The position numbers and the translations under genes are program-made. 64,000 nt of DNA. Origin: Legionella steelei. Lineage in GTDB: Bacteria; Pseudomonadota; Gammaproteobacteria; Legionellales; Legionellaceae. The notes under the pieces were generated by a model, which saw nothing but the letters and a program-made list of their open reading frames with translations, searched no databases and had not been told where the DNA came from. The stretch lies in contig NZ_LNYY01000021.1 in the NCBI RefSeq assembly GCF_001468005.1, positions 310,637 to 374,636 on the forward strand, read 5' to 3'. This document shows positions 1 through 64,000 of this stretch, one piece after another (positions within the stretch are counted from its first letter, which is position 1; the number at the start of each line of letters is the position of its first letter).

Positions 1-533
1 TTGCAGTAGATATGTTTTATGAGTTTGGTCCGGTTTATCTGGCCGGAAAATGGCTCATGTCACCCAGCATGATTGCGCTGTATAATGCTGTTTTATCCGC
101 GGCACTTGCTATAGGCGCTTCATGGCTTCCACGTCTTCTTTCAAAACACCTACCTATTCATAAAATTATTATTTTGGCCATGCTAGCGACTACTTTGATT
201 TTTGCGGCGATGATTGCTTTGCAAAATCCCATAGCGATGTTTTTCTTTTTTGCGCTCATTGGATTTAGTATTACCAGCGTTGTAACCACTTTGACAATTC
301 ACATCTCAAATAGGTCACATGCAACCATTCAAGGTGAAGTCATGGGGGCGCAATTAAGTTTGCGCACGCTAGGTGATGCCATTATTTGTTTTGCCGGTGG
401 TTTATTGATTGTTTTATCCATTATTTTGCCCATTATTTTATGTTGCCTCACTGCATTGACCGCCTGCATTCTCTGTTTGATGTATTTAAAACCGAAGGTC
501 GAAGAGTTTAAGAAGGATTCATTTACATCGTAA
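1..533 (+). CDS. MFS transporter, C-terminal part (5' end outside window)
   Basis: The reading frame is open from the first base and stops at 531-533, so only about 176 C-terminal residues are present and the ATG at 12 is probably internal. The protein is almost entirely hydrophobic, with about five membrane helices separated by short basic loops (RLLSKHLPIHK, ISNRSHA). It ends in a short charged cytoplasmic tail (KPKVEEFKKD). This is how the second half of a 12-helix major facilitator transporter looks. The substrate cannot be inferred. The frame and hydrophobicity are seen directly; the family call is inference from topology and loop pattern. Confidence 0.7.
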   Translation, partial: AVDMFYEFGPVYLAGKWLMSPSMIALYNAVLSAALAIGASWLPRLLSKHLPIHKIIILAMLATTLIFAAMIALQNPIAMFFFFALIGFSITSVVTTLTIHISNRSHATIQGEVMGAQLSLRTLGDAIICFAGGLLIVLSIILPIILCCLTALTACILCLMYLKPKVEEFKKDSFTS

Positions 534-789
534 GTGTTTGTTTGATCAACTATACCTGGAATATCACTGCAAAGCTTCTAGATGTTTGTATGGCCAAGTT
601 TTTCCTCAATTATGGTGGTCCAGGAGGTTACTATTTTGCATCTGACTCAAGAGAATATCGTTAGTAATGAAATAAGTTGGAAACTTTTCTCTATTATGAT
701 TTTTCATCCATTGAGGTGCTGCAAAACGCATCTTTATTTTCAAATTGTTCTAATATTTATAATAAGCAGTGTGATATTTGGAGAAAACA

Positions 790-1725
790 ATGCCTAGTGT
801 TGCCGAGGAATTAATTAAAGAGCGTAAAATAAAGCAGCAGATAGCTCAAGAGGCCTATGATGCGGAAGTGCTTAAGTCAATATTAGGCCAAAAAAAAATA
901 CAAACCGTTTATGAGACTATGCTCAAAGATGGTAGTGCAGATCCTAGTAAGTTTTTGAGCACTATGGAGAGTTCCGAAAAAGCCGCTCATGCTGCTGCAC
1001 AGGCGAAGCATGAATTGAATAATGCTAAAGCTGAGGTAGCTCATGGAGAGTATCTGAAAGAGAGAGAGGGCTTAGATGCTCAAAAAAATACGCTTGAGCA
1101 ACAAGGTAAATTTACTGCGGAAATGCGCAAAGAGTATGAGCAAAAATGTGAAGCGGCGTATCAAAAATATGTAGATACAAAAAAACAATTAGATAAAGAT
1201 AGCGAGGCAGGCTGGAATGCATATAAAGAGTTTTGCCAAGATAATAGGAAAAAATATGATGCTCTTATAAATCCCGATGACACTATGAGTCTATCTGCAC
1301 CTTCTGAAACTCAGACTTCTCCAACAGTAGTTACACCGCTACCATCTGCTCCCAAAAAGGATGTGTCTGTTGTCAGTGCACTCAATGATGAGATTATGAA
1401 GAAATTTCAAGAAACCTTTAAAGACAATCAATGGTACAAAGATAATCCACCGAAAAAAGGTGATGATGGTAAGCTCAGCTTAGCCTTCAAATCAGATGAG
1501 GATATGCACACATTTTTCGAAAAGCTTGCTAAAGAAAATAAAAATTTTATCATCGTTGATGGAAAAACAAATGAAGTTATGGGGTATGCAAAAGATGGAA
1601 AATTGTGTCACGCAAACGGAGATGAATTTAAGAAAGGAGACGCGCTCAAACCGGGAGGCACAAAGCTCGATTCTTTCAAAATGCCAGAGCCACAACCAGA
1701 GACAACACAAAGCAATACGCTCTAG
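790..1725 (+). CDS. Unrecognised coiled-coil protein, effector-like
   Basis: A 311-aa soluble protein. The ATG at 790 is preferred over the in-frame TTG at 778 because GGAG (780-783) sits 6 nt before it. Residues 1-165 are highly charged and Ala/Lys/Glu/Gln-rich, which suggests a long coiled coil. A Ser/Thr/Pro linker follows (about 170-195). A compact C-terminal domain (about 200-300) contains LSLAFKSDEDMHTFFEKL and a Gly/Lys-rich end. No signal peptide or membrane segment. A coiled-coil body plus a small C-terminal domain in a lone transcription unit resembles Legionella Dot/Icm substrates, but I recognise no specific family. The C-terminal domain resembles in pattern the one in the NADAR protein at 26685-27863. 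Confidence 0.75.
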   Translation: MPSVAEELIKERKIKQQIAQEAYDAEVLKSILGQKKIQTVYETMLKDGSADPSKFLSTMESSEKAAHAAAQAKHELNNAKAEVAHGEYLKEREGLDAQKNTLEQQGKFTAEMRKEYEQKCEAAYQKYVDTKKQLDKDSEAGWNAYKEFCQDNRKKYDALINPDDTMSLSAPSETQTSPTVVTPLPSAPKKDVSVVSALNDEIMKKFQETFKDNQWYKDNPPKKGDDGKLSLAFKSDEDMHTFFEKLAKENKNFIIVDGKTNEVMGYAKDGKLCHANGDEFKKGDALKPGGTKLDSFKMPEPQPETTQSNTL

Positions 1726-1840
1726 TATGTCAATGCAACTCACTATGCTATCCCTGCACAGGCAGGGAGCAATTTATTGCTAAATCATGGATGGATTTTC
1801 CGTCTGGCGGGAAATGAATACCACAAAGCATGTTCGGAGA

Positions 1841-3130
1841 TTAAACCTCAGCAATCGCGGCATGTTCAATAGAGATTTGTTTCCTAGCACTTTTATGAAT
1901 CATGTAAATCAATGCAGTTCCTAAAAGGGCACAGACTGGTATAACAAGCAAGGCATGATGGTATGATTGAAGACTGTATTGTCTTAATCCATTTGCACTT
2001 AAACCTCCTTCCCAGTAACAATCCATGATTTTACCAATTAAAGTATGAAAAAATGATCCACCAAACATATTGATACAATTTAGAAACGCTATGGTTATTC
2101 CTAAATGTTTACTGGATACGAGGGTCGCCCCTGCTGCAAAGACAATTACTTGATAGCAGCACATTAATCCGATAGTGAAGAATAAAGCACTAAGTAGCCA
2201 CCAATTGCTTACATTCTCAGTAAGAAGTGCAAGAAAAGCCAGGGATAGCCCAACGCCACAAATTCCTATTACTGTGTAACTTCCTAGTTTCTTGCTAAGA
2301 AAAGCAAGTACTGGCCCACCAAATAACATACCCACGAAAATAAAAGAGACAAGTAGGGCTGCATCCGATTTAGTTAATCCATAAGCGGTAGTTAAATAGG
2401 GCACGCCCCATACATCAGCAAAACCTTCAAGCGCACCCACCAGCAGCAAATTAGCTAAGGCAAGAACCCATAATCTCTTTACAGTAAATAAAACAGATAA
2501 ATGAGACACGTTTATATCAGGCGATTTTGTTGTTTTAAAGTTTTTTGGGGTCCGTACGATCAAGTAAGTTAAAAATCCTATAGCGATAGAACAGAGCGCT
2601 AAGATGAATCCTACATGCTGGCCACCATAGTTTGAGAGTAAGTGAGTCAATGGTCTGCCGCCATAGACTGCCCCTAACAGTCCAACACTAAAAGAAAATC
2701 CAATCATTTGAGAGTACTGATTGTTACGAAACCATTCAGAGACAACTTTGGATACCCCTAAAAAACCAACAGCCGAACTTGCTCCAATTAAGAATCTGCT
2801 GAATATAGCGAGGTGAAAATTATTGGTAGAGGCAAAGAGTAGGGCACCCAAGCCACAAAGGAGAGCAAAGATAAAAACTATTACTCTGGCGCCAAATTTT
2901 TCTAGTAAGAGCGCCATAGGGATTTGCATTCCAGCATATCCATAATAATAAAATGCCGCCAAGAAGCCAAAATTGGATGCATCGATAGAAAATTGAGTCA
3001 TTATTTCTTGCATCATCAATCCTGGCCAAAGACGTAATATAAATTGAAGCGCAAAAAATGAAAGTGGAAAAAACCACATAACAAAAGGCAAGTAATTGTT
3101 TGTAAATTTAAAAAAATTGTTGTGAGTCAC
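1841..3130 (-). CDS. MFS transporter
   Basis: A 429-aa inner-membrane transporter with about 12 hydrophobic segments. It has a typical MFS loop after helix 2 (LLEKFGARVIV) and the helix 4-5 region RFLIGASSAVGFLGVSKVVSEWF, which is common in organic-anion and nitrate-type MFS permeases and in the Pht-like transporters abundant in Legionella. The start is taken as GTG at 3130 because GGAGGG lies 4 nt upstream. The ATG at 3145 gives 5 extra residues but lacks a ribosome site. It stands alone, with a 441-bp intergenic region upstream. Substrate unknown. Confidence 0.88.
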   Translation of the reverse strand: MTHNNFFKFTNNYLPFVMWFFPLSFFALQFILRLWPGLMMQEIMTQFSIDASNFGFLAAFYYYGYAGMQIPMALLLEKFGARVIVFIFALLCGLGALLFASTNNFHLAIFSRFLIGASSAVGFLGVSKVVSEWFRNNQYSQMIGFSFSVGLLGAVYGGRPLTHLLSNYGGQHVGFILALCSIAIGFLTYLIVRTPKNFKTTKSPDINVSHLSVLFTVKRLWVLALANLLLVGALEGFADVWGVPYLTTAYGLTKSDAALLVSFIFVGMLFGGPVLAFLSKKLGSYTVIGICGVGLSLAFLALLTENVSNWWLLSALFFTIGLMCCYQVIVFAAGATLVSSKHLGITIAFLNCINMFGGSFFHTLIGKIMDCYWEGGLSANGLRQYSLQSYHHALLVIPVCALLGTALIYMIHKSARKQISIEHAAIAEV

Positions 3131-3145
3131 GATACCCTCCAGCAT

Positions 3146-3586
3146 TCATAATCAGTTATTTAAAAATCCGAGTGTCTCCCTAGAGAGGTTCGGATTAGGA
3201 AATAGCTGACCGCTCTAGGGTAAAGAGGGCAAAATAATAATAATAATCTGTGCTGAAGAAATTGCTACAGCCAAAGAATCATGGCATAGCGATACTTTTG
3301 CAGTGGACACTGCAGGGAATGTATTGCTTTGGTTCGTTTGACGATGATTCATATTGATGGCAGATTGATTAAATTTTATCTATTGTTTGGTTAACATATC
3401 AAATTGGACTTCATGGTGTCAATTTAATTTTTTGAAAGATGTCAATTTGTACCCGTGCCATTCCCATGCAGGCTGGGCTGTTCAGTCTGGCCTAACTTTA
3501 TTTAGCCATTTTTTTGAGGTGGTTGGAATGACATTTTCACTCCAAATTGTCTAAAATGAGCATATGGATATTAATAACATACTCAT
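3146..3586. other. Intergenic region with repeat remnant
   Basis: This 441-bp AT-rich stretch separates the divergent MFS and GGDEF-EAL genes and must contain both promoters. I could not place either convincingly. It holds a TAGGGTAAAG half-site near 3217 and, from about 3469, a decayed copy of the GGCTGGGCTG palindromic repeat. No coding frame is supported. Confidence 0.5.
3469..3516. repeat. Decayed end of REPIN-like repeat
   Basis: AGGCTGGGCTG followed by TTCAGTCTGGCCTAA and then TTTATTTAGCCATTTTTTT matches the right-hand end plus flank of the repeats at 14766 and 20409, where AGCCCAGCCTA is followed by TTATTTAGC. The hairpin arms are mismatched, so this looks like an old copy. Confidence 0.55.
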
Positions 3587-5230
3587 ATGGACATAAACTA
3601 TAAGCTTGTGAAGCCCTCTATTGTTTTTAAAGAATACGTGAATAAGTATGCTTACATTGGATTAAGTATTTCCATTATTAGTATATTAATCGCTTCATTC
3701 ATCGTGTCTTATCAAATAACAGGCTTTATTAACGTTAATGGCTTTCTTAGAGCACAATCATCAAATCCTGCGATTTGGATTCTTGATCTCACCCCCTTTC
3801 TTTTCGCTTATTGGGGGCAGGCGTTTTGTTATGGATTGGCCAATACGGCAGAAACACTCGTTGCGGATAAAACTCAGGAGCTTCTCTATAAAAGCGGTGA
3901 TCTGGAGTCAAAGCTAAAATATGAGAGTGAGCATGATTTTTTTACTCAGTTGCCAAATTCGCTTCTATTTCGTGAGCAGGTTACGCAAGCCATTAATAAA
4001 ATTGAGAAGTCGAATGAGTTGGCAGTTATTCTCTTAAAGTTAAATGACTTTAAAGCAATTCATAATAATTTCGGTAATTTTAATGCAAACAGTGTCTTAA
4101 TGCAGTTCGTAAAAAAATTAAAAGATATGTTACTTTCCCCTTTTATGCTCCAGGCTACTATGGGCATGAATAGTGTTGCCCGGATGGAGGGTGATGAATT
4201 TGCTTTATTGTTGCCAAGATTGAATAAAAATATTAATTGGGACAAGCTGTTGAATGCCATTATTGATGCGACTACGCTTAATTTTATTGTGGACAGCATT
4301 CATGTAAACATCAGTACTACTGCGGGTGCAGCTATCTATCCCCATGATGGGGATGAGGAGCTCTCATTAGTCAATCATGCGCGCACAGCAGTTTTTCATG
4401 CAAGAAAGAAGGACAAGCCTTTTGCTCTTTATCATTCAAATATGGAAGATGATTTTACTACAAACCGAATTGTGGTGAATGGCTTAAAAAAATCAATAGA
4501 AAATCAAGAAATGAAGATTTATTTTCAACCCACAGTTGAACTGGCAACAGGTAAAATAATAGGTGCTGAGGCCATGGTCAGCTTTGTGCATGAAAAATAT
4601 GGACTAATCAGTATGGAAAAATTTATATCGCTTATTGAGGGAACAAGTCTAATTCAGCAATTAACACGGTTTATGTTAACCAATGTCACAAAACAATTAG
4701 CGCTTTGGCATCAGGCTGGACATAAAATTTTTGTGTCGGTTAATTTATCAGGCCAAGATGCCATTGACAGGAAATTACCTGCTTTTGTAGCGAAATTACT
4801 TAATGAAAATAAAATTCCTTCTGAGTATTTAATACTCGAATTCAATGAACGCGCCTGCTTAGCAGAGCAAGCAAAATCAATTGATGTGTTAAACCAATTA
4901 AGTAATCTAGGTGTTAAAATCGCGATACATGATTTTTGTAGCGGTTATGCTTCATTTATTTATCTGGTCAATTTCCCTATCAATGAAATAAAAATTGAAA
5001 AGTCTCTTATTTTGAATATGGTTAAAGATAAGAAAAAATCTAAAATTGTCGAGGCCATTATTAAACTGGCCCAAACTTTCGAGCTAGAAGTTTTGGCCGA
5101 TGGAGTAGAAAGCCAGGAAATTAGAGAGCAACTGAAACAGTATGGTTGCAGGTATGGGCAAGGATTTTATTTCTCTCGTCAGATGAGTCCGTATGAGTTT
5201 ATGGTGTTGTTAACTGCGGATGCAGCATAG
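3587..5230 (+). CDS. Membrane GGDEF-EAL protein with degenerate active sites
   Basis: A 547-aa protein with two N-terminal membrane segments (about 20-45 and 60-85), then a GGDEF-like domain (about 110-290) and an EAL-like domain (about 300-545). GGDEF proteins make cyclic di-GMP and EAL proteins hydrolyse it. Here the GGDEF signature reads MEGDEF (near 202), EAL reads EAM (near 327), the metal-binding DDFGTGYSS motif reads HDFCSGYAS (H448-D449), and the catalytic-Lys KID region reads KIE. NER and ADGVE glutamates are kept. Catalysis is therefore doubtful, and a c-di-GMP-binding or protein-interaction role is more likely. A near duplicate of the start (CATATGGA) lies 24 nt upstream but closes after ten codons. 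Confidence 0.9.
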   Translation: MDINYKLVKPSIVFKEYVNKYAYIGLSISIISILIASFIVSYQITGFINVNGFLRAQSSNPAIWILDLTPFLFAYWGQAFCYGLANTAETLVADKTQELLYKSGDLESKLKYESEHDFFTQLPNSLLFREQVTQAINKIEKSNELAVILLKLNDFKAIHNNFGNFNANSVLMQFVKKLKDMLLSPFMLQATMGMNSVARMEGDEFALLLPRLNKNINWDKLLNAIIDATTLNFIVDSIHVNISTTAGAAIYPHDGDEELSLVNHARTAVFHARKKDKPFALYHSNMEDDFTTNRIVVNGLKKSIENQEMKIYFQPTVELATGKIIGAEAMVSFVHEKYGLISMEKFISLIEGTSLIQQLTRFMLTNVTKQLALWHQAGHKIFVSVNLSGQDAIDRKLPAFVAKLLNENKIPSEYLILEFNERACLAEQAKSIDVLNQLSNLGVKIAIHDFCSGYASFIYLVNFPINEIKIEKSLILNMVKDKKKSKIVEAIIKLAQTFELEVLADGVESQEIREQLKQYGCRYGQGFYFSRQMSPYEFMVLLTADAA

Positions 5231-5246
5231 TCATAGCCCAACACTT

Positions 5247-5987
5247 TTAATTAGTTAAACCAGTCCCAGGCACATTTTTTTTATCTTTATCTGCAACAGG
5301 ATCAGGCGGGGTAACTGCATTAAATACACCAACTTTTCCTAAAGCTTCAGCTAAGCTATGGGGACTCTGAACTGAAACACTGGAATCTGCAAGTTCACTG
5401 GCCATGGGCTTTGGAATAGATAGATCTATGCCAGGCGGGGGTGGTGTTACAGGCGGTATTGTTGTTTGCAGTCCAGATGACACTGCTGATGGTATGACGG
5501 GTTTAGGGTAAGTTTTAGAGAGTGCTTCACCTACTGGAACCCCTGCTTTTGTTTGAATCACGGCTCCAGTCAAACCTATTTTATCGGCCGCTTCTATAGC
5601 CCCCTCTACATATTCTCTATTAGCTGATTCGAGAATTAAATCAACACTTTTTCCAGCAAAAAAGCGATTAAGGGTGCCATCAAATAAACAAGGTGCGATG
5701 TCTTCTTTTCTCTGCGTACATAGGTTTAAATCGCCTCTATAGGTTACTTTATTATATACTCCTTTAATGGAGGCCAATAATTCAAGTAGTTTGCCTTTAA
5801 CAACCTCATCATTGTATGGGGTGCCAACATCTATCTCTGTGTATTGCATGTCTTTTGGCTTGAAATCTTTGATTCTCGCTCTGAGTAGGGGCGCGGCATT
5901 CATTTTAGACTGAAGTTTATCATGATAACTTGCAACAACCAGCTCATGGCCGGGGGTAATTGCATAAGTAATATAAATTGAAGGCAT
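5247..5987 (-). CDS. Unrecognised protein with Pro-rich C-terminus
   Basis: A 246-aa soluble protein with an N-terminal alpha/beta-looking domain (residues 1-165) and a disordered Pro/Ser-rich tail containing a TTIPPVTPPPP run. AGGT lies 8 nt before the ATG. It has no signal peptide or membrane helix and no motif I recognise. It converges on the GGDEF-EAL gene with 16 bp between stops. A compact head plus a disordered tail, alone in the genome, would suit a secreted effector, but that is inference. Confidence 0.72.
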   Translation of the reverse strand: MPSIYITYAITPGHELVVASYHDKLQSKMNAAPLLRARIKDFKPKDMQYTEIDVGTPYNDEVVKGKLLELLASIKGVYNKVTYRGDLNLCTQRKEDIAPCLFDGTLNRFFAGKSVDLILESANREYVEGAIEAADKIGLTGAVIQTKAGVPVGEALSKTYPKPVIPSAVSSGLQTTIPPVTPPPPGIDLSIPKPMASELADSSVSVQSPHSLAEALGKVGVFNAVTPPDPVADKDKKNVPGTGLTN

Positions 5988-6069
5988 AATAATAACCTCT
6001 CTTATTTTCGGGGAAAAACAAGAATTAATCTATTTAACTATAATATAGACTATTTGCGTTGTTTTTGAT

Positions 6070-6918
6070 TTATTTTGGCGACCGCGCATAGGCAGATTCA
6101 GTAGTTGACTCAAGCAATTTCTCATAATATTTAATAAAAAAATCCTTTGCTTGTGACGGCGATTCAAACCCTAGGGAATTACTGCATTTCAAGCCTAGTC
6201 CGAGACTTGCGTTGTGTATGCTGTACTGGCTCTCTTTTAAAATTGATTCAGCATAATCTAGTGACTCTAAAACACGTGTATATGCTTCTTTTGCTTGTTT
6301 TAGCTCAAAATTCTTGTGTAGCCATAAACAGTAATGTGCCATTGCCTCAGCTAAAACCATATAACCGTAACTGCCATAATGAGGGAGCATGAGCTTGCTA
6401 TTGGCGATAAGCTTACTATAAAGAGTTTCAGATTCTTTAGCGTTAGCCTGTTGCAGTTGCTGGTAAATGTATGTGTTGTAACGTTGTGTCGCATGAACAG
6501 AACCATATTGAATCGCCATTTTAAGCGATTCAAGTTCAGAAAATCCAAAATCACGATTTATTTCTTTTCTTATTTTTTGGGAAAAATAAAAAAAATGAGC
6601 TCCTCGTACTAAATCAAACTGATTTAATTGGGGCTGGGAAAACAATAAAATGGAAGACATGCTATTTTGTTGCGTCAATGCTGCGCCATAGGAGCACCAA
6701 ATTTTGGTCCAGTACCCTGTGAGTTCAGTACGCCTACAAAATGCTTCGAAAGCTGGATTGTGATGTGCGATGCGAGTAATGGTTTCAATGCCTGGATTTT
6801 TAATGAGCTCATGTTTTTTCTCATCATTTGCCTGATTAAATACATAAATAAATAATTTATCGCTTGCTGTTAATTTTAATGACGTATTGAACGTCTTAAA
6901 ATTAAAAAATGAGTACAT
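6070..6918 (-). CDS. Unrecognised helical protein
   Basis: A 282-aa protein predicted to be mostly helical. Its N-terminal 60 residues (FNTSLKLTASDKLFIYVFNQ, then a segment ending FCRRTELTGYWTKIW) resemble the start of several Legionella-restricted proteins, with a Trp/Cys-rich segment like a degenerate F-box or short repeat unit. Residues 130-280 look like TPR/SEL-type helical hairpins (YNTYIYQQLQQANAKE, AKEAYTRVLESLDYAESIL). No signal peptide. Function unknown; an effector is possible. It is encoded alone on the minus strand, 82 bp from its neighbour. Confidence 0.72.
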   Translation of the reverse strand: MYSFFNFKTFNTSLKLTASDKLFIYVFNQANDEKKHELIKNPGIETITRIAHHNPAFEAFCRRTELTGYWTKIWCSYGAALTQQNSMSSILLFSQPQLNQFDLVRGAHFFYFSQKIRKEINRDFGFSELESLKMAIQYGSVHATQRYNTYIYQQLQQANAKESETLYSKLIANSKLMLPHYGSYGYMVLAEAMAHYCLWLHKNFELKQAKEAYTRVLESLDYAESILKESQYSIHNASLGLGLKCSNSLGFESPSQAKDFFIKYYEKLLESTTESAYARSPK

Positions 6919-7067
6919 GCTTTTTATGCCTTTTTCTAAGTGTTCAATCTATTGCTTGGGACTGATTTATTTTGCGCAGGCTTAATATCTTCTTCAAGTT
7001 AAGGACGTTATGAGGAGATCTTGGCCAAGGCTTATCGCCGTCAAGCTAAGGGAAAAAATACACAAAA

Positions 7068-7101
7068 TCCCTCGCCCCCCTTGGAGGCGGGTGAGGAGGG
7101 G
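7068..7101. repeat. Short GC-rich intergenic palindrome
   Basis: CCCTCGCCCCCC-TTGGAGGCGGGTGAGGAGGGG is a GC-rich inverted sequence in otherwise AT-rich DNA. It is related in style to the element at 21671-21709 (GGTGAGG core). The 295-bp gap 6919-7213 that contains it holds nothing else I can support. Confidence 0.4.
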
Positions 7102-7213
7102 CTTTACCATTTTTTACTTAGCTTTGTGACTATGGGCCAAGGCCCAATCTACGCCATTGAGCAAATTATATGCATTATACAACTGAAGAATGCAGCTGAC
7201 TATTGCTTTGAAC

Positions 7214-8116
7214 TTAAAAATAGCAATTAAGTGCTAATGCCCCAGTTACGAACTCCGCCGCATGAGGTCCTGTAACAGAAAACCAAACACCACCAATAAG
7301 ACCTAGATTAGAAGTAAAGTTGTATTCGATGGCAGGGGCCAACGAAACTTGTTCATTTGCTTTTCCACCCACACCCGCAACAGTCCCGCCTGGTGTAAAT
7401 CCTGGATTACCCTGAAAATTACTTCCTGGGCTGTGAACATATAAAACTTCGAAAACAGGAACCCAGTTTTGCGTGAGTGTATACTCAAAGGCCAAGTCAG
7501 CAGAATAACTGTTATCAAGTTTTACTTTACCCACGGTTTGGGGAGCACCACCAAAAACGCTTACTCCATGTACAGTGACATCACTAAACTTCGCACCAAC
7601 CAAACTTAAACGCGTGCGTAAATAATGTTTATTAGGTAATAGAATCAATTTTTGAAAGTTAAAACCAAGGTAGGTCTGGAACGAACCTAAACCTGTTTGA
7701 TCGGTGCCCAGTTTTTTGGGGTCTAAATGTTCATAGCGTCCTGTGGGAAAAACTTCTTGAACTACCACGCGCAAATCGGGAAGCCATGAGTTTTCTTTTT
7801 GCCGCAAAACTTGCACCCCTGCAGCCAAACTATAATCACCCATGCCATTTCCATGTTCCCCATGATCCCAACTGTAATCATAGGGTAAAGAAGTTTGTAA
7901 ATCTAAAAAGCTAAGAACCCCTAAACTGACAATAGGAGTCACTTCAAAATTTCTAAACCCATGTGGATAGCCGCTATAAAACGCATAAGGTTCAAAGTTA
8001 ATATGACCTTTGGGAATTGTTTTTCCAGCAGGTGCAAGTAAAGGTCCAGTGAACCATGGATCAGCAAATGCTGCATTGACAAAAAATAACAATAAAAATA
8101 AGAGTCTTGATTTCAT
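7214..8116 (-). CDS. Outer-membrane beta-barrel protein (transporter-like)
   Basis: A 300-aa exported protein. The N-terminus has a clear signal peptide (MKSRLLFLLLFFVNAAFA, cleavage before D). The mature part alternates polar and aromatic residues in many short strands and ends in ...LNCYF with a terminal Phe, the usual BAM recognition signal. The FTGPLLAPAGKTIPKGH start and the GMGDYSLAAGVQVL and NSYSADLAFEYTL strands resemble the phenol-degradation meta-pathway (MetA-like) porin family. It probably sits in the outer membrane; the solute is unknown. No ribosome site is obvious before the ATG. Confidence 0.83.
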   Translation of the reverse strand: MKSRLLFLLLFFVNAAFADPWFTGPLLAPAGKTIPKGHINFEPYAFYSGYPHGFRNFEVTPIVSLGVLSFLDLQTSLPYDYSWDHGEHGNGMGDYSLAAGVQVLRQKENSWLPDLRVVVQEVFPTGRYEHLDPKKLGTDQTGLGSFQTYLGFNFQKLILLPNKHYLRTRLSLVGAKFSDVTVHGVSVFGGAPQTVGKVKLDNSYSADLAFEYTLTQNWVPVFEVLYVHSPGSNFQGNPGFTPGGTVAGVGGKANEQVSLAPAIEYNFTSNLGLIGGVWFSVTGPHAAEFVTGALALNCYF

Positions 8117-8327
8117 AGCGAATAGTTTATGTTAAAAGTTAAAATTTAAAGCTTTTTTCATATTAATGGAATTTATTTTTAACTTGTTTGCTGTGCTTTT
8201 TCATAATAAGTGTCGTTGTGAGAGATTGTCGTCAAAATTTTTCACAATTTGAAATATTTTGTGCATCATAAAAATTAGAAGTGGAACTAGTAAGTGTGAT
8301 GAATGGAGATAAAATATATCGAGCGGT

Positions 8328-8360
8328 ACAAGCTCGGAGCATTTTTGGCTCCGAGCTTGT
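8328..8360. terminator. Perfect 13-bp hairpin downstream of small gene
   Basis: ACAAGCTCGGAGC (8328-8340) and GCTCCGAGCTTGT (8348-8360) form a perfect stem with a 7-nt loop, 3 bp past the stop of the minus-strand gene at 8364. A T-rich tract follows only on the plus strand, so the terminator role for the minus gene is likely but not typical. Confidence 0.5.
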
Positions 8361-8363
8361 TAT

Positions 8364-8609
8364 TTATTTTGCAGGAACTTCTTTCCACCAATTGGTTTTG
8401 GTTTCTGTTGCCCAATGTCCTTCGCGCATACGAGCAACAAAAGCCTCGGCTTTTTCAGGAGTTGATGATTTTTGATCTAATTTAATGCACCAATCCCATT
8501 CACCGGATGTAGACCACATTCCTTCTACGCCATCCCATTTTGCCATTGCATTCATGTCAGACATAGATTTATTACTTTTCACAAAAATTACACTGTTCCA
8601 TGCATTCAT
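8364..8609 (-). CDS. Small conserved-looking protein, possibly ferredoxin-like alpha/beta fold
   Basis: An 81-aa protein rich in Trp and Met. AAGGA lies 8 nt before the ATG, supporting expression. A strand-like VIFVKSN, then WSTSGEWDWCIKLD, then a helix with TPEKAEAFVARMREG suggest a small beta-alpha-beta domain, like stress-type dimeric alpha-beta proteins. It is followed by a strong hairpin. I do not recognise the family. Good ribosome site, sensible composition and a terminator make it a real gene; function unknown. Confidence 0.68.
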   Translation of the reverse strand: MNAWNSVIFVKSNKSMSDMNAMAKWDGVEGMWSTSGEWDWCIKLDQKSSTPEKAEAFVARMREGHWATETKTNWWKEVPAK

Positions 8610-8762
8610 TATTTATATCCTTATAAAAAATATTTTAAAAAGGTGCTTGAGTTGATGCTCAAACTTTTTAAGAATAGAATACTTCCCGAATTCTTGCCAA
8701 TGTATCCAGTAATTTTTTATTGATTGATTTTTTATTTGGCTTTAAGGGCTAATTTTGAGCTT

Positions 8763-11700
8763 TTAAGCAACAGGGGCAATAAGCAGTTGGGTTTCACTTT
8801 CCTCTGTTGGCGGTAACTGTTGGGGCTTGCAAAGCCATTGATTTTGAAACTCAACTTCTCTGTCTGTTTTTGTGCTACTAAAAAATAAGGTATTTCCTTC
8901 ACCTATACGCGCTAAGCCTACAAGAATCCCTATACCAAAAAATGCGGTAACGATCATAACGATATCCGCAATCAGTCGGCGCGTATCATGGCGATGGCTA
9001 AATTCATCTTTAGCCGCTTTCATTAAATCATTGGCCTGATTTTGCGAGGGATGACCTGACAAACGTATGGTCAATGCTTTTTCATAGAATTGATTGATTG
9101 ATTGATCATATTCGTCCCCATATTTTTGTTCTTTGCTGAGGGCAATTTTTGCTTCACGGAACGCCTTTAGGGTGAGTAAGTCCTTGATCAAGGCTGGGGA
9201 GAATTTTTTATTTTCCACTTTTTTTAGAATGGCTTGCCGCAAAATATCATCATTTAGTGCTGCTGCTATTAACTGATTTTGCAGAGGAACATCAAGTTTA
9301 TCAAGTATTGGGGTGAACTGCTCAAGAAGTGTATCCAATGGCTTCACTGGGGATTGTTCATTAATGATCTGAGTATTAAGAAGCTTTTCATAGATCAATT
9401 GAGCACGTGTTAATTGTCTGTGAATTCTTTTGCCGCATGCAGAAGATAATGCATTATTCCTTTCAAAATCTTCGACAGCTCGTGAATACATAGGATTAAC
9501 AAATACGAGTTTCTTATCGGGGACCGAAGTTGCTCTTTTAAAGCGGTCATAAAATCCATACAAGGTATCTTCTATTTGTCTGGCGTCATATTCCACCTGG
9601 AGTTGTTTTCGTGAATCAAGCGGCAGTTTTCTAAATAATTGGTTTAAGATAGAAAATATTGTTTTCCTTTCTTCTATGTCTTGTGATGCATTGATTTTCG
9701 CAAGATAAAATTGATAAGCATTTTTTTGGGCTTGAATTAATTGAGGTGCATATTGGTTTCGTTCATTTTGAGGAAGATTATGGTATTGTTCTTCCAATAA
9801 ATTCAATGCAGCGAACTTATCTTCTGCTGTTGCCAAATTGTTCCGTTGTAGCACGTAGGCTTGCAGTCGCCTCAGATCCGTTTGCGCATTTTCAATGTCT
9901 TGAGTCGCCTCAAAGATAGCCGACGACTCTGTCGCTACATTCCGCAGTTTTACAAAAATACCTTCTTTCGTTTGCAAATCAGTGTTGTCTTTAAATTGAC
10001 GGGCTAATTCCCCAAAATAACGGATTTGGCGTAGGGTAATGACTTTTTTCTCGAAATCGTTACGATTTTTAAATTCATCATTTGGCAGCTCTTGCTCTAC
10101 CAGTTGCCAGAGATCTTGACGACTCGTGATGCGCTTTACCAAGGCACTTGGAGATATCGCATTTAATTCTTCCAGGCATATGGTCGCAAGTTGCGCTCCA
10201 TTCATGTTCCCTAGTACTTCATCATCGTTGATGGCGTAGAAAAAAGGGCTTTCAAAGACTTCTGTCGGAGCCATTTTGGCAGTACTGCGCAAACGATTTA
10301 ACTCTTCATTTGCTTTTTTGAATCGTGCTATAGCCTCTTGAAATAAAATGAAGGTGGTACTCATATCCTCCCAGGAGGCCTTCGTAGATTGTTTTGCCTT
10401 TAAAGTATGGAGATTGGTAATGACGTCAGTGCCTGCAGTAAGAAGCTCGTTGGTTTTACACCAGTATGGATTGGGGTGATGTTTTAGATATTCTGCATTA
10501 AGTTCTTCATAGGGTTTTAAACCTAATGGCCTAAGGTTTGTATCTAGGAAAAATAAACGTCTTAGGATGGTACTTTCACGGTATTGCCCAACAAAAGTAG
10601 CGCCAAGTTCACGCTCAGGGTGTTGTGTGAAGAAGTCAGCAAAGATATTCGTGGTTTGGGATGGTTTATGATCCCAATAGTTATATTGTTCTGCTTGCCG
10701 CGCTACTGCATGTACATACTCATTAAATTGTTTCGCCAAATTGCTCAGATTCAATTCTGAATAATCAATAAGATTGATTTGCGCAAAAGGCAAGAATTTT
10801 TCTTCCCAACCTAATAGAAGTGTGGAGAACGAGAGCGCGTTGTCGCCAGTTAACGTGATGGGCTTGATAAATAATTTGGCTGACTCTACCGCTTGCTTCA
10901 AGCGGTCAATAGAATCCATAGTGATGGCAATAGGGTAATCACACATGACCCAACTTGCAGATAAATCTACTGCTTCTAATTGGGGAGAGAATGGATTTTG
11001 CAGCGCTCTAATGTGCTTGTCAATTTGCAGGAGAAAGGGTTCTAGCGATTCGAGTTCTTTTGGAGGGAGTTCTTGGAAATGTTTTTGAATTTCCAACAGT
11101 TTTTCCAAAATAACTTTACTTTCTTCCTGTAAATCATCATAGATATTTTTTAATAAGAGTTCTTCATGTGTTTGCTTCAGTTTGGGATCAATTTTAAGCT
11201 GTAATTTAAATAGCTCTTGAATACGAAGAATAGCTTCTTGGTATTCAGGGGGAGTATCTTTTGTGTGAATGATTTCAGCAACTTGCAGTTTAAAAGTCTC
11301 GTAATGTTCGATATGGCCTTGTTGCAATTTTTTTATCGTAACTAATAACTGAGCTTGTAAATTAAAGAGTACTGACTGTTTTCCAGCGTCCAATTGACTC
11401 TCAGCAATGAAAATTTGATAAACACGTTTCAAATAAGTATCGAAATCAAGCGCGATATAACTGAGGTAATCTTCTTTAGCAGGGCTTGCCGTTACAGGTT
11501 TGCTTAATAATAATTCTAGGAGCTGCTGTTCCTTTTGATCTTCATCGCTATGAGCCGTTGTTTTCAGTTTATTGAAGAATAGTTTGATAAGCGGCCAATT
11601 TTCTTCGGTAATGGTGATGTGCATTGCTCCGTATTTATCCGGTGGAAAAACACCTTTTTCTAATAGAAGCTTTGTTTGATAAACGGGGTCGCTAAAATAT

Positions 11701-12434
11701 AAAGATCCTGCTGCAGTGTAAGTGTCAGATGCTCCTGTTAACGAATGCCCTTGACCAAATTGATCATGATGTTGCTGTACCTCATCAGGATATTTTTTCG
11801 CCCCTAATAGGAATTCTAAAGCAGAGGCTGCCGGTGCTGTTTGTTCTAGTCCAAGTAGGAGTAAGCTATCGCTGTCATTCCGGTGAAAATAAAAATGGCC
11901 ACTGCAGCCATTGTCTGATATTTTTTTATCATAAAAATTGGTTTGCCCCATCCCACCCATGGCGATATTAATGCCAAAATCTTGAGGTGTTTTGATGATA
12001 CCGGGCAATTGCCCCATAATGCCCAACAGAACTCCCTTGCCTTCAACTGCTGCTCCTTCCATATTGCGACTGACATTATGGGTGGCCGAACGAGAAAAAA
12101 CAGTATCTTTTACTCTTGGGGAGGGGAAATAACTTAATAGCTCTTGTCTATTCGTTTCAGTGAGTCCTTGGTAGTCAAGAATAATGCGACTGGCGTGGGA
12201 CATGTAATCCGTGATGCTTAATTTATCTGAAGGTACTTGCAATGCAGGTGATTTAGAAAGAAACGCACGAGTTTTGAAGTCGCCGCGAGCCAAACATGCC
12301 AACAATAACTGGGTCATATTTACTGCGGTATCATCCTTTGAATTATGTATCAATGTGTCAGCCCATTGTTTAGCAACTGCGGCTTGATCCTGAGCAATGG
12401 AACGTGAAAGGATGTCGAATTTCTTACCGGGCAT
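8763..12434 (-). CDS. Very large unrecognised protein with C-terminal membrane anchor; candidate Dot/Icm effector
   Basis: A 1,223-aa protein. The start is taken at the ATG 12434 because AGGTG lies 6 nt upstream; a GTG three codons earlier is possible. Residues 100-280 form a Gly-rich globular region (GINIAMGGMGQTNFYDKK, HFYFHRNDSDSLLLLGLEQT). Residues 290-1140 are long amphipathic helices rich in Gln, Leu, Glu and Lys, suggesting extended coiled coils. A single strong hydrophobic segment (about 1145-1175, IADIVMIVTAFFGIGILVG) follows, then a 45-residue tail ending EESETQLLIAPVA. That tail has the acidic patch plus hydrophobic end seen in Dot/Icm translocation signals. No domain I can name; the effector role is inference. 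Confidence 0.82.
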   Translation of the reverse strand: MPGKKFDILSRSIAQDQAAVAKQWADTLIHNSKDDTAVNMTQLLLACLARGDFKTRAFLSKSPALQVPSDKLSITDYMSHASRIILDYQGLTETNRQELLSYFPSPRVKDTVFSRSATHNVSRNMEGAAVEGKGVLLGIMGQLPGIIKTPQDFGINIAMGGMGQTNFYDKKISDNGCSGHFYFHRNDSDSLLLLGLEQTAPAASALEFLLGAKKYPDEVQQHHDQFGQGHSLTGASDTYTAAGSLYFSDPVYQTKLLLEKGVFPPDKYGAMHITITEENWPLIKLFFNKLKTTAHSDEDQKEQQLLELLLSKPVTASPAKEDYLSYIALDFDTYLKRVYQIFIAESQLDAGKQSVLFNLQAQLLVTIKKLQQGHIEHYETFKLQVAEIIHTKDTPPEYQEAILRIQELFKLQLKIDPKLKQTHEELLLKNIYDDLQEESKVILEKLLEIQKHFQELPPKELESLEPFLLQIDKHIRALQNPFSPQLEAVDLSASWVMCDYPIAITMDSIDRLKQAVESAKLFIKPITLTGDNALSFSTLLLGWEEKFLPFAQINLIDYSELNLSNLAKQFNEYVHAVARQAEQYNYWDHKPSQTTNIFADFFTQHPERELGATFVGQYRESTILRRLFFLDTNLRPLGLKPYEELNAEYLKHHPNPYWCKTNELLTAGTDVITNLHTLKAKQSTKASWEDMSTTFILFQEAIARFKKANEELNRLRSTAKMAPTEVFESPFFYAINDDEVLGNMNGAQLATICLEELNAISPSALVKRITSRQDLWQLVEQELPNDEFKNRNDFEKKVITLRQIRYFGELARQFKDNTDLQTKEGIFVKLRNVATESSAIFEATQDIENAQTDLRRLQAYVLQRNNLATAEDKFAALNLLEEQYHNLPQNERNQYAPQLIQAQKNAYQFYLAKINASQDIEERKTIFSILNQLFRKLPLDSRKQLQVEYDARQIEDTLYGFYDRFKRATSVPDKKLVFVNPMYSRAVEDFERNNALSSACGKRIHRQLTRAQLIYEKLLNTQIINEQSPVKPLDTLLEQFTPILDKLDVPLQNQLIAAALNDDILRQAILKKVENKKFSPALIKDLLTLKAFREAKIALSKEQKYGDEYDQSINQFYEKALTIRLSGHPSQNQANDLMKAAKDEFSHRHDTRRLIADIVMIVTAFFGIGILVGLARIGEGNTLFFSSTKTDREVEFQNQWLCKPQQLPPTEESETQLLIAPVA

Positions 12435-12656
12435 TTTGTGCACCTAAATTAAATTTGCCGTCATGGTAACAAATGAACCACTTTGTTGCAAAAATAAAAG
12501 TGTTTTCATCGCCACTTGAGTCATAGATTGGCTAAAATTGATGATACATTACATGGTGTTAAATACTATACTTAACTTATGGAGATCAAAAGTCCAGTTG
12601 AAAATCACGGGTTGTATATCGCATACTCCGAACTACATCAATTTGTGAAGGCTGTT

Positions 12657-12863
12657 ATGAATAACCATCAAAAAATTATCTGCCCTACTTGTGGGAAAAA
12701 AAATACCTGGTATCCAGAGAACCTGTTTAAGCCTTTTTGTTCGGACCGATGTAAACTCATTGATTTGGGAGAATGGGCGAGCGAAAATCGAAACATTCCT
12801 GGAAACCCCATGGATCCAGAGTTTATTAGAGAAATCGATAATGATGGAGATGAGCTGAGTTAA
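12657..12863 (+). CDS. yacG: DNA gyrase inhibitor YacG (zinc finger)
   Basis: A 68-aa zinc-binding protein. YacG binds GyrB and blocks gyrase binding to DNA. Four zinc cysteines are visible: C9-x2-C12 in CPTCGK and C28-x3-C32 in [16 protein letters not shown], the family signature, followed by an acidic tail. The start is set at 12657 (GAAGG 5 nt upstream, length close to the usual 65 aa). The frame extends to 12579, but those 26 residues are not part of the family. It is not next to coaE or zapD here, as it often is elsewhere. Confidence 0.92.
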
Positions 12864-13020
12864 CTGAAGGTATTAAAACTGCAGTGTCCTGCACCTAAAG
12901 TTGTTTGATTGCTGTGGTGAGCTCAGTCAAAAGATAAAGTATATGACTAAAACGTCTATACTTAAGCTCTTAAACAAAAAATTTGGGAGTTTATTTTAAG
13001 ACATGGGATAAGGAGTGGCT

Positions 13021-14436
13021 ATGAGAAATCAAAAGTGTTCTGCCTCCAATAGCATTACCATGCGAGTTCGTATCCAAAATGCTCCCGGTACTTTTGGAAA
13101 GTTAGCTGCAGCAATCGAAAAAGAAGGCGGGCAAATTGGTGCGATTGACATTGTTCGCGTTGAAACAGATGCTCAGATACGTGATATTACTATATACACG
13201 TGTGGCACAAAACATGCGGAACTGATAGTTGATCTATTGCGCACCATTCCTCATTTAGAAGTAATTCATATTTCCGATCGTACTTTTCTAGCCCATTTAG
13301 GTGGGAAAATTGAAATGAAAGGTCGTATTCCATTAAAAACACGCGATGATCTGTCAATCGCCTATACACCCGGTGTGGCGCGAATTTGCACGTCAATTTA
13401 TAACAAACCCGACGATGTCTTTAATCTAACCATTAAAAAAAACATGGTCGCAGTTGTTTCTGATGGGACTGCAGTGTTAGGTCTCGGTGATATGGGACCA
13501 TACGCTGCCATTCCCGTTATGGAGGGCAAGGCATTATTGTTTAAAGAGTTTGCTAATGTTGATGCATTTCCCATTTGCTTGAATACCCAAAATGTGGATG
13601 AGATCGTTGCAACCATTAAGCATATTGCGCCAGTATTCGGTGGAATTAATTTAGAGGATATTTCCGCGCCTCGTTGTTTTGAAGTGGAAGAGCGTCTTAA
13701 GAAAGAACTGAATATCCCCGTATTTCATGATGATCAACACGGAACAGCTGTCGTGCTGGCGGCGGCAACGATTAACTCACTTAAATTGGTTAAGAAACAA
13801 TTAGAACACATTAAAGTGGTTGTCGTGGGTATTGGTGCTGCGGGGACGGCATGTACTAAGATGTTATTAAACTTAGGCGTGAAAAATATTATTGGATGTG
13901 ATTGTGACGGGGTGCTTTATGCCGGAAAACCTGGGTTACATCCAGTCCATCAGTGGTATGCGGAACATACCAATCCCAATCTTGAAAAAGGTACTGTGCA
14001 TGATGTGATAAAGGGGGCAGATTTATTTGTTGGTGTCTCAAAACCAGGGGTAATTGATGCTAAAGACATAAAAAAAATGAATCGAGATGCGATTGTGTTT
14101 GCCATGGCAAATCCCATACCCGAAATCATGCCTGAAGATGCAAAAAAATATGCGGCTATTGTTGCAACAGGGCGCAGTGATTACCCGAATCAAATTAATA
14201 ATGTACTCTGTTTTCCAGGTATCTTCAGAGGCGCACTTGATTGTATGGCTACTGAGATTAATGAAGAGATGAAGCTTGCAGCAGCTTATGCTATTGCAAA
14301 CTCTATAGAGGAACAACATTTAAGTTGCAGTTATATTGTACCCAGCGTATTTGATACGAGTGTGGTAAAAAGAGTGGCTCAAGCGGTTAAAGAGGCGGCT
14401 ATTAGCACTGGAGTAGCACGTAAAATTAAAACATAA
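13021..14436 (+). CDS. NAD-dependent malic enzyme with N-terminal ACT domain
   Basis: A 471-aa enzyme that decarboxylates malate to pyruvate while reducing NAD(P). The start is ATG 13021, with AAGGAG (13010-13015) 5 nt upstream. Residues 10-85 form an ACT-type regulatory domain (ITMRVRIQNAPGTFGKLAAA). The malic N-terminal domain follows, with KGRIPLKTRDDLSIAYTPGV, VSDGTAVLGLGDMGP and the metal/catalytic segment NLEDISAPRCFEVE. HDDQHGTAVV leads into the NAD-binding Rossmann fold (VVVGIGAAGTAC). It lacks the phosphotransacetylase domain of MaeB. The ACT domain suggests amino-acid control. Single-gene unit. Confidence 0.95.
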   Translation: MRNQKCSASNSITMRVRIQNAPGTFGKLAAAIEKEGGQIGAIDIVRVETDAQIRDITIYTCGTKHAELIVDLLRTIPHLEVIHISDRTFLAHLGGKIEMKGRIPLKTRDDLSIAYTPGVARICTSIYNKPDDVFNLTIKKNMVAVVSDGTAVLGLGDMGPYAAIPVMEGKALLFKEFANVDAFPICLNTQNVDEIVATIKHIAPVFGGINLEDISAPRCFEVEERLKKELNIPVFHDDQHGTAVVLAAATINSLKLVKKQLEHIKVVVVGIGAAGTACTKMLLNLGVKNIIGCDCDGVLYAGKPGLHPVHQWYAEHTNPNLEKGTVHDVIKGADLFVGVSKPGVIDAKDIKKMNRDAIVFAMANPIPEIMPEDAKKYAAIVATGRSDYPNQINNVLCFPGIFRGALDCMATEINEEMKLAAAYAIANSIEEQHLSCSYIVPSVFDTSVVKRVAQAVKEAAISTGVARKIKT

Positions 14437-14765
14437 TCATTGATTATCTATCCTTATTTTCCCTTAATTTTTATAGGCAGAACCTTAATTTTTTAAAAAG
14501 CTCATAGAGGCTAAAATGATAAATTTGCTTTATTAGTGACTTGCTTTTACTTGAATTGTAAACAGACGCTAATGCAAAAATGAAATTTTATTAATAGTTT
14601 TCTGAAACAGATTTGTTAGCTAAAGGCTGGGAATTTTAATTTCTAGAACTGTTAGTGAACAATTGCGATTCACCCTAATAAACTGAGGGAAATGGGTACG
14701 CTTTTCAAACTCCAACGCTATCCCTCATTGTACTCGGAATGACGCGGGGTTGTATGCATGCGGTA

Positions 14766-14912
14766 TAGGCTGGGCTGTTAAGCCCAGCATTTGCTGAATT
14801 AATTCGTACTCTCAAAATTCCACTGAAGCCAAATTAACAAGTATCTTATACATGGTGTTTTGAAGAAATACTTCAGTACATTGTTACATGCTGGGCTTAG
14901 CAGCCCAGCCTA
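14766..14912. repeat. REPIN/MITE-like element, copy A
   Basis: The left end TAGGCTGGGCTGTTAAGCCC(AGCAT) and the right end ATGCTGGGCTTAGCAGCCCA(GCCTA) are inverted repeats of 25 bp with one mismatch. Each end also folds on itself (GCTGGGCT-GTTA-AGCCCAGC). They enclose about 97 bp that is shared with copy C (AACAAGTAT...AAATACTTC). This is the two-REP inverted layout of a REPIN, or a small MITE. It lies in the 565-bp gap 14437-15001, whose remainder shows no gene. Confidence 0.75.
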
Positions 14913-15001
14913 CGATTATTTAGCTATTTTTGTCAAAACATACACAGGAATGACATCAGAAGGCTGTAAATAAAAAGATGAAAATAATGCGTTGTCAGGT
15001 A

Positions 15002-15481
15002 TTAAGCATTTACAACAGCTGCTTTCTGATACATCCCTGCCTCAAAATGGCCTGGGATATTACAGGCGAATACAACATCATGTTGCGCATTTGATTTAAA
15101 TTTCCAGGTTAATGTTTTCGTTTCACCTGGATTAATGGTGATTGTATTACCATCTTCATGGACCATTCCTGGCATAGCTCGCATCATTTCTTGGTGTGCT
15201 TTTTGTTCTTTCTCATCACCAATCGAAAACTCATGAGGCACTTTTCCAATATTAGTCACTTTAAAAGTGATAATGTCACCATCATGGAATTGAAGTTTTT
15301 GTGCAAAGGTAAAACGCATGTCGTCTGATGCAGTCACTTGAATTGTTTTTGTGGCTTTGGCGGCATTCTCGGGACTTCCTACAGGACTTGTTTCATGGTG
15401 AGTATGGGCGAATGTTGATTTGATAAAAATTCCTGAGCATAAAACAGTCAAAATAATTGTTTTTGGTAATGTATGTATCAT
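15002..15481 (-). CDS. Periplasmic cupredoxin (blue-copper type)
   Basis: A 159-aa exported protein with a signal peptide (residues 1-25, ending STFA) and a His-rich mature N-terminus (HTHHE). The domain (45-159) has all four type-1 copper ligands: H83 (VPHEF), C140, H145 and M150 in FACNIPGHFEAGM. It is thus an intact plastocyanin/azurin-like fold. Members carry electrons or buffer periplasmic copper. It sits just downstream of the histidine-kinase gene (57 bp) and could share its transcript. A CopA exporter is encoded 33 kb away. Confidence 0.9.
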   Translation of the reverse strand: MIHTLPKTIILTVLCSGIFIKSTFAHTHHETSPVGSPENAAKATKTIQVTASDDMRFTFAQKLQFHDGDIITFKVTNIGKVPHEFSIGDEKEQKAHQEMMRAMPGMVHEDGNTITINPGETKTLTWKFKSNAQHDVVFACNIPGHFEAGMYQKAAVVNA

Positions 15482-15537
15482 CTTTGAAACCTTGCGTTAA
15501 TCAATGGGCGTAGATTAAACGAACGACACAATGAATT

Positions 15538-16869
15538 CTACTGCTTTGGTAAAGTAAAAATAAACCAGGCGCCTACCTCATTATGATTTTGTATGTAGAG
15601 CTTACCACCATGCGCTTCAATAAGATTTCTACAAATAGTAAGCCCTAAACCAGTACCTTGAGCTTTAGTCGTAAAATACGAACTCAAAATCTTATCTTGA
15701 TATTCGGGAATAATACCTGGTCCATTATCACGAAAATGAATCTCAATGCGCTCATCCTCTTTGTTTATTGTTTGAATGGTGAGCTCTGGAGTTGGGATTG
15801 TATTTTCTTGCATTGCCTCAATGCTGTTGCGGGTTAGATTGGTAATGATTTGCATCATTTGAATTCTATCAATAGTTAATTTAGGGAGATCTGCTTCTAG
15901 TTTCAAATTGATTTTTAATTTTGAATGGGCTAGCTCAGAATCTAAAAAAATCATCGTATCTTTAATTAATGTATTAATATCTGTTTCTTCCTGAAAATAT
16001 ACATCCTTATGAATAAAACTTTTCATCCGATACATTACTTCACTGGCGTGTTTGGCTTGTGAAATAATTTTATTTAATAAAGAGACCACCTTGGGAGCTA
16101 TTTTATTTTCATCCGCATGTTTTTTTATTTGTAAAAGGCAAGTTTGACTATAAAGAAGAATTGCAGTGAGCGGGTGATTAATTTCATGCGCTAGTGCCGA
16201 GGCCATTCCTTCCATGGTATTTAGGCGCATTACATGTGCTAATTTTGCTTGTTCTCTCATTTTTGATTGTTTTTGTAAATAATAGTTGGTTAGATCTTTA
16301 ATAAGTAAAATAATTTCATTTTCTTGAGACGAATGGTTATAGAGCGGAGTAAAATTAATTTCAAAACAAAAATTTGCACCATCTACTTCATTAGAGTCTT
16401 CAATTAAAATGGTCGTTGTTTTTCCTAAAAGAGCTTGCCGACATGCCATGATTAATTGATTTTTATACTCTGAAAAATCAGAAATAAGCGTGAAAAAATT
16501 CATCCCTGCTTGAATTTTTATGGTAAAAATCTTAGAAAAAAACTTGATGAAGGATGAGTTTATTATTTTAAAGTAAAAATCTTTATCTAATGTGGCAATG
16601 GCATCTGAAATATTTTGGAATAAATTGGTCACCGTTTCTAAGGATTGATTTAATTGGAGTTGTTGGGATTCTAAAGTAAAAAAGGCTTTAGAATTGAAAT
16701 CATAAAATTCAGTATGTTGTTTTTTTAACGCGTCTATTTCTAAATGAAGTGATTTAATTTCTTGTACTTTTTCCTGTAATTCGTTTTCTTTGCGAAGCAA
16801 CTGCTCTTGTAATGTTTTAATTTCGTTTTGCATTTGCAAGGATGATTTTTTAATAATATTTGAATTCAT
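15538..16869 (-). CDS. Cytoplasmic PAS histidine kinase
   Basis: A 443-aa sensor kinase without membrane segments. Order: coiled coil (10-90), PAS-like domain (about 90-210), dimerisation/phosphoacceptor helix with H228 (LAHEINHPLTAILLYS), then an intact ATPase domain with N-box NLTRNSIEAMQ, G1 DNGPGI and G2 GTGLGLTICRNL. This is the FixL/DctB-type family. The start could also be a TTG at 16908 (13 more residues); neither has a strong ribosome site. A perfect palindrome at 17009-17022 sits about 41 bp upstream of a plausible start point, suggesting control by a LuxR-type regulator. The likely partner is the FixJ-type regulator at 18201-18839. Confidence 0.93.
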   Translation of the reverse strand: MNSNIIKKSSLQMQNEIKTLQEQLLRKENELQEKVQEIKSLHLEIDALKKQHTEFYDFNSKAFFTLESQQLQLNQSLETVTNLFQNISDAIATLDKDFYFKIINSSFIKFFSKIFTIKIQAGMNFFTLISDFSEYKNQLIMACRQALLGKTTTILIEDSNEVDGANFCFEINFTPLYNHSSQENEIILLIKDLTNYYLQKQSKMREQAKLAHVMRLNTMEGMASALAHEINHPLTAILLYSQTCLLQIKKHADENKIAPKVVSLLNKIISQAKHASEVMYRMKSFIHKDVYFQEETDINTLIKDTMIFLDSELAHSKLKINLKLEADLPKLTIDRIQMMQIITNLTRNSIEAMQENTIPTPELTIQTINKEDERIEIHFRDNGPGIIPEYQDKILSSYFTTKAQGTGLGLTICRNLIEAHGGKLYIQNHNEVGAWFIFTLPKQ

Positions 16870-17008
16870 TTCATTCTTTTTAAAAATATTTGGAAAAAAA
16901 TCTGGCAATAATTATTTAATTTGAATAGTAACAATAACATAGTATCCAAAAACTGTTGAATGGATATTGCGAAGAGACGCTTTATTAATCTCCAGTTCAA
17001 CTCAAACA

Positions 17009-17022
17009 TAGGGTAAACCCTA
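17009..17022. promoter_or_regulatory. Perfect palindrome TAGGGTAAACCCTA, putative activator site
   Basis: A perfect 14-bp inverted repeat. On the minus strand it lies about 27 bp before an AT-rich -10-like ATTAATAA (near 16982-16989), which places it near -41 relative to the histidine-kinase gene. That is the usual position for a FixJ/NarL-type class II activator. The identical 14-mer recurs at 51178-51191. Confidence 0.55.
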
Positions 17023-17193
17023 GCCTTGCCAGTGTAGTTCATAATATTTTTTTTTCTTAATCGATCATAAATTTCTAATTTGAAAAAGCAGTTGAGGCTG
17101 TTGTCGAATGTGTTTCATAAGTTGATTAATGTTTTTTTTCAGATTAACACGAGTCATTTTTCCGTTGCTAATTACTCTATAACTTGATACTGG

Positions 17194-17215
17194 CGACTTG
17201 TTCATGCAAGTCGCT
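17194..17215. promoter_or_regulatory. Inverted repeat GCGACTTG-N6-CAAGTCGC
   Basis: Perfect 8-bp arms around TTCATG, 74 bp before the NTF2-like gene. There is no T-run after it, so an operator or leader hairpin is more likely than a terminator. The rest of the 419-bp gap 16870-17288 is AT-rich and noncoding. Confidence 0.35.
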
Positions 17216-17288
17216 CAATTAAAAGCACATAGATGTTGCAATGTGGAATTGTGATCGGCCTCATTTTCATGAAGAAAAGGGATTTTCA

Positions 17289-17678
17289 ATGCAATTAAAA
17301 CAATTAACAGTAGCCCAACAGTTATTCAAACGCTTTTGCTATGGTTACAATGAGCGTGATTTAAATTATCTGCGGTCGCTTTTTTCTAATGATATTACTA
17401 TGTGGGGGACTGGCATCGAGGATTATCGAATCGGGACTGCGCAAATCGAGGAGCAGTTTCTAAGAGATTGGCAACAGTACGATGATTCACAAATTAAATT
17501 ACTCACATTTAGTCCAATTCCTCCTAATTCATATTGGGCTAGTGCTCTTTGTGAAGTCCAAATATGGATAGAGAGTAAAAATTATGATTTTCAAAATTTG
17601 CGGGGTACGATTTGTATTGATTTAGAAAACGATGTTTGGAAAATTACTCATTTACATATTTCATTTCCGCGTTATTAA
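17289..17678 (+). CDS. NTF2-like (SnoaL-type) small protein
   Basis: A 129-aa cytoplasmic protein. The start is the ATG 17289 with AAAGGG 7 nt upstream; an upstream in-frame extension to 17241 is not needed. The helix LTVAQQLFKRFCYGYNERDL followed by strands SNDITMWGTG, SALCEVQIWIE and WKITHLHISFPRY fits the cone-shaped NTF2/SnoaL fold used by ketosteroid-isomerase relatives and by ligand-sensing accessory proteins. It lies on the opposite strand inside the two-component cluster, which hints at a sensory or accessory role. No catalytic residues can be assigned. Confidence 0.82.
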   Translation: MQLKQLTVAQQLFKRFCYGYNERDLNYLRSLFSNDITMWGTGIEDYRIGTAQIEEQFLRDWQQYDDSQIKLLTFSPIPPNSYWASALCEVQIWIESKNYDFQNLRGTICIDLENDVWKITHLHISFPRY

Positions 17679-17753
17679 GCACTAAGCGCTCACGACGTTT
17701 ATCATCTTGAGGTGTTTTCGACGAGTAAAGGATAGGGATAGTTAGCATTTGCG

Positions 17754-18125
17754 TCATAATATTTTTTTTAAAATATGAAACAATTCATTAAGATCAAAAG
17801 GTTTTGGCAAAAAGGTTTCATAAGGCATTTTTTCCATTTTTTCCAGATTGGTTTTCGCTGAAGTGATAATTGTTGGAATATTACTTATGCGTTGGCATAA
17901 TTTTTTTTTCTCACGAAACTCAAAACCATCAAGTACAGGCATCATGAGATCTAAAAAAATAACTACTGGCAACGGATCTTTTTCAAGTATATTCAAAGCC
18001 TCTTGCCCATCTTGAACCGCCACTGTGAAATACTCTGCATATTCCAAAGCCCAGACTAAAGCTTCTCTTACCGCACTATTGTCATCAATTAATAAGATAA
18101 ATTGTTTTTGCTTTTCTATACTCAT
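17754..18125 (-). CDS. CheY-like single-domain response regulator
   Basis: A 123-aa stand-alone receiver domain with the acidic pair DD (LLIDDNSAV), the phosphoacceptor D59 (VIFLDLMMPVLDG) and the conserved Lys in FLPKPFD. With no output domain it probably passes phosphate on, or acts by binding a partner. The start is set at ATG 18125; a TTG at 18149 would add eight residues. It follows the FixJ-type gene by 75 bp on the same strand and probably belongs to the same unit. Confidence 0.92.
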   Translation of the reverse strand: MSIEKQKQFILLIDDNSAVREALVWALEYAEYFTVAVQDGQEALNILEKDPLPVVIFLDLMMPVLDGFEFREKKKLCQRISNIPTIITSAKTNLEKMEKMPYETFLPKPFDLNELFHILKKIL

Positions 18126-18200
18126 AGGTACTAAACCATAGTCTAACAATGCTATTCTTGAGGAAGCGTATCTGCTAGTAGTACATCAAATAACACAAAT

Positions 18201-18839
18201 TCAAACCGGTTCATCTAAGAATGCAGAAGACTCAATAATTCGGTTATGAATCAGACTAATTTTTATCAGTTCAGCTAGCGATTTTACTTCCATTTTTCGC
18301 ATGACATTAGCACGATGCACCTCAACTGTGGATATGGATATATTAAGCTCATACGCAATCTGTTTATTCAGTTTACCTTCAACAACTAAATCCATGACCT
18401 GCTTTTCACGTTTGGTTAGACCATTTATTCGCTCTTGCAGGCCCGTTTGCGTTTGTGTCGTATTATCCTTAACTTTTTTAAGGCATCTTTGTGTTATTTC
18501 TAATAAATTCTGATGATTGATTGGCTTAAGGATGAAATCTTCGGCTCCTGCTTTCATGGCACGTATTGCCATTGCAATATCACCGTAGCCTGTAATGATA
18601 ATTATTGATAGTTGTTTTTTTGATGAACTCAATTGCTCTAGTAATTCTAAGCCGCTCATTATAGGCATTCGTACATCGGTGATTAAACATCCACGTTGAT
18701 TATCATAACTATCGAGAAAATCTTTAGCATTTAAATAAGTTTGAACCTGCAGATTTATTGACTCAAATAACCAGCGGAATGATTTACATATCTCGGGGTC
18801 GTCATCGATAACAAAAACAGTTGTATTATTAGAAGGCAT
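18201..18839 (-). CDS. FixJ/NarL-type response regulator
   Basis: A 212-aa two-component transcription factor. The receiver (1-120) has DDD near residue 12, D55 in CLITDVRMP, and the Lys in FILKPIN. The LuxR-type helix-turn-helix (140-205) has GLTKREKQVMDLVVEGKLNK and ISISTVEVHRANVMRKM, the FixJ/StyR signature. It overlaps the upstream degenerate kinase by 11 nt, which implies translational coupling. It is the best candidate to bind the two identical TAGGGTAAACCCTA sites at 17009 and 51178. Confidence 0.95.
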   Translation of the reverse strand: MPSNNTTVFVIDDDPEICKSFRWLFESINLQVQTYLNAKDFLDSYDNQRGCLITDVRMPIMSGLELLEQLSSSKKQLSIIIITGYGDIAMAIRAMKAGAEDFILKPINHQNLLEITQRCLKKVKDNTTQTQTGLQERINGLTKREKQVMDLVVEGKLNKQIAYELNISISTVEVHRANVMRKMEVKSLAELIKISLIHNRIIESSAFLDEPV

Positions 18840-19488
18840 ATCCTTTATACTCTTGATGAAACACTATGAGTTGAAAACTAATACTATTAGCAAATAACTC
18901 AGCGAATAAGGTGCCACTTTCTCTATCAAGCAAAGTACGGCAATAAGTGAGTTCTTTTTCGAATTCTTCTTCCTGTATTAAAAAATTACTTTTTATCATA
19001 ATTTTTGCTTTATTTTTATCCATATCCGTTTGAATTTCTAATGTTGCTTTGTGTATCTTGTTTTTTTCCACAACAGTAATACATTGTTTCAATAAACGAA
19101 ATAAAATATGCTTGATCTGCAATTGAGGTATATGAAAATCAGGGCACTCATCCTGAAAATTTACGACCAGTCGAATATTATTATGTTCTATTTCATAGGA
19201 ATACAGAGAAATAATCTCTGTAATAATATCGTGAAAAATTGTAGGTCGTTCTCCTAATTTTTTTTGAGTTGTAGGTTCTTGCAGGGAATAAATTTTATTT
19301 TTCAACAACTCAACATGCTGGTTGATTTTTTGTAACGCATTAAGCATTTGCTCTGCACTAAGGCCTTTTTTTTCTAGCCGGAGTTCGCAACCACCCACAT
19401 ATGCTTTAATTGCAGTCATGGATTGATTGAGTTCATGGATTAATTTCTCAATGTATTGTGGATTTTCTTGATGCATTAATCGAGTCAT
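18829..19488 (-). CDS. Degenerate histidine kinase-like protein
   Basis: A 219-aa protein with a histidine-kinase dimerisation helix (IHELNQSMTAIKAYVGG, His near residue 18) followed by a domain sized like an ATPase domain. The N-box position reads HILFRLLKQCITVVEKN without the key Asn, and the G1 and G2 glycine motifs are absent. ATP binding is therefore unlikely, and it may act as a phosphotransfer or phosphatase partner. No membrane helix. It overlaps the FixJ-type gene by 11 nt, so the two are made together. The real kinase may be the one at 15538-16869. Confidence 0.85.
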   Translation of the reverse strand: MTRLMHQENPQYIEKLIHELNQSMTAIKAYVGGCELRLEKKGLSAEQMLNALQKINQHVELLKNKIYSLQEPTTQKKLGERPTIFHDIITEIISLYSYEIEHNNIRLVVNFQDECPDFHIPQLQIKHILFRLLKQCITVVEKNKIHKATLEIQTDMDKNKAKIMIKSNFLIQEEEFEKELTYCRTLLDRESGTLFAELFANSISFQLIVFHQEYKGYAF

Positions 19489-19816
19489 ATGGTCTATCTC
19501 AGATTTTGTACTATGACAACCCCAGTTTCTATCGAATCATGTCATGCATCGTTGTATTGGGATAATCTGTTTTTCTCAGCGTTCATATTTACAAGGACGG
19601 GTCAATATTAATGCATGCTGTTACTATAGTTTATTCAGGTTAACCTTAGTTTTTAATCCGCCAGGCAGTTATTTTGCACCAATTAAACGCTTAAGGGCAA
19701 TAAAGGCATTATTTAGTGCGGTTGGTAGTAACTTTCTGAACTGCAGTTCTTTAAATTGTATTAGACGCATTTTTCAGATAATTTATGCTTCAAATACATT
19801 ACCAATGGACGGTATT
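19489..19816. other. Intergenic region between divergent genes
   Basis: 328 bp between the degenerate kinase (minus) and the DUF6790-type gene (plus). A frame in phase with the latter is open from 19544, but its residues are Cys/Arg-rich, unlike a protein start, and have no ribosome site. I see no repeat or clear promoter. Confidence 0.45.
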
Positions 19817-20332
19817 ATGGCCGATATGATTATTTTGGCAATGAGCAATTTTACATTGACTTGTTTTATACTTGGTTTGCTATGCGCTCTTCTTGAATGG
19901 TTGGTTCGCTCAAGGCCAATGGAAAAAGCCATGGTTATTGAACTTATCTTTTCTTGGTATTTGTTGTTCAATATCGGATTGGCCTATTTGTTTAACTTTA
20001 TTATGCATGTCTTCTTTGGCGATTTTACCGCGCAGTTTATTGGCTGGCCGCAAAGTCCATTTCAAATGGAAGTAGGATTTGCCAGTTTGGGGATTGCGTT
20101 GAATGGAATAATTAGCTTTAAAGGTCAAATTGCTTTTCGTGCGGCAACGATCATCGTTCCTGCTCTGTTTTTATGGGGTGCTGCAGGTGGACATCTTTAT
20201 CAAATGATCGTTGCCCATAATTTTGAACCTGGCAACGCGGGCAGCATATTTTGGACGGATATTTTCATGCCCATCATTGCTTTTTTATTACTTTGGCTGC
20301 AATATCGAAACCCGGAAAACAGGGTTAGTTAA
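19817..20332 (+). CDS. DUF6790-like four-helix membrane protein
   Basis: About 171 aa, with four or five membrane helices: TLTCFILGLLCALLEWL, an ELIFSWYLLFNIGLAYLFNF helix, AFRAATIIVPALFLWGAAGG and IFMPIIAFLLLWLQY. Conserved-looking polar features inside are GWPQSPFQMEVGFASLG and GGHLYQMIVAHNFEPGNAG, which recall the DUF6790 family of bacterial inner-membrane proteins of unknown function. The start is uncertain: ATG 19805 and 19817 are both possible, and 19817 has a weak GGACGG before it. Confidence 0.78.
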   Translation: MADMIILAMSNFTLTCFILGLLCALLEWLVRSRPMEKAMVIELIFSWYLLFNIGLAYLFNFIMHVFFGDFTAQFIGWPQSPFQMEVGFASLGIALNGIISFKGQIAFRAATIIVPALFLWGAAGGHLYQMIVAHNFEPGNAGSIFWTDIFMPIIAFLLLWLQYRNPENRVS

Positions 20333-20408
20333 AACGTTATAGCCTACCCAGCCAACAATAACTCTAATCCTTGTATGTTAGGTAATTCGCTGACAAAAAG
20401 AACACGAG

Positions 20409-20571
20409 TAGGCTGGGCTGTTAAGCCCAGCATGCACAGGATTAATTTTTCCTCTCCAAAATGTCCATCATGAAACCCCCACGGTAAGCTCAATTAACAC
20501 GTGCTTATTCATTGGTCTTAAGAAAGCATTATTTTTGGCATTGTTACATGCTGGGCTTACAGCCCAGCCTA
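20409..20571. repeat. REPIN/MITE-like element, copy B
   Basis: The ends TAGGCTGGGCTGTTAAGCCC(AGCAT) and ATGCTGGGCTTACAGCCCAG(CCTA) are inverted copies matching copy A, with about 114 bp between. The interior differs from A except near the right end (TTGTTACATG). The flank TTTATTTAGC is also shared. It lies in the 452-bp gap before hsp20. Confidence 0.75.
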
Positions 20572-20784
20572 GGTTTATTTAGCTTTGTCAATGATACAAT
20601 CCTGAGGAAGGCTCTCCTTGCTCATATCCGGAGATACCTCGCTGCGTTTAGAACGAATGTGCTCTCGTGATCGCGGATTTAAATAAAATCATAGTGCTAT
20701 CTTTTAATGCAATGCGCTCATTTGACAAAGCTGTTATATGTACCAAAATTTGTATTAAGGCCATAGATTATATGGAGGTATATC

Positions 20785-21312
20785 ATGAGCAAAGTAACAC
20801 AATTTAAGCAAGGAACTCCCAGCAAAGGAGCACCTGGTAAGGGAGCTTCCATTCAAATTAATCGATCACAAAATCCCTTTTTAAGTCTGCAAAACGAAGT
20901 GGATCGATTATTTAGTGACTTTAATGAGTTTTTTTCTCCAACCAAATTTAGTTGGGGACAATTTGAAAAACTAGATCTTTCTCCTTCAATGGATATTGTT
21001 GAGGATAAAGATCATTTCTGTGTTCAGCTAGAAATGCCTGGTATGAGCGAAAAAGACATTAAGGTCTCTATATTGGATAATGTACTCACTATTAGCGGCG
21101 AGAAATCCAGCTCGAAAAAAAATGAAGGTAAAAAATATATTTCTCGAGAAATTAGCTTTGGGAAATATGAACGCTCCATCTCTTTACCCGCTACTGTTGA
21201 TATAGCGCAAGCGAAAGCAACGTTTAAAAAAGGTATGCTTTGGGTTGATTTACCTAAAAAAACGGAATCTAAAACCGGAACTCGAGATATCAAAGTGGAA
21301 CAAGCCAAATAA
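20785..21312 (+). CDS. Small heat-shock protein Hsp20
   Basis: A 175-aa ATP-independent chaperone that holds unfolded proteins. A strong ribosome site (GGAGG, 7 nt spacing) precedes ATG 20785. After a Lys/Gly-rich N-terminus, PFLSLQNEVDRLFSDFNEFF leads into the alpha-crystallin domain (about 65-165), with SMDIVEDKDHFCVQLEMPGM, the GEKSSSKKNEGKKYISRE loop and the closing KATFKKGMLWVDLPK. A C-terminal IxI-like DIKVEQ remains. A TTGACA (20722) upstream lacks a well-spaced -10, so the promoter type is unclear. Confidence 0.95.
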   Translation: MSKVTQFKQGTPSKGAPGKGASIQINRSQNPFLSLQNEVDRLFSDFNEFFSPTKFSWGQFEKLDLSPSMDIVEDKDHFCVQLEMPGMSEKDIKVSILDNVLTISGEKSSSKKNEGKKYISREISFGKYERSISLPATVDIAQAKATFKKGMLWVDLPKKTESKTGTRDIKVEQAK

Positions 21313-21319
21313 ACCTAAA

Positions 21320-21349
21320 ATAACCCCATGGTTTCGGTCATGGGGTTAT
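21320..21349. terminator. Bidirectional terminator hairpin
   Basis: ATAACCCCATG and CATGGGGTTAT form an 11-bp stem with an 8-nt loop between the convergent hsp20 and small membrane-protein genes. T-rich sequence (TTTTAGGTTTATT) follows on the minus strand, so it fits best as terminator of the 49-aa gene. Confidence 0.65.
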
Positions 21350-21353
21350 CTAC

Positions 21354-21503
21354 TTAAGCTTTTAGCCAAAAAATGCGCACTAAGATATATAAGATCGTCA
21401 TGCCAAGAATAGGAACAACGAGAAAGCCAAGAAAGCTATAAAATCCTATTCTATTTTCAGCTGAGGCATTATAAAACTTTTTAAATTTTTTCCATAAGGA
21501 CAT
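21354..21503 (-). CDS. 49-residue single-helix membrane protein
   Basis: A short frame reading MSLWKKFKKFYNASAENRIG, then a hydrophobic stretch FYSFLGFLVVPILGMTILYI, and ending RIFWLKA. GGAGG lies 6 nt before the ATG and a terminator hairpin starts 5 bp after the stop. A basic amphipathic head, one or two membrane segments and good signals at both ends make a real small protein likely. Function unknown; it is convergent with hsp20. Confidence 0.65.
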   Translation of the reverse strand: MSLWKKFKKFYNASAENRIGFYSFLGFLVVPILGMTILYILVRIFWLKA

Positions 21504-21670
21504 TTATAGCCTCCATTTTTGATTAGAGCTTATTTTATAAGATTATGGACCTCAATATAAAGCGATTTGTCAGAATCACGCATTTTGAGTTTCTGTTATT
21601 TTGTCTTAATTAGAATTAAAGTGTTCGCTAGAGCAATGGCGCTATTATTTTCACATTCATAGTAGAAAAA

Positions 21671-21709
21671 TCCTTCTCCCGCTTACGGGAGAGGGCTAGG
21701 GTGAGGGAA
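21671..21709. repeat. Intergenic GC-rich repeat (CTCCCG...CGGGAG)
   Basis: TTCTCCCGCTTACGGGAGAG forms a 7-bp stem and is followed by GGCTAGGGTGAGGGAA. This is a type of short repeat found between genes in many gammaproteobacteria. It sits at the end of the unknown gene at 21738. Confidence 0.45.
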
Positions 21710-21737
21710 TTGCAAAATTCATGAACAAAAGTCTGAA

Positions 21738-22319
21738 TTAGTTTCCAGGTCTACAATTTATAAAGTCGAAATTACCAATGTCTGCGCCAAATCGTGCACT
21801 TGCTTGAACAAAGGAGTCTGTAATAACCGCTTCTGTAATTTCTGCAAAAGGAGTGTCTTTATAGTGTCTCATAGTGTTAACGCGCTTTTGTAAATTTTGT
21901 CCAGCAAGAGTCTGAGGGTTGGAATGAGTCAATTGAAATTGTCCCAATCCAATTTCACTGGTTACTTTATCCAATGCTTGTTGATATGAATTAGCCATCC
22001 CGAATTTAATCGCATTTACGACGGTATTAATAGGAGCGCCCTGGTTCAATAATTGAGCACAAAAATCCGCTAACCTATAGATTTCATTAATATAACCTTG
22101 TTGATTACCTAGCATTAATAGACGCATGGCAGACACTGCTGCGGATTTGACTTGGGGTAAGTCTATATGTTCCTCAGCATTCTCTTCCAAGAGCGCATCT
22201 AAAGAGAAGACTGGTTGACTTTTTACAATAGCTTTCTTTGGCACAGTTGACTCCAAAACAGGATTAAGGAAAATAGATATTGTTCGATTGAAATGGCTCG
22301 AAACAAGATAATTGCTCAT
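21738..22319 (-). CDS. Unrecognised helical protein
   Basis: A 193-aa, mostly helical soluble protein without signal peptide or membrane segment. Central helices (AAVSAMRLLMLGNQQGYINE, LADFCAQLLNQGAPINTVVN) suggest a compact bundle, and the C-terminus (FGADIGNFDFINCRPGN) is Gly/Asn-rich. I recognise no family. It is divergent from the AraC-type regulator with 123 bp between, so it could be a target of that regulator. Effector status cannot be judged. Confidence 0.68.
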   Translation of the reverse strand: MSNYLVSSHFNRTISIFLNPVLESTVPKKAIVKSQPVFSLDALLEENAEEHIDLPQVKSAAVSAMRLLMLGNQQGYINEIYRLADFCAQLLNQGAPINTVVNAIKFGMANSYQQALDKVTSEIGLGQFQLTHSNPQTLAGQNLQKRVNTMRHYKDTPFAEITEAVITDSFVQASARFGADIGNFDFINCRPGN

Positions 22320-22442
22320 TATGTATTATTTTTATTCAAATGTAAAGACTCTTAAAACGCAGACTAATATCCTTTTTGCCATCATATACTTCAGTCTTTA
22401 TGATATAATTGGTTCTATTTTGCAATGTTTTTTTAGTGAGTC

Positions 22443-23204
22443 GTGCAATTGATTACTCATCGTGTAGATCTGCGTTCCTATCATACTGAAAGTTGCAGTC
22501 ATGCTCATGATTTTGCACAGCTGGTTTTACCTCTAGCTGGTTCTATGGAGTTGGAAGCGGGGCATTATTCTGGAGTTGTTGATCATCATGTAGGAGTCTT
22601 TATTGCTCCGAATGAACGGCATTGTTTTGCCGGAAGCCAGGGAAATCTTTTTTTAGTGGTTGATGTAGCAAGCCCAAAGGATCTTTTTAAGGAACACCGC
22701 TCGCATGCTTTTAATTTAACGACGAGCATTAAAAAGCTTATACAATTTGCGCATCATTATTTAGCAGATAATGAAGGCGATTTTTTTACTGATTCCTTAA
22801 TGAATCAATTACTCGTACATTTCGCCACAAAATCCTTATCATTCGAGTCAGACGACATTGTCCTTAAGGCAAAAAATTGGATCGATTTTTATTTCGCGGA
22901 GCGTGTCAATGTGAATAAAGTCGCGCAGCATTGTCATTTGAGTGTCAGTCAATTACAGCGTCGGTTCAAACAATCCCTGGGTTGTAGTATTGCAGAATAT
23001 TGGCGATTTAAAAAATTAAGTCAGGCCAAACAATTACTTTCTGCCCAACACCTTTCTATAGAGGTCATTGCTTTTGCGGTGGGATACGAAAATTTGCCCG
23101 CATTTAGTCGGCGATTTAGTACAGTTTTTGGGGAGTCGCCCTCCCAATGGCGAATAAAAGCATTATCGGCAAAGAAAATGCGTGAAATGGATAACTCATA
23201 CTGA
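22443..23204 (+). CDS. AraC-family transcription regulator
   Basis: A 253-aa regulator. The N-terminal cupin sensor domain (1-130) has SHAHDFAQLVLPLAG and GVFIAPNERHCFAG, the usual H-x-H and H motifs. The C-terminal double helix-turn-helix (150-245) has VAQHCHLSVSQLQRRFKQSLG and AFAVGYENLPAFSRRFSTVFGESPSQWR, a complete AraC signature. The start is a GTG at 22443. The following exporter gene begins 56 bp after its stop on the same strand, so it probably controls that gene. Confidence 0.94.
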   Translation: MQLITHRVDLRSYHTESCSHAHDFAQLVLPLAGSMELEAGHYSGVVDHHVGVFIAPNERHCFAGSQGNLFLVVDVASPKDLFKEHRSHAFNLTTSIKKLIQFAHHYLADNEGDFFTDSLMNQLLVHFATKSLSFESDDIVLKAKNWIDFYFAERVNVNKVAQHCHLSVSQLQRRFKQSLGCSIAEYWRFKKLSQAKQLLSAQHLSIEVIAFAVGYENLPAFSRRFSTVFGESPSQWRIKALSAKKMREMDNSY

Positions 23205-23259
23205 GCTTATTATTGCTACACTGTACGTTTTTATTTGGCGATACAGAGAAGTATTTTAT

Positions 23260-24159
23260 ATGCAAAAATCCAATGCTTATTTACAAGGAATACTCTTCCT
23301 TGTCTTGGCTCAAATCATGGTAGGCGTGAACATTGTTTTTTCCAAGTATGTGCTTTCCACAATTCCGCTGCTGTTTATATTGGCTCTACGGTTTAGTTTG
23401 GCTGCTATTATTTTATTACCCTTGCACTGGTTTACCTCTGCGCGAAATAAGCCGGTGGGTTATTATTTTTCTCAATTAAAACCACGTGATTGGTTTTTTA
23501 TTGGTGCGCAGGCGGTTTCTGCGGGAGTGCTGTTTAATTTCCTAATTTTATGGGGATTAAATTACACGGATGCGAATGTAGCGGGTATTATTACCAGCGC
23601 CTTACCTGCGATCATTGCAATTATGTCTTGGATTATTCTTGGTGAAAAAATTTCAGGAAAGAAAGCCATCTGTGTGGGTTTTGCCACATTTGGATTAATC
23701 GTTATTGCCTGCGATAAGTTGGTGGGGATGCGCGTGAGCCATTCTTTTTGGGGGGATGTGCTTGTTTTAATCTCTCTTTTGCCTGAGGCTACTTACTATA
23801 TTTTAAGTAAGATGCATGCGAATTCACTGCCAGTATTTTTAATTTCTTCTTTACTCAATGCAATTAATGCCATTTTGTTATTGATTGCTTTGGGTTTTAG
23901 TTCCTGGAGCGGAATAACCATTCAATTTTCAGATTGGCTGATTTTGATTATTTTAGGTTTAAGCTCGGGTCTTTTTTATGTGTTTTGGAATTTTGGTTGC
24001 CAGAAAGTGGATGGGGTAATGGCTTCATTATCAACGGCGGTGATGCCTTTAGCCACGGTACTCATTGCTTGGCTGCTGTTGGGAGAACGACTGACACTTG
24101 GGCAAGCAATTGGTATGAGCATGGTAATTCTCTCAATTGCTGTCTATGCAAAAAGATAA
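23260..24159 (+). CDS. EamA/DMT-family exporter
   Basis: A 299-aa inner-membrane protein with ten hydrophobic helices and two EamA repeats. Repeat 1 has VGVNIVFSKYVLSTIPLLFI and TDANVAGIITSALPAIIAIMSWIILGEKIS. Repeat 2 has ATYYILSKM and KVDGVMASLSTAVMPLATVLIAWLLLGERLT. The paired GEKIS/GERLT motifs at the ends of helices 4 and 9 are diagnostic. DMT exporters extrude metabolites and drugs. The start is ATG 23260 (GAGAAG upstream). It lies next to an AraC regulator, suggesting inducible export. Confidence 0.93.
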   Translation: MQKSNAYLQGILFLVLAQIMVGVNIVFSKYVLSTIPLLFILALRFSLAAIILLPLHWFTSARNKPVGYYFSQLKPRDWFFIGAQAVSAGVLFNFLILWGLNYTDANVAGIITSALPAIIAIMSWIILGEKISGKKAICVGFATFGLIVIACDKLVGMRVSHSFWGDVLVLISLLPEATYYILSKMHANSLPVFLISSLLNAINAILLLIALGFSSWSGITIQFSDWLILIILGLSSGLFYVFWNFGCQKVDGVMASLSTAVMPLATVLIAWLLLGERLTLGQAIGMSMVILSIAVYAKR

Positions 24160-24266
24160 TTGGATGGTTTTGCAAGTTGGTTTAAGTGAGATAAAGCTGA
24201 TTTATTTTGCAACATCTCCTTAACCCAAGTTATGATGGGCCAAACAAAAAATCTTAGTTTAATTTT

Positions 24267-24620
24267 ATGCCTCATTTGATTTTGGAATTAAGTAATAACA
24301 TTAAAAACACAGAACATTTAAGCCAGTTATTTGATAAATTACATCATATGCTTGCAGAACAACTTCCTACCCAATTATCAGGGTGCAGGAGCCGCTGTGT
24401 TATTCATCCATTGTTTTTTATTGGCGATCAGAGTGAAGACAATGCTTTTGTGCATTTAACGCTAAAAATGCTTCCAGGCCGGGATGAGCTTAAGAAAAAA
24501 AGCATAGGTAAAAACCTTTTTGATCTATTGGATGATTTTTTTAGAGTAGGTCAAAATCAATTAAATATTACTTTATCTGTAGAAATCTTGGATTTGGATC
24601 CTATTTATTTTAAGGGCTAA
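24267..24620 (+). CDS. 5-carboxymethyl-2-hydroxymuconate isomerase-like protein
   Basis: A 117-aa protein starting MPHLILELSNNI, the CHMI signature in which the processed N-terminal Pro2 acts as general base, as in tautomerases. HLTLKMLPGRDELKKKSIGK is the second typical segment. Homoprotocatechuate degradation genes are absent nearby, so the substrate is likely something else. It is 38 bp before the archease gene on the same strand and may be cotranscribed with it and rtcB. Confidence 0.88.
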   Translation: MPHLILELSNNIKNTEHLSQLFDKLHHMLAEQLPTQLSGCRSRCVIHPLFFIGDQSEDNAFVHLTLKMLPGRDELKKKSIGKNLFDLLDDFFRVGQNQLNITLSVEILDLDPIYFKG

Positions 24621-24658
24621 AGTATTTTCTAAATCGTTTCAAATGCAGGTTATTCTCT

Positions 24659-25081
24659 ATGAGTGCACAAAAAAGATGGGAACATTTTTCTCATGAATCC
24701 GATATAGGTGTTAGAGGTTATGGCTCAACTGTTGCAGACGCTTTTTCCATGGGGGCGCTTGCTTTGACCAATGTTATTACGCGTTCACAATCAATTCATC
24801 CCTACAAAAAAATACAAATTCACTGTGAGGCTCCGAATCAGGAGATTTTATTTGTCGATTGGTTAAATGTGATTATTTACAATATGGCAATCCACAACAT
24901 GCTGTTTAGCACGTTTGATGTCAGCATTAAAGGATTGAGGCTAACTGCTATAATTGCAGGTGAACCAGTGGATATTCATAGGCATCAACCTGCAGTGGAG
25001 GTCAAAGGTGCTACATTCACTGAATTAAAAGTGTATGAAAGGAATAACATCTGGGTGGCACAATGTGTTGTTGATGTGTGA
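24659..25081 (+). CDS. Archease, RtcB cofactor
   Basis: A 140-aa protein of the archease family, which helps RtcB RNA ligase to be guanylylated and to turn over. Family marks: WEHFSHESDIGVRGYGSTVADAF at the N-terminus, with the metal-binding His/Asp, and the C-terminal VEVKGATFTELKVYE. It is 20 bp before rtcB, an arrangement seen in many bacteria and archaea. It has no strong ribosome site of its own. Confidence 0.94.
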   Translation: MSAQKRWEHFSHESDIGVRGYGSTVADAFSMGALALTNVITRSQSIHPYKKIQIHCEAPNQEILFVDWLNVIIYNMAIHNMLFSTFDVSIKGLRLTAIIAGEPVDIHRHQPAVEVKGATFTELKVYERNNIWVAQCVVDV

Positions 25082-25101
25082 GAGAGCGAAGGTAGAAATC
25101 A

Positions 25102-26532
25102 ATGGACTTAAACTTGTTAGAAAAAATCAGTGACTTCGAATGGCGAATTCCCCAACAGGGAAAGATGCGTGTGCCGGGGATTATTTTTGCTTCAGAAGAG
25201 TTGATCCTCAATATGGATATGAAAGTTTATGAACAAGTCACGAACGTCGCAACATTACCTGGAATTGTGCGTGGTTCTTATGCGATGCCTGATGCTCATT
25301 GGGGTTATGGGTTTCCTATTGGGGGTGTTGCTGCATTTGATCCCGATAACGACGGGGTTGTTTCAGCAGGTGGTGTTGGTTTTGATATTTCATGTGGCGT
25401 ACGGCTTTTATCTACAGGACTTAAACGTGAAGAATTTGAACCCTATAAAGAACAACTTGCAGATGCGCTGTTTGCGCATATTCCGGCAGGTGTAGGCAGC
25501 AAAAGTCGTATTAATCTAACTATGAAACAAATGGATGATATGTTGCGTGGTGGCGCTGTATGGGCTGTAAAGCAAGGATATGGTGAACGTGAAGATTTAG
25601 CGCGTATTGAAGATAATGGCCGCGTAGAAGGTGCTTTACCTGAGCATGTTTCCGAACATGCAAAAAAACGTCAAAAAAATGAAATGGGTACTTTAGGTTC
25701 TGGTAATCATTATTTGGAAATTCAAGAGGTGCGCCATATATACTGTGAACAAACTGCTGCAGCATTTGGTTTAGCACTAGGGGATGTGGTTGTGAGCATC
25801 CATTGTGGTTCACGTGGCCTAGGTCACCAAATAGGAACTGATTTTCTGCGCTCGATGCTCATTCACGCCCAACAGCATGGTATCTCACTCGTTGATCGTG
25901 AGTTAGCTTGTGCCCCTATACGTTCTTCCATGGGGGAGCATTATTTAGGTGCTATGCGCTCAGGAATTAATTGTGCGCTCGCTAATCGTGAAATTATTAC
26001 TCATTTTATGCGCGAAGTATTTCAGGATGAAATGCCAGGAGCCCAAATAAAACTCATTTATGATGTATCCCATAATACCTGCAAGGAAGAAGCGCATCAG
26101 ATTGATGGTAAAACAAAACGTTTATTTGTTCATCGTAAAGGCGCAACGCGAGCTTTTGGTCCAGGTCATCCTGAGTTAGCACAAGCGTTTCATCATGTAG
26201 GACAACCTGTAATTATTGGCGGCAGCATGGGAACTTCATCTTATGTTTTAGTTGGTACAGAACATTCAGAACATAAATCCTTTGGTTCTGCTTGTCATGG
26301 TGCAGGACGGGCGATGAGCCGGCATCAGGCAACCAAAAAATGGCGTGGGAGTGAAATCATTGAGCAATTAGCACAACAAGGAATTTTAATTCGTAGTAGT
26401 TCCTATCGTGGTATAGCAGAGGAAGCTCCAGAAGCCTATAAGAATGTCGATTTTGTTGTTGATGCAGCACAAGAGTCCGGTTTAACCAAAAAAGTTGCCC
26501 GACTGGTACCTATTGTTTGTGTTAAGGAATAG
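25102..26532 (+). CDS. rtcB: RNA-splicing ligase RtcB
   Basis: A 476-aa manganese- and GTP-dependent ligase that joins 2',3'-cyclic phosphate (or 3'-phosphate) RNA ends to 5'-OH ends. Hallmarks: MPDAHWGYGFPIGGVAA, VGFDISCGVRLL with the metal-binding Cys, GSGNHYLEIQ, HCGSRGLGHQ, and SACHGAGRAMSRHQA with the His that carries GMP. GAAGG precedes ATG 25102. Length and motifs are complete. With archease upstream it forms an RNA repair module that heals tRNA or rRNA cut by toxins or stress nucleases. Confidence 0.97.
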   Translation: MDLNLLEKISDFEWRIPQQGKMRVPGIIFASEELILNMDMKVYEQVTNVATLPGIVRGSYAMPDAHWGYGFPIGGVAAFDPDNDGVVSAGGVGFDISCGVRLLSTGLKREEFEPYKEQLADALFAHIPAGVGSKSRINLTMKQMDDMLRGGAVWAVKQGYGEREDLARIEDNGRVEGALPEHVSEHAKKRQKNEMGTLGSGNHYLEIQEVRHIYCEQTAAAFGLALGDVVVSIHCGSRGLGHQIGTDFLRSMLIHAQQHGISLVDRELACAPIRSSMGEHYLGAMRSGINCALANREIITHFMREVFQDEMPGAQIKLIYDVSHNTCKEEAHQIDGKTKRLFVHRKGATRAFGPGHPELAQAFHHVGQPVIIGGSMGTSSYVLVGTEHSEHKSFGSACHGAGRAMSRHQATKKWRGSEIIEQLAQQGILIRSSSYRGIAEEAPEAYKNVDFVVDAAQESGLTKKVARLVPIVCVKE

Positions 26533-26684
26533 TTTATTTAGAAATAGTTCTGGAGTTTTTTTGCGAAAACAAGCAGGTATAAATCGTATTTTTAATGTTC
26601 TTTTTGTTCTATTTTTTCTACTAAGAAAATAAATAAACTATAATTAAAAATATTTGCTTTTTTCAAAAAAGGTGGAGTGTTGTT

Positions 26685-27863
26685 ATGCCTTTGACTGCAC
26701 AATCCAATCGAGGTCCGGTTAAGAAATTAAGTGGTACTTCAAATCATAGTCGCTATAGTAATAAGTTTGATAGTGTCGATGTCGTTGCTTTTGATAGAGA
26801 AGGGGAAGCGTGGGGGATTTTTTCCAACTATGCAGAAGTTCCTATTAAGATGCAAACTCCCTTTGGAGAAAGAACATTTCCTACAGTTGAGCATTATTTC
26901 CAATATCAAAAAGATCCTCATGACCAACAATACCTGGATAAGATTCTTCTGGGAGATGCGCAGAATGCTAGAGATTTAGGGCAAACCAAAAGATGGGCGA
27001 ATAATGATTATACCTTAGCTGACGCCGCAATGCAGAGAGCAATACAAGTCAAATTACAAAATTCTATAGTGCAACAAGCACTGAGAGATACAGGAAATGC
27101 TTGCCTTATCGAAGATACAGGGAGTCGAAGCACTAAAAATCAGGATGGTAATTGGGGTTGGAAAGTAGGAGGTACTACCGAGCCTTATGCTCCAACAGGC
27201 AATAAGTTGGGTATCTTAATGATGGAAGAGCGTAATCGTTTGTATCGACAAGAAGGTCGTTTATCGATGATCGTGCAAGATCCAACCGATTTATCTGAAC
27301 GAGCGCGTGGTGTGATGACGCGAAATTACAGTAGCCAGAATCTTATTCATCTCAGTTTACCCGTTGTGTCGAGTACACAACACCACCAACAGCATCATCA
27401 ACAAAGTAGCTATCCTTCTTCGCGAATGAAAGATTCTTTGATTCAGACTAAAATGCACTCAACACAAGAGTCAAGTCAGGAAGTGAGTCAAGTGATTCGT
27501 ACTATGGTGTCAACGCCTTCTCCAAGTGTGGATATTCCATTTGTGGGTAAAGGTCAGATGAATGGTACATTCAAAATTGCTTTTGATAATCCTCAAGAAG
27601 CACAGGCTTTTAAAGACTTACTGAAAGCACAGGGCTTTCAGACGTCCTACTTCGGAAATGGTGAACGTTATCCGATGGAGGTTGGAGGAAAAACCTTAAG
27701 TCATATTGTTCGCTTTGAGAATAACGGTACAAAAACAGAGGTTCCTAAAGAGGCATTACAGTTTCTCAAACAAAAATTTAACGATGATGATAAAGTTGCG
27801 AGTATTGTGGAACAAATGGGATTTGAACGACCTTGCATGAAACAATCATTAGGCGTGCACTGA
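26685..27863 (+). CDS. NADAR (YbiA-like) domain protein with extra C-terminal domain
   Basis: A 392-aa protein. Residues 35-190 are a NADAR domain: WGIFSNYAE, FPTVEHYFQYQK with the catalytic-type Glu, ARDLGQTKRW, DGNWGWKVGG and TGNKLGILMMEERN. NADAR proteins cleave N-glycosidic bonds. YbiA acts on riboflavin intermediates, and DNA-acting members remove ADP-ribose from guanine. A Gln/His/Ser-rich linker (200-285) leads to a small alpha/beta domain (290-385, GTFKIAFDNPQEAQAFKDLL). A strong GGTGGAG site precedes the start. YbiA itself is only about 160 aa, so the fusion is unusual. It could be a translocated effector or a repair enzyme beside AlkA and RtcB. Confidence 0.9.
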   Translation: MPLTAQSNRGPVKKLSGTSNHSRYSNKFDSVDVVAFDREGEAWGIFSNYAEVPIKMQTPFGERTFPTVEHYFQYQKDPHDQQYLDKILLGDAQNARDLGQTKRWANNDYTLADAAMQRAIQVKLQNSIVQQALRDTGNACLIEDTGSRSTKNQDGNWGWKVGGTTEPYAPTGNKLGILMMEERNRLYRQEGRLSMIVQDPTDLSERARGVMTRNYSSQNLIHLSLPVVSSTQHHQQHHQQSSYPSSRMKDSLIQTKMHSTQESSQEVSQVIRTMVSTPSPSVDIPFVGKGQMNGTFKIAFDNPQEAQAFKDLLKAQGFQTSYFGNGERYPMEVGGKTLSHIVRFENNGTKTEVPKEALQFLKQKFNDDDKVASIVEQMGFERPCMKQSLGVH

Positions 27864-27914
27864 TTTTTATTCCAACATGGTACAGCCACCCGAAACAAAA
27901 GTGGTTAATTTGAT

Positions 27915-28847
27915 ATGGAAACTTCATTTACCTTACATCCAGTAGCTCCATTCCGGTTGGATTATACGGTTTCTGCGTTACGCAGGAGAAGCAAAAATAA
28001 TGTAGATCTTTGGGATGGCCAACGTTACACCAGGTTATTGGTTATGGAGAATATGCCAGTTAAAGTGGTGGTTGAGCAAAATAAAAAAACCGAACTGACG
28101 ATATCGATTAAAAGTGAGTATGCAGAGGTATTTCAAAATCAAATTGCACATGAAACAGAGAGCATGCTTGGCTTAAACTGTGATATGCATGATTTTTATC
28201 ATATCGCACAGCGCGATCCCCAATTAAATCCCTTGGTTCTTCAATTTAAAGGGCTTAAACCACCTCGATTTCCTTCTGTCTTTGAGGCACTTGTTAATGC
28301 GATTTCTTGTCAACAAATCTCTTTGGATGCTGGATTGCAAATTCAAAATCGATTGGCTGAGTTTTTGAGTCTAAGGATTACAGAAAAAGAGCACCTACTT
28401 TATGCATTTCCAAGGCCCAACGAAGTTGCGAATTGTTCTGTCCCTACATTAAAAAAAATAGGCTATAGCACCCATAAAAGCGAGACGCTAATACGATTAG
28501 CAACAGCCATAATGAATGACGAGTCACACTTTAAATCTCTAGAAAACAAATCAAATAATGAGAACATTAATTTTTTGTGCGATTTTAAAGGAATAGGGCG
28601 CTGGACTGCGGAATACGTTCTCTTGCGTGGTTTAGGAAGAATTGATACTTTCCCAGGCGATGATATTGGTGCACAAAACAATTTATATCATTTTCTGCAT
28701 CTCGATAAGAAGCCAGATTATAAAAAAATAGCAGAAATCACCGCAAAATGGTCTCCCTATGCAGGTTTAGTCTATTTCCATTTATTATTGCGACGTTTAT
28801 ATGAAAATAAGGCACTTGCCGCTCCTCGCGTGAGAGGGCAATTGTAA
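27915..28847 (+). CDS. alkA: DNA-3-methyladenine glycosylase II (AlkA)
   Basis: A 310-aa base-excision enzyme that removes alkylated purines. The N-terminal AlkA-type domain (1-105) is followed by the HhH-GPD fold: FEALVNAISCQQISLDAG, the hairpin FKGIGRWTAEYVLLRGLG and the catalytic segment DTFPGDDIGA (Asp near 249). It has no iron-sulphur cluster loop and no Ada domain. It starts 51 bp after the NADAR gene on the same strand. Confidence 0.93.
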   Translation: METSFTLHPVAPFRLDYTVSALRRRSKNNVDLWDGQRYTRLLVMENMPVKVVVEQNKKTELTISIKSEYAEVFQNQIAHETESMLGLNCDMHDFYHIAQRDPQLNPLVLQFKGLKPPRFPSVFEALVNAISCQQISLDAGLQIQNRLAEFLSLRITEKEHLLYAFPRPNEVANCSVPTLKKIGYSTHKSETLIRLATAIMNDESHFKSLENKSNNENINFLCDFKGIGRWTAEYVLLRGLGRIDTFPGDDIGAQNNLYHFLHLDKKPDYKKIAEITAKWSPYAGLVYFHLLLRRLYENKALAAPRVRGQL

Positions 28848-28964
28848 TTTTAAGAACGCTACCAATTATTTGTGCATCCAAAGAGGCTATCCTGTCTTTT
28901 GTAATAATTTTTCTGTAAAATTAATCCCTTAAACTAAAAATTTCTCACACAAGGAATGTGCTGG

Positions 28965-31292
28965 ATGGATAGTACACCCCAAAATAGTGTTACTGAGCCT
29001 ATGAGCTCCGATAAAGTCGCCAATGTATTAAAATGGATTCTCTTAATTACAGCGATCATTTGTTTTGCCGTATTGATTTGGGGAACCTATAAAACCTACC
29101 AGCTTGCTCCCCCTTTACCGCAACAATTTCAAACTCCTTCTGGACAGGTCGTTATGACAGCGGATGATATTGTTGCAGGTAAAGCAGGTTTTCAACGTGC
29201 CGATCTTATGGATTACGGGAGTCTTTATGGAATGGGCTCTTATTTTGGTGAAGATTACACCGCAAAATATTTAGTAAGCCTTGGCAGAATGACTGAGGAT
29301 AAAATAGCGCAACAACAGTTTGGCAAACCCTTTATGAATCTGGATGTAGGACAACAGTATGTTGTGCGCCAAACAATGCAACAGGACCTGCAGCATACTG
29401 ATTTGAATGCGCAAATCAGTGTCTTGTCTCAGCCAGTTGCTGATGCAATTGCGCAACTACGTACGCAAATTTCGCAAACCTTACTTCAACATGATCCAGA
29501 AGCAGGTTGGACTAAAGCGTACAGTTTGGATGAGAAAAGTGCTTTGCAAACTGCAGATTTTCTTATTTATTCTTCCTTAACTACGATTGCACATCGGCCA
29601 GGACAAACGAGTTCGTATACCAATAATTGGCCCTATGAACCTACTATGGGCAATCATCCAACAGCACACACTTTTTACTGGACCTGGGTATCCTTTTGTT
29701 TTGTATTCTTGGGTTTTGGTGCTGTGCTTTTTATTTATCATCGATATTTGAGTGCTCCAGATGATGCGTTTAAGACACCTGTTTTTTTGGGGTTTGAGAC
29801 ACTGACACCTAGTCAGCGTAAGGTAGGTCAATATTTTATTGTTGTGGCGCTTGTTCTACTGCTGCAGATTGCTGTAGGTGCAATTATGGCGCATTACTAT
29901 ACTGAACGTACGGGGTTTTATGGAATTAAGATTAATGATTATTTACCCTTTAATTTTTTGCGTGATGTACACATTCAAACCCCCATTGTGTGGATTGCTC
30001 TTTCTTGGATTAGCTCTGCTGTATTTATGGCACCTCTTATCAGTAAAAAAGAAGCAAAAAAACAAGGATTTTTTGTTGATCTTTTATTTTGGGTCACTCT
30101 GTTTATTGTAGGCGGGGCAATTGTTGGCAATTATATAGGAATTATGGGCTATGTGAATGATACCTGGTTTTGGATTGGCAATCAGGGTTTGTCTTATTTG
30201 CAGCTCGGTCGATTGTGGCAAATTGGATTTTGTATTGGACTTTTCCTTTGGAGTTTTATTGTTTTTCGTGGAATGTGGCCTACATGGAGTGGTTTAAAAA
30301 ACGCTACCATTGCATTTTGGACTGGACAGATTCGCTTGGAGCATCTTTTTTGGGCAAGTACTATAAATATTGCTGTATTGTATTGCTTTGGAATGATCCC
30401 ATTAACGGGGATTGAGAAATCGTTCACGATTACCGATTTTTGGCGTTGGTGGGTAGTGCACCTTTGGGTGGAGCAATCTTTTGAGTTTTTTGCGGCATGT
30501 GCCACAGCGTATCTTCTAATGGGAACTGGATTAGTTTCACGAGCCCTGGCAGAGCGCACAATGTATTTTGAAACAATTCTGGTATTTTTAGGTGGTATTA
30601 TCGGTACAGGACATCATTGGTATTGGACGGGTACGCCGGATCTATGGGTACCATTAGGAAGCATGTTTTCATTTATTGAGGTATTACCTTTAGTCCTTCT
30701 TATTATTGATGCAATCGAAAATTATCAATTAATTAAACGCCAACATTTGTTTACGTATAATTTGGCGTTTCTCTATATTTTGGGCGCTTCTTTTTGGAAC
30801 TTTGTGGGTGCTGGAGTATTTGGTGGAGGTACACTCAATGCGCCACTCGTCAATTATTATGAGCATGGAACATTTCTTACTCTAAACCATGCTCATACCG
30901 CATTATTCGGCGCATTTGGTTTACTGGGGCTGGGCTTAATTTATTTTTGCTTACGTTATGCTGCAGCTGATCGTTTTCTCTGGAGTGATCGTTTGGGGAC
31001 TTGGGCATTTTGGTTATATAACCTAGGCCTTGTTTTATGGATTGTGTTGAATTTCTTCCCTGTGGGATGGGCACAATTAATGGATGTATACGAACACGGA
31101 TTTGCTCATTCAAGAAGCCTTGAGTTTTATAATACAACGTTGTTGTGGCAGTGGTTACGCTTGCCGGGAGACGTGTTATTTGCTCTTGGTGCATTATTGA
31201 TGGCCTATGACTTTATTAAAAAGTTAGGTCCTTTTTTTCCAAGATGGGTGAGTGCTAAAAATTTAGAACAACAGCCTGCTCATGATGTTTAG
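28965..31292 (+). CDS. norB: Quinol-dependent nitric oxide reductase (qNOR)
   Basis: A 775-aa inner-membrane enzyme reducing NO to N2O with electrons from quinol. Residues 20-220 are the periplasmic cytochrome-c-like domain fused to a first helix, and they lack CxxCH, as in qNOR. The catalytic part has about 12-13 helices with metal-ligand histidines in WVVHLWVEQSFEFFA, GTGHHWYWTGTPDLW and LNHAHTALFGAFGLLG. ATG 28965 is preferred (AAGGA 9 nt upstream) over the ATG at 28956, which abuts the site. It probably protects against host NO. The DUF488 gene follows by 29 bp. Confidence 0.96.
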   Translation: MDSTPQNSVTEPMSSDKVANVLKWILLITAIICFAVLIWGTYKTYQLAPPLPQQFQTPSGQVVMTADDIVAGKAGFQRADLMDYGSLYGMGSYFGEDYTAKYLVSLGRMTEDKIAQQQFGKPFMNLDVGQQYVVRQTMQQDLQHTDLNAQISVLSQPVADAIAQLRTQISQTLLQHDPEAGWTKAYSLDEKSALQTADFLIYSSLTTIAHRPGQTSSYTNNWPYEPTMGNHPTAHTFYWTWVSFCFVFLGFGAVLFIYHRYLSAPDDAFKTPVFLGFETLTPSQRKVGQYFIVVALVLLLQIAVGAIMAHYYTERTGFYGIKINDYLPFNFLRDVHIQTPIVWIALSWISSAVFMAPLISKKEAKKQGFFVDLLFWVTLFIVGGAIVGNYIGIMGYVNDTWFWIGNQGLSYLQLGRLWQIGFCIGLFLWSFIVFRGMWPTWSGLKNATIAFWTGQIRLEHLFWASTINIAVLYCFGMIPLTGIEKSFTITDFWRWWVVHLWVEQSFEFFAACATAYLLMGTGLVSRALAERTMYFETILVFLGGIIGTGHHWYWTGTPDLWVPLGSMFSFIEVLPLVLLIIDAIENYQLIKRQHLFTYNLAFLYILGASFWNFVGAGVFGGGTLNAPLVNYYEHGTFLTLNHAHTALFGAFGLLGLGLIYFCLRYAAADRFLWSDRLGTWAFWLYNLGLVLWIVLNFFPVGWAQLMDVYEHGFAHSRSLEFYNTTLLWQWLRLPGDVLFALGALLMAYDFIKKLGPFFPRWVSAKNLEQQPAHDV

Positions 31293-31321
31293 GGCAGCAG
31301 CCTAAAAAAGAGGGTATTACC

Positions 31322-31849
31322 ATGCCTGAGCTTTTTACGATTGGACACTCAACACATCCCTTGCAGGAATTTCTTGAAATAGTCCATGCATATCAAGTTA
31401 CTCATCTTATTGATGTGCGGACTATTCCTAAATCACGTACCGTTCCTTGGTTTAATAAAGATGAATTCAAGCAAACACTTGCAAAAGAAAAAATTGCATA
31501 CACCCACCTGGTTAAATTAGGTGGTTTACGAAAGGTGAATAAAAATTCCATCAATACTGGATGGCGAAATGCAAGTTTCCGTGGATTTGCCGATTACATG
31601 CAAACAGAAGAGTTCCTTGAGGGACTTAATGAATTAAATGACATCATAGAGAAAGGGCATAAAGTGGTAATCATGTGTGCTGAAGCAGTACCATGGCGAT
31701 GTCATCGCTCACTTATTGCTGATGCCGAGTTGATCCGCGATTATGGCATTTGGGACATTATGAGTAAAACCACAACGCACCCTCATCAACTCACTTCTTT
31801 TGCTGTGGTAGATAAAGAGAAGAACCCCGTGCAAATTTATTATCCATAA
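31322..31849 (+). CDS. DUF488 family protein
   Basis: A 175-aa soluble protein with the DUF488 signature: FTIGHSTHPLQEFLEI, LIDVRTIPKSRTVPWFN and VIMCAEAVPWRCHRSLIAD, where Cys and His residues are conserved. The biochemical role of the family is unsettled. AGAGGG lies 7 nt before the ATG, and the gene follows qNOR by 29 bp, so it is probably cotranscribed and may act in the same NO/nitrosative stress response. Confidence 0.93.
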   Translation: MPELFTIGHSTHPLQEFLEIVHAYQVTHLIDVRTIPKSRTVPWFNKDEFKQTLAKEKIAYTHLVKLGGLRKVNKNSINTGWRNASFRGFADYMQTEEFLEGLNELNDIIEKGHKVVIMCAEAVPWRCHRSLIADAELIRDYGIWDIMSKTTTHPHQLTSFAVVDKEKNPVQIYYP

Positions 31850-31986
31850 TCATAACAACAGACCATAGACAGCAGTTTGAGGGCGGAATTAGAATTTTTT
31901 TTTCGAGTTGCACTATAAAAATTATAATTGATATAATGGCTTACCGTTTTTTTGCGGCTATTATTAACCACTTTTTAGGAAATAAA

Positions 31987-32679
31987 ATGTTAAGGAAGAT
32001 ATATTGGGGCTCGGTGGTTTCTTTATTATTAGTTAACCCTTCTTTTGCTGGATTTTATGTTGGTGCTGGTTTTGGCCCTGAATACGCTCAATTTACTCAA
32101 AAAACGCATGTTTTTGATAATTTTGGTGACTTTAATGCGATAGATGAAGAGAATTTTTCAGGCGCTGGTGTTTTCGGCACTTTTTTTGGTGGTTATTCTT
32201 GGGTACGCAATCGATTTTATTTAGCGGTCGAAGGCAATTTTAATCCAAGCTCACTTCAATATCGATTAGTTAATAAAGAGTATATCCATCATAATTTCAA
32301 GAAAACTTCTTTTACCATTCACTATAGTGAGGGCGTAAGTGCATTGCCAGGCTTCTTCCTCACAGAGAGTGCTGTAGTTTATGGACGAATTGGTTATGCG
32401 AATGGCCATGTTGCACTTCATAACTCAGATGAAACAATACATAGTTCAGTTGCCAATCGTAACGGCATTCGTTACGGTGCGGGAGTGCGCTATAACCTGA
32501 CACCACAATGGACGATGATGGCTGATTTCAGTCAAACCAATTACGAGAAATTCAGCAGTCACTTTTTTGATCCTTTTGGCGGGGTTACAAAAAATTCTCG
32601 AATTTATCCTGTTTCTGCACAACTTGCTTTTGGGGTAATTTATAATTTTGAAAAACCTAAGGCAGCTTTTGTTAAGTAA
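31987..32679 (+). CDS. Small porin-like outer-membrane barrel
   Basis: A 230-aa exported protein starting at ATG 31987 (AGGA 7 nt upstream). A signal peptide (MLRKIYWGSVVSLLLVNPSFA) is followed by GFYVGAGFGPEYAQF and alternating strands such as FYLAVEGNF, YGRIGYANGHVAL and RYGAGVRYNLTPQWTMMADF, typical of eight-stranded OmpA/OmpX-type barrels. The C-terminal strand is LAFGVIYNF followed by a short KPKAAFVK tail. Function unknown; surface adhesins and immune-evasion proteins share the fold. Confidence 0.85.
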   Translation: MLRKIYWGSVVSLLLVNPSFAGFYVGAGFGPEYAQFTQKTHVFDNFGDFNAIDEENFSGAGVFGTFFGGYSWVRNRFYLAVEGNFNPSSLQYRLVNKEYIHHNFKKTSFTIHYSEGVSALPGFFLTESAVVYGRIGYANGHVALHNSDETIHSSVANRNGIRYGAGVRYNLTPQWTMMADFSQTNYEKFSSHFFDPFGGVTKNSRIYPVSAQLAFGVIYNFEKPKAAFVK

Positions 32680-32698
32680 GTTGGGAAAGTTCTATTAC

Positions 32699-32786
32699 CA
32701 AGCCCAATGAACAAGTATTTTAGTCTGGTGTTCCTAAAGAAATACTTCGGTATGTTGTTACATGCTGGGCTTACCAGCCCAGTCTA
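32699..32786. repeat. REPIN/MITE-like element, copy C (right half)
   Basis: About 88 bp aligning with the right 90 bp of copy A (AACAAGTATTTTA, GGTGTT, AAGAAATACTTC, TTGTTACATGCTGGGC) and ending in ATGCTGGGCTTACCAGCCCA(GTCTA). The left end is missing, so this copy is truncated. It lies between a plus-strand and a minus-strand gene. Confidence 0.65.
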
Positions 32787-32840
32787 TGTTACGGAGATGA
32801 CGTTTCCGCTGGAAGACTATCTAGTCGAGGGTTTTCTTTT

Positions 32841-33563
32841 TTAAAATGGCCCAATAGACTGACAATGTTCTTCAGGAGGTTCTGCAAAATTTCCTACGCC
32901 AACAACTAATAAAAGAAAATCTTTTGGTGCTAATTGGAGCCAGCGATAAAATTTCGCTTCACGGTTGAAATAGTCCGCATCAAGTGGATATATACATCTT
33001 CCTTGGTTATGGTTTTTCTCAGTGAATAGCACTATCTGTTTCACCCCAAAAGTTTTGAGGTGCTCCCATGACGGTAGTTTTTCAGCATCAATTTCAGTGA
33101 ACCCGTGGTTAGGTTCCAATATTAAACCTAATGAAGAAGCATGTGATGCAGAAGCGAGTGATAGCAGTTCATTACGTGGTAAAGCGTCTTGTAGCTGATC
33201 CATAATCCGTGTTTGCGACGTGTCATCACATAAAATGGATAGTTGCCAGATGCAATCGATCCCATGCATATACAATGCGTTCGCAACAGGCGCTTCATGG
33301 CCCGTAAAGTTAATGAACAGGGTATTATCGAGTCTATGTTGGGCATCTAATTCAGCTAATACAGTATTTGTAGTGTCTTTGATTTTTTTATCAATACTTC
33401 CTGTTATAAAGTGCCGCCCTTTAGGTATTGCATTATGTGGGCTATTAAAATGAATAAAATGCACTGCATGCCCAAATCTTGATAGTATTTCTTCCGAAGG
33501 TTGGACAATTTCTAAGAGTGTTTTCAAGTCATATTGACGCGTTCCTCTTACATCAGGTTTCAT
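32841..33563 (-). CDS. Unrecognised alpha/beta protein
   Basis: A 240-aa soluble protein. Regular beta-alpha alternation (VHFIHFNSP, NTLFINFTGHEAPVANALY, IDCIWQLSILCDD, QIVLFTEKNH, FLLLVVGVGNF) suggests a Rossmann-like or caspase-like sandwich. No P-loop or dinucleotide motif is visible. No signal peptide. I do not recognise the family. It is encoded alone between two repeats. Confidence 0.7.
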   Translation of the reverse strand: MKPDVRGTRQYDLKTLLEIVQPSEEILSRFGHAVHFIHFNSPHNAIPKGRHFITGSIDKKIKDTTNTVLAELDAQHRLDNTLFINFTGHEAPVANALYMHGIDCIWQLSILCDDTSQTRIMDQLQDALPRNELLSLASASHASSLGLILEPNHGFTEIDAEKLPSWEHLKTFGVKQIVLFTEKNHNQGRCIYPLDADYFNREAKFYRWLQLAPKDFLLLVVGVGNFAEPPEEHCQSIGPF

Positions 33564-33710
33564 TTAATTCTCTATCTAAAGATAGAGTGTATGTGCACAA
33601 ATTATGAAACATGGCTCACTCACTCTGGAGTAATAATTACAATTATAGGCTATAAAAAGTAACAGAATTTTTTGTGCAGAACTGGATAAAATCGATAATG
33701 TAAAAACAGA

Positions 33711-34037
33711 TTACCATCCACCTTGATAGGGTCTGTGCTTTTTCATTTGGCTATCATTTTCACCACGATGATAATGCAACCGCCAAGCAGATTGTTTGGT
33801 TTTTTTATCCCAAAAGGGATGATAATCAATAGCAAAGCAACGCTTGAATTTGCCGCTTGCCTGTTCTTTATAAAGATTCAAACCACCTCCGCCACTTTTT
33901 TCATACAAAAGAAAAGCAACTCGGTAATTGCCTTTACGAAGCAGGGCATAAAGCGCAACAGAGGTTGATAAAAAGCCAATAGTACGGTTAACCAGTTTTT
34001 GATGTTCTGGGGAAATATTTTCGTTTTTATCCATCAT
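33711..34037 (-). CDS. Small unrecognised protein ending in HRPYQGGW
   Basis: A 108-aa protein with one weakly hydrophobic helix (TIGFLSTSVALYALL), a Gly run (SGGGGLNLY) and a His/Trp-rich C-terminus (IDYHPFWD, AWRLHYHRGE, HRPYQGGW). Clustered histidines at the end recall C-terminal nuclease-toxin modules of polymorphic toxins, but no catalytic set can be defined. Composition looks coding. Function unknown. Confidence 0.6.
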   Translation of the reverse strand: MMDKNENISPEHQKLVNRTIGFLSTSVALYALLRKGNYRVAFLLYEKSGGGGLNLYKEQASGKFKRCFAIDYHPFWDKKTKQSAWRLHYHRGENDSQMKKHRPYQGGW

Positions 34038-34065
34038 TTTGAGAAATCTATATGTCGTGGTTCTT

Positions 34066-34160
34066 TGTAGCCTGGGTGAAGTCGTAGCCGTAACCCGGGA
34101 ATAAAGGGCGTGAATTTATGTCCAGAAATCCTGGGTTTGTTACGCTTCACCTAGGCTACA
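34066..34160. repeat. TGTAGCCTGGGTGAAG palindromic element, long form
   Basis: TGTAGCCTGGGTGAAG at the left and CTTCACCTAGGCTACA at the right are inverted (one mismatch), with TAACCCGGG and CCTGGGTTTGTTACG forming inner arms. The whole 95 bp can fold as one long hairpin. It lies between divergent genes. Relatives are at 37735, 51523 and 52547. Confidence 0.7.
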
Positions 34161-34307
34161 TTGTTATTATTGAGTAGGATTTTATATTATTTTCAGACAG
34201 CGTGCCTCTATTTTAAAAATACATAAAATCAATAGGTTAGAGAAATAGTTTATTGACTGAATGTTTTGGTATACTTTGCAGATAATCCAATATAAATTTT
34301 GGCCTAA

Positions 34308-37300
34308 ATGTATATCGAATCGAACCGATTAGTTTTTTCTCCTTCTGATCTTACTCAATTTATGGCAAGTCCTTTTGTATCTTGGATAGAGCATCTTGCC
34401 GTAGTGCATCCCGATTTATTGCCTGCACCTGATGAAAAAGATGAATTAATTGATGTATTGCAACATTTGGGAAATCAACATGAATTGGCTCTATTGGCTC
34501 TTTTTGAAAAACAAGGATTATCGGTTGTCAATTTGCGCCAACAAGCGAATTCTTATGACGCTACTTTAAGTGCAATGGAAGATGGCGCCGATGTTATTTA
34601 TCAAGCGCGTTTACAATTAGATCCATTTCAGGGCTATGCTGATTTTTTAATAAAAATACCTGGTAAAAGTCGATTTGGGAATTATTGTTATGAGGTCTGG
34701 GATACTAAGCTTGCTAAATCAGTGAAACCTAGTTTTTTGCTGCAATTGTGTTGCTATGTAGAAATGCTTGCTGCTATGCAAGGAGAGAGTTCGGAATACA
34801 TCACTGTCGTTTTGGGAAACCAGGAGCAAAAGCGTTTTCGTACCGCAGATTATTTTTATTTTTATCAAAATCTGAAACAACAGTTTTTATTGGCACATGA
34901 GCGTTTTAATCCCACTGCGTGTCCTGATCCTGCAGCATCTAAAAATTGGGGGCGTTGGAATACTTATGCTGAAGAGTTATTAGTTAAAGCAGATCATTTA
35001 ATCCAGGTCGCAACCATTACCTCTGGGCAAGTTAAAAAATTACATCAAGCAGGAATAAAGACTATGAGTGGTTTAGCTCAGGCAACGTGTTCCTGGGTAA
35101 AAGGGATAAAGCCCGAACGTTTTGTGCGTTTGCAGGCACAAGCTAAAATTCAAAAAGAAAGCAGTGATAAGGAAGTCCCTTTGTATCAATTGCTTCCCCT
35201 GATTTCAGGACAAAAACAGGGCTTGGCACTGTTACCTCCTGCATCGCCACGGGATATATTTTTTGATATTGAAGGGTTTCCGCTTGAAGAAGGTGGCTTG
35301 GAGTATCTTTGGGGAATTACCTATTTTGATGAAAAAGCACAGCGTCAGTATAAGGATTTTTGGGCTCATAATCCCGAACAGGAGAAAGAAGCTTTTCAGA
35401 CATTTGTGCATTGGGTTTATCAACGTTGGCAAGAAGATCCGAAAATGCATATTTATCATTATGCCAATTACGAAATTTCTGCATGCCGTCGATTAATGGG
35501 GCGATATGGCGTGTGTGAGGATGAGGTAGATCAGCTTTTACGCAATGAAGTATTTGTTGATTTATATAAGATTGTTAAAAGTGCTCTGATTATTGGAGAA
35601 CCACGCTATTCCATTAAAAATATAGAACATTTATATCGAGGTAAGCGTGATACGGCGGTGGGATCTGGAGGTGATTCTGTCGTTGTTTATGAGCATTGGC
35701 GAGAAAATCCCGATGGGGAAAATTGGCAAACCTCAAAAATATTAAATGACATTCGCACATACAATATTGATGATTGTAATTCCACTCAAGAATTGGTTGA
35801 GTGGCTCAGAGCGCGGCAAAATGAACAGGGTATAAATTACTTAGGTAAAACGGAACTTGTTGCACTGGAGGTTAAGGAAGAGTTGGGCGAGCGTATTCAA
35901 TTACGCGATCGATTGTTGGCGCAAGCAGAGCGTTTAAAGTCTGAGGGAAATATTGAGTTAGCTAAAATCAATCTGATTTTTGCATGGTCAATTGAATTTC
36001 ATCGACGTGAAGCCAAACCGGTGTTTTGGCGTATGTTTGAACGATTGGGTTTAACTGGAGAAGAGTTACTTGATGACATTGATTGCTTGGCCTACTGCCG
36101 ACGAACTGCGAAGCCAGCCTACAAACCTTCGCCCAGAGCCCGTAACCTGGTCTACGAATATTTTTTTGATCCGGAACAGGAGTTTAAAGGAAGTGCCAAA
36201 CAATATTTTATTCTAGGTAAGGAAACTGAAGAGGGTAGGGCTGCAGCAGCTAATTATTATGAAGACGATAGTGATCTGGAGCATGGAATTATTGCATTAC
36301 AAATGAAAGATGAGCCTGATGATCCGATTACTTTAATTCCCAATGAATATGTCGATCCTCATTCGATTCCTGAGGCGATCACGAAGCAGGCTACATCATT
36401 TGAGCAGGGACTACTTGCACACACAGCGATACTGGATTTTTTGAGCAAATCGTATCCACGAATTACAGATCATCAACAAGGAATGCCTATTGCACCAAGC
36501 CATCATCCTGAAGAACGATTGGCGGAAATGATGCATGCAGTTTTAAATTTAAAGAACAGTTATCTCACGCTTCAAGGCCCTCCTGGGGCAGGTAAAACAT
36601 ATACAGGAAAACATTTGATTGCCGAACTTGTGCAAAGAGGAAAAAAAATAGGTATTTCCTCAAACAGCCATAAGGCGATTAATAACTTGTTGATGAGTGC
36701 CGCTGCCTATTGCCAAAAGGAAGGAATAAAAGGTCACTTTGGCTGTACACGTAATACGGATGAGCAAATTGCGGCTTTAGACATTAACTTATTGGAGAAT
36801 AAACAGATCATTGAGTTTATCCAACCTGGATGTGTTGTCGGCACCACAGTTTGGGGTTTTGCTCGCGAAGAATTAGTTGATGCTTTTGATTACTTATTTA
36901 TTGACGAGGCAGGCCAGGTCAGTGTTGCTAATTTAATTGCGATGAGTCGTTCAACACGTAATATTATTTTAATGGGTGATCAAATGCAGTTAGGTCAACC
37001 ATCACAAGGAAGTCACCCCGAAGAAAGTGGTCTATCTATATTGGATTACTTATTGCATACAACCCCCACTATTCCTGACTCTATGGGCGTCTTTTTAGGT
37101 ACTACCTATAGAATGCATCCTGCAGTGAATCAGTTTATTAGTGATGCGATTTATGAGGGTAAACTGGAAACTGCTGCAGAAAATGAAGATCAATTAATAC
37201 AGGTTCCCAAGGGATATACGGGTGTTCTAGATAAAGAGGCAGGCATTATTCCCATACCTGTTTTTCATGAGGGAAATACTCAAGCCAGTGATGAAGAAGT

Positions 37301-37706
37301 AGAGCAGATTGTGTTATTAACCAAGGAGCTTTTGGGGAGAACCTTTAAGGAAAAAAATGGCTCGCAACGAGTGATCGGTTGGGATGATATTCTTTTTGTT
37401 GCCCCATACAATCATCAAGTAGGTAAATTAAAAACAGCACTAGGTGAACAAGCTAAAGTGGGAAGTGTGGATAAATTTCAAGGTCAGGAAGCACCAATTG
37501 TTTTTTTGAGTATGTGTGCCAGTAATGTGGATGAGTCTCCTCGAGGACTCAATTTTCTTTTTGATAAAAATAGAATTAACGTTGCGGTTTCAAGAGCCCA
37601 GTGTTTGGCAATTGTGGTCTATTCACCATCCTTGCTTGATGCGATTCCAACGAACGTCGAACAAATTGCGATGATGAATGTATTTTGTCAATTGGTAAAA
37701 AATTAG
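34308..37706 (+). CDS. TM0106-type RecB-like nuclease fused to SF1 helicase
   Basis: A 1,132-aa DNA-processing enzyme. The N-terminal PD-(D/E)xK nuclease (1-200) shows GYADFLIK, YEVWDTKLAK and a downstream LQLCCY motif. A DEDD/RNase-H-like domain (320-520) starts with DIFFDIEGFPLEEGG and contains HIYHYANYEISACRRL. The C-terminal superfamily-1 helicase has Walker A GPPGAGKTYTGKH (near 756), Walker B LFIDEAGQV (near 864), FLGTTYRMHP and VAVSRAQCL (motif VI). The family is widespread and resembles Dna2/Cas4-helicase fusions; its role is probably repair of DNA ends. Convergent with the polyketide synthase gene. Confidence 0.93.
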   Translation: MYIESNRLVFSPSDLTQFMASPFVSWIEHLAVVHPDLLPAPDEKDELIDVLQHLGNQHELALLALFEKQGLSVVNLRQQANSYDATLSAMEDGADVIYQARLQLDPFQGYADFLIKIPGKSRFGNYCYEVWDTKLAKSVKPSFLLQLCCYVEMLAAMQGESSEYITVVLGNQEQKRFRTADYFYFYQNLKQQFLLAHERFNPTACPDPAASKNWGRWNTYAEELLVKADHLIQVATITSGQVKKLHQAGIKTMSGLAQATCSWVKGIKPERFVRLQAQAKIQKESSDKEVPLYQLLPLISGQKQGLALLPPASPRDIFFDIEGFPLEEGGLEYLWGITYFDEKAQRQYKDFWAHNPEQEKEAFQTFVHWVYQRWQEDPKMHIYHYANYEISACRRLMGRYGVCEDEVDQLLRNEVFVDLYKIVKSALIIGEPRYSIKNIEHLYRGKRDTAVGSGGDSVVVYEHWRENPDGENWQTSKILNDIRTYNIDDCNSTQELVEWLRARQNEQGINYLGKTELVALEVKEELGERIQLRDRLLAQAERLKSEGNIELAKINLIFAWSIEFHRREAKPVFWRMFERLGLTGEELLDDIDCLAYCRRTAKPAYKPSPRARNLVYEYFFDPEQEFKGSAKQYFILGKETEEGRAAAANYYEDDSDLEHGIIALQMKDEPDDPITLIPNEYVDPHSIPEAITKQATSFEQGLLAHTAILDFLSKSYPRITDHQQGMPIAPSHHPEERLAEMMHAVLNLKNSYLTLQGPPGAGKTYTGKHLIAELVQRGKKIGISSNSHKAINNLLMSAAAYCQKEGIKGHFGCTRNTDEQIAALDINLLENKQIIEFIQPGCVVGTTVWGFAREELVDAFDYLFIDEAGQVSVANLIAMSRSTRNIILMGDQMQLGQPSQGSHPEESGLSILDYLLHTTPTIPDSMGVFLGTTYRMHPAVNQFISDAIYEGKLETAAENEDQLIQVPKGYTGVLDKEAGIIPIPVFHEGNTQASDEEVEQIVLLTKELLGRTFKEKNGSQRVIGWDDILFVAPYNHQVGKLKTALGEQAKVGSVDKFQGQEAPIVFLSMCASNVDESPRGLNFLFDKNRINVAVSRAQCLAIVVYSPSLLDAIPTNVEQIAMMNVFCQLVKN

Positions 37707-37734
37707 ATGGATATTGTGGTATTGGATAAGTATT

Positions 37735-37792
37735 TGTAGCTTGGGTGTAGTGCAGCGGAACCCGGGTTTCGTTGCGCTGCACCCAGGCTACA
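37735..37792. repeat. TGTAGC...GCTACA palindromic element, short form
   Basis: TGTAGCTTGGGTGTAGTGCAGCG pairs with CGCTGCACCCAGGCTACA (interrupted), with AACCCGGGTT at the centre. It sits exactly between the convergent helicase and polyketide synthase stops (28 and 13 bp away) and may act as a transcription barrier for both. Confidence 0.7.
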
Positions 37793-37805
37793 AATCTAAT
37801 TTCGT

Positions 37806-40800
37806 TTACCTTAGAAAATCTCCAAGAGCACATTCATCATTTTCTAATAACTGAGCCATTATTTTATTGAATGTATGCGCTATCTCATCTTTACAAGGTG
37901 GTGTTAATGGTCCATTGATGGATAGTTGGTACTGCCCATCCTGGTCTTTTGAAAATAAAATCCATAAAGAGCGGTTGCTTATCGGTCGATTCTCACTACT
38001 GTAATGACTTGGATACTCATAATTAAGATTTGCAAAATTTTTGTCAGTAACTATTTTACTAAAAAAAGAAGGTGTGATATTAACCAGGACCCTTAGCCTC
38101 TCGGGTTTTCTCAAAGGTATATTTAACTTAAGTAGTTGATTCAGTTTATTTTTGAACGAATTATTGTGAGTAACCGTTTGTGCCCAACTGAAATACTTGA
38201 TTAAATAATCAATGAGGATTGAATGTAATTTACTTTTTTTAAGATCCTTCTGCAGGAAGAACTTATTCCATACATAGTGTAAATAATGGCTTATTACCAG
38301 TCCTGCACCTTTAAACTCGCGATTTTTAATGATATGGGAGCATTTCTGGTAGGGTGCTGTTATTAGGAATTGCTCCTCAATAGATTTAATAAAATCAATA
38401 AAGTTGTCCTTCTCATTTAAGGTAAGATTTATTCTTTTGTATTCTACGAACACGCCTACTATGGAATTATAGTGACTTCCTTCTCTACCACTATGAATGA
38501 GAACAAACGGCATTTTCTTTTGCTGACTCAGTTTATAAAGAGCAATATGGCATGCAGCAATTAAGCCGGTACTGACATTAATATTTTTTGTTTTATGCCA
38601 TTCTATAAATTGTTCCACCTGATGTGAATCAAGAGGATAGTGGAATAAATACTTCTTTTGCTCGTCTGTATCAGACACATAATCTTTCGGTCTAAGTGAC
38701 AACATCTTAAAACTATGATTGTAGTGGCGCCAAAAATTAACTTTATCTTTTAGATTGGTTTCGTAAAGACGATTATTTTTTTTCACATAGTCAAGAAACG
38801 AGTCTTCTTCTGGCTTGTGAATCATTTTTTTACCACGGAAAAGCGCTTCATAGCATTTTTTGAATTGATCAAAGATAATCCCACATGAAGTTCCATCTAC
38901 TATGATGTGAGGCATCACAATATGTAACTCATGTAATTCGCTATTTATCTTATAAAGATATACGCGCATTAGTGGGGGCTCTGTTAAGGGAATGGCACTC
39001 ATCATATTGCTTTGAAACTCTTCATGCAGCACGGTGTGTTCGTTGCTTAATGAAATGTCTTCATAGATTAGCTTGAACAGTCCTTCTTTTCTCAATGTTT
39101 GTACCGGTACATCTTTATTAATACTCAACCAAAAAACACTATTTTGTTTTACAATAAAATCAAATGCCTGGGCCACATATTCTTTGTTAAGTGTGCCGTG
39201 TATCTGTAGCTGCGTACCCATATTATAAGGATGTCCCATTTTATTGAGCACCCAAAATACGTATTGAAAATCACACAGAGCAACTTCTTCAGCGATTGGC
39301 GATGCAGTAGGCGGCAGCGTTGGGGTATCCGTGACAAGTTTATCTAATTCATGAGCAATGTTTTTGGCGATTTTATCGATGCGGGGTTCATTAATAAAAT
39401 ACTCTATGGGCAGGCTTAGTGAGGGACAACCCAATTGGTCATGAACGCGGTTTCTTAATTCCAACGCCATGAGTGAGTCCATACCCATGGCGAACAAATC
39501 ATTTTTCAAACCCACCTCATCACGGTGTTCCAACCCCAAAACATCGGCAGCAATCGCGCTTAAGGTTTGGCTCAAGAAGCTGACTCGTTCTTTGGGGGAC
39601 TGCTGTTGCAACACGGTTATAGAGAGTTGATTGGCAGGCGATTTCCTCTCCATGAGTGCAGAGAACTCGCTGGGTTTTGACGAGTTTTTGAAATACACAT
39701 CCCAATGAATGGGGCAGACGACGATTTGTGGTACATGGCTTGGCAACAACACATCCAGCACGTCCATGCGCTCAGGAGGTAAAGGAATAAAACCGCGGTG
39801 CTCGAGTGCCTCAATGTTCTGCGCAGCCATACCCAAGGTGTGAAAAGCCCCCCAATTGATTGCCAGTGCCGGTAAACCTTGTTGGTGGCGCAGGTGCGCC
39901 AGGCCATCTAAAAATCCATTGGCGGCAACGTAGTTGGCCTGCCCTTTGGCGCCTAAAATAGAGGCCGCCGATGAAAAGAGCACAAAGCAATCCAGGTGCA
40001 GCTTTTGAGTGAGTTGATGCAAAATCAGTGCGCTGTTCATTTTTGCCTGCAGCACTTCATCGACGGTCTGCGCACTCAAATGCACCAGCAACTCATCGTG
40101 AATGACGCCTGCCAGATGAAAGACCCCTCTGAGTGGGTATGCGCTGCGCTCTATCTCTTGGATAAGCTGCTCCATCTGCGCTAGGTTACTGGCATCACAC
40201 ACCTGATGGGTGATGGACACCTGTTTTTTGCGCACCTGCTCGATGAACGCTTGTATGGACTCAGTGCATGCTGTGCGGCTGGTGATGATGAGGTGTTTGG
40301 CCCCGCGCGCGATGAGATACTCCATTAAGGGCTTGCCCAAACCACCGGTACCGCCGGTAATAAGGTAACTTGCTTCACGGTCGAATAATACCTGAGGCTC
40401 TGTAGGCACAGGCAGCTGTTTTTTCTTAAGTCTGGGCACATAAAGGGTATCGCGTACCGCAAATTGGGTTTCAGTACTCGTTGTATGCACGATATAACGT
40501 AACACGTCACTTAAGGTACTGTGTGCGTCTAAGTCAACGGTGTAATTTTTAGTAAATGCCAGCTCATTTCTAAAGCTTTTCCAAAACGCACTCGCCATGG
40601 TGTGGTACGGATTCACCCGGTCGGAGGTGTACTTGTCGTTGATGGCATAGGCGTTTTCGGTGACCAAGATAAAGCGTGCCGGCTGCTGTTGAAACATCTG
40701 TTGGCACCAATGCAGCAGCTCAGGGAACTGGTCTTGTTCGTAAAGCACCACGATGTTTTGCTGCGCTACCTCTGGAAATTGGCCTACCTCTTTGATGAGC

Positions 40801-43800
40801 TGATACTCAAGCCCGCCTAATACTTTTTCTGCGCGTACTTCATCACGGGCGATAACCCACAGCTTGGGCAGCTCGGCGGTACGAGACACCGTATTGTTGA
40901 GTGGATTCCAAGTGAGTTCGTACAGATGCTGTACGGCCAAGTCATCGGTGCTAACCTGCGGTGTAGGCGCCTTTTTATCCAGCCAAAATTCACGGCGTGC
41001 AAATGCATAGTTGGGCAACATCACTTTGTTGCATATCCCCGGGATGGCGGTGTAATAATACCGCCAATCCACATCGCCACCCTGTAGGTACTCGCGCACC
41101 AGGGCTGCAAGTTCCGGGGCGACATCCAGAATCTTTGTGGGCGCAGAGGATGTGACAACCAGACCCTGCTGCAGCAATTGACTGGCTTCAACCGTACTTT
41201 GGGCTACTACCGCCAAGCGATAAGCATAATGCTCGCGACAGGTGGCTGCGGTAAAGCAGATGTCAGCAAACGCATCGGAAGTGGTTGCTAAATACTGTTG
41301 ATAGCGTTGGGCCAAACCATCCAACGCATCCTGGCTCTTAGCAGAGAACACGAGGGCATTCGTTTGGGCGGTCATGTTTTTGGGCGGTGTTTGGGTAGGA
41401 AACTCCTGCACAATGACGTGGGCATTAGTACCACTAAAACCAAACGCATTGATGCCAGCGCATTTTAAGGGGGCTGTACTGTGCCAATCCATCGTGTGTA
41501 AGGCAAGACGGGTATTATCCAGTTGAATCTTTGGATTGAGGTGATGAAAATTAATGTTTTTATAGATTCTTCCTTTCTGTAAGCTCAAGATGACTTTAAT
41601 CATACTGGCCACACCGGCTGCACTTTCCAGATGTCCCAGATTGGTTTTCACAGCCCCCAGATACAAGGGATTGTCTGCACTGCGTTGTCCGCCATAGACC
41701 TGATTAATGGCATGCACCTCAATCGGGTCGCCAAGAGGCGTGCCGGTGCCGTGCGTCTCAATGTAGCTGATGTCACTACGCGCTAAAGTGCTCTGACCTA
41801 AAGCTTTGCGCATGACCGCTTCCTGACTTTTCCCATTAGGCACGGTGAGTCCTGCCGTCCTTCCATCATTACTGATGGCAGAGGCTTTAATCACCGCTAA
41901 AATCGGGTCTTTATCGCGCACGGCATCAGCAAGGCGTTTTAGAAATAACACCCCACATCCTTCCGCGCGCACATACCCATCGGCCTCTGCATCAAAGGTT
42001 TTGCATTGGCTTGTCAACGATAAGGCTTTTGCTTTGCACAGATTAACAATGCTTTCAGGACGCAACAACACATTCACCCCGCCGGCCAGCGCAAAATCGA
42101 TTTCCCGAGTTTTTAAGCTTTGGCAGGCATAATGAATCGCAACTAAGGAAGAAGAACACGCCGTATCAAAGCTCACTGCCGGTCCCTTGAAATCAAAGGT
42201 ATAGGTGACGCGCCCAGGAATCATATTCAATGCCTTACCCGTGACCGCATACATCCCCAGCTCATCAGGAGACAAGCCTATTTGTTCTAGTTGTGAATAA
42301 TACTCATGCGATGCACCCACTCCCGCAAAAACCCCAGTTAAGCTACCCCGTAAGGAGTGCACGCAGTAGTTGGCGTTTTCCAATGCCTGATAGCATTGTT
42401 CTAAAAAAAGACGTTGTTGTGGATCGATAAACGGCGCTTCTCGGGGGCTAATCCCAAAAAACTGCGCATCAAATGCTTTGATGTTGTCGATGAGCCCCAG
42501 TTTCGTGATGTAGGATTTGCCTGGGGCATCCGGATCAGGGTCGTAATATTTTTTATTGTCCCAACGTGCAAGGGGAATGTCCTGCACCCCACTTAGCCCT
42601 TGTTCGAGCAAGGTCTCAAAAGCTGCAACATCGGCGGCATTGGGTAGGGAACAACTCATGCTGATTATGGCAATTGAATCATCAGTATCTTCTGGTGATG
42701 ACCGCAACGCTTTCGTTTGCACAAGGTTCTTTTGCAATTCCGATTCAACATATTGGGCAAGTTTGTTTATGGAGGGATAATCAAAACCTATCGTGGCGGT
42801 TACATTAAGAACAGGTTGCAGCTTTTCCTTCAGCCTGGTCGCTATTTCAGTAACCATTAACGAATCAAAACCAAGCTCAAAAAATCCTTCGTGCTCCTCT
42901 AACTCTTCAGTTTCTAGTAATCCCAGGATTTTTTTACACAGTGTAGAGACCATATTCTTGCAGGCGATACTTTTTTGATTATCACCCATCTTCATATAAT
43001 CATTCAGCCATGGTGATGTACTTTCATTACTCTTATGCTCAACTCCAGCCAGATCATCAGCTAGATGCTGATAAAATAAAGGCCGAGGTTTTGACACAAA
43101 ATCCAGCATAAACGAGAGGTATTCTGGAGATATAATGGTGACATGGCTTAATGGGCTACTGATTAAGAGATTAATGAACGCGCGGCCTTGATCATTATGA
43201 ATGAATGCTTGTTTTAGACCTTGATCGCGTGCTCGTTTTTCTGCCATCCCCGCTTCAGCCCAAGGCCCCCATTGAATTGCTGTACCTACCAAGCCCAAAC
43301 GTCGGCGCTCTGCGATTAGGGCATCTAAAAAACTATTGGTGCCACTATAGACTGACTCTTTATTGCTTCCAAATACCGAGGAAATAGAAGAGTAGACGAT
43401 AAAAAAATCCAGATCGCAGTGTTGGCTTAATTCATGTAAATACCAGCCGCCTTTTATCTTGGCAGAAAATAAAGAATCAATGTCGTCCTCTTGGTGTGCA
43501 AGCAATGGCGCATTCATTGAGATGCCAGCTGCATGAACAATGCCCTTTAGCAAACCATCCGCATTACTCTCTAGCAATAAACTATGTAGTTTTTCTTTAT
43601 CGGTAATATCTAAACCTACTGTACGAATTATTTGATTTGGATAAAAAGATTGAATTTTTTTAATCCGTGCTTTTAATTCAGGATTATCCACATGCCTTGA
43701 GACAAGAATTAATTCTTTGGCACCAACAGATAGCAAGGCTTGCGCAGTTACCAGACCTAAACCACCGGTCCCACCCGTAATAAGGTAGCGGCCTTCTCCT

Positions 43801-46208
43801 CGTAACGTTCTTTTCTCGTCAGGTAGTGTGGTCCTCTTTAAACGGGAGACCCATCGTTGGCCATTACGATACGTCACGACATGCTCGTAATTTTGGCCAT
43901 GATTATAATGAATTTCATTCATTATCTGTGTCGAATAATGACCTGCATCATGCTTGTCCAGATCGATGAGCATCGTTTGATATTGGGGTAACTCTAAAGC
44001 TAAAGTCTTGCAAAACCCCAAAAGTACACTGCAGTCAAGATTCAAAATGTCGCCACTAAGCTCTGGTATCGTGTTGGTAGTGAGGATTATGAGCCGTAAT
44101 TCAATTGTTTTATGTTGTAACTCTTGAACCAGGTTCAATAATTTTTTTAGCGCGTTCTTTTGCAAATCGATATGCGTCTCAATATCCTTTGCTGTCACTG
44201 ACTCGAAGTCTGCTGCAAAAATAATCCCATCCAATATGTCTAATGAAGGGTTATCCTCATCCAAGACAATGGACAATCCCTGCTCTATAAACCCAGGAGC
44301 TAATTGTTTGGCTCCTATTAACAACCAAGGTTTGTCTGATGGTTTGCGCTGATGTATCTCAGCGACTTGTTGCTGCCATTCCAGGTGAAAGATCCAATCT
44401 TTAGGTGCCGGTACATCGATTGCTGTGTCATTATTCTCTTTATCATGCCAATAAGTTTTTCTATCAAAAAAATACAAGGGCAAATCAACTTGCTGGTATA
44501 TCATTTTGTTTTTATCGAACCTGATCGTGTCTCCTGCGAGAAAATGCTCATAAACTTGTTGCGCATCGTGTTCGATTATTTTTAGATCTTTATTGCGGGT
44601 TACTTTATTCAGCACATACGTTTTTGCTTCAATTTTTTTAATTAATTCTTCTTTATTATCAGCAATGATGGCACAGCGAAATTTATAATGGTCTCGACAA
44701 TTGATTAAGGTAGAACACACATCGTGCAGGCTTGCAGAGGATTCCTTTAAATAGCATAAGTGACTTGCCAGCATCTGCTTTAATGAATATTCACTATGTG
44801 CAGAAAGTACAAAACATTCAGGTTGATTGTGATGCACTGTGGATGAGTTTAATGACACATCAGGCGGCTCTTCAATGAGCGCACTCACATTAGTACCCGT
44901 AAAACCAAAATTGGATACTTGCGTGTATCGTTTTTTATTAGCCTGCTTCGCAAAAGGTATCGCTTGAATTGGGAGAAGTGCCGGGATACTCTCGGGATCA
45001 ATCGATGGGCTTGGGGTCGTGTAATGCAAATTAGCAGGAATGAGCTCATGATTTAATGCAGCAACCACTTTAATGACTGAGGCAATGCCTGATGCAGAAA
45101 TCGTATGTCCTAGATTACTTTTTAATGCACCGACAATTAATGGATTGTCTTTGGTGTGATGGCCTTGGTGTATGTGTTGAATCGCATTAAACTCAACAGA
45201 ATCGCCCATGATCGTACCAGTGCCATGGGTTTCAATATAGTCAATGTCACTTGCTGCTAAATGCGCTTGTGCTAATACGGCCTGATGCATTGTAATTTGC
45301 GCCTCGATGTTAGGCGCAGCCATACCCATTCCTCCACCACCATCTTGATTCATGACAATGCTTTTAATCACTGCGAGGATTTTATTATTGTCTTTGAGCG
45401 CGTCACGAAGTCGTTTTATAACCACTACAGCACAACCTTCGCTACGTGCATAACCATCGGCGGCAGCATCAAAGCTGCTGCATTGGCCAAGAGCGGAAAG
45501 CATGTTCGCTTTCGTTACCCCTATAAAAATTTCAGGACACAGGCTCAGATGGACTCCGCCAACAATTGCCATATCACACTGCTGATTTCTTAATGCCATC
45601 GTGGCAAGATAAAGTGCCGACAGTGAAGAAGAGCAAGCGGTATCGACCGTCATGCATGGGCCTTTTAAATTAAGAAAGTGACTCAGTCTTCCTGGCGCCG
45701 CGCTATCAGCAGAACCAATATAGGTATAGGCATTAAATGTGATCTTATCTTTATAATTCAGTTGGCTATAATCGTGCGTAGAAACACCACAATAGACCCC
45801 AGTGTTGGAATTTTTTAATGAATCAATTGGTATGTTGGCATGATTTAAAGCACGAACAGAAACCTCTAAAAACAAACGTTGTTGCGGATCCATTTGTTTG
45901 GCTTCAGTGGGCGATATTTTAAAAAAAGCAGCATCGAATAATTGAGGATCATGCAAAAAACCGCCCTTACGGCTTACTATTTTATTTTCTTTCTGCCTAT
46001 CTGGATCATAATATTGATTAATATCCCAGCGATTTTCAGGTACGTCTTTAATTGAAGTCTGTTCGTTGAGTAACATCTCATAAAACGCATCGACATCTTC
46101 AACATCAGCATTAATCCCAGGGAACTGACAATTCATGCCAATAATAGCTATCGGCTCATTCAGGATGTTGTTTAGGCTATTTTGATGTCCTTTTTTTGTC
46201 TGCATCAT
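37806..46208 (-). CDS. Two-module AT-less type I polyketide synthase with C-terminal condensation-like domain
   Basis: A 2,800-aa megasynthase. Module 1: ketosynthase (18-455; C192, H328, H368), no acyltransferase, ketoreductase (800-1000; Y954), carrier protein (S1116 in GFDSLM). Module 2: ketosynthase (1177-1610; C1351, H1486, H1526), ketoreductase (1945-2130; Y2093), carrier protein (S2245 in GMDSLM). Residues 2300-2800 look like a condensation/PapA-type acyltransferase with HxxxDG (H2434-D2438, PHIIVDG). After each ketosynthase, a post-AT-like linker (LPLYFFDRKTYW, LPNYAFARREFW) remains though the AT is gone, so malonyl loading must come in trans. No dehydratase, enoylreductase or thioesterase. 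GAGG precedes the start. DNA for module 2 is richer in G+C than its flanks. Last gene of an operon with two methyltransferases. Confidence 0.95.
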   Translation of the reverse strand: MMQTKKGHQNSLNNILNEPIAIIGMNCQFPGINADVEDVDAFYEMLLNEQTSIKDVPENRWDINQYYDPDRQKENKIVSRKGGFLHDPQLFDAAFFKISPTEAKQMDPQQRLFLEVSVRALNHANIPIDSLKNSNTGVYCGVSTHDYSQLNYKDKITFNAYTYIGSADSAAPGRLSHFLNLKGPCMTVDTACSSSLSALYLATMALRNQQCDMAIVGGVHLSLCPEIFIGVTKANMLSALGQCSSFDAAADGYARSEGCAVVVIKRLRDALKDNNKILAVIKSIVMNQDGGGGMGMAAPNIEAQITMHQAVLAQAHLAASDIDYIETHGTGTIMGDSVEFNAIQHIHQGHHTKDNPLIVGALKSNLGHTISASGIASVIKVVAALNHELIPANLHYTTPSPSIDPESIPALLPIQAIPFAKQANKKRYTQVSNFGFTGTNVSALIEEPPDVSLNSSTVHHNQPECFVLSAHSEYSLKQMLASHLCYLKESSASLHDVCSTLINCRDHYKFRCAIIADNKEELIKKIEAKTYVLNKVTRNKDLKIIEHDAQQVYEHFLAGDTIRFDKNKMIYQQVDLPLYFFDRKTYWHDKENNDTAIDVPAPKDWIFHLEWQQQVAEIHQRKPSDKPWLLIGAKQLAPGFIEQGLSIVLDEDNPSLDILDGIIFAADFESVTAKDIETHIDLQKNALKKLLNLVQELQHKTIELRLIILTTNTIPELSGDILNLDCSVLLGFCKTLALELPQYQTMLIDLDKHDAGHYSTQIMNEIHYNHGQNYEHVVTYRNGQRWVSRLKRTTLPDEKRTLRGEGRYLITGGTGGLGLVTAQALLSVGAKELILVSRHVDNPELKARIKKIQSFYPNQIIRTVGLDITDKEKLHSLLLESNADGLLKGIVHAAGISMNAPLLAHQEDDIDSLFSAKIKGGWYLHELSQHCDLDFFIVYSSISSVFGSNKESVYSGTNSFLDALIAERRRLGLVGTAIQWGPWAEAGMAEKRARDQGLKQAFIHNDQGRAFINLLISSPLSHVTIISPEYLSFMLDFVSKPRPLFYQHLADDLAGVEHKSNESTSPWLNDYMKMGDNQKSIACKNMVSTLCKKILGLLETEELEEHEGFFELGFDSLMVTEIATRLKEKLQPVLNVTATIGFDYPSINKLAQYVESELQKNLVQTKALRSSPEDTDDSIAIISMSCSLPNAADVAAFETLLEQGLSGVQDIPLARWDNKKYYDPDPDAPGKSYITKLGLIDNIKAFDAQFFGISPREAPFIDPQQRLFLEQCYQALENANYCVHSLRGSLTGVFAGVGASHEYYSQLEQIGLSPDELGMYAVTGKALNMIPGRVTYTFDFKGPAVSFDTACSSSLVAIHYACQSLKTREIDFALAGGVNVLLRPESIVNLCKAKALSLTSQCKTFDAEADGYVRAEGCGVLFLKRLADAVRDKDPILAVIKASAISNDGRTAGLTVPNGKSQEAVMRKALGQSTLARSDISYIETHGTGTPLGDPIEVHAINQVYGGQRSADNPLYLGAVKTNLGHLESAAGVASMIKVILSLQKGRIYKNINFHHLNPKIQLDNTRLALHTMDWHSTAPLKCAGINAFGFSGTNAHVIVQEFPTQTPPKNMTAQTNALVFSAKSQDALDGLAQRYQQYLATTSDAFADICFTAATCREHYAYRLAVVAQSTVEASQLLQQGLVVTSSAPTKILDVAPELAALVREYLQGGDVDWRYYYTAIPGICNKVMLPNYAFARREFWLDKKAPTPQVSTDDLAVQHLYELTWNPLNNTVSRTAELPKLWVIARDEVRAEKVLGGLEYQLIKEVGQFPEVAQQNIVVLYEQDQFPELLHWCQQMFQQQPARFILVTENAYAINDKYTSDRVNPYHTMASAFWKSFRNELAFTKNYTVDLDAHSTLSDVLRYIVHTTSTETQFAVRDTLYVPRLKKKQLPVPTEPQVLFDREASYLITGGTGGLGKPLMEYLIARGAKHLIITSRTACTESIQAFIEQVRKKQVSITHQVCDASNLAQMEQLIQEIERSAYPLRGVFHLAGVIHDELLVHLSAQTVDEVLQAKMNSALILHQLTQKLHLDCFVLFSSAASILGAKGQANYVAANGFLDGLAHLRHQQGLPALAINWGAFHTLGMAAQNIEALEHRGFIPLPPERMDVLDVLLPSHVPQIVVCPIHWDVYFKNSSKPSEFSALMERKSPANQLSITVLQQQSPKERVSFLSQTLSAIAADVLGLEHRDEVGLKNDLFAMGMDSLMALELRNRVHDQLGCPSLSLPIEYFINEPRIDKIAKNIAHELDKLVTDTPTLPPTASPIAEEVALCDFQYVFWVLNKMGHPYNMGTQLQIHGTLNKEYVAQAFDFIVKQNSVFWLSINKDVPVQTLRKEGLFKLIYEDISLSNEHTVLHEEFQSNMMSAIPLTEPPLMRVYLYKINSELHELHIVMPHIIVDGTSCGIIFDQFKKCYEALFRGKKMIHKPEEDSFLDYVKKNNRLYETNLKDKVNFWRHYNHSFKMLSLRPKDYVSDTDEQKKYLFHYPLDSHQVEQFIEWHKTKNINVSTGLIAACHIALYKLSQQKKMPFVLIHSGREGSHYNSIVGVFVEYKRINLTLNEKDNFIDFIKSIEEQFLITAPYQKCSHIIKNREFKGAGLVISHYLHYVWNKFFLQKDLKKSKLHSILIDYLIKYFSWAQTVTHNNSFKNKLNQLLKLNIPLRKPERLRVLVNITPSFFSKIVTDKNFANLNYEYPSHYSSENRPISNRSLWILFSKDQDGQYQLSINGPLTPPCKDEIAHTFNKIMAQLLENDECALGDFLR

Positions 46209-46234
46209 GTTACCTCATTAGATTATGCAAGATG

Positions 46235-47056
46235 TCATTCTGCGCTTTTCTTTTGTAACAAATAACAAAGATACTGCTGTTGCCCATTGATAAACCCATT
46301 GTAAGTAACTGAACCCTTCACCGCTGATATGTCACGAACCGCTTGCCGCCATATGGGTGAATACGTTGCATTAATATGGGCTTTCCGTCTATCTGACAGA
46401 CGAGTTAACGAATCAAGCACCTGAGGTGTAATATCACTTCGCTCAAGCACTTGTAATCCGGAGGCACTGATGCATTGGTCTAACAGTGCTACCTCCGAAG
46501 ACGGGCGTAGATCGGTAAAAGCCATATAACCATTAGGTCGCAGTACACGCCAGACTTCACTCAGAAATTGCTCCATTGAAGGATAACAATGAGATGATTC
46601 TACATTGACAAGCACATCAGCACTATGGTCAGGAATAGGTAGGGAGTCTGCACGCCCTTGAATCCAACACGCATTGTCCCATTTGGAGTTACGCTGGCAG
46701 ATTGCAATTGCTTTATCAGACAAATCAATGCCTATATAAGAATGTGGTTTTTTATACTGTAATAAGAAAATGCCACCAGCGCCCTGACCACATCCGACCT
46801 CAACAATATCTTTGTTTTCTAAATCGATATCTCTAACGACGCGATTGTAAAGCTGAATAAAATATCGATTAGGCTCATCCTCACGATTTAACGCTAAGGT
46901 AGTCTCATCATGATAACCATAATTCAGAAAAACGTATTGTTTCGACTTGTTATTCGAGGCAAATTTATTATAAAGCCAGCGAATCAATGCTATGCGTAAA
47001 ATAGGTGACAACTGCATTAAAAATCGATGTATTTTTCTAAGTTTACTTGCTTTCAT
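46235..47056 (-). CDS. SAM methyltransferase similar to phthiotriol dimycocerosate methyltransferase
   Basis: A 273-aa class I methyltransferase. The SAM site is DIVEVGCGQGAGGIFLL and YIGIDLSDKAIAICQ. Other landmarks are EDEPNRYFIQLYNRVV, DVLVNVESSHCYPSMEQFL and EVWRVLRPNGYMAFTDLRP. The landmark order and wording match my memory of mycobacterial Rv2952, which O-methylates phthiotriol in PDIM lipid synthesis. It starts 5 bp from the FkbM gene and ends 26 bp before the polyketide synthase, so one operon. It probably methylates a hydroxyl on the polyketide product. No signal peptide, but the N-terminus is basic (MKASKLRKIHRFLMQLSP) and may touch the membrane. Confidence 0.92.
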   Translation of the reverse strand: MKASKLRKIHRFLMQLSPILRIALIRWLYNKFASNNKSKQYVFLNYGYHDETTLALNREDEPNRYFIQLYNRVVRDIDLENKDIVEVGCGQGAGGIFLLQYKKPHSYIGIDLSDKAIAICQRNSKWDNACWIQGRADSLPIPDHSADVLVNVESSHCYPSMEQFLSEVWRVLRPNGYMAFTDLRPSSEVALLDQCISASGLQVLERSDITPQVLDSLTRLSDRRKAHINATYSPIWRQAVRDISAVKGSVTYNGFINGQQQYLCYLLQKKSAE

Positions 47057-47060
47057 TGTA

Positions 47061-47907
47061 TTAGACTGCTCTTATCATATATTGGTTCCAACCCAACTTT
47101 TCATAAATAGGATTTCTATTGATTCGAGTAAGATAACCTTGTTCTCGCAAATATGCAGCAAGATACTCTACTCTATTGTCTATATCATGCACTTTGGTAC
47201 TTAACTGCTTAATCATAAAAAACTGTTTAAGCTCAATACTTTTTACAACTTCAAATTCTGTGCCTTCAACATTAATTTTCAAAAAATCGATATGATTTAT
47301 CGCATTTCTTTCGATAAAATGCCCAAGTGATATCAGTTTACATAAAATTTTTGTTTCCATTGTTCGATTTTTAAAGTTCTTTTTAATCAAGTATGGTCGC
47401 ATAAAAGGTAAAAATTTCATTTGATAATACAATAAGTTATTCTGATATCGAGCAATTTTTAATAAATTATCATAATCTAATAAATGATTATAATTAGAGA
47501 TCATTTTATCCTGAGGCTTATAGGTTGCTGTCGTAAGATCTTTCCCAAAAAAGGTAAATTCAATAAGACAATCTTTAGCCACATCAGCAACGCCTACGTT
47601 GTATAGGTGGCACTCCTCTTCAAATGGCGTCAAATACTTTTTGAGGCATTGAGGAATAGGCTCAAAACTATAAATCAATGCATTATGTTTACATTGACGT
47701 AGAGCGAACAGTGGAAAAAGCCCAATATGTGCTCCTACGTCCATAATGATCGAACCGGGACTTAAAGTGAGATAATCTGACAAATAAGTTTTTTGATAAA
47801 AAAATTTCATAGATTAAACCACGCGTTTCATACTCATTTACAAAATGCAATTTACCAATTGTAAATTGTTTATTTAAAATTGTATTAGACATGAACGAGT
47901 GTCCCAT
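47061..47907 (-). pseudogene. FkbM-family methyltransferase interrupted by 1-nt homopolymer frameshift
   Basis: The main frame (47061-47810, 249 aa) has the FkbM signature SIIMDVGAHIGLFPLFALRQ, IYSFEPIPQCLKKY and HIDFLKINVEGTEFEVVKSI. It begins abruptly inside the domain. The missing N-terminus is in the next frame from ATG 47907: TIGKLHFVNEYETRGLIYEIF. The two join at a run of seven A on the plus strand (47798-47804). With six, the protein reads NEYETRGLIYEIFYQKTYLS through to the SAM site, about 281 aa, as in normal FkbM enzymes. So this is a frameshift mutation, a phase-variable tract or a base-calling error. An ATG just after the run (47810) could give a shortened protein. FkbM enzymes O-methylate sugars or polyketides. 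Confidence 0.85.
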
Positions 47908-48405
47908 TATTAAAGTTTGTCTATAAATTAGAGCCTATAGTTCTGGACAAGCTTCCATCTTACCGCCATTAATATGAGATTATTTTGGAAAATGAGAGGA
48001 CCTTTTAAAACTTATAATAATCTAGCCTTTCTATAAGTAGTATAGTCTAGGTCTTCTTGTTTAGACAGAAGCGCTATTCCTAGTTTATATTTAGGTCATT
48101 GCTAAGGTATTAGAACGTGATGAATACAATGTTGCAGATTTAATTCGTGAGTAATTCGCATTCTTGCGAATCTCAAAAATTTAGCCACGCCCTGCATCCT
48201 GTATATGTCCGGTAATTTGTTGACAAAAAAACTGAGGGATTGTCACTTTTTCGTATGGATTATCAATTGTCTCTTATCAGATAGGGATTGTCTCAATAGA
48301 CATATTTTTAAACAAATATATACTTTATTTAATGGTTATGAATTATGACTGGTTCACTTTGATTGAGATGAAGTGGGCAAAGCAAAAAATAAGGATATGT
48401 GAATT
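47908..48405. other. Intergenic region between PKS operon and copA
   Basis: 498 bp between divergent units, AT-rich, with no supported frame. It contains two GGATTGTC copies (about 48236 and 48285) and a TTGACA near 48220 without a good -10. No CueR-like palindrome was recognised. Promoters for the polyketide operon and copA must lie here. Confidence 0.5.
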
Positions 48406-50628
48406 ATGAAACATGGGCATGGTGAGCACGAACACCATAAAACGCTTTCTACGCCCGAGAAAGCGCATGAATCGTGTCATCAACATTATCAGATGCATAA
48501 GCAATCTAACTCGAATGCACAGCGAACTGTGACTGGAATTTATACATGTCCTATGCATCCAGAAATCCGTCAATCGGGTCCCGGACATTGTCCCATTTGT
48601 GGTATGGCCTTAGAGCCAGAAACTACTTCTGCAGAACAAGAAAATCTTGAATACAAAAGCATGAAGTATCGATTTTGGCTGGCACTGATTTTGAGTATCC
48701 CGGTTGTTGTATTAGAAATGGGCGGACATTTGTTCCATTTTATTTCAGCGAATCATTCTGCTTGGGCTCAGTTTGTTTTAGCAACCCCTGTCGTTTTATG
48801 GTGTGGATTTCCTTTTTTCCAGCGCGGCTTTCTTTCACTGAAAACACGTCACCTGAATATGTTTACTCTCATTGCAATGGGGATAGGTGTTGCCTGGGTT
48901 TACAGTAGCATAGGTCTATTGTTTCCTGGTCTTTTTCCTGTAGCATTCCGCCATCAAGGAATAATCAATGTTTATTTTGAAGCAGCAGCAGTCATCACCA
49001 CTTTGGTTTTGCTCGGACAAGTTCTGGAATTAAAAGCACGAGAGCAAACGGGCAGTGCTATCCGTGCTTTATTGAATTTAGCGCCTGAAAGTGCTCGCCG
49101 AATTGATCAGGACGGTAACGAAGAGGAGGTAACCCTAGATCATGTGCGGGTAGGCGATCAGTTGCGAGTTCGTCCAGGTGAAAAAATTCCCGTGGATGGA
49201 GAGGTGCTCGAAGGACACAGTCATGTGGATGAATCCATGGTTACTGGAGAGTCGATGCCTATAAGCAAAGATGCGGGGGCAAAAGTAATTGGTGCGACCA
49301 TAAACCAGAATGGTAGTTTCGTGATGAGGGCAGAACATGTAGGCAGTGACACCATGCTTTCACATATTGTACAGATGGTAAGTGAAGCACAACGCAGCCG
49401 TGCCCCCATTCAGCGATTGGCTGATACCATTTCAGGTTGGTTTGTTCCTGCAGTAATCTTGATTGCAATACTGGCATTTATTATTTGGTTTTTCTTTGGT
49501 CCAGCACCTGCATTGAGTTATGGCTTGCTAGCAGGCGTTTCAGTGCTCATTATTGCTTGTCCTTGTGCCTTAGGCCTCGCAACGCCCATGTCCATTATGG
49601 TTGGTGTGGGCAAAGGCGCGCAAAATGGAGTGTTAGTCAAAAATGCTGAAGCACTGGAGCAGATGGAAAAGGTTAACGTACTCGTGGTTGATAAAACTGG
49701 TACTCTGACGCTGGGACATCCTCAACTCACCCAAATTATTACTGACAAAGAGTTTGAAACCAATGAAATATTGGCTTTGGCGGCTGCATTGGAACATCAG
49801 AGCGAGCATCCGCTTGCGCATGCAATCATGACTGCTGCAAAAGAAAAACAGTTATCGCTTGCTACTGTATCGGATTTTGAAGCAGTTTCTGGGAAAGGGG
49901 TTATTGCTAAGGTTGATGGTGTAAAAATTGCATTGGGTAATTTAAAACTGATGCAAGAATATGGAACAAGTAACACCGTACTGATTCAACATGCAGATGA
50001 ATTACGCGCACAAGGAGCAACTGTAATGTTTCTGGCGGTCGATGGTGAAACGATTGCGATTCTAGCAGTTGAGGATCCCATTAAACCGAGTACATCGAAG
50101 GCTATAGATGAACTGCAAAAAAATGGAATCAAGGTCTATATGTTGACTGGAGACAGTCAAGCAACGGCAAAATCTGTTGCACAGCAATTAGGAATAAACA
50201 CCGTGATTGCTGAAATTATGCCTGAAGATAAGCGTCGAGTGGTCAGTGAGTTGAAAGAAAAAGGTCTGATTGTGGCGATGGCAGGCGATGGCGTAAATGA
50301 TGCGCCCGCGTTGGCCATTGCTGATATTGGTATTGCAATGGGCACTGGTACGGATGTTGCGATTGAGAGTGCTGGTATTACTTTGTTGCATGGTGATTTG
50401 AGTGGCATCGTTAAAGCACATCACTTATCGCGCGCGACCATGCGTAACATCCGTCAGAATTTATTTTTTGCTTTTGTTTATAACGGATTGGGTGTGCCCT
50501 TGGCTGCTGGAGTGTTGTATCCGCTAACTGGGCTATTACTCAATCCTATCATTGCGGCAACCGCGATGGCATTAAGTTCTGTATCTGTGATTTTTAATGC
50601 GCTCAGGTTACGGGGGCTTAAGTTATAA
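48406..50628 (+). CDS. copA: Copper-exporting P1B-type ATPase CopA
   Basis: A 740-aa inner-membrane Cu(I) pump. A His-rich head ([11 protein letters not shown]) is followed by the heavy-metal-binding motif [13 protein letters not shown]...[12 protein letters not shown] in place of the usual ferredoxin-like domain. Eight helices, the actuator TGES loop (MVTGESMP), copper site C385-P-C387 ([10 protein letters not shown]), phosphorylation D429 (DKTGTLT), SEHPLAHA and the hinge [11 protein letters not shown] are all intact. From memory it matches L. pneumophila CopA nearly end to end, which supports the genus call. AAGGA lies upstream of the ATG. It probably protects against copper in the phagosome or water systems. 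Confidence 0.96.
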
Positions 50629-50699
50629 AACGAGTTTAGGTTGCCTATGTGCAGTACGGAAATGAACCGTCCTGTGATTGTTTAACTACAGAGATTTTT

Positions 50700-51185
50700 A
50701 TGTCTAAAATACTGATGAGTGCATGTCTTCTTGGTCAAAAAGTTCGTTATGATGGCGGTGATTGTTTGCAAAGCCATCCTCTGTTACAGCAATGGTTTAA
50801 TGAAGGAAACATAATCACTATTTGTCCTGAAATGGCCGGGGGCTTGCCCACACCAAGACCTCCTGCCGAGATTCAAGATAAAAAATCAGGTGTTGATGTA
50901 TTAAAGAGAGCTGCTTCAGTAAAAACAAGCAATAATCAAGATGTTACTGATTTTTTTCTACGTGGTGCACAAAAAGCACTTGAGTTGGTAAAGCAACATC
51001 ATATTCGTGTTGCTATTTTGAAGGCAAGGAGTCCTTCGTGTGGGGCAGAGATGATTTATGACGGGACATTTTCGCGCACATTGATGCAAGGAGAGGGGGT
51101 TACCGCAGCACTATTGATGGAGCATGGTGTACAGGTATTTGATGAATATCATATTGATGAGGCATTAAGTGCTGCACTAGGGTAA
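50700..51185 (+). CDS. DUF523 family protein
   Basis: A 161-aa soluble protein of the DUF523 family, with MSACLLGQKVRYDGG, ICPEMAGGLPTPRPPAEI and LKARSPSCGAEMIYDG, in which several Cys are conserved as potential metal or redox residues. The start is ATG 50700 (GAGA upstream); the frame opens at 50649 but the family starts here. It lies 71 bp after copA. The palindrome TAGGGTAAACCCTA overlaps its stop codon (the TAA of GGGTAA is the stop). Function unknown. Confidence 0.92.
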   Translation: MSKILMSACLLGQKVRYDGGDCLQSHPLLQQWFNEGNIITICPEMAGGLPTPRPPAEIQDKKSGVDVLKRAASVKTSNNQDVTDFFLRGAQKALELVKQHHIRVAILKARSPSCGAEMIYDGTFSRTLMQGEGVTAALLMEHGVQVFDEYHIDEALSAALG

Positions 51186-51191
51186 ACCCTA
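51178..51191. promoter_or_regulatory. Perfect palindrome TAGGGTAAACCCTA, second copy
   Basis: Identical to 17009-17022. It overlaps the end of the DUF523 gene and lies 69 bp before the zinc-ribbon start. A TATATGAG/TAATCT-like -10 near 51217-51227 would place it around -41 to -44 of that gene, again an activator position. Confidence 0.5.
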
Positions 51192-51260
51192 AGTGATCTT
51201 CGGTTTGACGCGTCCATAATCTATATGAGACATGAAATTTATTTGACGAGGAGTTTGCTC

Positions 51261-51449
51261 ATGGAATACAAGTGCCATAAGTGTGGGATGGGCGTGAAAA
51301 ACTTAACCTGCAGCAAATGCAACACACAATTAGTTAGTGATATTGTTAAAACTGAGAATGGACATGTTCAAGTAGCAAAATGTCCTAATGGATGTGGACA
51401 AATTAAATCACCAATATGTTGTGGCAATGATATGGTCTGCAATGATTGA
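51261..51449 (+). CDS. Small zinc-ribbon protein
   Basis: A 62-aa protein with three Cys pairs or clusters: YKCHKCGMGV, LTCSKCNTQLV, and KCPNGCGQIKSPICCGND. These would hold one or two zinc ions (or a redox-sensitive cluster). The start is ATG 51261 with AGGAG 7 nt upstream; an upstream Met at 51225 lacks a site. The perfect palindrome TAGGGTAAACCCTA lies just before it, so it is a likely target of the FixJ-type regulator. Function unknown. Confidence 0.82.
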   Translation: MEYKCHKCGMGVKNLTCSKCNTQLVSDIVKTENGHVQVAKCPNGCGQIKSPICCGNDMVCND

Positions 51450-51522
51450 TACATTTGCACTCAAAACTGACCTTTCCTCAAGATTCTTTATTTGTGACTA
51501 TGAGGCAAGGTGCTTTTAACTT

Positions 51523-51591
51523 TGTAGCCTGGGTGAAGTGCAGCGTAACCCGGGGTTACGGAAACATTTTTATCTATAACCTCAGGCTACA
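51523..51591. repeat. TGTAGCCTGGGTGAAG palindromic element
   Basis: TTGTAGCCTGGGTGAAGTGC and GTAACCCGGGGTTACG, then CCTCAGGCTACAA. Same family as 34066 and 37735. It sits between the convergent zinc-ribbon and queE genes. Confidence 0.65.
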
Positions 51592-51613
51592 AATCAGCAG
51601 ATTTAATTAATCT

Positions 51614-52492
51614 TTATGGTAGGCTTGCAAACAGATGGATTTGCAAGTTAAGAATCAATCCGTGTTTCATGCAATATTCGGCTGTGTATTCATGATTACG
51701 TTGATTTTTTTTCAGATCTAAAAGACCAGGCTCCCAAAAACTGACTACTTCATTGATTTCAGAACGTTCTTCTAAAGTCAAGTCACGTCCTTTATCGCGA
51801 ATTGTTTGAGCACGTTGTGGTTCTCTGAGATATCTATTCATAGGGCTCACAAAAACTTGTTTCTTTGTTTTTTCGGTCCATTCATGCGCCCATGTGGGTA
51901 TTTCGCTATAGGGCGTGTAGTGGTTGTCCTCAGGTGCTGACATGACAAACTTCAAATAATCAGCCCGTTCTAACATTTTAATATTAGGTTTTAGGTAGCG
52001 GATAATGGCGCCGTCTTTTTCCAGGCATTTGGGACTAACAACCAGAGTTGTGTTTTCGGGAAGATCAGGCAGAATGGAACTGCCGTTTGATTCAATTTGA
52101 GTTTGTTGGAAATAAGGTTGGGCTTTTTCTAAAAATGCAGATAAATTCCGTTGCAATGAAGGTTCACCACCAGTAATGACCAAGACCATTTTTTTTGCAA
52201 GTCCCTGGGCCCAAGCAGGTGTAGGGAGATTGCGTTTTTGAAAAAAGGCAGCAATGACCGTGTCAGCTTCTTCCAATAAGGAAGTAAAATCCAGCCATTC
52301 GCCCGTATCAAAATAAGTATCACAAAAAGAGCACGCCAAATTACATTTAGCTAAACGAATAAAGTAGGCAGGATGGCCACGAAAAGGACCTTCTCCTTGT
52401 AACGTAAAGAAACGGCTGGTAACAAAAAGCGCATCGGATTTCGCATCTTTGAAAAAAGATCTGCCTACTTTGTCATTCAGTCCAAACATCAA
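51614..52492 (-). CDS. queE: 7-carboxy-7-deazaguanine synthase QueE
   Basis: A 292-aa radical-SAM enzyme that converts carboxy-tetrahydropterin to CDG in queuosine synthesis. The [4Fe-4S] cysteines are C50, C54 and C57 in KCNLACSFCDTYFD, a CxxxCxxC pattern. FTLQGEGPFRGHPAYFIRLA precedes and ITGGEPSLQ follows, both diagnostic. It is longer than the usual 210-230 aa because of an extended C-terminal region (SPMNRYLREPQRAQTI, EYCMKHGLILNLQIH), a form known in several gammaproteobacteria. No other queuosine gene is nearby. Confidence 0.95.
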   Translation of the reverse strand: MMFGLNDKVGRSFFKDAKSDALFVTSRFFTLQGEGPFRGHPAYFIRLAKCNLACSFCDTYFDTGEWLDFTSLLEEADTVIAAFFQKRNLPTPAWAQGLAKKMVLVITGGEPSLQRNLSAFLEKAQPYFQQTQIESNGSSILPDLPENTTLVVSPKCLEKDGAIIRYLKPNIKMLERADYLKFVMSAPEDNHYTPYSEIPTWAHEWTEKTKKQVFVSPMNRYLREPQRAQTIRDKGRDLTLEERSEINEVVSFWEPGLLDLKKNQRNHEYTAEYCMKHGLILNLQIHLFASLP

Positions 52493-52546
52493 TTAATCCT
52501 TTTCTGTATAAAAATTTTTCATATTATACGCTATTATGTTGCAAAT

Positions 52547-52625
52547 GGTAGTCAGGATGCAGTGCAGTGGAACTCAGGATGTTGTGTAGAATAAGACCTC
52601 TTAATCCCAGGTTCTGCTAGGCTAC
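52547..52625. repeat. Decayed TGTAGCCTGGG-type palindrome
   Basis: GGTAGTCAGGATGCAGTGCA and CCCAGGTTCTGCTAGGCTAC are the diverged arms of the same family as 34066, 37735 and 51523. It lies in the gap after queE's start. Confidence 0.5.
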
Positions 52626-52636
52626 AAGTTACAATA

Positions 52637-53386
52637 TCATTTTGATTTATTTTCTAAGGATTGAATCAGAGCAAAGCGTTCAATTAAATTGATTTTTTCT
52701 GAAGCTAATTGATAAATTTTAGCAATTGTTTCCTGGCTCAGTTGATGAAATATAATTTTTACTTCATTTTGTTGTGGCTGGGGGATAGGGGCATATTGAT
52801 GTGAACCGAGAATTTTTTTCATTGAATTTAAATTAATAGAATCAAAGGAGTAAAAATTATTACGGGTATAAATTTTAATGGGAAATGTAGTTTTTCTTAT
52901 TTCAGAATCAAAATTCAACTTACTAAAAGGCAGTTTATTAGAGCCATAGCAATTTAATTCTTTATAGCGTTTTATAAAATTGATGCGATTTACATAGAAA
53001 AAATCTTGCGATATGCCACTGAGCTTTCTGTTTATAATAGAACAGTTAATTAAGGGAAGGCCAAAACCGACATAATTAATAAAAAGCAATTCAAATATAC
53101 TTTCAATGTAGTGTTCTAGGTTACGCTCATGGTGGTTGAGTAATGCTTCATGAATAAAATGGAAGTCCAGTCCCTTCCATGGTGCGGTATCAGAGTGTAA
53201 ATACCAAAGAATATAATAAACTCCATCCCAGGGTTGGGCGTAGTATTGCTCTGCTACTTTATTCTGTAATCTCCGAACCTCATGAACTAGCGAGGGGGTA
53301 ATAATGTATGGAATTTTTGGCTTTAAACAAACCGCCATGCCATTTGTTTTGTGATCCCGAATGGCTAGTAACTCAATATTATGCAC
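52637..53386 (-). CDS. Unrecognised protein
   Basis: A 249-aa soluble protein, rich in aromatic residues and Asn/Lys. No signal peptide, membrane helix or known motif. Local features are WDGVYYILWYLHSD, LNHHERNLEHYIESIFELLF and RYKELNCYGSNKLPFSKLNF. It is encoded alone and has typical AT-rich Legionella coding composition. An effector is possible but unsupported. The 270 bp upstream (53387-53656) contain nothing I can call. Confidence 0.68.
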   Translation of the reverse strand: MHNIELLAIRDHKTNGMAVCLKPKIPYIITPSLVHEVRRLQNKVAEQYYAQPWDGVYYILWYLHSDTAPWKGLDFHFIHEALLNHHERNLEHYIESIFELLFINYVGFGLPLINCSIINRKLSGISQDFFYVNRINFIKRYKELNCYGSNKLPFSKLNFDSEIRKTTFPIKIYTRNNFYSFDSINLNSMKKILGSHQYAPIPQPQQNEVKIIFHQLSQETIAKIYQLASEKINLIERFALIQSLENKSK

Positions 53387-53656
53387 AGCAATCCTTACAA
53401 AAATAGGCTAAAAATATCTCAATAAGGTAAAAAAATAACATGTAGAAAGTGTAGTAAAGAAAATAGATTTTTTCAAAAAATAAACAAATTTTTTATTTAT
53501 AGTTGTTTTTCATTTTGCCAGTGTGAACCAAAATGGCTTAGTTTTCGAATCCCGAACATGCAGCTCCGTTATCTCGAGCTGGTATTCCCAACTGTTGTTT
53601 TTCCTACGAAGGCAGGATCCTATTGATATATTGTGCTGTTTTGATGGACTGGTACG

Positions 53657-54853
53657 TTATTTTTGATGGCTTGAAACCAGTCGTATATTGATTAAATTGG
53701 GGATATGCTTCAATTGATCGCACAGTTTGGAAAGGGATTCTTTAGAGCCCGATATATCAATAAGGTTCACGGCAATGGCGCCACGTGATTTATTTTCCAT
53801 TTGTTCAATATTGTATCCAAGTTTTGAGATGTTCTGAGTGATTTTACCCATAGCTCCTGGAATATTTTCGTTAATCGCCAGCAAGCGGTAACAGTCAGAT
53901 ACTTGGGAGGTGGAGAGTGATATATTAGGAAAATTAATCGAATACTCGATAATTCCATATTCCAGATAATTACAAATATTGCGAATGACCATTTCTGCTG
54001 CAGTTTGCTCTGCTTCCTGCGTACTTGCTCCCAAATGAGGAAAACACAAGACATTAGGGTGTCCTGCTAAATTAATTGTTGGGAAATCAGTGATGTAACC
54101 CATGAGGCGTTGATTATTCAATTGTTGCAAAATTGCTGCTTCATTTACTATTTGTTCACGTGAAAAATTAAGTAAAAGAGTATGTGGTTTAACAAGGGAA
54201 ATGTTTTCTTCATTGATTAAATGAGTAGTATTCGTATTTAAAGGGATATGTAGCGTAATGATATCTGCATGAACAAGCAATTCATTCATATCCATGATTT
54301 TTTCAACCCCAGGCATCAATGCGAGCGCATTAGTCAGGGTCATATTGGTGTCAAAACCTAAGACATTCATGCCTAAAGCCAGTCCTGCATTAGCTACTTT
54401 AACGCCGATATTCCCTAAGCCTATGACACCTAATGTTTTACCTGAAATCTCATGTCCAACAAATTTCTTTTTTTTAGTTTCTATCTCTCGATTTAATAGT
54501 TGATTGTCCTCTTTTGACAGTTCGGTAATAAAGGAGCGGGTTTCATCTAAATGTCTATAACCCATTATCATGGCCGCCATCACGAGTTCTTTAACTGCAT
54601 TAGCGTTTGCTCCAGGGGCATAAAATACGGGGATACCCAAATTTGTAAGTGCCTCAACAGGAATATTGTCCGTCCCAGTGCCTGCTCGGGCAACTGCTTT
54701 TAGGTTTTTTTCAAATGGGTGATCATGCAATTTATGGGAGCGTACTAAAATAACATCAGGATCAACAGGGTTAAGACCCAACTGATAAAGGTCAGGATGA
54801 AATAAACTTAAGCCTTGAGGAGATATATTATCAAGAACTTGAATAGTGAACAT
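53657..54853 (-). CDS. serA: D-3-phosphoglycerate dehydrogenase (short type with ACT domain)
   Basis: A 398-aa enzyme for the first step of serine synthesis. The start is ATG 54853, with GGGGA 5 nt upstream, rather than the ATG six bases earlier. Catalytic domain: LKAVARAGTGTDNIPVEA and GANANAVKELVM. NAD fold: LGVIGLGNIGVKVANAGLALG, then DIITLHIPLN and the catalytic His in CFPHLGASTQEAE. A C-terminal ACT domain (LAINENIPGAMGKITQ) could bind serine for feedback control. It overlaps the upstream phosphatase by 23 bp, so the two are coupled. Confidence 0.93.
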   Translation of the reverse strand: MFTIQVLDNISPQGLSLFHPDLYQLGLNPVDPDVILVRSHKLHDHPFEKNLKAVARAGTGTDNIPVEALTNLGIPVFYAPGANANAVKELVMAAMIMGYRHLDETRSFITELSKEDNQLLNREIETKKKKFVGHEISGKTLGVIGLGNIGVKVANAGLALGMNVLGFDTNMTLTNALALMPGVEKIMDMNELLVHADIITLHIPLNTNTTHLINEENISLVKPHTLLLNFSREQIVNEAAILQQLNNQRLMGYITDFPTINLAGHPNVLCFPHLGASTQEAEQTAAEMVIRNICNYLEYGIIEYSINFPNISLSTSQVSDCYRLLAINENIPGAMGKITQNISKLGYNIEQMENKSRGAIAVNLIDISGSKESLSKLCDQLKHIPNLINIRLVSSHQK

Positions 54854-55625
54854 GGTCATTCCCCTTGATCAGAACAACAGAATTATAAATATCTGTCAGT
54901 CCTTGTTCATAATAAGCATAATCTTGTGACGATAATTGTTTCAATTCGTCAGGCGTTAATCCCAAAGCAATTATTGGGTAAAAGCTTGTGCTAGTGATAT
55001 AAAAATTGGCATGGTTTTTCACCCATTCTTTAGGGCTTAGTCCAGAGAAACCTATAAATCGGGTTACTGCGTCTCGAGCTTCCCAGTCACTCACGCCATC
55101 ACCGACTAATAAGGAACGCTCGCCTGGTTTCAGGACTGACGCGATTTCTACAGTTTTACCATTGCCTTGAATCATATTACTTTGCTCATCAAATCCTTGA
55201 TAGTTGCCTGCATCATCAAAATAAACGTCCACTGCGAGCACATGGCTCGCAGGAATTCCCAAAGTTTGCGCAAATGGAACTACTGCCGTTTTAATCCCTG
55301 CAGAAATAATATAAATTTTTTTATGCAAACCATGCAACAACTGAATGAGTTCTTGTGCCCCAGGAGCTATATGTTGCTTGTAGCACTCTGCCAATTCCTC
55401 AACTTGTTTGAGTGTAGGTTGAACATGGAGTAAACGCTGTCGATAATCATCAGGCGTCATGCCGGTTTTTCCCATGCAGCGTGCAGTGATTTGATGTACT
55501 TGTTTGGCAACACCATTTCTCGTTGCAAGTACATTAATCCCCTCAATAAGGGAGAGGGTTCCGTCACAGTCAAAGAAAAAAGAATCGATTGGGGCGTTTA
55601 AAGCCCAGGGATTTCTATTATCCAT
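54831..55625 (-). CDS. serB: HAD-family phosphatase, probable phosphoserine phosphatase
   Basis: A 264-aa HAD hydrolase. Motif I is FFFDCDGTLSLIEG, with the nucleophile Asp and general acid Asp; motif II is IYIISAGI; motif III/IV is LLVGDGVSDWEARDA. A small cap domain is inserted after motif I, as in SerB-type enzymes. The gene overlaps serA by 23 bp, so dephosphorylation of phosphoserine is the obvious role. The middle transaminase (serC) is not here. The C-terminal 45 residues are extra relative to usual SerB. Confidence 0.87.
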   Translation of the reverse strand: MDNRNPWALNAPIDSFFFDCDGTLSLIEGINVLATRNGVAKQVHQITARCMGKTGMTPDDYRQRLLHVQPTLKQVEELAECYKQHIAPGAQELIQLLHGLHKKIYIISAGIKTAVVPFAQTLGIPASHVLAVDVYFDDAGNYQGFDEQSNMIQGNGKTVEIASVLKPGERSLLVGDGVSDWEARDAVTRFIGFSGLSPKEWVKNHANFYITSTSFYPIIALGLTPDELKQLSSQDYAYYEQGLTDIYNSVVLIKGNDHVHYSSS

Positions 55626-55811
55626 GAATTACCCTTATTTAAGCTCTATACAATTCGTAGCATTTGGCAAGATAGTTGAATTGTAAACAGACCCATACTT
55701 AATGTAGGCATAGATGTACTATAATCCATTTATTAAGTAGATTCCAATTTAGTGAATCCATGCTTGGAATGGGTTCAAATTGATAAGAAAAATTACTGCA
55801 AAGGAATGAGT

Positions 55812-56552
55812 ATGAAAGTAAAGGGGATGTTATTGGGGTTAGTGTTTTGTTTTTTCTTTTCTACTTTAAGTCATAGTACCGTTCGAATTGGCACCCTCGT
55901 TTATAATCCTCCTTTTGTTATATCCAGTAGTGAAGGATTTGATATTGATTTATCCCATTTGCTTTGTTCGCGCCTGAAAATAAAGTGCCAGCTTATTCCA
56001 ATAAAGAACACAAAACAGCTTTATCAAGCGTTAGAAAATGGACAAGTTGATTTGGTCATTGCTGGAGTTACTATTTCGCCTGCTCGTCAGAAGGACCATG
56101 TTTTTAGCTTACCGTACATGCTCAGTAAAGGACAATTTTTAACATTGAAAGATCAAAGCCACATTAATTCCGAGGCTGATTTAGAAGGGAGTACAGTCGG
56201 TGTGATCAAAGACGAACTAAGCGGCGGTGTTTTATATGCTTATGTACTCAATAAGTACCAAGGAAAAATTAAAGTGAATCAGTATGATACAGTAGAAAAT
56301 ATGTTTGCTGCATTAAGCAATAAAACGATATCTGCTGTATTTCTTTATCGTTCTGACGTGAACTATTGGAATCACAATTATGGTAATTTATTTAAAACCT
56401 TGGGGCCTGTAGTGACGCTAGGCGAGGGTATAGCCATTATGGCTCAATCTAAAAACTCAAACTTAATTGACCGCATAAATAAAATATTACAACAAATAGA
56501 ACAAGATGATACGTATCTTGCTTTATATAAAACGTATTTTTCTAATCAATAG
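55812..56552 (+). CDS. Periplasmic amino-acid-binding protein (SBP family 3), orphan
   Basis: A 246-aa exported protein. The start is ATG 55812 with AAGGA 6 nt upstream; the signal peptide is MKVKGMLLGLVFCFFFSTLSHS. The mature part starts VRIGTLVYNPPFVISSSEGF and has DIDLSHLLCSRLKIKCQLIP, GQVDLVIAGVTISPARQK and VGVIKDELSGG, the family-3 periplasmic binding fold for polar amino acids. No permease or ATPase gene is nearby, so it either pairs with a distant ABC system or acts as a sensor or soluble scavenger. Confidence 0.92.
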   Translation: MKVKGMLLGLVFCFFFSTLSHSTVRIGTLVYNPPFVISSSEGFDIDLSHLLCSRLKIKCQLIPIKNTKQLYQALENGQVDLVIAGVTISPARQKDHVFSLPYMLSKGQFLTLKDQSHINSEADLEGSTVGVIKDELSGGVLYAYVLNKYQGKIKVNQYDTVENMFAALSNKTISAVFLYRSDVNYWNHNYGNLFKTLGPVVTLGEGIAIMAQSKNSNLIDRINKILQQIEQDDTYLALYKTYFSNQ

Positions 56553-56647
56553 ATGAGGTAGAGGGCGTAATCTTTCCCTGATTTCTAATAAATTATTTTA
56601 AAAGTCTATACTTGGAGTTAAGAGAGGTTTCAGGAAAAGGAATGCGC

Positions 56648-57316
56648 ATGAATACCTATACTGCAGATATTCAACATCCCGTAACAATTCCCAGTAAAAA
56701 TGTTTATCTGAACGGTTTTTTATTTATACCTGAAAAAGCCAAAGGGATTGTAATTTTTGTACATGGAAGTGGAAGCAGTCGATTTAGTAGCCGCAATCAG
56801 TATGTAGCAAGCACTTTGAATGAAGGGAACTACGCAACGTTGCTTTTTGACCTGCTCACATCACAAGAAGATATTATTGATAATGTGACTCGTGAATTTC
56901 GTTTTGATATTCATCTATTATCTTCTCGGCTTGTTGATGTAATTCATTGGTGTACCGAAGAATTAGCCGCATACCATTTTCCAATCGGTTTATTTGGGTC
57001 AAGCACCGGAGGTGGGGCTGCACTTGTCGCTGCAGCGCAAGAGCCTAAATTAGTCAACGCAGTTGTTTCGCGTGGCGGTAGGCCTGATTTGGCTAGGAAT
57101 TATTTACCTCAAGTCAAAGCACCTACATTGCTTATTGTAGGCGGTCAAGATGATGTAGTTATTGATCTCAATCAACAAGCAATGTCGCATATGAATTGCA
57201 CCACACAATTAGACATAGTGGAGGGGGCAACTCATTTATTTGAAGAACATGGAAAATTAAGCGAAGTTGCGAGTTTAGCCACAAATTGGTTCGATCAGTA
57301 TTGTTCTGGAAAATAG
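56648..57316 (+). CDS. Alpha/beta hydrolase (dienelactone-hydrolase-like)
   Basis: A 222-aa enzyme. The start is ATG 56648 with AAGGA 6 nt upstream. The oxyanion motif is FVHGSGSSRFSSRN, the nucleophile elbow GLFGSSTGGGAAL (GxSxG), the acid VGGQDDVV and the His EGATHLFEE, so the catalytic triad is complete. Compact, without lid domain or signal peptide. The natural ester or amide is unknown. Upstream is the orphan binding protein, on the same strand with 95 bp between. Confidence 0.92.
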   Translation: MNTYTADIQHPVTIPSKNVYLNGFLFIPEKAKGIVIFVHGSGSSRFSSRNQYVASTLNEGNYATLLFDLLTSQEDIIDNVTREFRFDIHLLSSRLVDVIHWCTEELAAYHFPIGLFGSSTGGGAALVAAAQEPKLVNAVVSRGGRPDLARNYLPQVKAPTLLIVGGQDDVVIDLNQQAMSHMNCTTQLDIVEGATHLFEEHGKLSEVASLATNWFDQYCSGK

Positions 57317-57324
57317 ATTGCTTC

Positions 57325-57345
57325 GGAGCTTGCACGCAACGCTCC
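57325..57345 (+). terminator. Possible terminator after the hydrolase gene
   Basis: GGAGCTTGC-AC-GCAACGCTCC forms a 9-bp stem with one bulged base, followed after six bases by CTTTTT. It starts 9 bp after the hydrolase stop. Confidence 0.4.
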
Positions 57346-57398
57346 ACATACTTTTTGGCTTGAGCACAGCGAAGCTACAAAAAGACGACCATTGATAG

Positions 57399-59243
57399 TC
57401 ACTTAATATTTAATGCAGCCAAATCTTCTTCATTTAGAGTTTCTTTTTGTAATAACAGCTTAGCCCCGTTTTCTAAAATTTTGCTGCGTTTTTTTATTAT
57501 ATCCACGGCATCATCAAATGCAGATTGAATGATTTTGCGGACTGCAGCATCAATTTCACATGCAGTTTCTTCACTAAATTCACGATCGTTATGCATTATG
57601 GGTGGTTCTAAGAAGCTAGAATGTTCTTTCTGATAAGTAACGGGCCCTAGTTCTTTATCCATCCCATAACGCATCACCATGCTACGGGCAATATCCGTTG
57701 CTTTGGCAAGATCATCTGCTGCGCCCGTTGAAAAGTGGCCAAAAACCACAAATTCGGCTGCCCTACCTCCGAGAAGAACCATCATTTTATTTTTTAATTC
57801 TTCTTCAGTCATAAGATAGCGATCTTCAGTGGGACGTTGAATAGTATATCCCAAACTGCCTATTCCGCGTGGAATAATCGACACTTTATGTACTTGATCG
57901 ACATTGGGTAACGAGAGTGCGATCAAAGTGTGACCCATTTCATGATATGCCACCGCTTTACGTTCTTCGGGATTGAGTAAACGGTTTTTTTTCTCTAGAC
58001 CAGCTACAATGCGTTCAATTGCGTTAGTAAAATCATCCATGCTCACCGAGTGGCCATTATGACGTGTGGCCAGTAAGGCTGCTTCATTGACTAGATTCGC
58101 TAAATCAGCACCAGAAAAACCTGGAGTTAAAGCTGCAATTTTTTCAGGATCAATATCAGGAGCTTGTTTTATTTTTTTCAGGTGTACATTCAAAATTTCT
58201 ATGCGGCCCTTTTTGTCTGGGCGATCAACCAATACATGGCGATCAAAACGTCCAGCACGTAATAACGCAGGATCAAGAATTTCCGGACGATTTGTTGCGG
58301 CAAGTAGAATGAGTCCTTCACTGGGGTCAAAACCATCCATTTCTGAGAGCAGCTGATTTAAGGTTTGTTCTTTTTCATCATGCCCGCCGCCAATAGGATA
58401 AGCACCGCGGGCCCTCCCTAAAGCATCCAGCTCATCGATAAAAATAATTGCTGGAGCTGTTTCTCGGGCATGAGTGAAGAGATCACGAACTCGCGCTGCC
58501 CCAACGCCAACAAACATTTCTACGAATTCTGAACCATTAATTGAGAAAAATGGCACCCCTGCTTCACCTGCTACGGCGCGTGCGAGCAATGTTTTTCCAG
58601 TTCCAGGTGGACCAACTAAAAGTACCCCTTTAGGTATATGAGCTCCTATACGCGTATAATGTTGTGGATTTTTGAGAAATTCAACAACTTCCATAAGCTC
58701 AGTTTTCGCCTCATCGACACCTGCAACATCTTGGAATGATACGTGTGTTTCTTTTTCCATGTAGACTTTGGCTTTGCTTTTGCCGACATCCAAGACACCA
58801 CCAGCAGCGGTGCCCATACGTCGTATCAAAAAACTCCACAATGCAAAGAAAAGCAGGGCGGGAATAAGCCAAGATAACACCATGGTTAACCATTTATTTT
58901 CAGCTTGCCCATTAAACTTTACTTTTGCAGCTTCCAAGGTGGATACAAGTGAAGGATCATTGATACGTACGGTAGTCACTTGGGGGGCATCGCCACCATA
59001 TTTCTTTATTTCACTTAATTTATCTTCGGGGAGTAATCCTACCAAACCGTCGGTTTTCACGTTTGCGGTAATGTAGCTGTCATCAAGGAGTACATTATCT
59101 AACTTATCGGCTTTCAAAAGATTGATAAAGTCACTGTACGCAATATTGACAGGATGTGGGGCGAAAAAAAAGTTCTGGAATAGAATGATAATCCAGAAAA
59201 TCATCAGCACATACCAGAGCGACTGCCATTGTTTGTTTTCCAC
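57399..59243 (-). CDS. ftsH: ATP-dependent zinc metalloprotease FtsH
   Basis: A 614-aa membrane protease that degrades damaged membrane and regulatory proteins. Two helices ([20 protein letters not shown] and [20 protein letters not shown]) flank a periplasmic domain. The AAA core has [20 protein letters not shown], the pore motif [11 protein letters not shown] and [14 protein letters not shown]. The zinc site is HEMGH (H434 and H438). It is a little shorter than the usual 640 aa, with a short C-terminal tail, and lacks the rrmJ/folP neighbours that normally flank the housekeeping gene. It may be a second, specialised copy. Confidence 0.95.
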
Positions 59244-59467
59244 ACTCTTCCCCTGATTTCACTATCCTAATGCGTAGAAAAAACGGACTGGTTTTGTATA
59301 AGTATATACCAACGGATAAACATCGGTTCGCTCATCTCGTAGTTTCTTATGTAGTGATATCCCAACATTGCGTCTTGAAGGCAATAATTTATTAAACAGT
59401 CTATTTGTTGAGAATTTAATCTCTTGGTATTATAATTAATCTATTTGGTGATGATTTCCGGTCATTT

Positions 59468-60304
59468 ATGTATACAGAGTTAGATAACAATGCCGTGCTG
59501 CCAAGTTCAACGCACTATGTTCTAGATTATCCTAATAAAAATGATTTATCTGTTTTCTTTGATTATGTTAATCACGAAAGCGCGATGGCAGAAATTTATT
59601 TTGAAAATGAAGATGAAGCGGTATTAGAGGATGTAACCATTCAGTTATTTAACAATAATGGAAAATTGCTCCATAAAGAGGGCAATCGATGTGATTTAAT
59701 GCTTGTTTTGCGAGACAATGGAAAGATTATTGGCTTTATAGAATTAAGGCTAATTCAAAACTCAGAAATGATGTCTCAATTATATGGCCTATTTGTAAGT
59801 GAAAAATATCGCCAAAAAGGGCTAGCCAACTTAATGACGGCTCATGCTTTGGATTTTTTCGTACATACAGGGCTGACAAGTATGACAGTCAGTCCTTCAG
59901 CAGAATCGCTTACCGTTTATAATAAATTTGGTTTTTACCCCGCAGAGCTCGATGATGTTGATATAAAAAAATGGTTCCAACAAACACAGAAAGAACGGCT
60001 AGAACAGTTAATAGAGGAGCCTTCGTTGTCTCTTTTAATGGATTTAGAAATGGACGTCTGTCAGCAGGCTTTTACAAGTCATTGTAAACAATCCGCCCAA
60101 AACTTTGTTCCATTTGAGATTTCTCAAAATTTAAAAAAAGATTTAAAAACGAATGTATTTGACTGGAGAAAAAGAGCGAGTTCCCCAACTTTATTATCGG
60201 ACAGCGACTTGGGCGTTTTAAGTACTCCGGAAGACCATAAAAAAAGAAAAATCGAGTCAGACGCTCAATCATCTTTAAAGCCCGAGCAAAAAAATCGTTA
60301 TTGA
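59468..60304 (+). CDS. GNAT-family acetyltransferase with C-terminal extension
   Basis: A 278-aa protein. Residues 30-160 carry the GNAT fold: LVLRDNGKIIGFIELRLIQ, then LYGLFVSEKYRQKGLANLM with the acetyl-CoA loop RQKGLA, and VSPSAESLTVYNKFGFYPAE. Residues 165-278 are an acidic/basic extension, ending STPEDHKKRKIESDAQSSL and KPEQKNRY, which includes a KKRK patch like a nuclear-localisation signal. A GNAT enzyme with such a tail in a Legionella genome is a candidate effector, though this is inference. AT-rich 224-bp gap upstream. Confidence 0.85.
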   Translation: MYTELDNNAVLPSSTHYVLDYPNKNDLSVFFDYVNHESAMAEIYFENEDEAVLEDVTIQLFNNNGKLLHKEGNRCDLMLVLRDNGKIIGFIELRLIQNSEMMSQLYGLFVSEKYRQKGLANLMTAHALDFFVHTGLTSMTVSPSAESLTVYNKFGFYPAELDDVDIKKWFQQTQKERLEQLIEEPSLSLLMDLEMDVCQQAFTSHCKQSAQNFVPFEISQNLKKDLKTNVFDWRKRASSPTLLSDSDLGVLSTPEDHKKRKIESDAQSSLKPEQKNRY

Positions 60305-60375
60305 ACTAACAAAGGGAGCGCACGTACACCATAAACTATAGTTATAGGAGGAGTGTGCAAAACCTAGGGATAATA

Positions 60376-61491
60376 ATGATGTCATCAATAACATCTCAAT
60401 TTCATATATTTTTATGTGGTGATGTCATGACGGGACGAGGAGTTGATCAAGTCTTAACTCATCCCTGTGAACCACAAATTTATGAATCTTATGTTCGCGA
60501 TGCACGAGATTATGTCCGACTTGCTGAGCAGATCAATGGCTCGATTCCTCTGCATAACAAAGGAGAATACGTATGGGGGGATGCATTAGACGAATTAAAT
60601 TTAAGAAAGCCTGATCTGCGTTTAATTAATCTTGAAACAAGCATCACCAGCAGCGAAACACCATGGCCAAATAAGGGCATCAATTACCGCATGCATGCTA
60701 AGAATATAGACGTAATTACTGCCGCACATATTGATGTTTGTGTTTTGGCAAATAATCACGTATTAGATTGGGGAAAAGAAGGTCTTTTAGAAACCTTGTT
60801 GACTCTGGACAAGGTGGGAATTAGCTATGTAGGTGCCGGAAAAAACATCCAAAAAGCAACAGCACCTGCAATTCTTTTTGTACCTGGTTTCAAGGGCAGA
60901 ATACTCATATTCTCTATGGGGCTCTCTTCTAGTGGTATTCTCAAAGAATGGGCGGCTACAGTGGAGCAACCTGGCGTGTGGTTGTTACCTGATTTAAGTA
61001 AAGACACTATCAAGCAAATTAAAAAAGTGATTGAACATTATAGAAAAGCAGAAGATTTATGTATCGTGAGCATTCATTGGGGAGGAAATTGGGGTTATGA
61101 GATTCCCCTATACCATCAACGGTTTGCGCATAGACTCATTGATCAATTAGGTGTTCATGTGATTCATGGCCACTCCGCTCATCATCCAATGGGTATTGAG
61201 CTATATAATCAGGGTTTGATTTTGTATGGTTGCGGTGATTTGATTAATGATTATGAGGGGATAGGCGGCTGGGAGCAGTTCAAAAGTGAGTTGTCATTAA
61301 TGTATTTTTTAACCTTTAATGCGCAGGGACGATTAACGCAATTAGAGTTGGTGCCTATGGTCAGGAAAAACTTCAAATTACACTATGCAAGTAAGGATGA
61401 CGGACAATGGATGGCTAAAAATCTTACTGCATGTTCGCGGAGGTTTAAGACTTCTTTTGAATTCAATAATTATGTAATCCATTGTTTATGA
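60376..61491 (+). CDS. CapA-family (poly-gamma-glutamate synthesis-like) metallophosphatase-fold protein
   Basis: A 371-aa protein. Motifs: FLCGDVMTGRGVDQ, LRLINLETSIT, DVCVLANNHVLDWGKEGLLE, IVSIHWGGNWGYEIP and VIHGHSAHHPMGIELY, with the metal-binding Asp, Asn and His set of the calcineurin-like CapA family. No signal peptide, unlike many CapA proteins. The start is uncertain: ATG 60376 has AGGGA 5 nt upstream, while a GTG at 60355 has a stronger GGAGG but very close. Members act in capsule or polymer synthesis; the partner genes CapB/C are not here. Confidence 0.9.
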   Translation: MMSSITSQFHIFLCGDVMTGRGVDQVLTHPCEPQIYESYVRDARDYVRLAEQINGSIPLHNKGEYVWGDALDELNLRKPDLRLINLETSITSSETPWPNKGINYRMHAKNIDVITAAHIDVCVLANNHVLDWGKEGLLETLLTLDKVGISYVGAGKNIQKATAPAILFVPGFKGRILIFSMGLSSSGILKEWAATVEQPGVWLLPDLSKDTIKQIKKVIEHYRKAEDLCIVSIHWGGNWGYEIPLYHQRFAHRLIDQLGVHVIHGHSAHHPMGIELYNQGLILYGCGDLINDYEGIGGWEQFKSELSLMYFLTFNAQGRLTQLELVPMVRKNFKLHYASKDDGQWMAKNLTACSRRFKTSFEFNNYVIHCL

Positions 61492-61536
61492 ATGCATTAA
61501 TTTGTAGTTGGTTGCTGCAGATAAAGGAGGGGCCAT

Positions 61537-64000
61537 ATAATTCGAAATCCCTTCGAAAAAAATAAAAGAACATCACCCATAAAAACCAATCATTTCGCAA
61601 AAGAATATACTGAAATCAGTAATCAATTAAATGGACTCAAAGTTGATACGGAACGAACAGATAGCTTAAAAAGATTAAATGAGGGAATAGTGCAAATAAA
61701 GAAAGATGACGCGTTATCTGATGATGCAAAAATTGTTGCACTCCTGGATGTTTTTTTAACTGAAAATACACTGATTTCAAAATCATTTGGTGGCTCAAAT
61801 AGTGGTTTAAGTAAATTTATTAGAAATTTTTGTGTCGAAAATTTTGGTGTAGAATTAGTCCAGGAATCAACATTTCGTGTTAAACCAGATGGTTTAATAA
61901 TGCATGTTCTAAATGAGCAAGGTATCAAACCTCCAGAGAAAGACAGTTTATTACCCCCTGTCCGAAGGAAAGAAACTGAAATGGGACGTGTCTCTAAAAG
62001 TGCTCCAGTGCTAAAAATACAAGACGAACCAAAGATTAGAGTCACCGCTTCACTAGACAGTATCGAAACATCTCGAGAGGAAATAGGTCAATTTACTTTG
62101 CGTAAAAACAAGGAATTCACTCGCTTAGGTAGTATGTTTGGTGCCAAACAATTTTGTTATGCGGAAAAGCCTGGTGGTGTAGAGCCAGGATTTAGAGCAG
62201 TTGATTTAGATGAATTATTCTTTAAAGAGCTGGATAAAATTTTAGCTGCAGAACGTTTGCCACCAATAAAACAAGTTGCTGATGTACAAAAGCTTAAAGA
62301 CTTGAAGGATGTTTTGGGTAAAGAAGAGGATTTGCGCCAAAAGCAAATTATTTTTGCAACGTTTGTTAACACCCAGATAAAAGGGCCTCATGCTAAGGAG
62401 GTAATGGTTCCTAACATTCAATGGCTTTGTGATGAGGTAAAAGCGGCTGTTGCTAAGAATAATCAGTTAAGTGCTTGGATGTATAAACTCGATTATGCAG
62501 AAGGGCAAAAAAACAGAATCAAAGCGAATAAAGAAGCGCTTAGAGAATTTGTAGGTACACGCCTTGCTGGCATTTTTAGTGCACAAAATCAAAAGCAGGA
62601 AATTGTTTGGGTCAATAATGGGGAAGGAGACGTGCATGCCTTATTGGCTTGTGGTTGGAAAAATGGTTTACAAGAGTTAACACAGTTTCTACATGGTGGT
62701 TCTGAGCCTGATTATAATGGCGTTTTGGTTGAAGACAAGAAGGCATTCGTAAAGCGTTCTAAATATATTCGTGGTTTAGGCAAGAACCTGCCTTTTGGGA
62801 TTGGGATTGGTGATCGTGATGGCATGGGTAAGGATGCGCAAAATAAAGGCTTTGCGGATGAGGCTTATTATGGTTTTGATTATGGCAAACCTTATGAAGG
62901 AGCAGGGGTGGCAGCAAGTCTAAGCGATGACTTTTCATTTGAAGACACTTTTGCTAAAGCACCAGCACTATTTAGAGGTTCTTCAGTGATAGGTTTTGCT
63001 CGTCATTTTATGTATCGAAATTACAGTGTTTTCTATGATACGGCTTTGTCTGAACGCATGGAAGGGATCCATTTACTCAGAAAGATGATTACTGGAGAAA
63101 ATCCCAGCGATGAGGTGATAGAAAGCTATCCGGAGTTAAAAGAAGAATTACAGCGAATTCAAGAAATTACTCCGTCCCCTGAAGAATTATTAAACATTTT
63201 AGGTACGCTTAGAGAGAAAAGTAAGGATGGGAGTCCATTACAGTCTTTAATCGATGCGCAAATTTTAGAACTATGCTCAGGAAAATTATCCACTTTTGAT
63301 TTGTATTTTGCTCAAATAAAAATTGATTTAATCGATATGGTTATCGAAAACAATGTGAATTCTGCAGAACTTGCTGACTATATAGAGTTTATTAATGAAA
63401 TGGCTGCAAACGCGCGTAACAGCAACCAACATATATTAACCACGTTCAAACAACGACTATCATTAACCGCTCAAGAAATTGATCTGCTCGACCGCCTAGA
63501 GAAATATTTTTCTCCTACTTCGGTGATGTCTCATGATGGTGAGGTCTTCTTAAATCTGATGCGTTTTGATCCACCAAGTAGCAGAATTCCTTTTCAACTA
63601 AAAAAAGAAGAGAGTGGAACGTATACCTTAACTACAACGAATAAAGATATTGCTCGCCAATTAGAGGATGAGTTTGGGCTCAAGTGCACTAAAAGCGATG
63701 CAGGATTAAGTTGTACAGTCGATGCTGAGGCGCTGAAGCAATTAATGAAAAACGCTGAAGTGAAGTACAATCAAAAAAGAGATGGGTTGTTGATTAAACC
63801 AACCTATAAATTAGTTACTTTTCCTTATATGGTTTCCATACTGAATCAAGATAATGCACCTCAAGATCCCAAAGTGGATCTGAGCTTTTCATGGCTGGAG
63901 GACAACAGTTTGTCTCTACGAATCATTGCGAAAACAAAGCAACAAGTCGAGCATGTTGAGCAGTTATTCGGAATCAAGCTTATGCTGAATGACGCGCAAT
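61537..64000 (+). CDS. Large effector-like protein, partial, with PI3/4-kinase-like motif
   Basis: An open frame of about 821 codons runs to the window edge. AAAGGAGG (61523-61530) is 6 nt before ATA 61537 and 9 nt before ATT 61540, but no ATG, GTG or TTG appears until GTG 61690. The start is therefore odd (see findings). Residues 1-200 are Lys/Ser-rich. Residues 420-452 read GIGIGDRDGMGKDAQNKG (D426, R427, N436), then GFDYGKP (D448). This resembles the GDRHxxN...DFG catalytic and metal loops of PI3/PI4-kinase-fold enzymes. Later come helical stretches and beta-alpha repeats (SGTYTLTTTNKDIARQLEDE, SLSLRIIAKTKQQVEHVEQL). No signal peptide. Likely a Dot/Icm effector; the kinase role is inference. 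Confidence 0.8.
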   Translation, partial: MIRNPFEKNKRTSPIKTNHFAKEYTEISNQLNGLKVDTERTDSLKRLNEGIVQIKKDDALSDDAKIVALLDVFLTENTLISKSFGGSNSGLSKFIRNFCVENFGVELVQESTFRVKPDGLIMHVLNEQGIKPPEKDSLLPPVRRKETEMGRVSKSAPVLKIQDEPKIRVTASLDSIETSREEIGQFTLRKNKEFTRLGSMFGAKQFCYAEKPGGVEPGFRAVDLDELFFKELDKILAAERLPPIKQVADVQKLKDLKDVLGKEEDLRQKQIIFATFVNTQIKGPHAKEVMVPNIQWLCDEVKAAVAKNNQLSAWMYKLDYAEGQKNRIKANKEALREFVGTRLAGIFSAQNQKQEIVWVNNGEGDVHALLACGWKNGLQELTQFLHGGSEPDYNGVLVEDKKAFVKRSKYIRGLGKNLPFGIGIGDRDGMGKDAQNKGFADEAYYGFDYGKPYEGAGVAASLSDDFSFEDTFAKAPALFRGSSVIGFARHFMYRNYSVFYDTALSERMEGIHLLRKMITGENPSDEVIESYPELKEELQRIQEITPSPEELLNILGTLREKSKDGSPLQSLIDAQILELCSGKLSTFDLYFAQIKIDLIDMVIENNVNSAELADYIEFINEMAANARNSNQHILTTFKQRLSLTAQEIDLLDRLEKYFSPTSVMSHDGEVFLNLMRFDPPSSRIPFQLKKEESGTYTLTTTNKDIARQLEDEFGLKCTKSDAGLSCTVDAEALKQLMKNAEVKYNQKRDGLLIKPTYKLVTFPYMVSILNQDNAPQDPKVDLSFSWLEDNSLSLRIIAKTKQQVEHVEQLFGIKLMLNDAQ

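What the first reader, a model, noticed from the sequence alone, without database searches (positions are those of the whole stretch)
37806..47907. PDIM-like locus: AT-less PKS with PapA-type end, plus phthiotriol-type and FkbM methyltransferases
Three minus-strand genes in one operon combine a two-module polyketide synthase, a methyltransferase whose landmark motifs (EDEPNR, VNVESSHCYP, RVLRPNGY) match mycobacterial Rv2952, and an FkbM O-methyltransferase. The synthase ends in an HxxxDG acyltransferase-like domain comparable in role to PapA5. In mycobacteria the same kinds of enzymes make and esterify phthiocerol dimycocerosates and methylate their sugars. A Legionella analogue could make a methylated, esterified surface lipid that acts on the host. 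I know of no described product for this layout.
Basis: partly seen in the sequence, partly recalled or inferred. Interest (0 to 1): 0.78.

Follow-up and report, generated by a model that had tools for sequence, protein, structure and literature searches.

The report
Legionella polyketide synthase with swapped ending
A Legionella gene cluster that looked like a mycobacterial surface-lipid locus is instead a local form of a polyketide enzyme common in the genus, and a stretch of DNA that seems to have flipped between two inverted gene copies has given it a different final, product-releasing domain.

Summary
The three genes are real: a 2,800-aa AT-less polyketide synthase (PKS; KS-KR-ACP-KS-KR-ACP-C), a methyltransferase and an FkbM methyltransferase whose first ~28 residues lie in another frame. 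The methyltransferase is nearest to the Rv2952 and Mtf2 profiles (209 and 197 bits; next 53) but below their cut-offs. The terminal domain is an NRPS-type condensation domain (bacitracin synthetase 99 bits; PapA5 12.5 bits, E 0.42). The PDIM parallel holds only for the methyltransferase.

C domains of this family occur in 36 of 45 Legionella genomes searched. In 18 of 18 other genomes with one within 3 kb of the copper ATPase, it reads towards the ATPase; the window's PKS reads away. Its terminal domain (HxxxDG) groups with copies beside the helicase in four relatives, not with the HxxxDD domains ending the L. bozemanae and L. steigerwaltii synthases, whose KS domains are 89-92% identical to the window's. 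Nineteen codons of another C-domain end survive beside the ATPase (48095-48154). Best reading: the cassette was inverted between divergent PKS copies, swapping the release domain, and the second copy was then deleted. Three relatives keep two copies with identical runs up to 376 bp. Whether inversion still switches within strains is untested.

The parts
37806..46208 (-). AT-less type I PKS, 2,800 aa, KS1-KR1-ACP1-KS2-KR2-ACP2-C
   Evidence: ORF; Pfam
44859..46157 (-). KS1 (residues 18-450)
   Evidence: 92% identical to L. bozemanae and L. steigerwaltii
43029..43808 (-). KR1 (residues 801-1060)
42729..42968 (-). ACP1 (residues 1081-1160)
41394..42680 (-). KS2 (residues 1177-1605); the homologous stretch is present as inverted copies in G042 and, up to a contig end, in G017
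39669..40388 (-). KR2 (residues 1941-2180)
39309..39593 (-). ACP2 (residues 2206-2300)
37809..39308 (-). Terminal condensation domain, helicase-side HxxxDG type (residues 2301-2800); affinity changes at its start
46235..47056 (-). Rv2952/Mtf2-like methyltransferase, 273 aa
47061..47810 (-). FkbM-family methyltransferase, 249-aa ORF without the first ~28 residues of the relatives
47811..47893 (-). Stretch that reads like the missing FkbM N-terminus, in another frame
   Evidence: by eye; relatives' ORFs of 282-293 aa
47894..48096 (.). FkbM upstream region; in G017 it leads to the start of a divergent short PKS gene
   Evidence: part of a 393-400 bp match at 86-89% nt to L069, L017 and L019
48095..48154 (+). 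Scar: last 19 codons and stop of a C-domain end that reads towards the ATPase
   Evidence: best match 81% nt over 69 bp, the L. bozemanae PKS end
48295..48405 (+). Region before the ATPase, as found after the C-domain end in relatives
   Evidence: 77-78% nt over 222 alignment columns that run on into the ATPase
34308..37706 (+). Left flank: RecB-like nuclease/helicase gene ('helicase' here), neighbour of the HxxxDG copies in the subclade
   Evidence: TIGR03491 251 bits vs cut-off 97 and AAA_12
48406..50628 (+). Right flank: copper-translocating P-type ATPase
   Evidence: TIGR01511 611 bits vs cut-off 397

Best explanation
The locus encodes a short AT-less PKS that takes an acyl starter through two malonyl extensions, each followed by ketoreduction, and releases it through a terminal NRPS-type condensation domain onto an amine or alcohol. 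A linked Rv2952/Mtf2-like enzyme probably O-methylates a chain hydroxyl. It belongs to a C-terminated PKS family found in most Legionella searched, often beside this ATPase. In the window the synthase is a chimera. An ancestor carried two divergent PKS copies, one ending beside the helicase (HxxxDG) and one beside the ATPase. Recombination between the inverted KS2-KR2-ACP2 copies flipped the FkbM-MT-module-1 cassette and put the HxxxDG ending on the full-length synthase. The ATPase-side copy was then deleted, leaving 19 codons. Shown by comparison: domain content, orientation difference, differing affinity of terminal domain and rest, scar, identical tracts in relatives. Inferred: reciprocal inversion as the event, order of events, all chemistry.
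For: No AT; no PF00698 match lies in the PKS locus of the window genome or of the 18 genomes scanned, the window's included. Family in 36 of 45 genomes; the helicase-ATPase stretch of ten relatives was read. In 18 of 18 other genomes with a C-domain match within 3 kb of the ATPase homologue it reads towards it (counted from coordinates). Window vs L. bozemanae full PKS: KS1 92%, KS2 89%, ACP2 75%, C 54%; window C vs helicase-side copies of four relatives 72-84%. The change lies at about residue 2300. C tree: window with those four 100/99; grouping it with the eight HxxxDD/DA rows rejected, p-AU 1.2e-13. KR1-ACP1 tree: window with the full PKSs of the same four relatives 100/100. Scar with homologous flanks on both sides. 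The two copies share identical runs of 376 and 237 bp (G042), 212 bp (G004) and 86 bp (G017), with contig breaks there.
Against: No genome was seen in both orientations; reciprocal inversion is inferred from single isolates, and no relative's two-copy locus is assembled without a break. The KS1 test of the window with the ten larger PKSs was borderline (p-AU 0.051). The scar's type is unresolved: it scores 15 of 22 positions with L. bozemanae and also with a larger HxxxDG PKS (G032), only 6 with L. steigerwaltii, and it has a weaker nucleotide match (80% over 49 bp, E 8e-6) to the helicase-side end of G017. HxxxDG versus HxxxDD is not a clean mark of side: the own paralogue has HxxxDD but branches with the HxxxDG set. 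Further rearrangements exist: an orphan C' 26 kb beyond the ATPase in L. steigerwaltii, an orphan C about 122 kb from the rest in G017. FkbM is frame-broken. Acyltransferase, starter and acceptor are not identified.
Confidence: 0.7

Rival explanations
1. The C domain was replaced by gene conversion or horizontal exchange, and the operon was turned round by an unrelated rearrangement.
For: Mosaic identity between copies in G042 (69-75% patches beside 98-100%) shows that conversion occurs; other rearrangements exist in G040 and G017.
Against: Orientation, type of C domain and flank change together, the change in affinity lies at the end of the duplicated module, and the scar of a second copy sits where the inversion model puts it.
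Confidence: 0.15
2. A PDIM-like system: the synthase makes a phthiocerol-like chain that a PapA5-type end esterifies, and the two methyltransferases decorate it or its sugars.
For: Methyltransferase profile score of 209 bits for NF045823.
Against: Terminal domain matches NRPS C domains, PapA5 only at E 0.42; no cis AT; FkbM not found with the pair in 3 of 8 genomes.
Confidence: 0.05
3. A decaying locus: the window copy is no longer functional, after loss of the second PKS and the frame break in FkbM.
For: Frame-broken FkbM, lost second copy; in G017 the short PKS is broken in its KR2 region.
Against: The 2,800-codon PKS and the methyltransferase are intact ORFs, with KS, KR and ACP motifs read by eye, and the domains of modules 1-2 are 70-92% identical to those of L. 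bozemanae and L. steigerwaltii.
Confidence: 0.1

Closest known systems
Legionella PKS with C-terminal condensation domain (cluster I, L. pneumophila; Tobias et al. 2016, PMC5126622: abstract, section 11 part 1, section 20 and found passages read; figures and supplements not seen)
   Same: A Legionella PKS ending in an NRPS-type C domain, said there to be capable of chain release
   Different: 'Inversion', 'FkbM' and 'methyltransferase' occur 0 times in its main text; whether cluster I is this family by sequence was not tested here
Rv2952 and Mtf2 lipid O-methyltransferases (NF045823, NF045825)
   Same: Best two profiles for the window methyltransferase
   Different: Below both equivalog cut-offs; different partner synthase
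BurF ester-forming condensation domain of malleicyprol (PMC12304814; passages read)
   Same: C domain in a PKS-containing synthetase that joins a fatty acid-polyketide chain to a second molecule
   Different: BurF ends in a reductase domain; here C is the last domain and the acceptor is unknown
hsdS inversion system of Streptococcus pneumoniae (PMC4948785; search listing with start of abstract only)
   Same: DNA inversions among several homologous genes
   Different: There heterogeneity is seen within a clonal population; here only differences between species are shown

Membership tests
PDIM biosynthesis locus | Rv2952-type methyltransferase over the equivalog cut-off | tested here: not met
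   NF045823 209 vs cut-off 300 bits; best profile nevertheless
PDIM biosynthesis locus | PapA5-type acyltransferase | tested here: not met
   NRPS C domain 98.9 bits, PapA5 12.5 bits E 0.42; by sequence only, no fold comparison
PDIM biosynthesis locus | PKS modules with their own AT (recalled for PpsA-E) | tested here: not met
   No PF00698 in the PKS
AT-less (trans-AT) PKS | KS modules without AT | tested here: met
AT-less (trans-AT) PKS | A discrete AT that serves it | tested here: inconclusive
   18 of 18 PKS genomes scanned have at least two PF00698 matches; a discrete 276-aa AT matches in 40 of 45 genomes, among them 8 of the 9 without the C-domain PKS, and is not beside the PKS in the two genomes read
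NRPS-type condensation domain | PF00668 over its cut-off and an HxxxDG motif | tested here: met
   150.3 vs 30.6 bits; PHIIVDG
Invertible (phase-variable) locus | Inverted homologous copies around the cassette | tested here: inconclusive
   Seen in relatives: on one contig in G042 and G017 up to contig ends, on separate contigs in G004; no longer present in the window
Invertible (phase-variable) locus | Both orientations within one strain or species | not testable with these tools
   one genome per species, no reads
FkbM methyltransferase | TIGR01444 over cut-off | tested here: met
   51.5 vs 37.7 bits; N-terminus in another frame

The most novel reading that the evidence does not exclude
In the L. 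bozemanae group the paired inverted PKS copies are a live switch: homologous recombination flips the FkbM-MT-module-1 cassette and toggles whether the full-length synthase ends in an HxxxDG or an HxxxDD terminal domain, so that a population makes two differently released products; the window strain is locked in one state by deletion of the second copy.
Probability: 0.2. Interest if true: 0.85.

Novelty: new variant of a known kind. Interest (0 to 1): 0.55.

Why it matters
Modular synthases are thought to evolve by duplication and recombination (general knowledge), but a case in which the flanks, relatives with the donor copies and a deletion scar can all be compared is useful, because the steps can be read and the predicted switch can be checked in public reads. 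It also shows that a 'PDIM-like' call from motifs alone can mislead: one enzyme is lipid-methyltransferase-like, while the release domain is of the peptide-synthetase kind. A L. pneumophila PKS was reported to reduce fusion of its vacuole with lysosomes (Shevchuk 2014, known here only from its title and from Tobias 2016). Whether that gene is of this family was not tested, so a role in host interaction is open.

Tried and rejected
Rejected: PapA5-type end; UbiE-type methyltransferase; short inverted repeats within the window as recombination sites (16 pairs; the strong one is a palindrome at 37732-37795 between the convergent ends of helicase and PKS, the others are 14-25 bp). The methyltransferase in the class: 5 of 274 genomes match at E <= 1e-25, the window's own and 4 outside the genus; in the stretches fetched for those 4 no ORF matched the PKS. 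A specific trans-AT could not be named. KS1 and KR1-ACP1 trees were weakened by rows that did not fit (the truncated MAG2055 in KS1, the own paralogue in KR1-ACP1); KS1 was rebuilt without MAG2055 for the test, KR1-ACP1 was not rebuilt. Structure prediction of the terminal domain was not accepted in nine tries, so no fold search was made. Literature on PKS and DNA inversion: searches (at least 3 of 4 terms: 97 papers, 20 listed, 1 of the 20 holding 'polyketide synthase'; at least 4 of 6 terms: 1 paper, on Penicillium) showed no such case in what was listed; the library holds open-licence papers only.

Full report
What is there. The finding's three minus-strand genes exist: PKS 37806-46208, methyltransferase 46235-47056, FkbM 47061-47810. 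Pfam gives the PKS two KS, two KR, two ACP, KS-AT linkers and a terminal PF00668 Condensation domain (150 bits), and no acyltransferase. The methyltransferase scores 209 bits for NF045823 (Rv2952 type, cut-off 300) and 197 for NF045825 (Mtf2, cut-off 400); the next profile has 53 and UbiE 41. FkbM passes its domain cut-off, but FkbM ORFs of four relatives are 282-293 aa, and the window's matching N-terminal stretch lies in another frame (by eye). The flanks are a RecB-like nuclease/helicase gene ('helicase' below) and a copper-type P-type ATPase.

The PDIM reading. A profile of the terminal domain (window and three named Legionella relatives) finds bacitracin synthetase 3 at 98.9 bits and 21 further chains at E below 0.01, nearly all NRPS-type or hybrid by their names; PapA5 (8s6l) comes at 12.5 bits, E 0.42. 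So the release domain is of the NRPS condensation kind by sequence. Its fold was not predicted. The methyltransferase parallel stands as kinship, not as orthology.

Organism and distribution. The nearest named records are L. bozemanae (90% in the methyltransferase) and L. steigerwaltii (91%); a third is a Legionella MAG (71% over part). By equal contig lengths the first two are G004 and G040. The methyltransferase is in 8 of 45 genus genomes at E <= 1e-30, in all 8 beside a PKS of this family. FkbM is present in 5 of the 8 (G000, G004, G017, G040, G042) and was not found in the stretches fetched for G002, G014 and G024. G014 has a TauD-type dioxygenase and another methyltransferase there; G002 has ORFs of matching size, not scanned. 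The terminal domain is in 36 of 45 genomes at E <= 1e-60. I read the stretch between helicase and ATPase in ten of these: each holds one PKS of 3,753-3,777 aa with three KS and the same C-terminal order (10 of 10). In 8 of the 10 it has a neighbour gene that matches the window methyltransferase at 26-33%; in G041 the neighbour is of another O-methyltransferase family (PF00891), and in G007 neither was seen. The methyltransferases beside the G005 PKS and beside the window genome's own paralogous PKS have the Rv2952-type profile as best NCBIfam match (86.6 and 85.7 bits; 2 of 2 scanned). The PKSs of G005 and G014 carry a dehydratase domain before KR2 that the window lacks; by eye its first motif lacks the usual histidine (motif recalled).

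Orientation. In 18 of 18 other genomes with a C-domain match within 3 kb of the ATPase homologue, the C domain reads towards the ATPase (counted from coordinates: G001, G004, G005, G006, G007, G009, G010, G011, G017, G019, G021, G022, G025, G031, G032, G033, G040, G041). The window's PKS reads away from it and ends beside the helicase. In G004, G017 and G042 a module 2, or part of it, with its C domain stands beside the helicase; in G040 only an orphan C domain stands there. On the ATPase side G004 and G040 have the full PKS and G017 an orphan C domain; in G042 the right-hand copy lies on another contig, next to genes that flank the ATPase elsewhere, without an ATPase.

Chimera. The window's C domain is 72-84% identical to the four helicase-side copies and 54-56% to the C domains of the full L. 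bozemanae and L. steigerwaltii synthases, whose KS1 is 92% and KS2 89% identical to the window's. Along the protein the change lies at about residue 2300, the ACP2-C border. In a tree of 24 C domains the window groups with the four at 100/99; holding it with the eight ATPase-side and other-site rows is rejected (p-AU 1.2e-13). In the KR1-ACP1 tree it groups with the full PKSs of the same four relatives at 100/100. The KS1 tree separates the ten larger PKSs from the other rows at 100/100, but the direct test of holding the window with them gave p-AU 0.051, which does not reject it. All five helicase-side domains (the window's included) and all ten larger PKS domains have HxxxDG; of the eight other rows seven have HxxxDD and one HxxxDA. 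The own paralogue has HxxxDD but branches with the HxxxDG set, on a long branch, so the motif is not a clean mark.

Scar. Window 47701-48096 is FkbM and its upstream region, 86-89% identical to three relatives, up to about 20 bp before the start of G017's divergent short PKS gene. Then 48095-48154 on the plus strand encodes VIAKVLERDEYNVADLIRE and a stop, and later the region before the ATPase follows (77-78% over 222 columns). In BLAST the scar matches PKS ends: L. bozemanae (81% over 69 bp), the G017 orphan (76% over 85), G032 (85% over 54) and G041 (81% over 48); a weaker match is the helicase-side end of G017 (80% over 49 bp, E 8e-6). In an ungapped comparison of 22 positions the eight ATPase-side ends score 15 (G004), 15 (G032), 12 (G017), 6 (G040) and 1-2 (four whose tails are out of step), and the five helicase-side ends, also out of step, 3-4. 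So a C-domain end once read towards the ATPase here; which type it was is open.

Recombination in relatives. The two copies share identical runs of 376 and 237 bp in G042, 212 bp in G004 and 86 bp in G017, while other windows of the same copies fall to 47% (G042) and 58% (G004); contigs break at or near these runs in all three. G042's middle contig shows yet another order (full PKS divergent, FkbM-MT before the short PKS). Joins across the breaks were not made, so the two-copy state is inferred from pieces in each relative.

How it probably works. From the domain order and established PKS chemistry (recalled): an acyl starter enters at KS1, two malonyl units are added with a discrete AT, both keto groups are reduced, and the terminal C domain passes the dihydroxyacyl chain to an amine or alcohol; the BurF C domain forms an ester in a comparable way (PMC12304814, passages). 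The methyltransferase would act on a hydroxyl. None of this is tested.

Verdict. A genus-wide synthase family with an unusual local history: most likely an inversion-made chimera with a scar. New variant of a known kind; a live switch in relatives is possible and can be checked in reads.

Noticed in passing
G000:C19:824301-831344 (L068 8301-15344): The same genome holds a paralogous PKS (2,347 aa, KS-KS-KR-ACP-ACP-C) whose first KS is 84% identical to the window's KS1, with an adjacent methyltransferase of the same best profile and an HxxxDD end; conversion between paralogues is possible.
   Followed up: partly
window 37732-37795: A palindrome between the convergent ends of helicase and PKS; similar 32-37 bp pieces recur in L017, L064 and L072, so it looks like a dispersed repeat; no second copy in the window at up to 3 mismatches.
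   Followed up: partly
G000:C19:1507959-1540000: A large multi-gene PKS cluster with a discrete AT over the FabD cut-off, possibly of the legioliulin kind (guess, not tested).
   Followed up: no
L019 1634-7107 (G017): The divergent short PKS of G017 is broken into four ORFs around KR2, with near-identical direct repeats of 113-258 bp there.
   Followed up: no
L028 (MAG Legionella sp. 2055-AUS-E): In this metagenome contig the methyltransferase lies after the PKS instead of before it, at the contig end.
   Followed up: no
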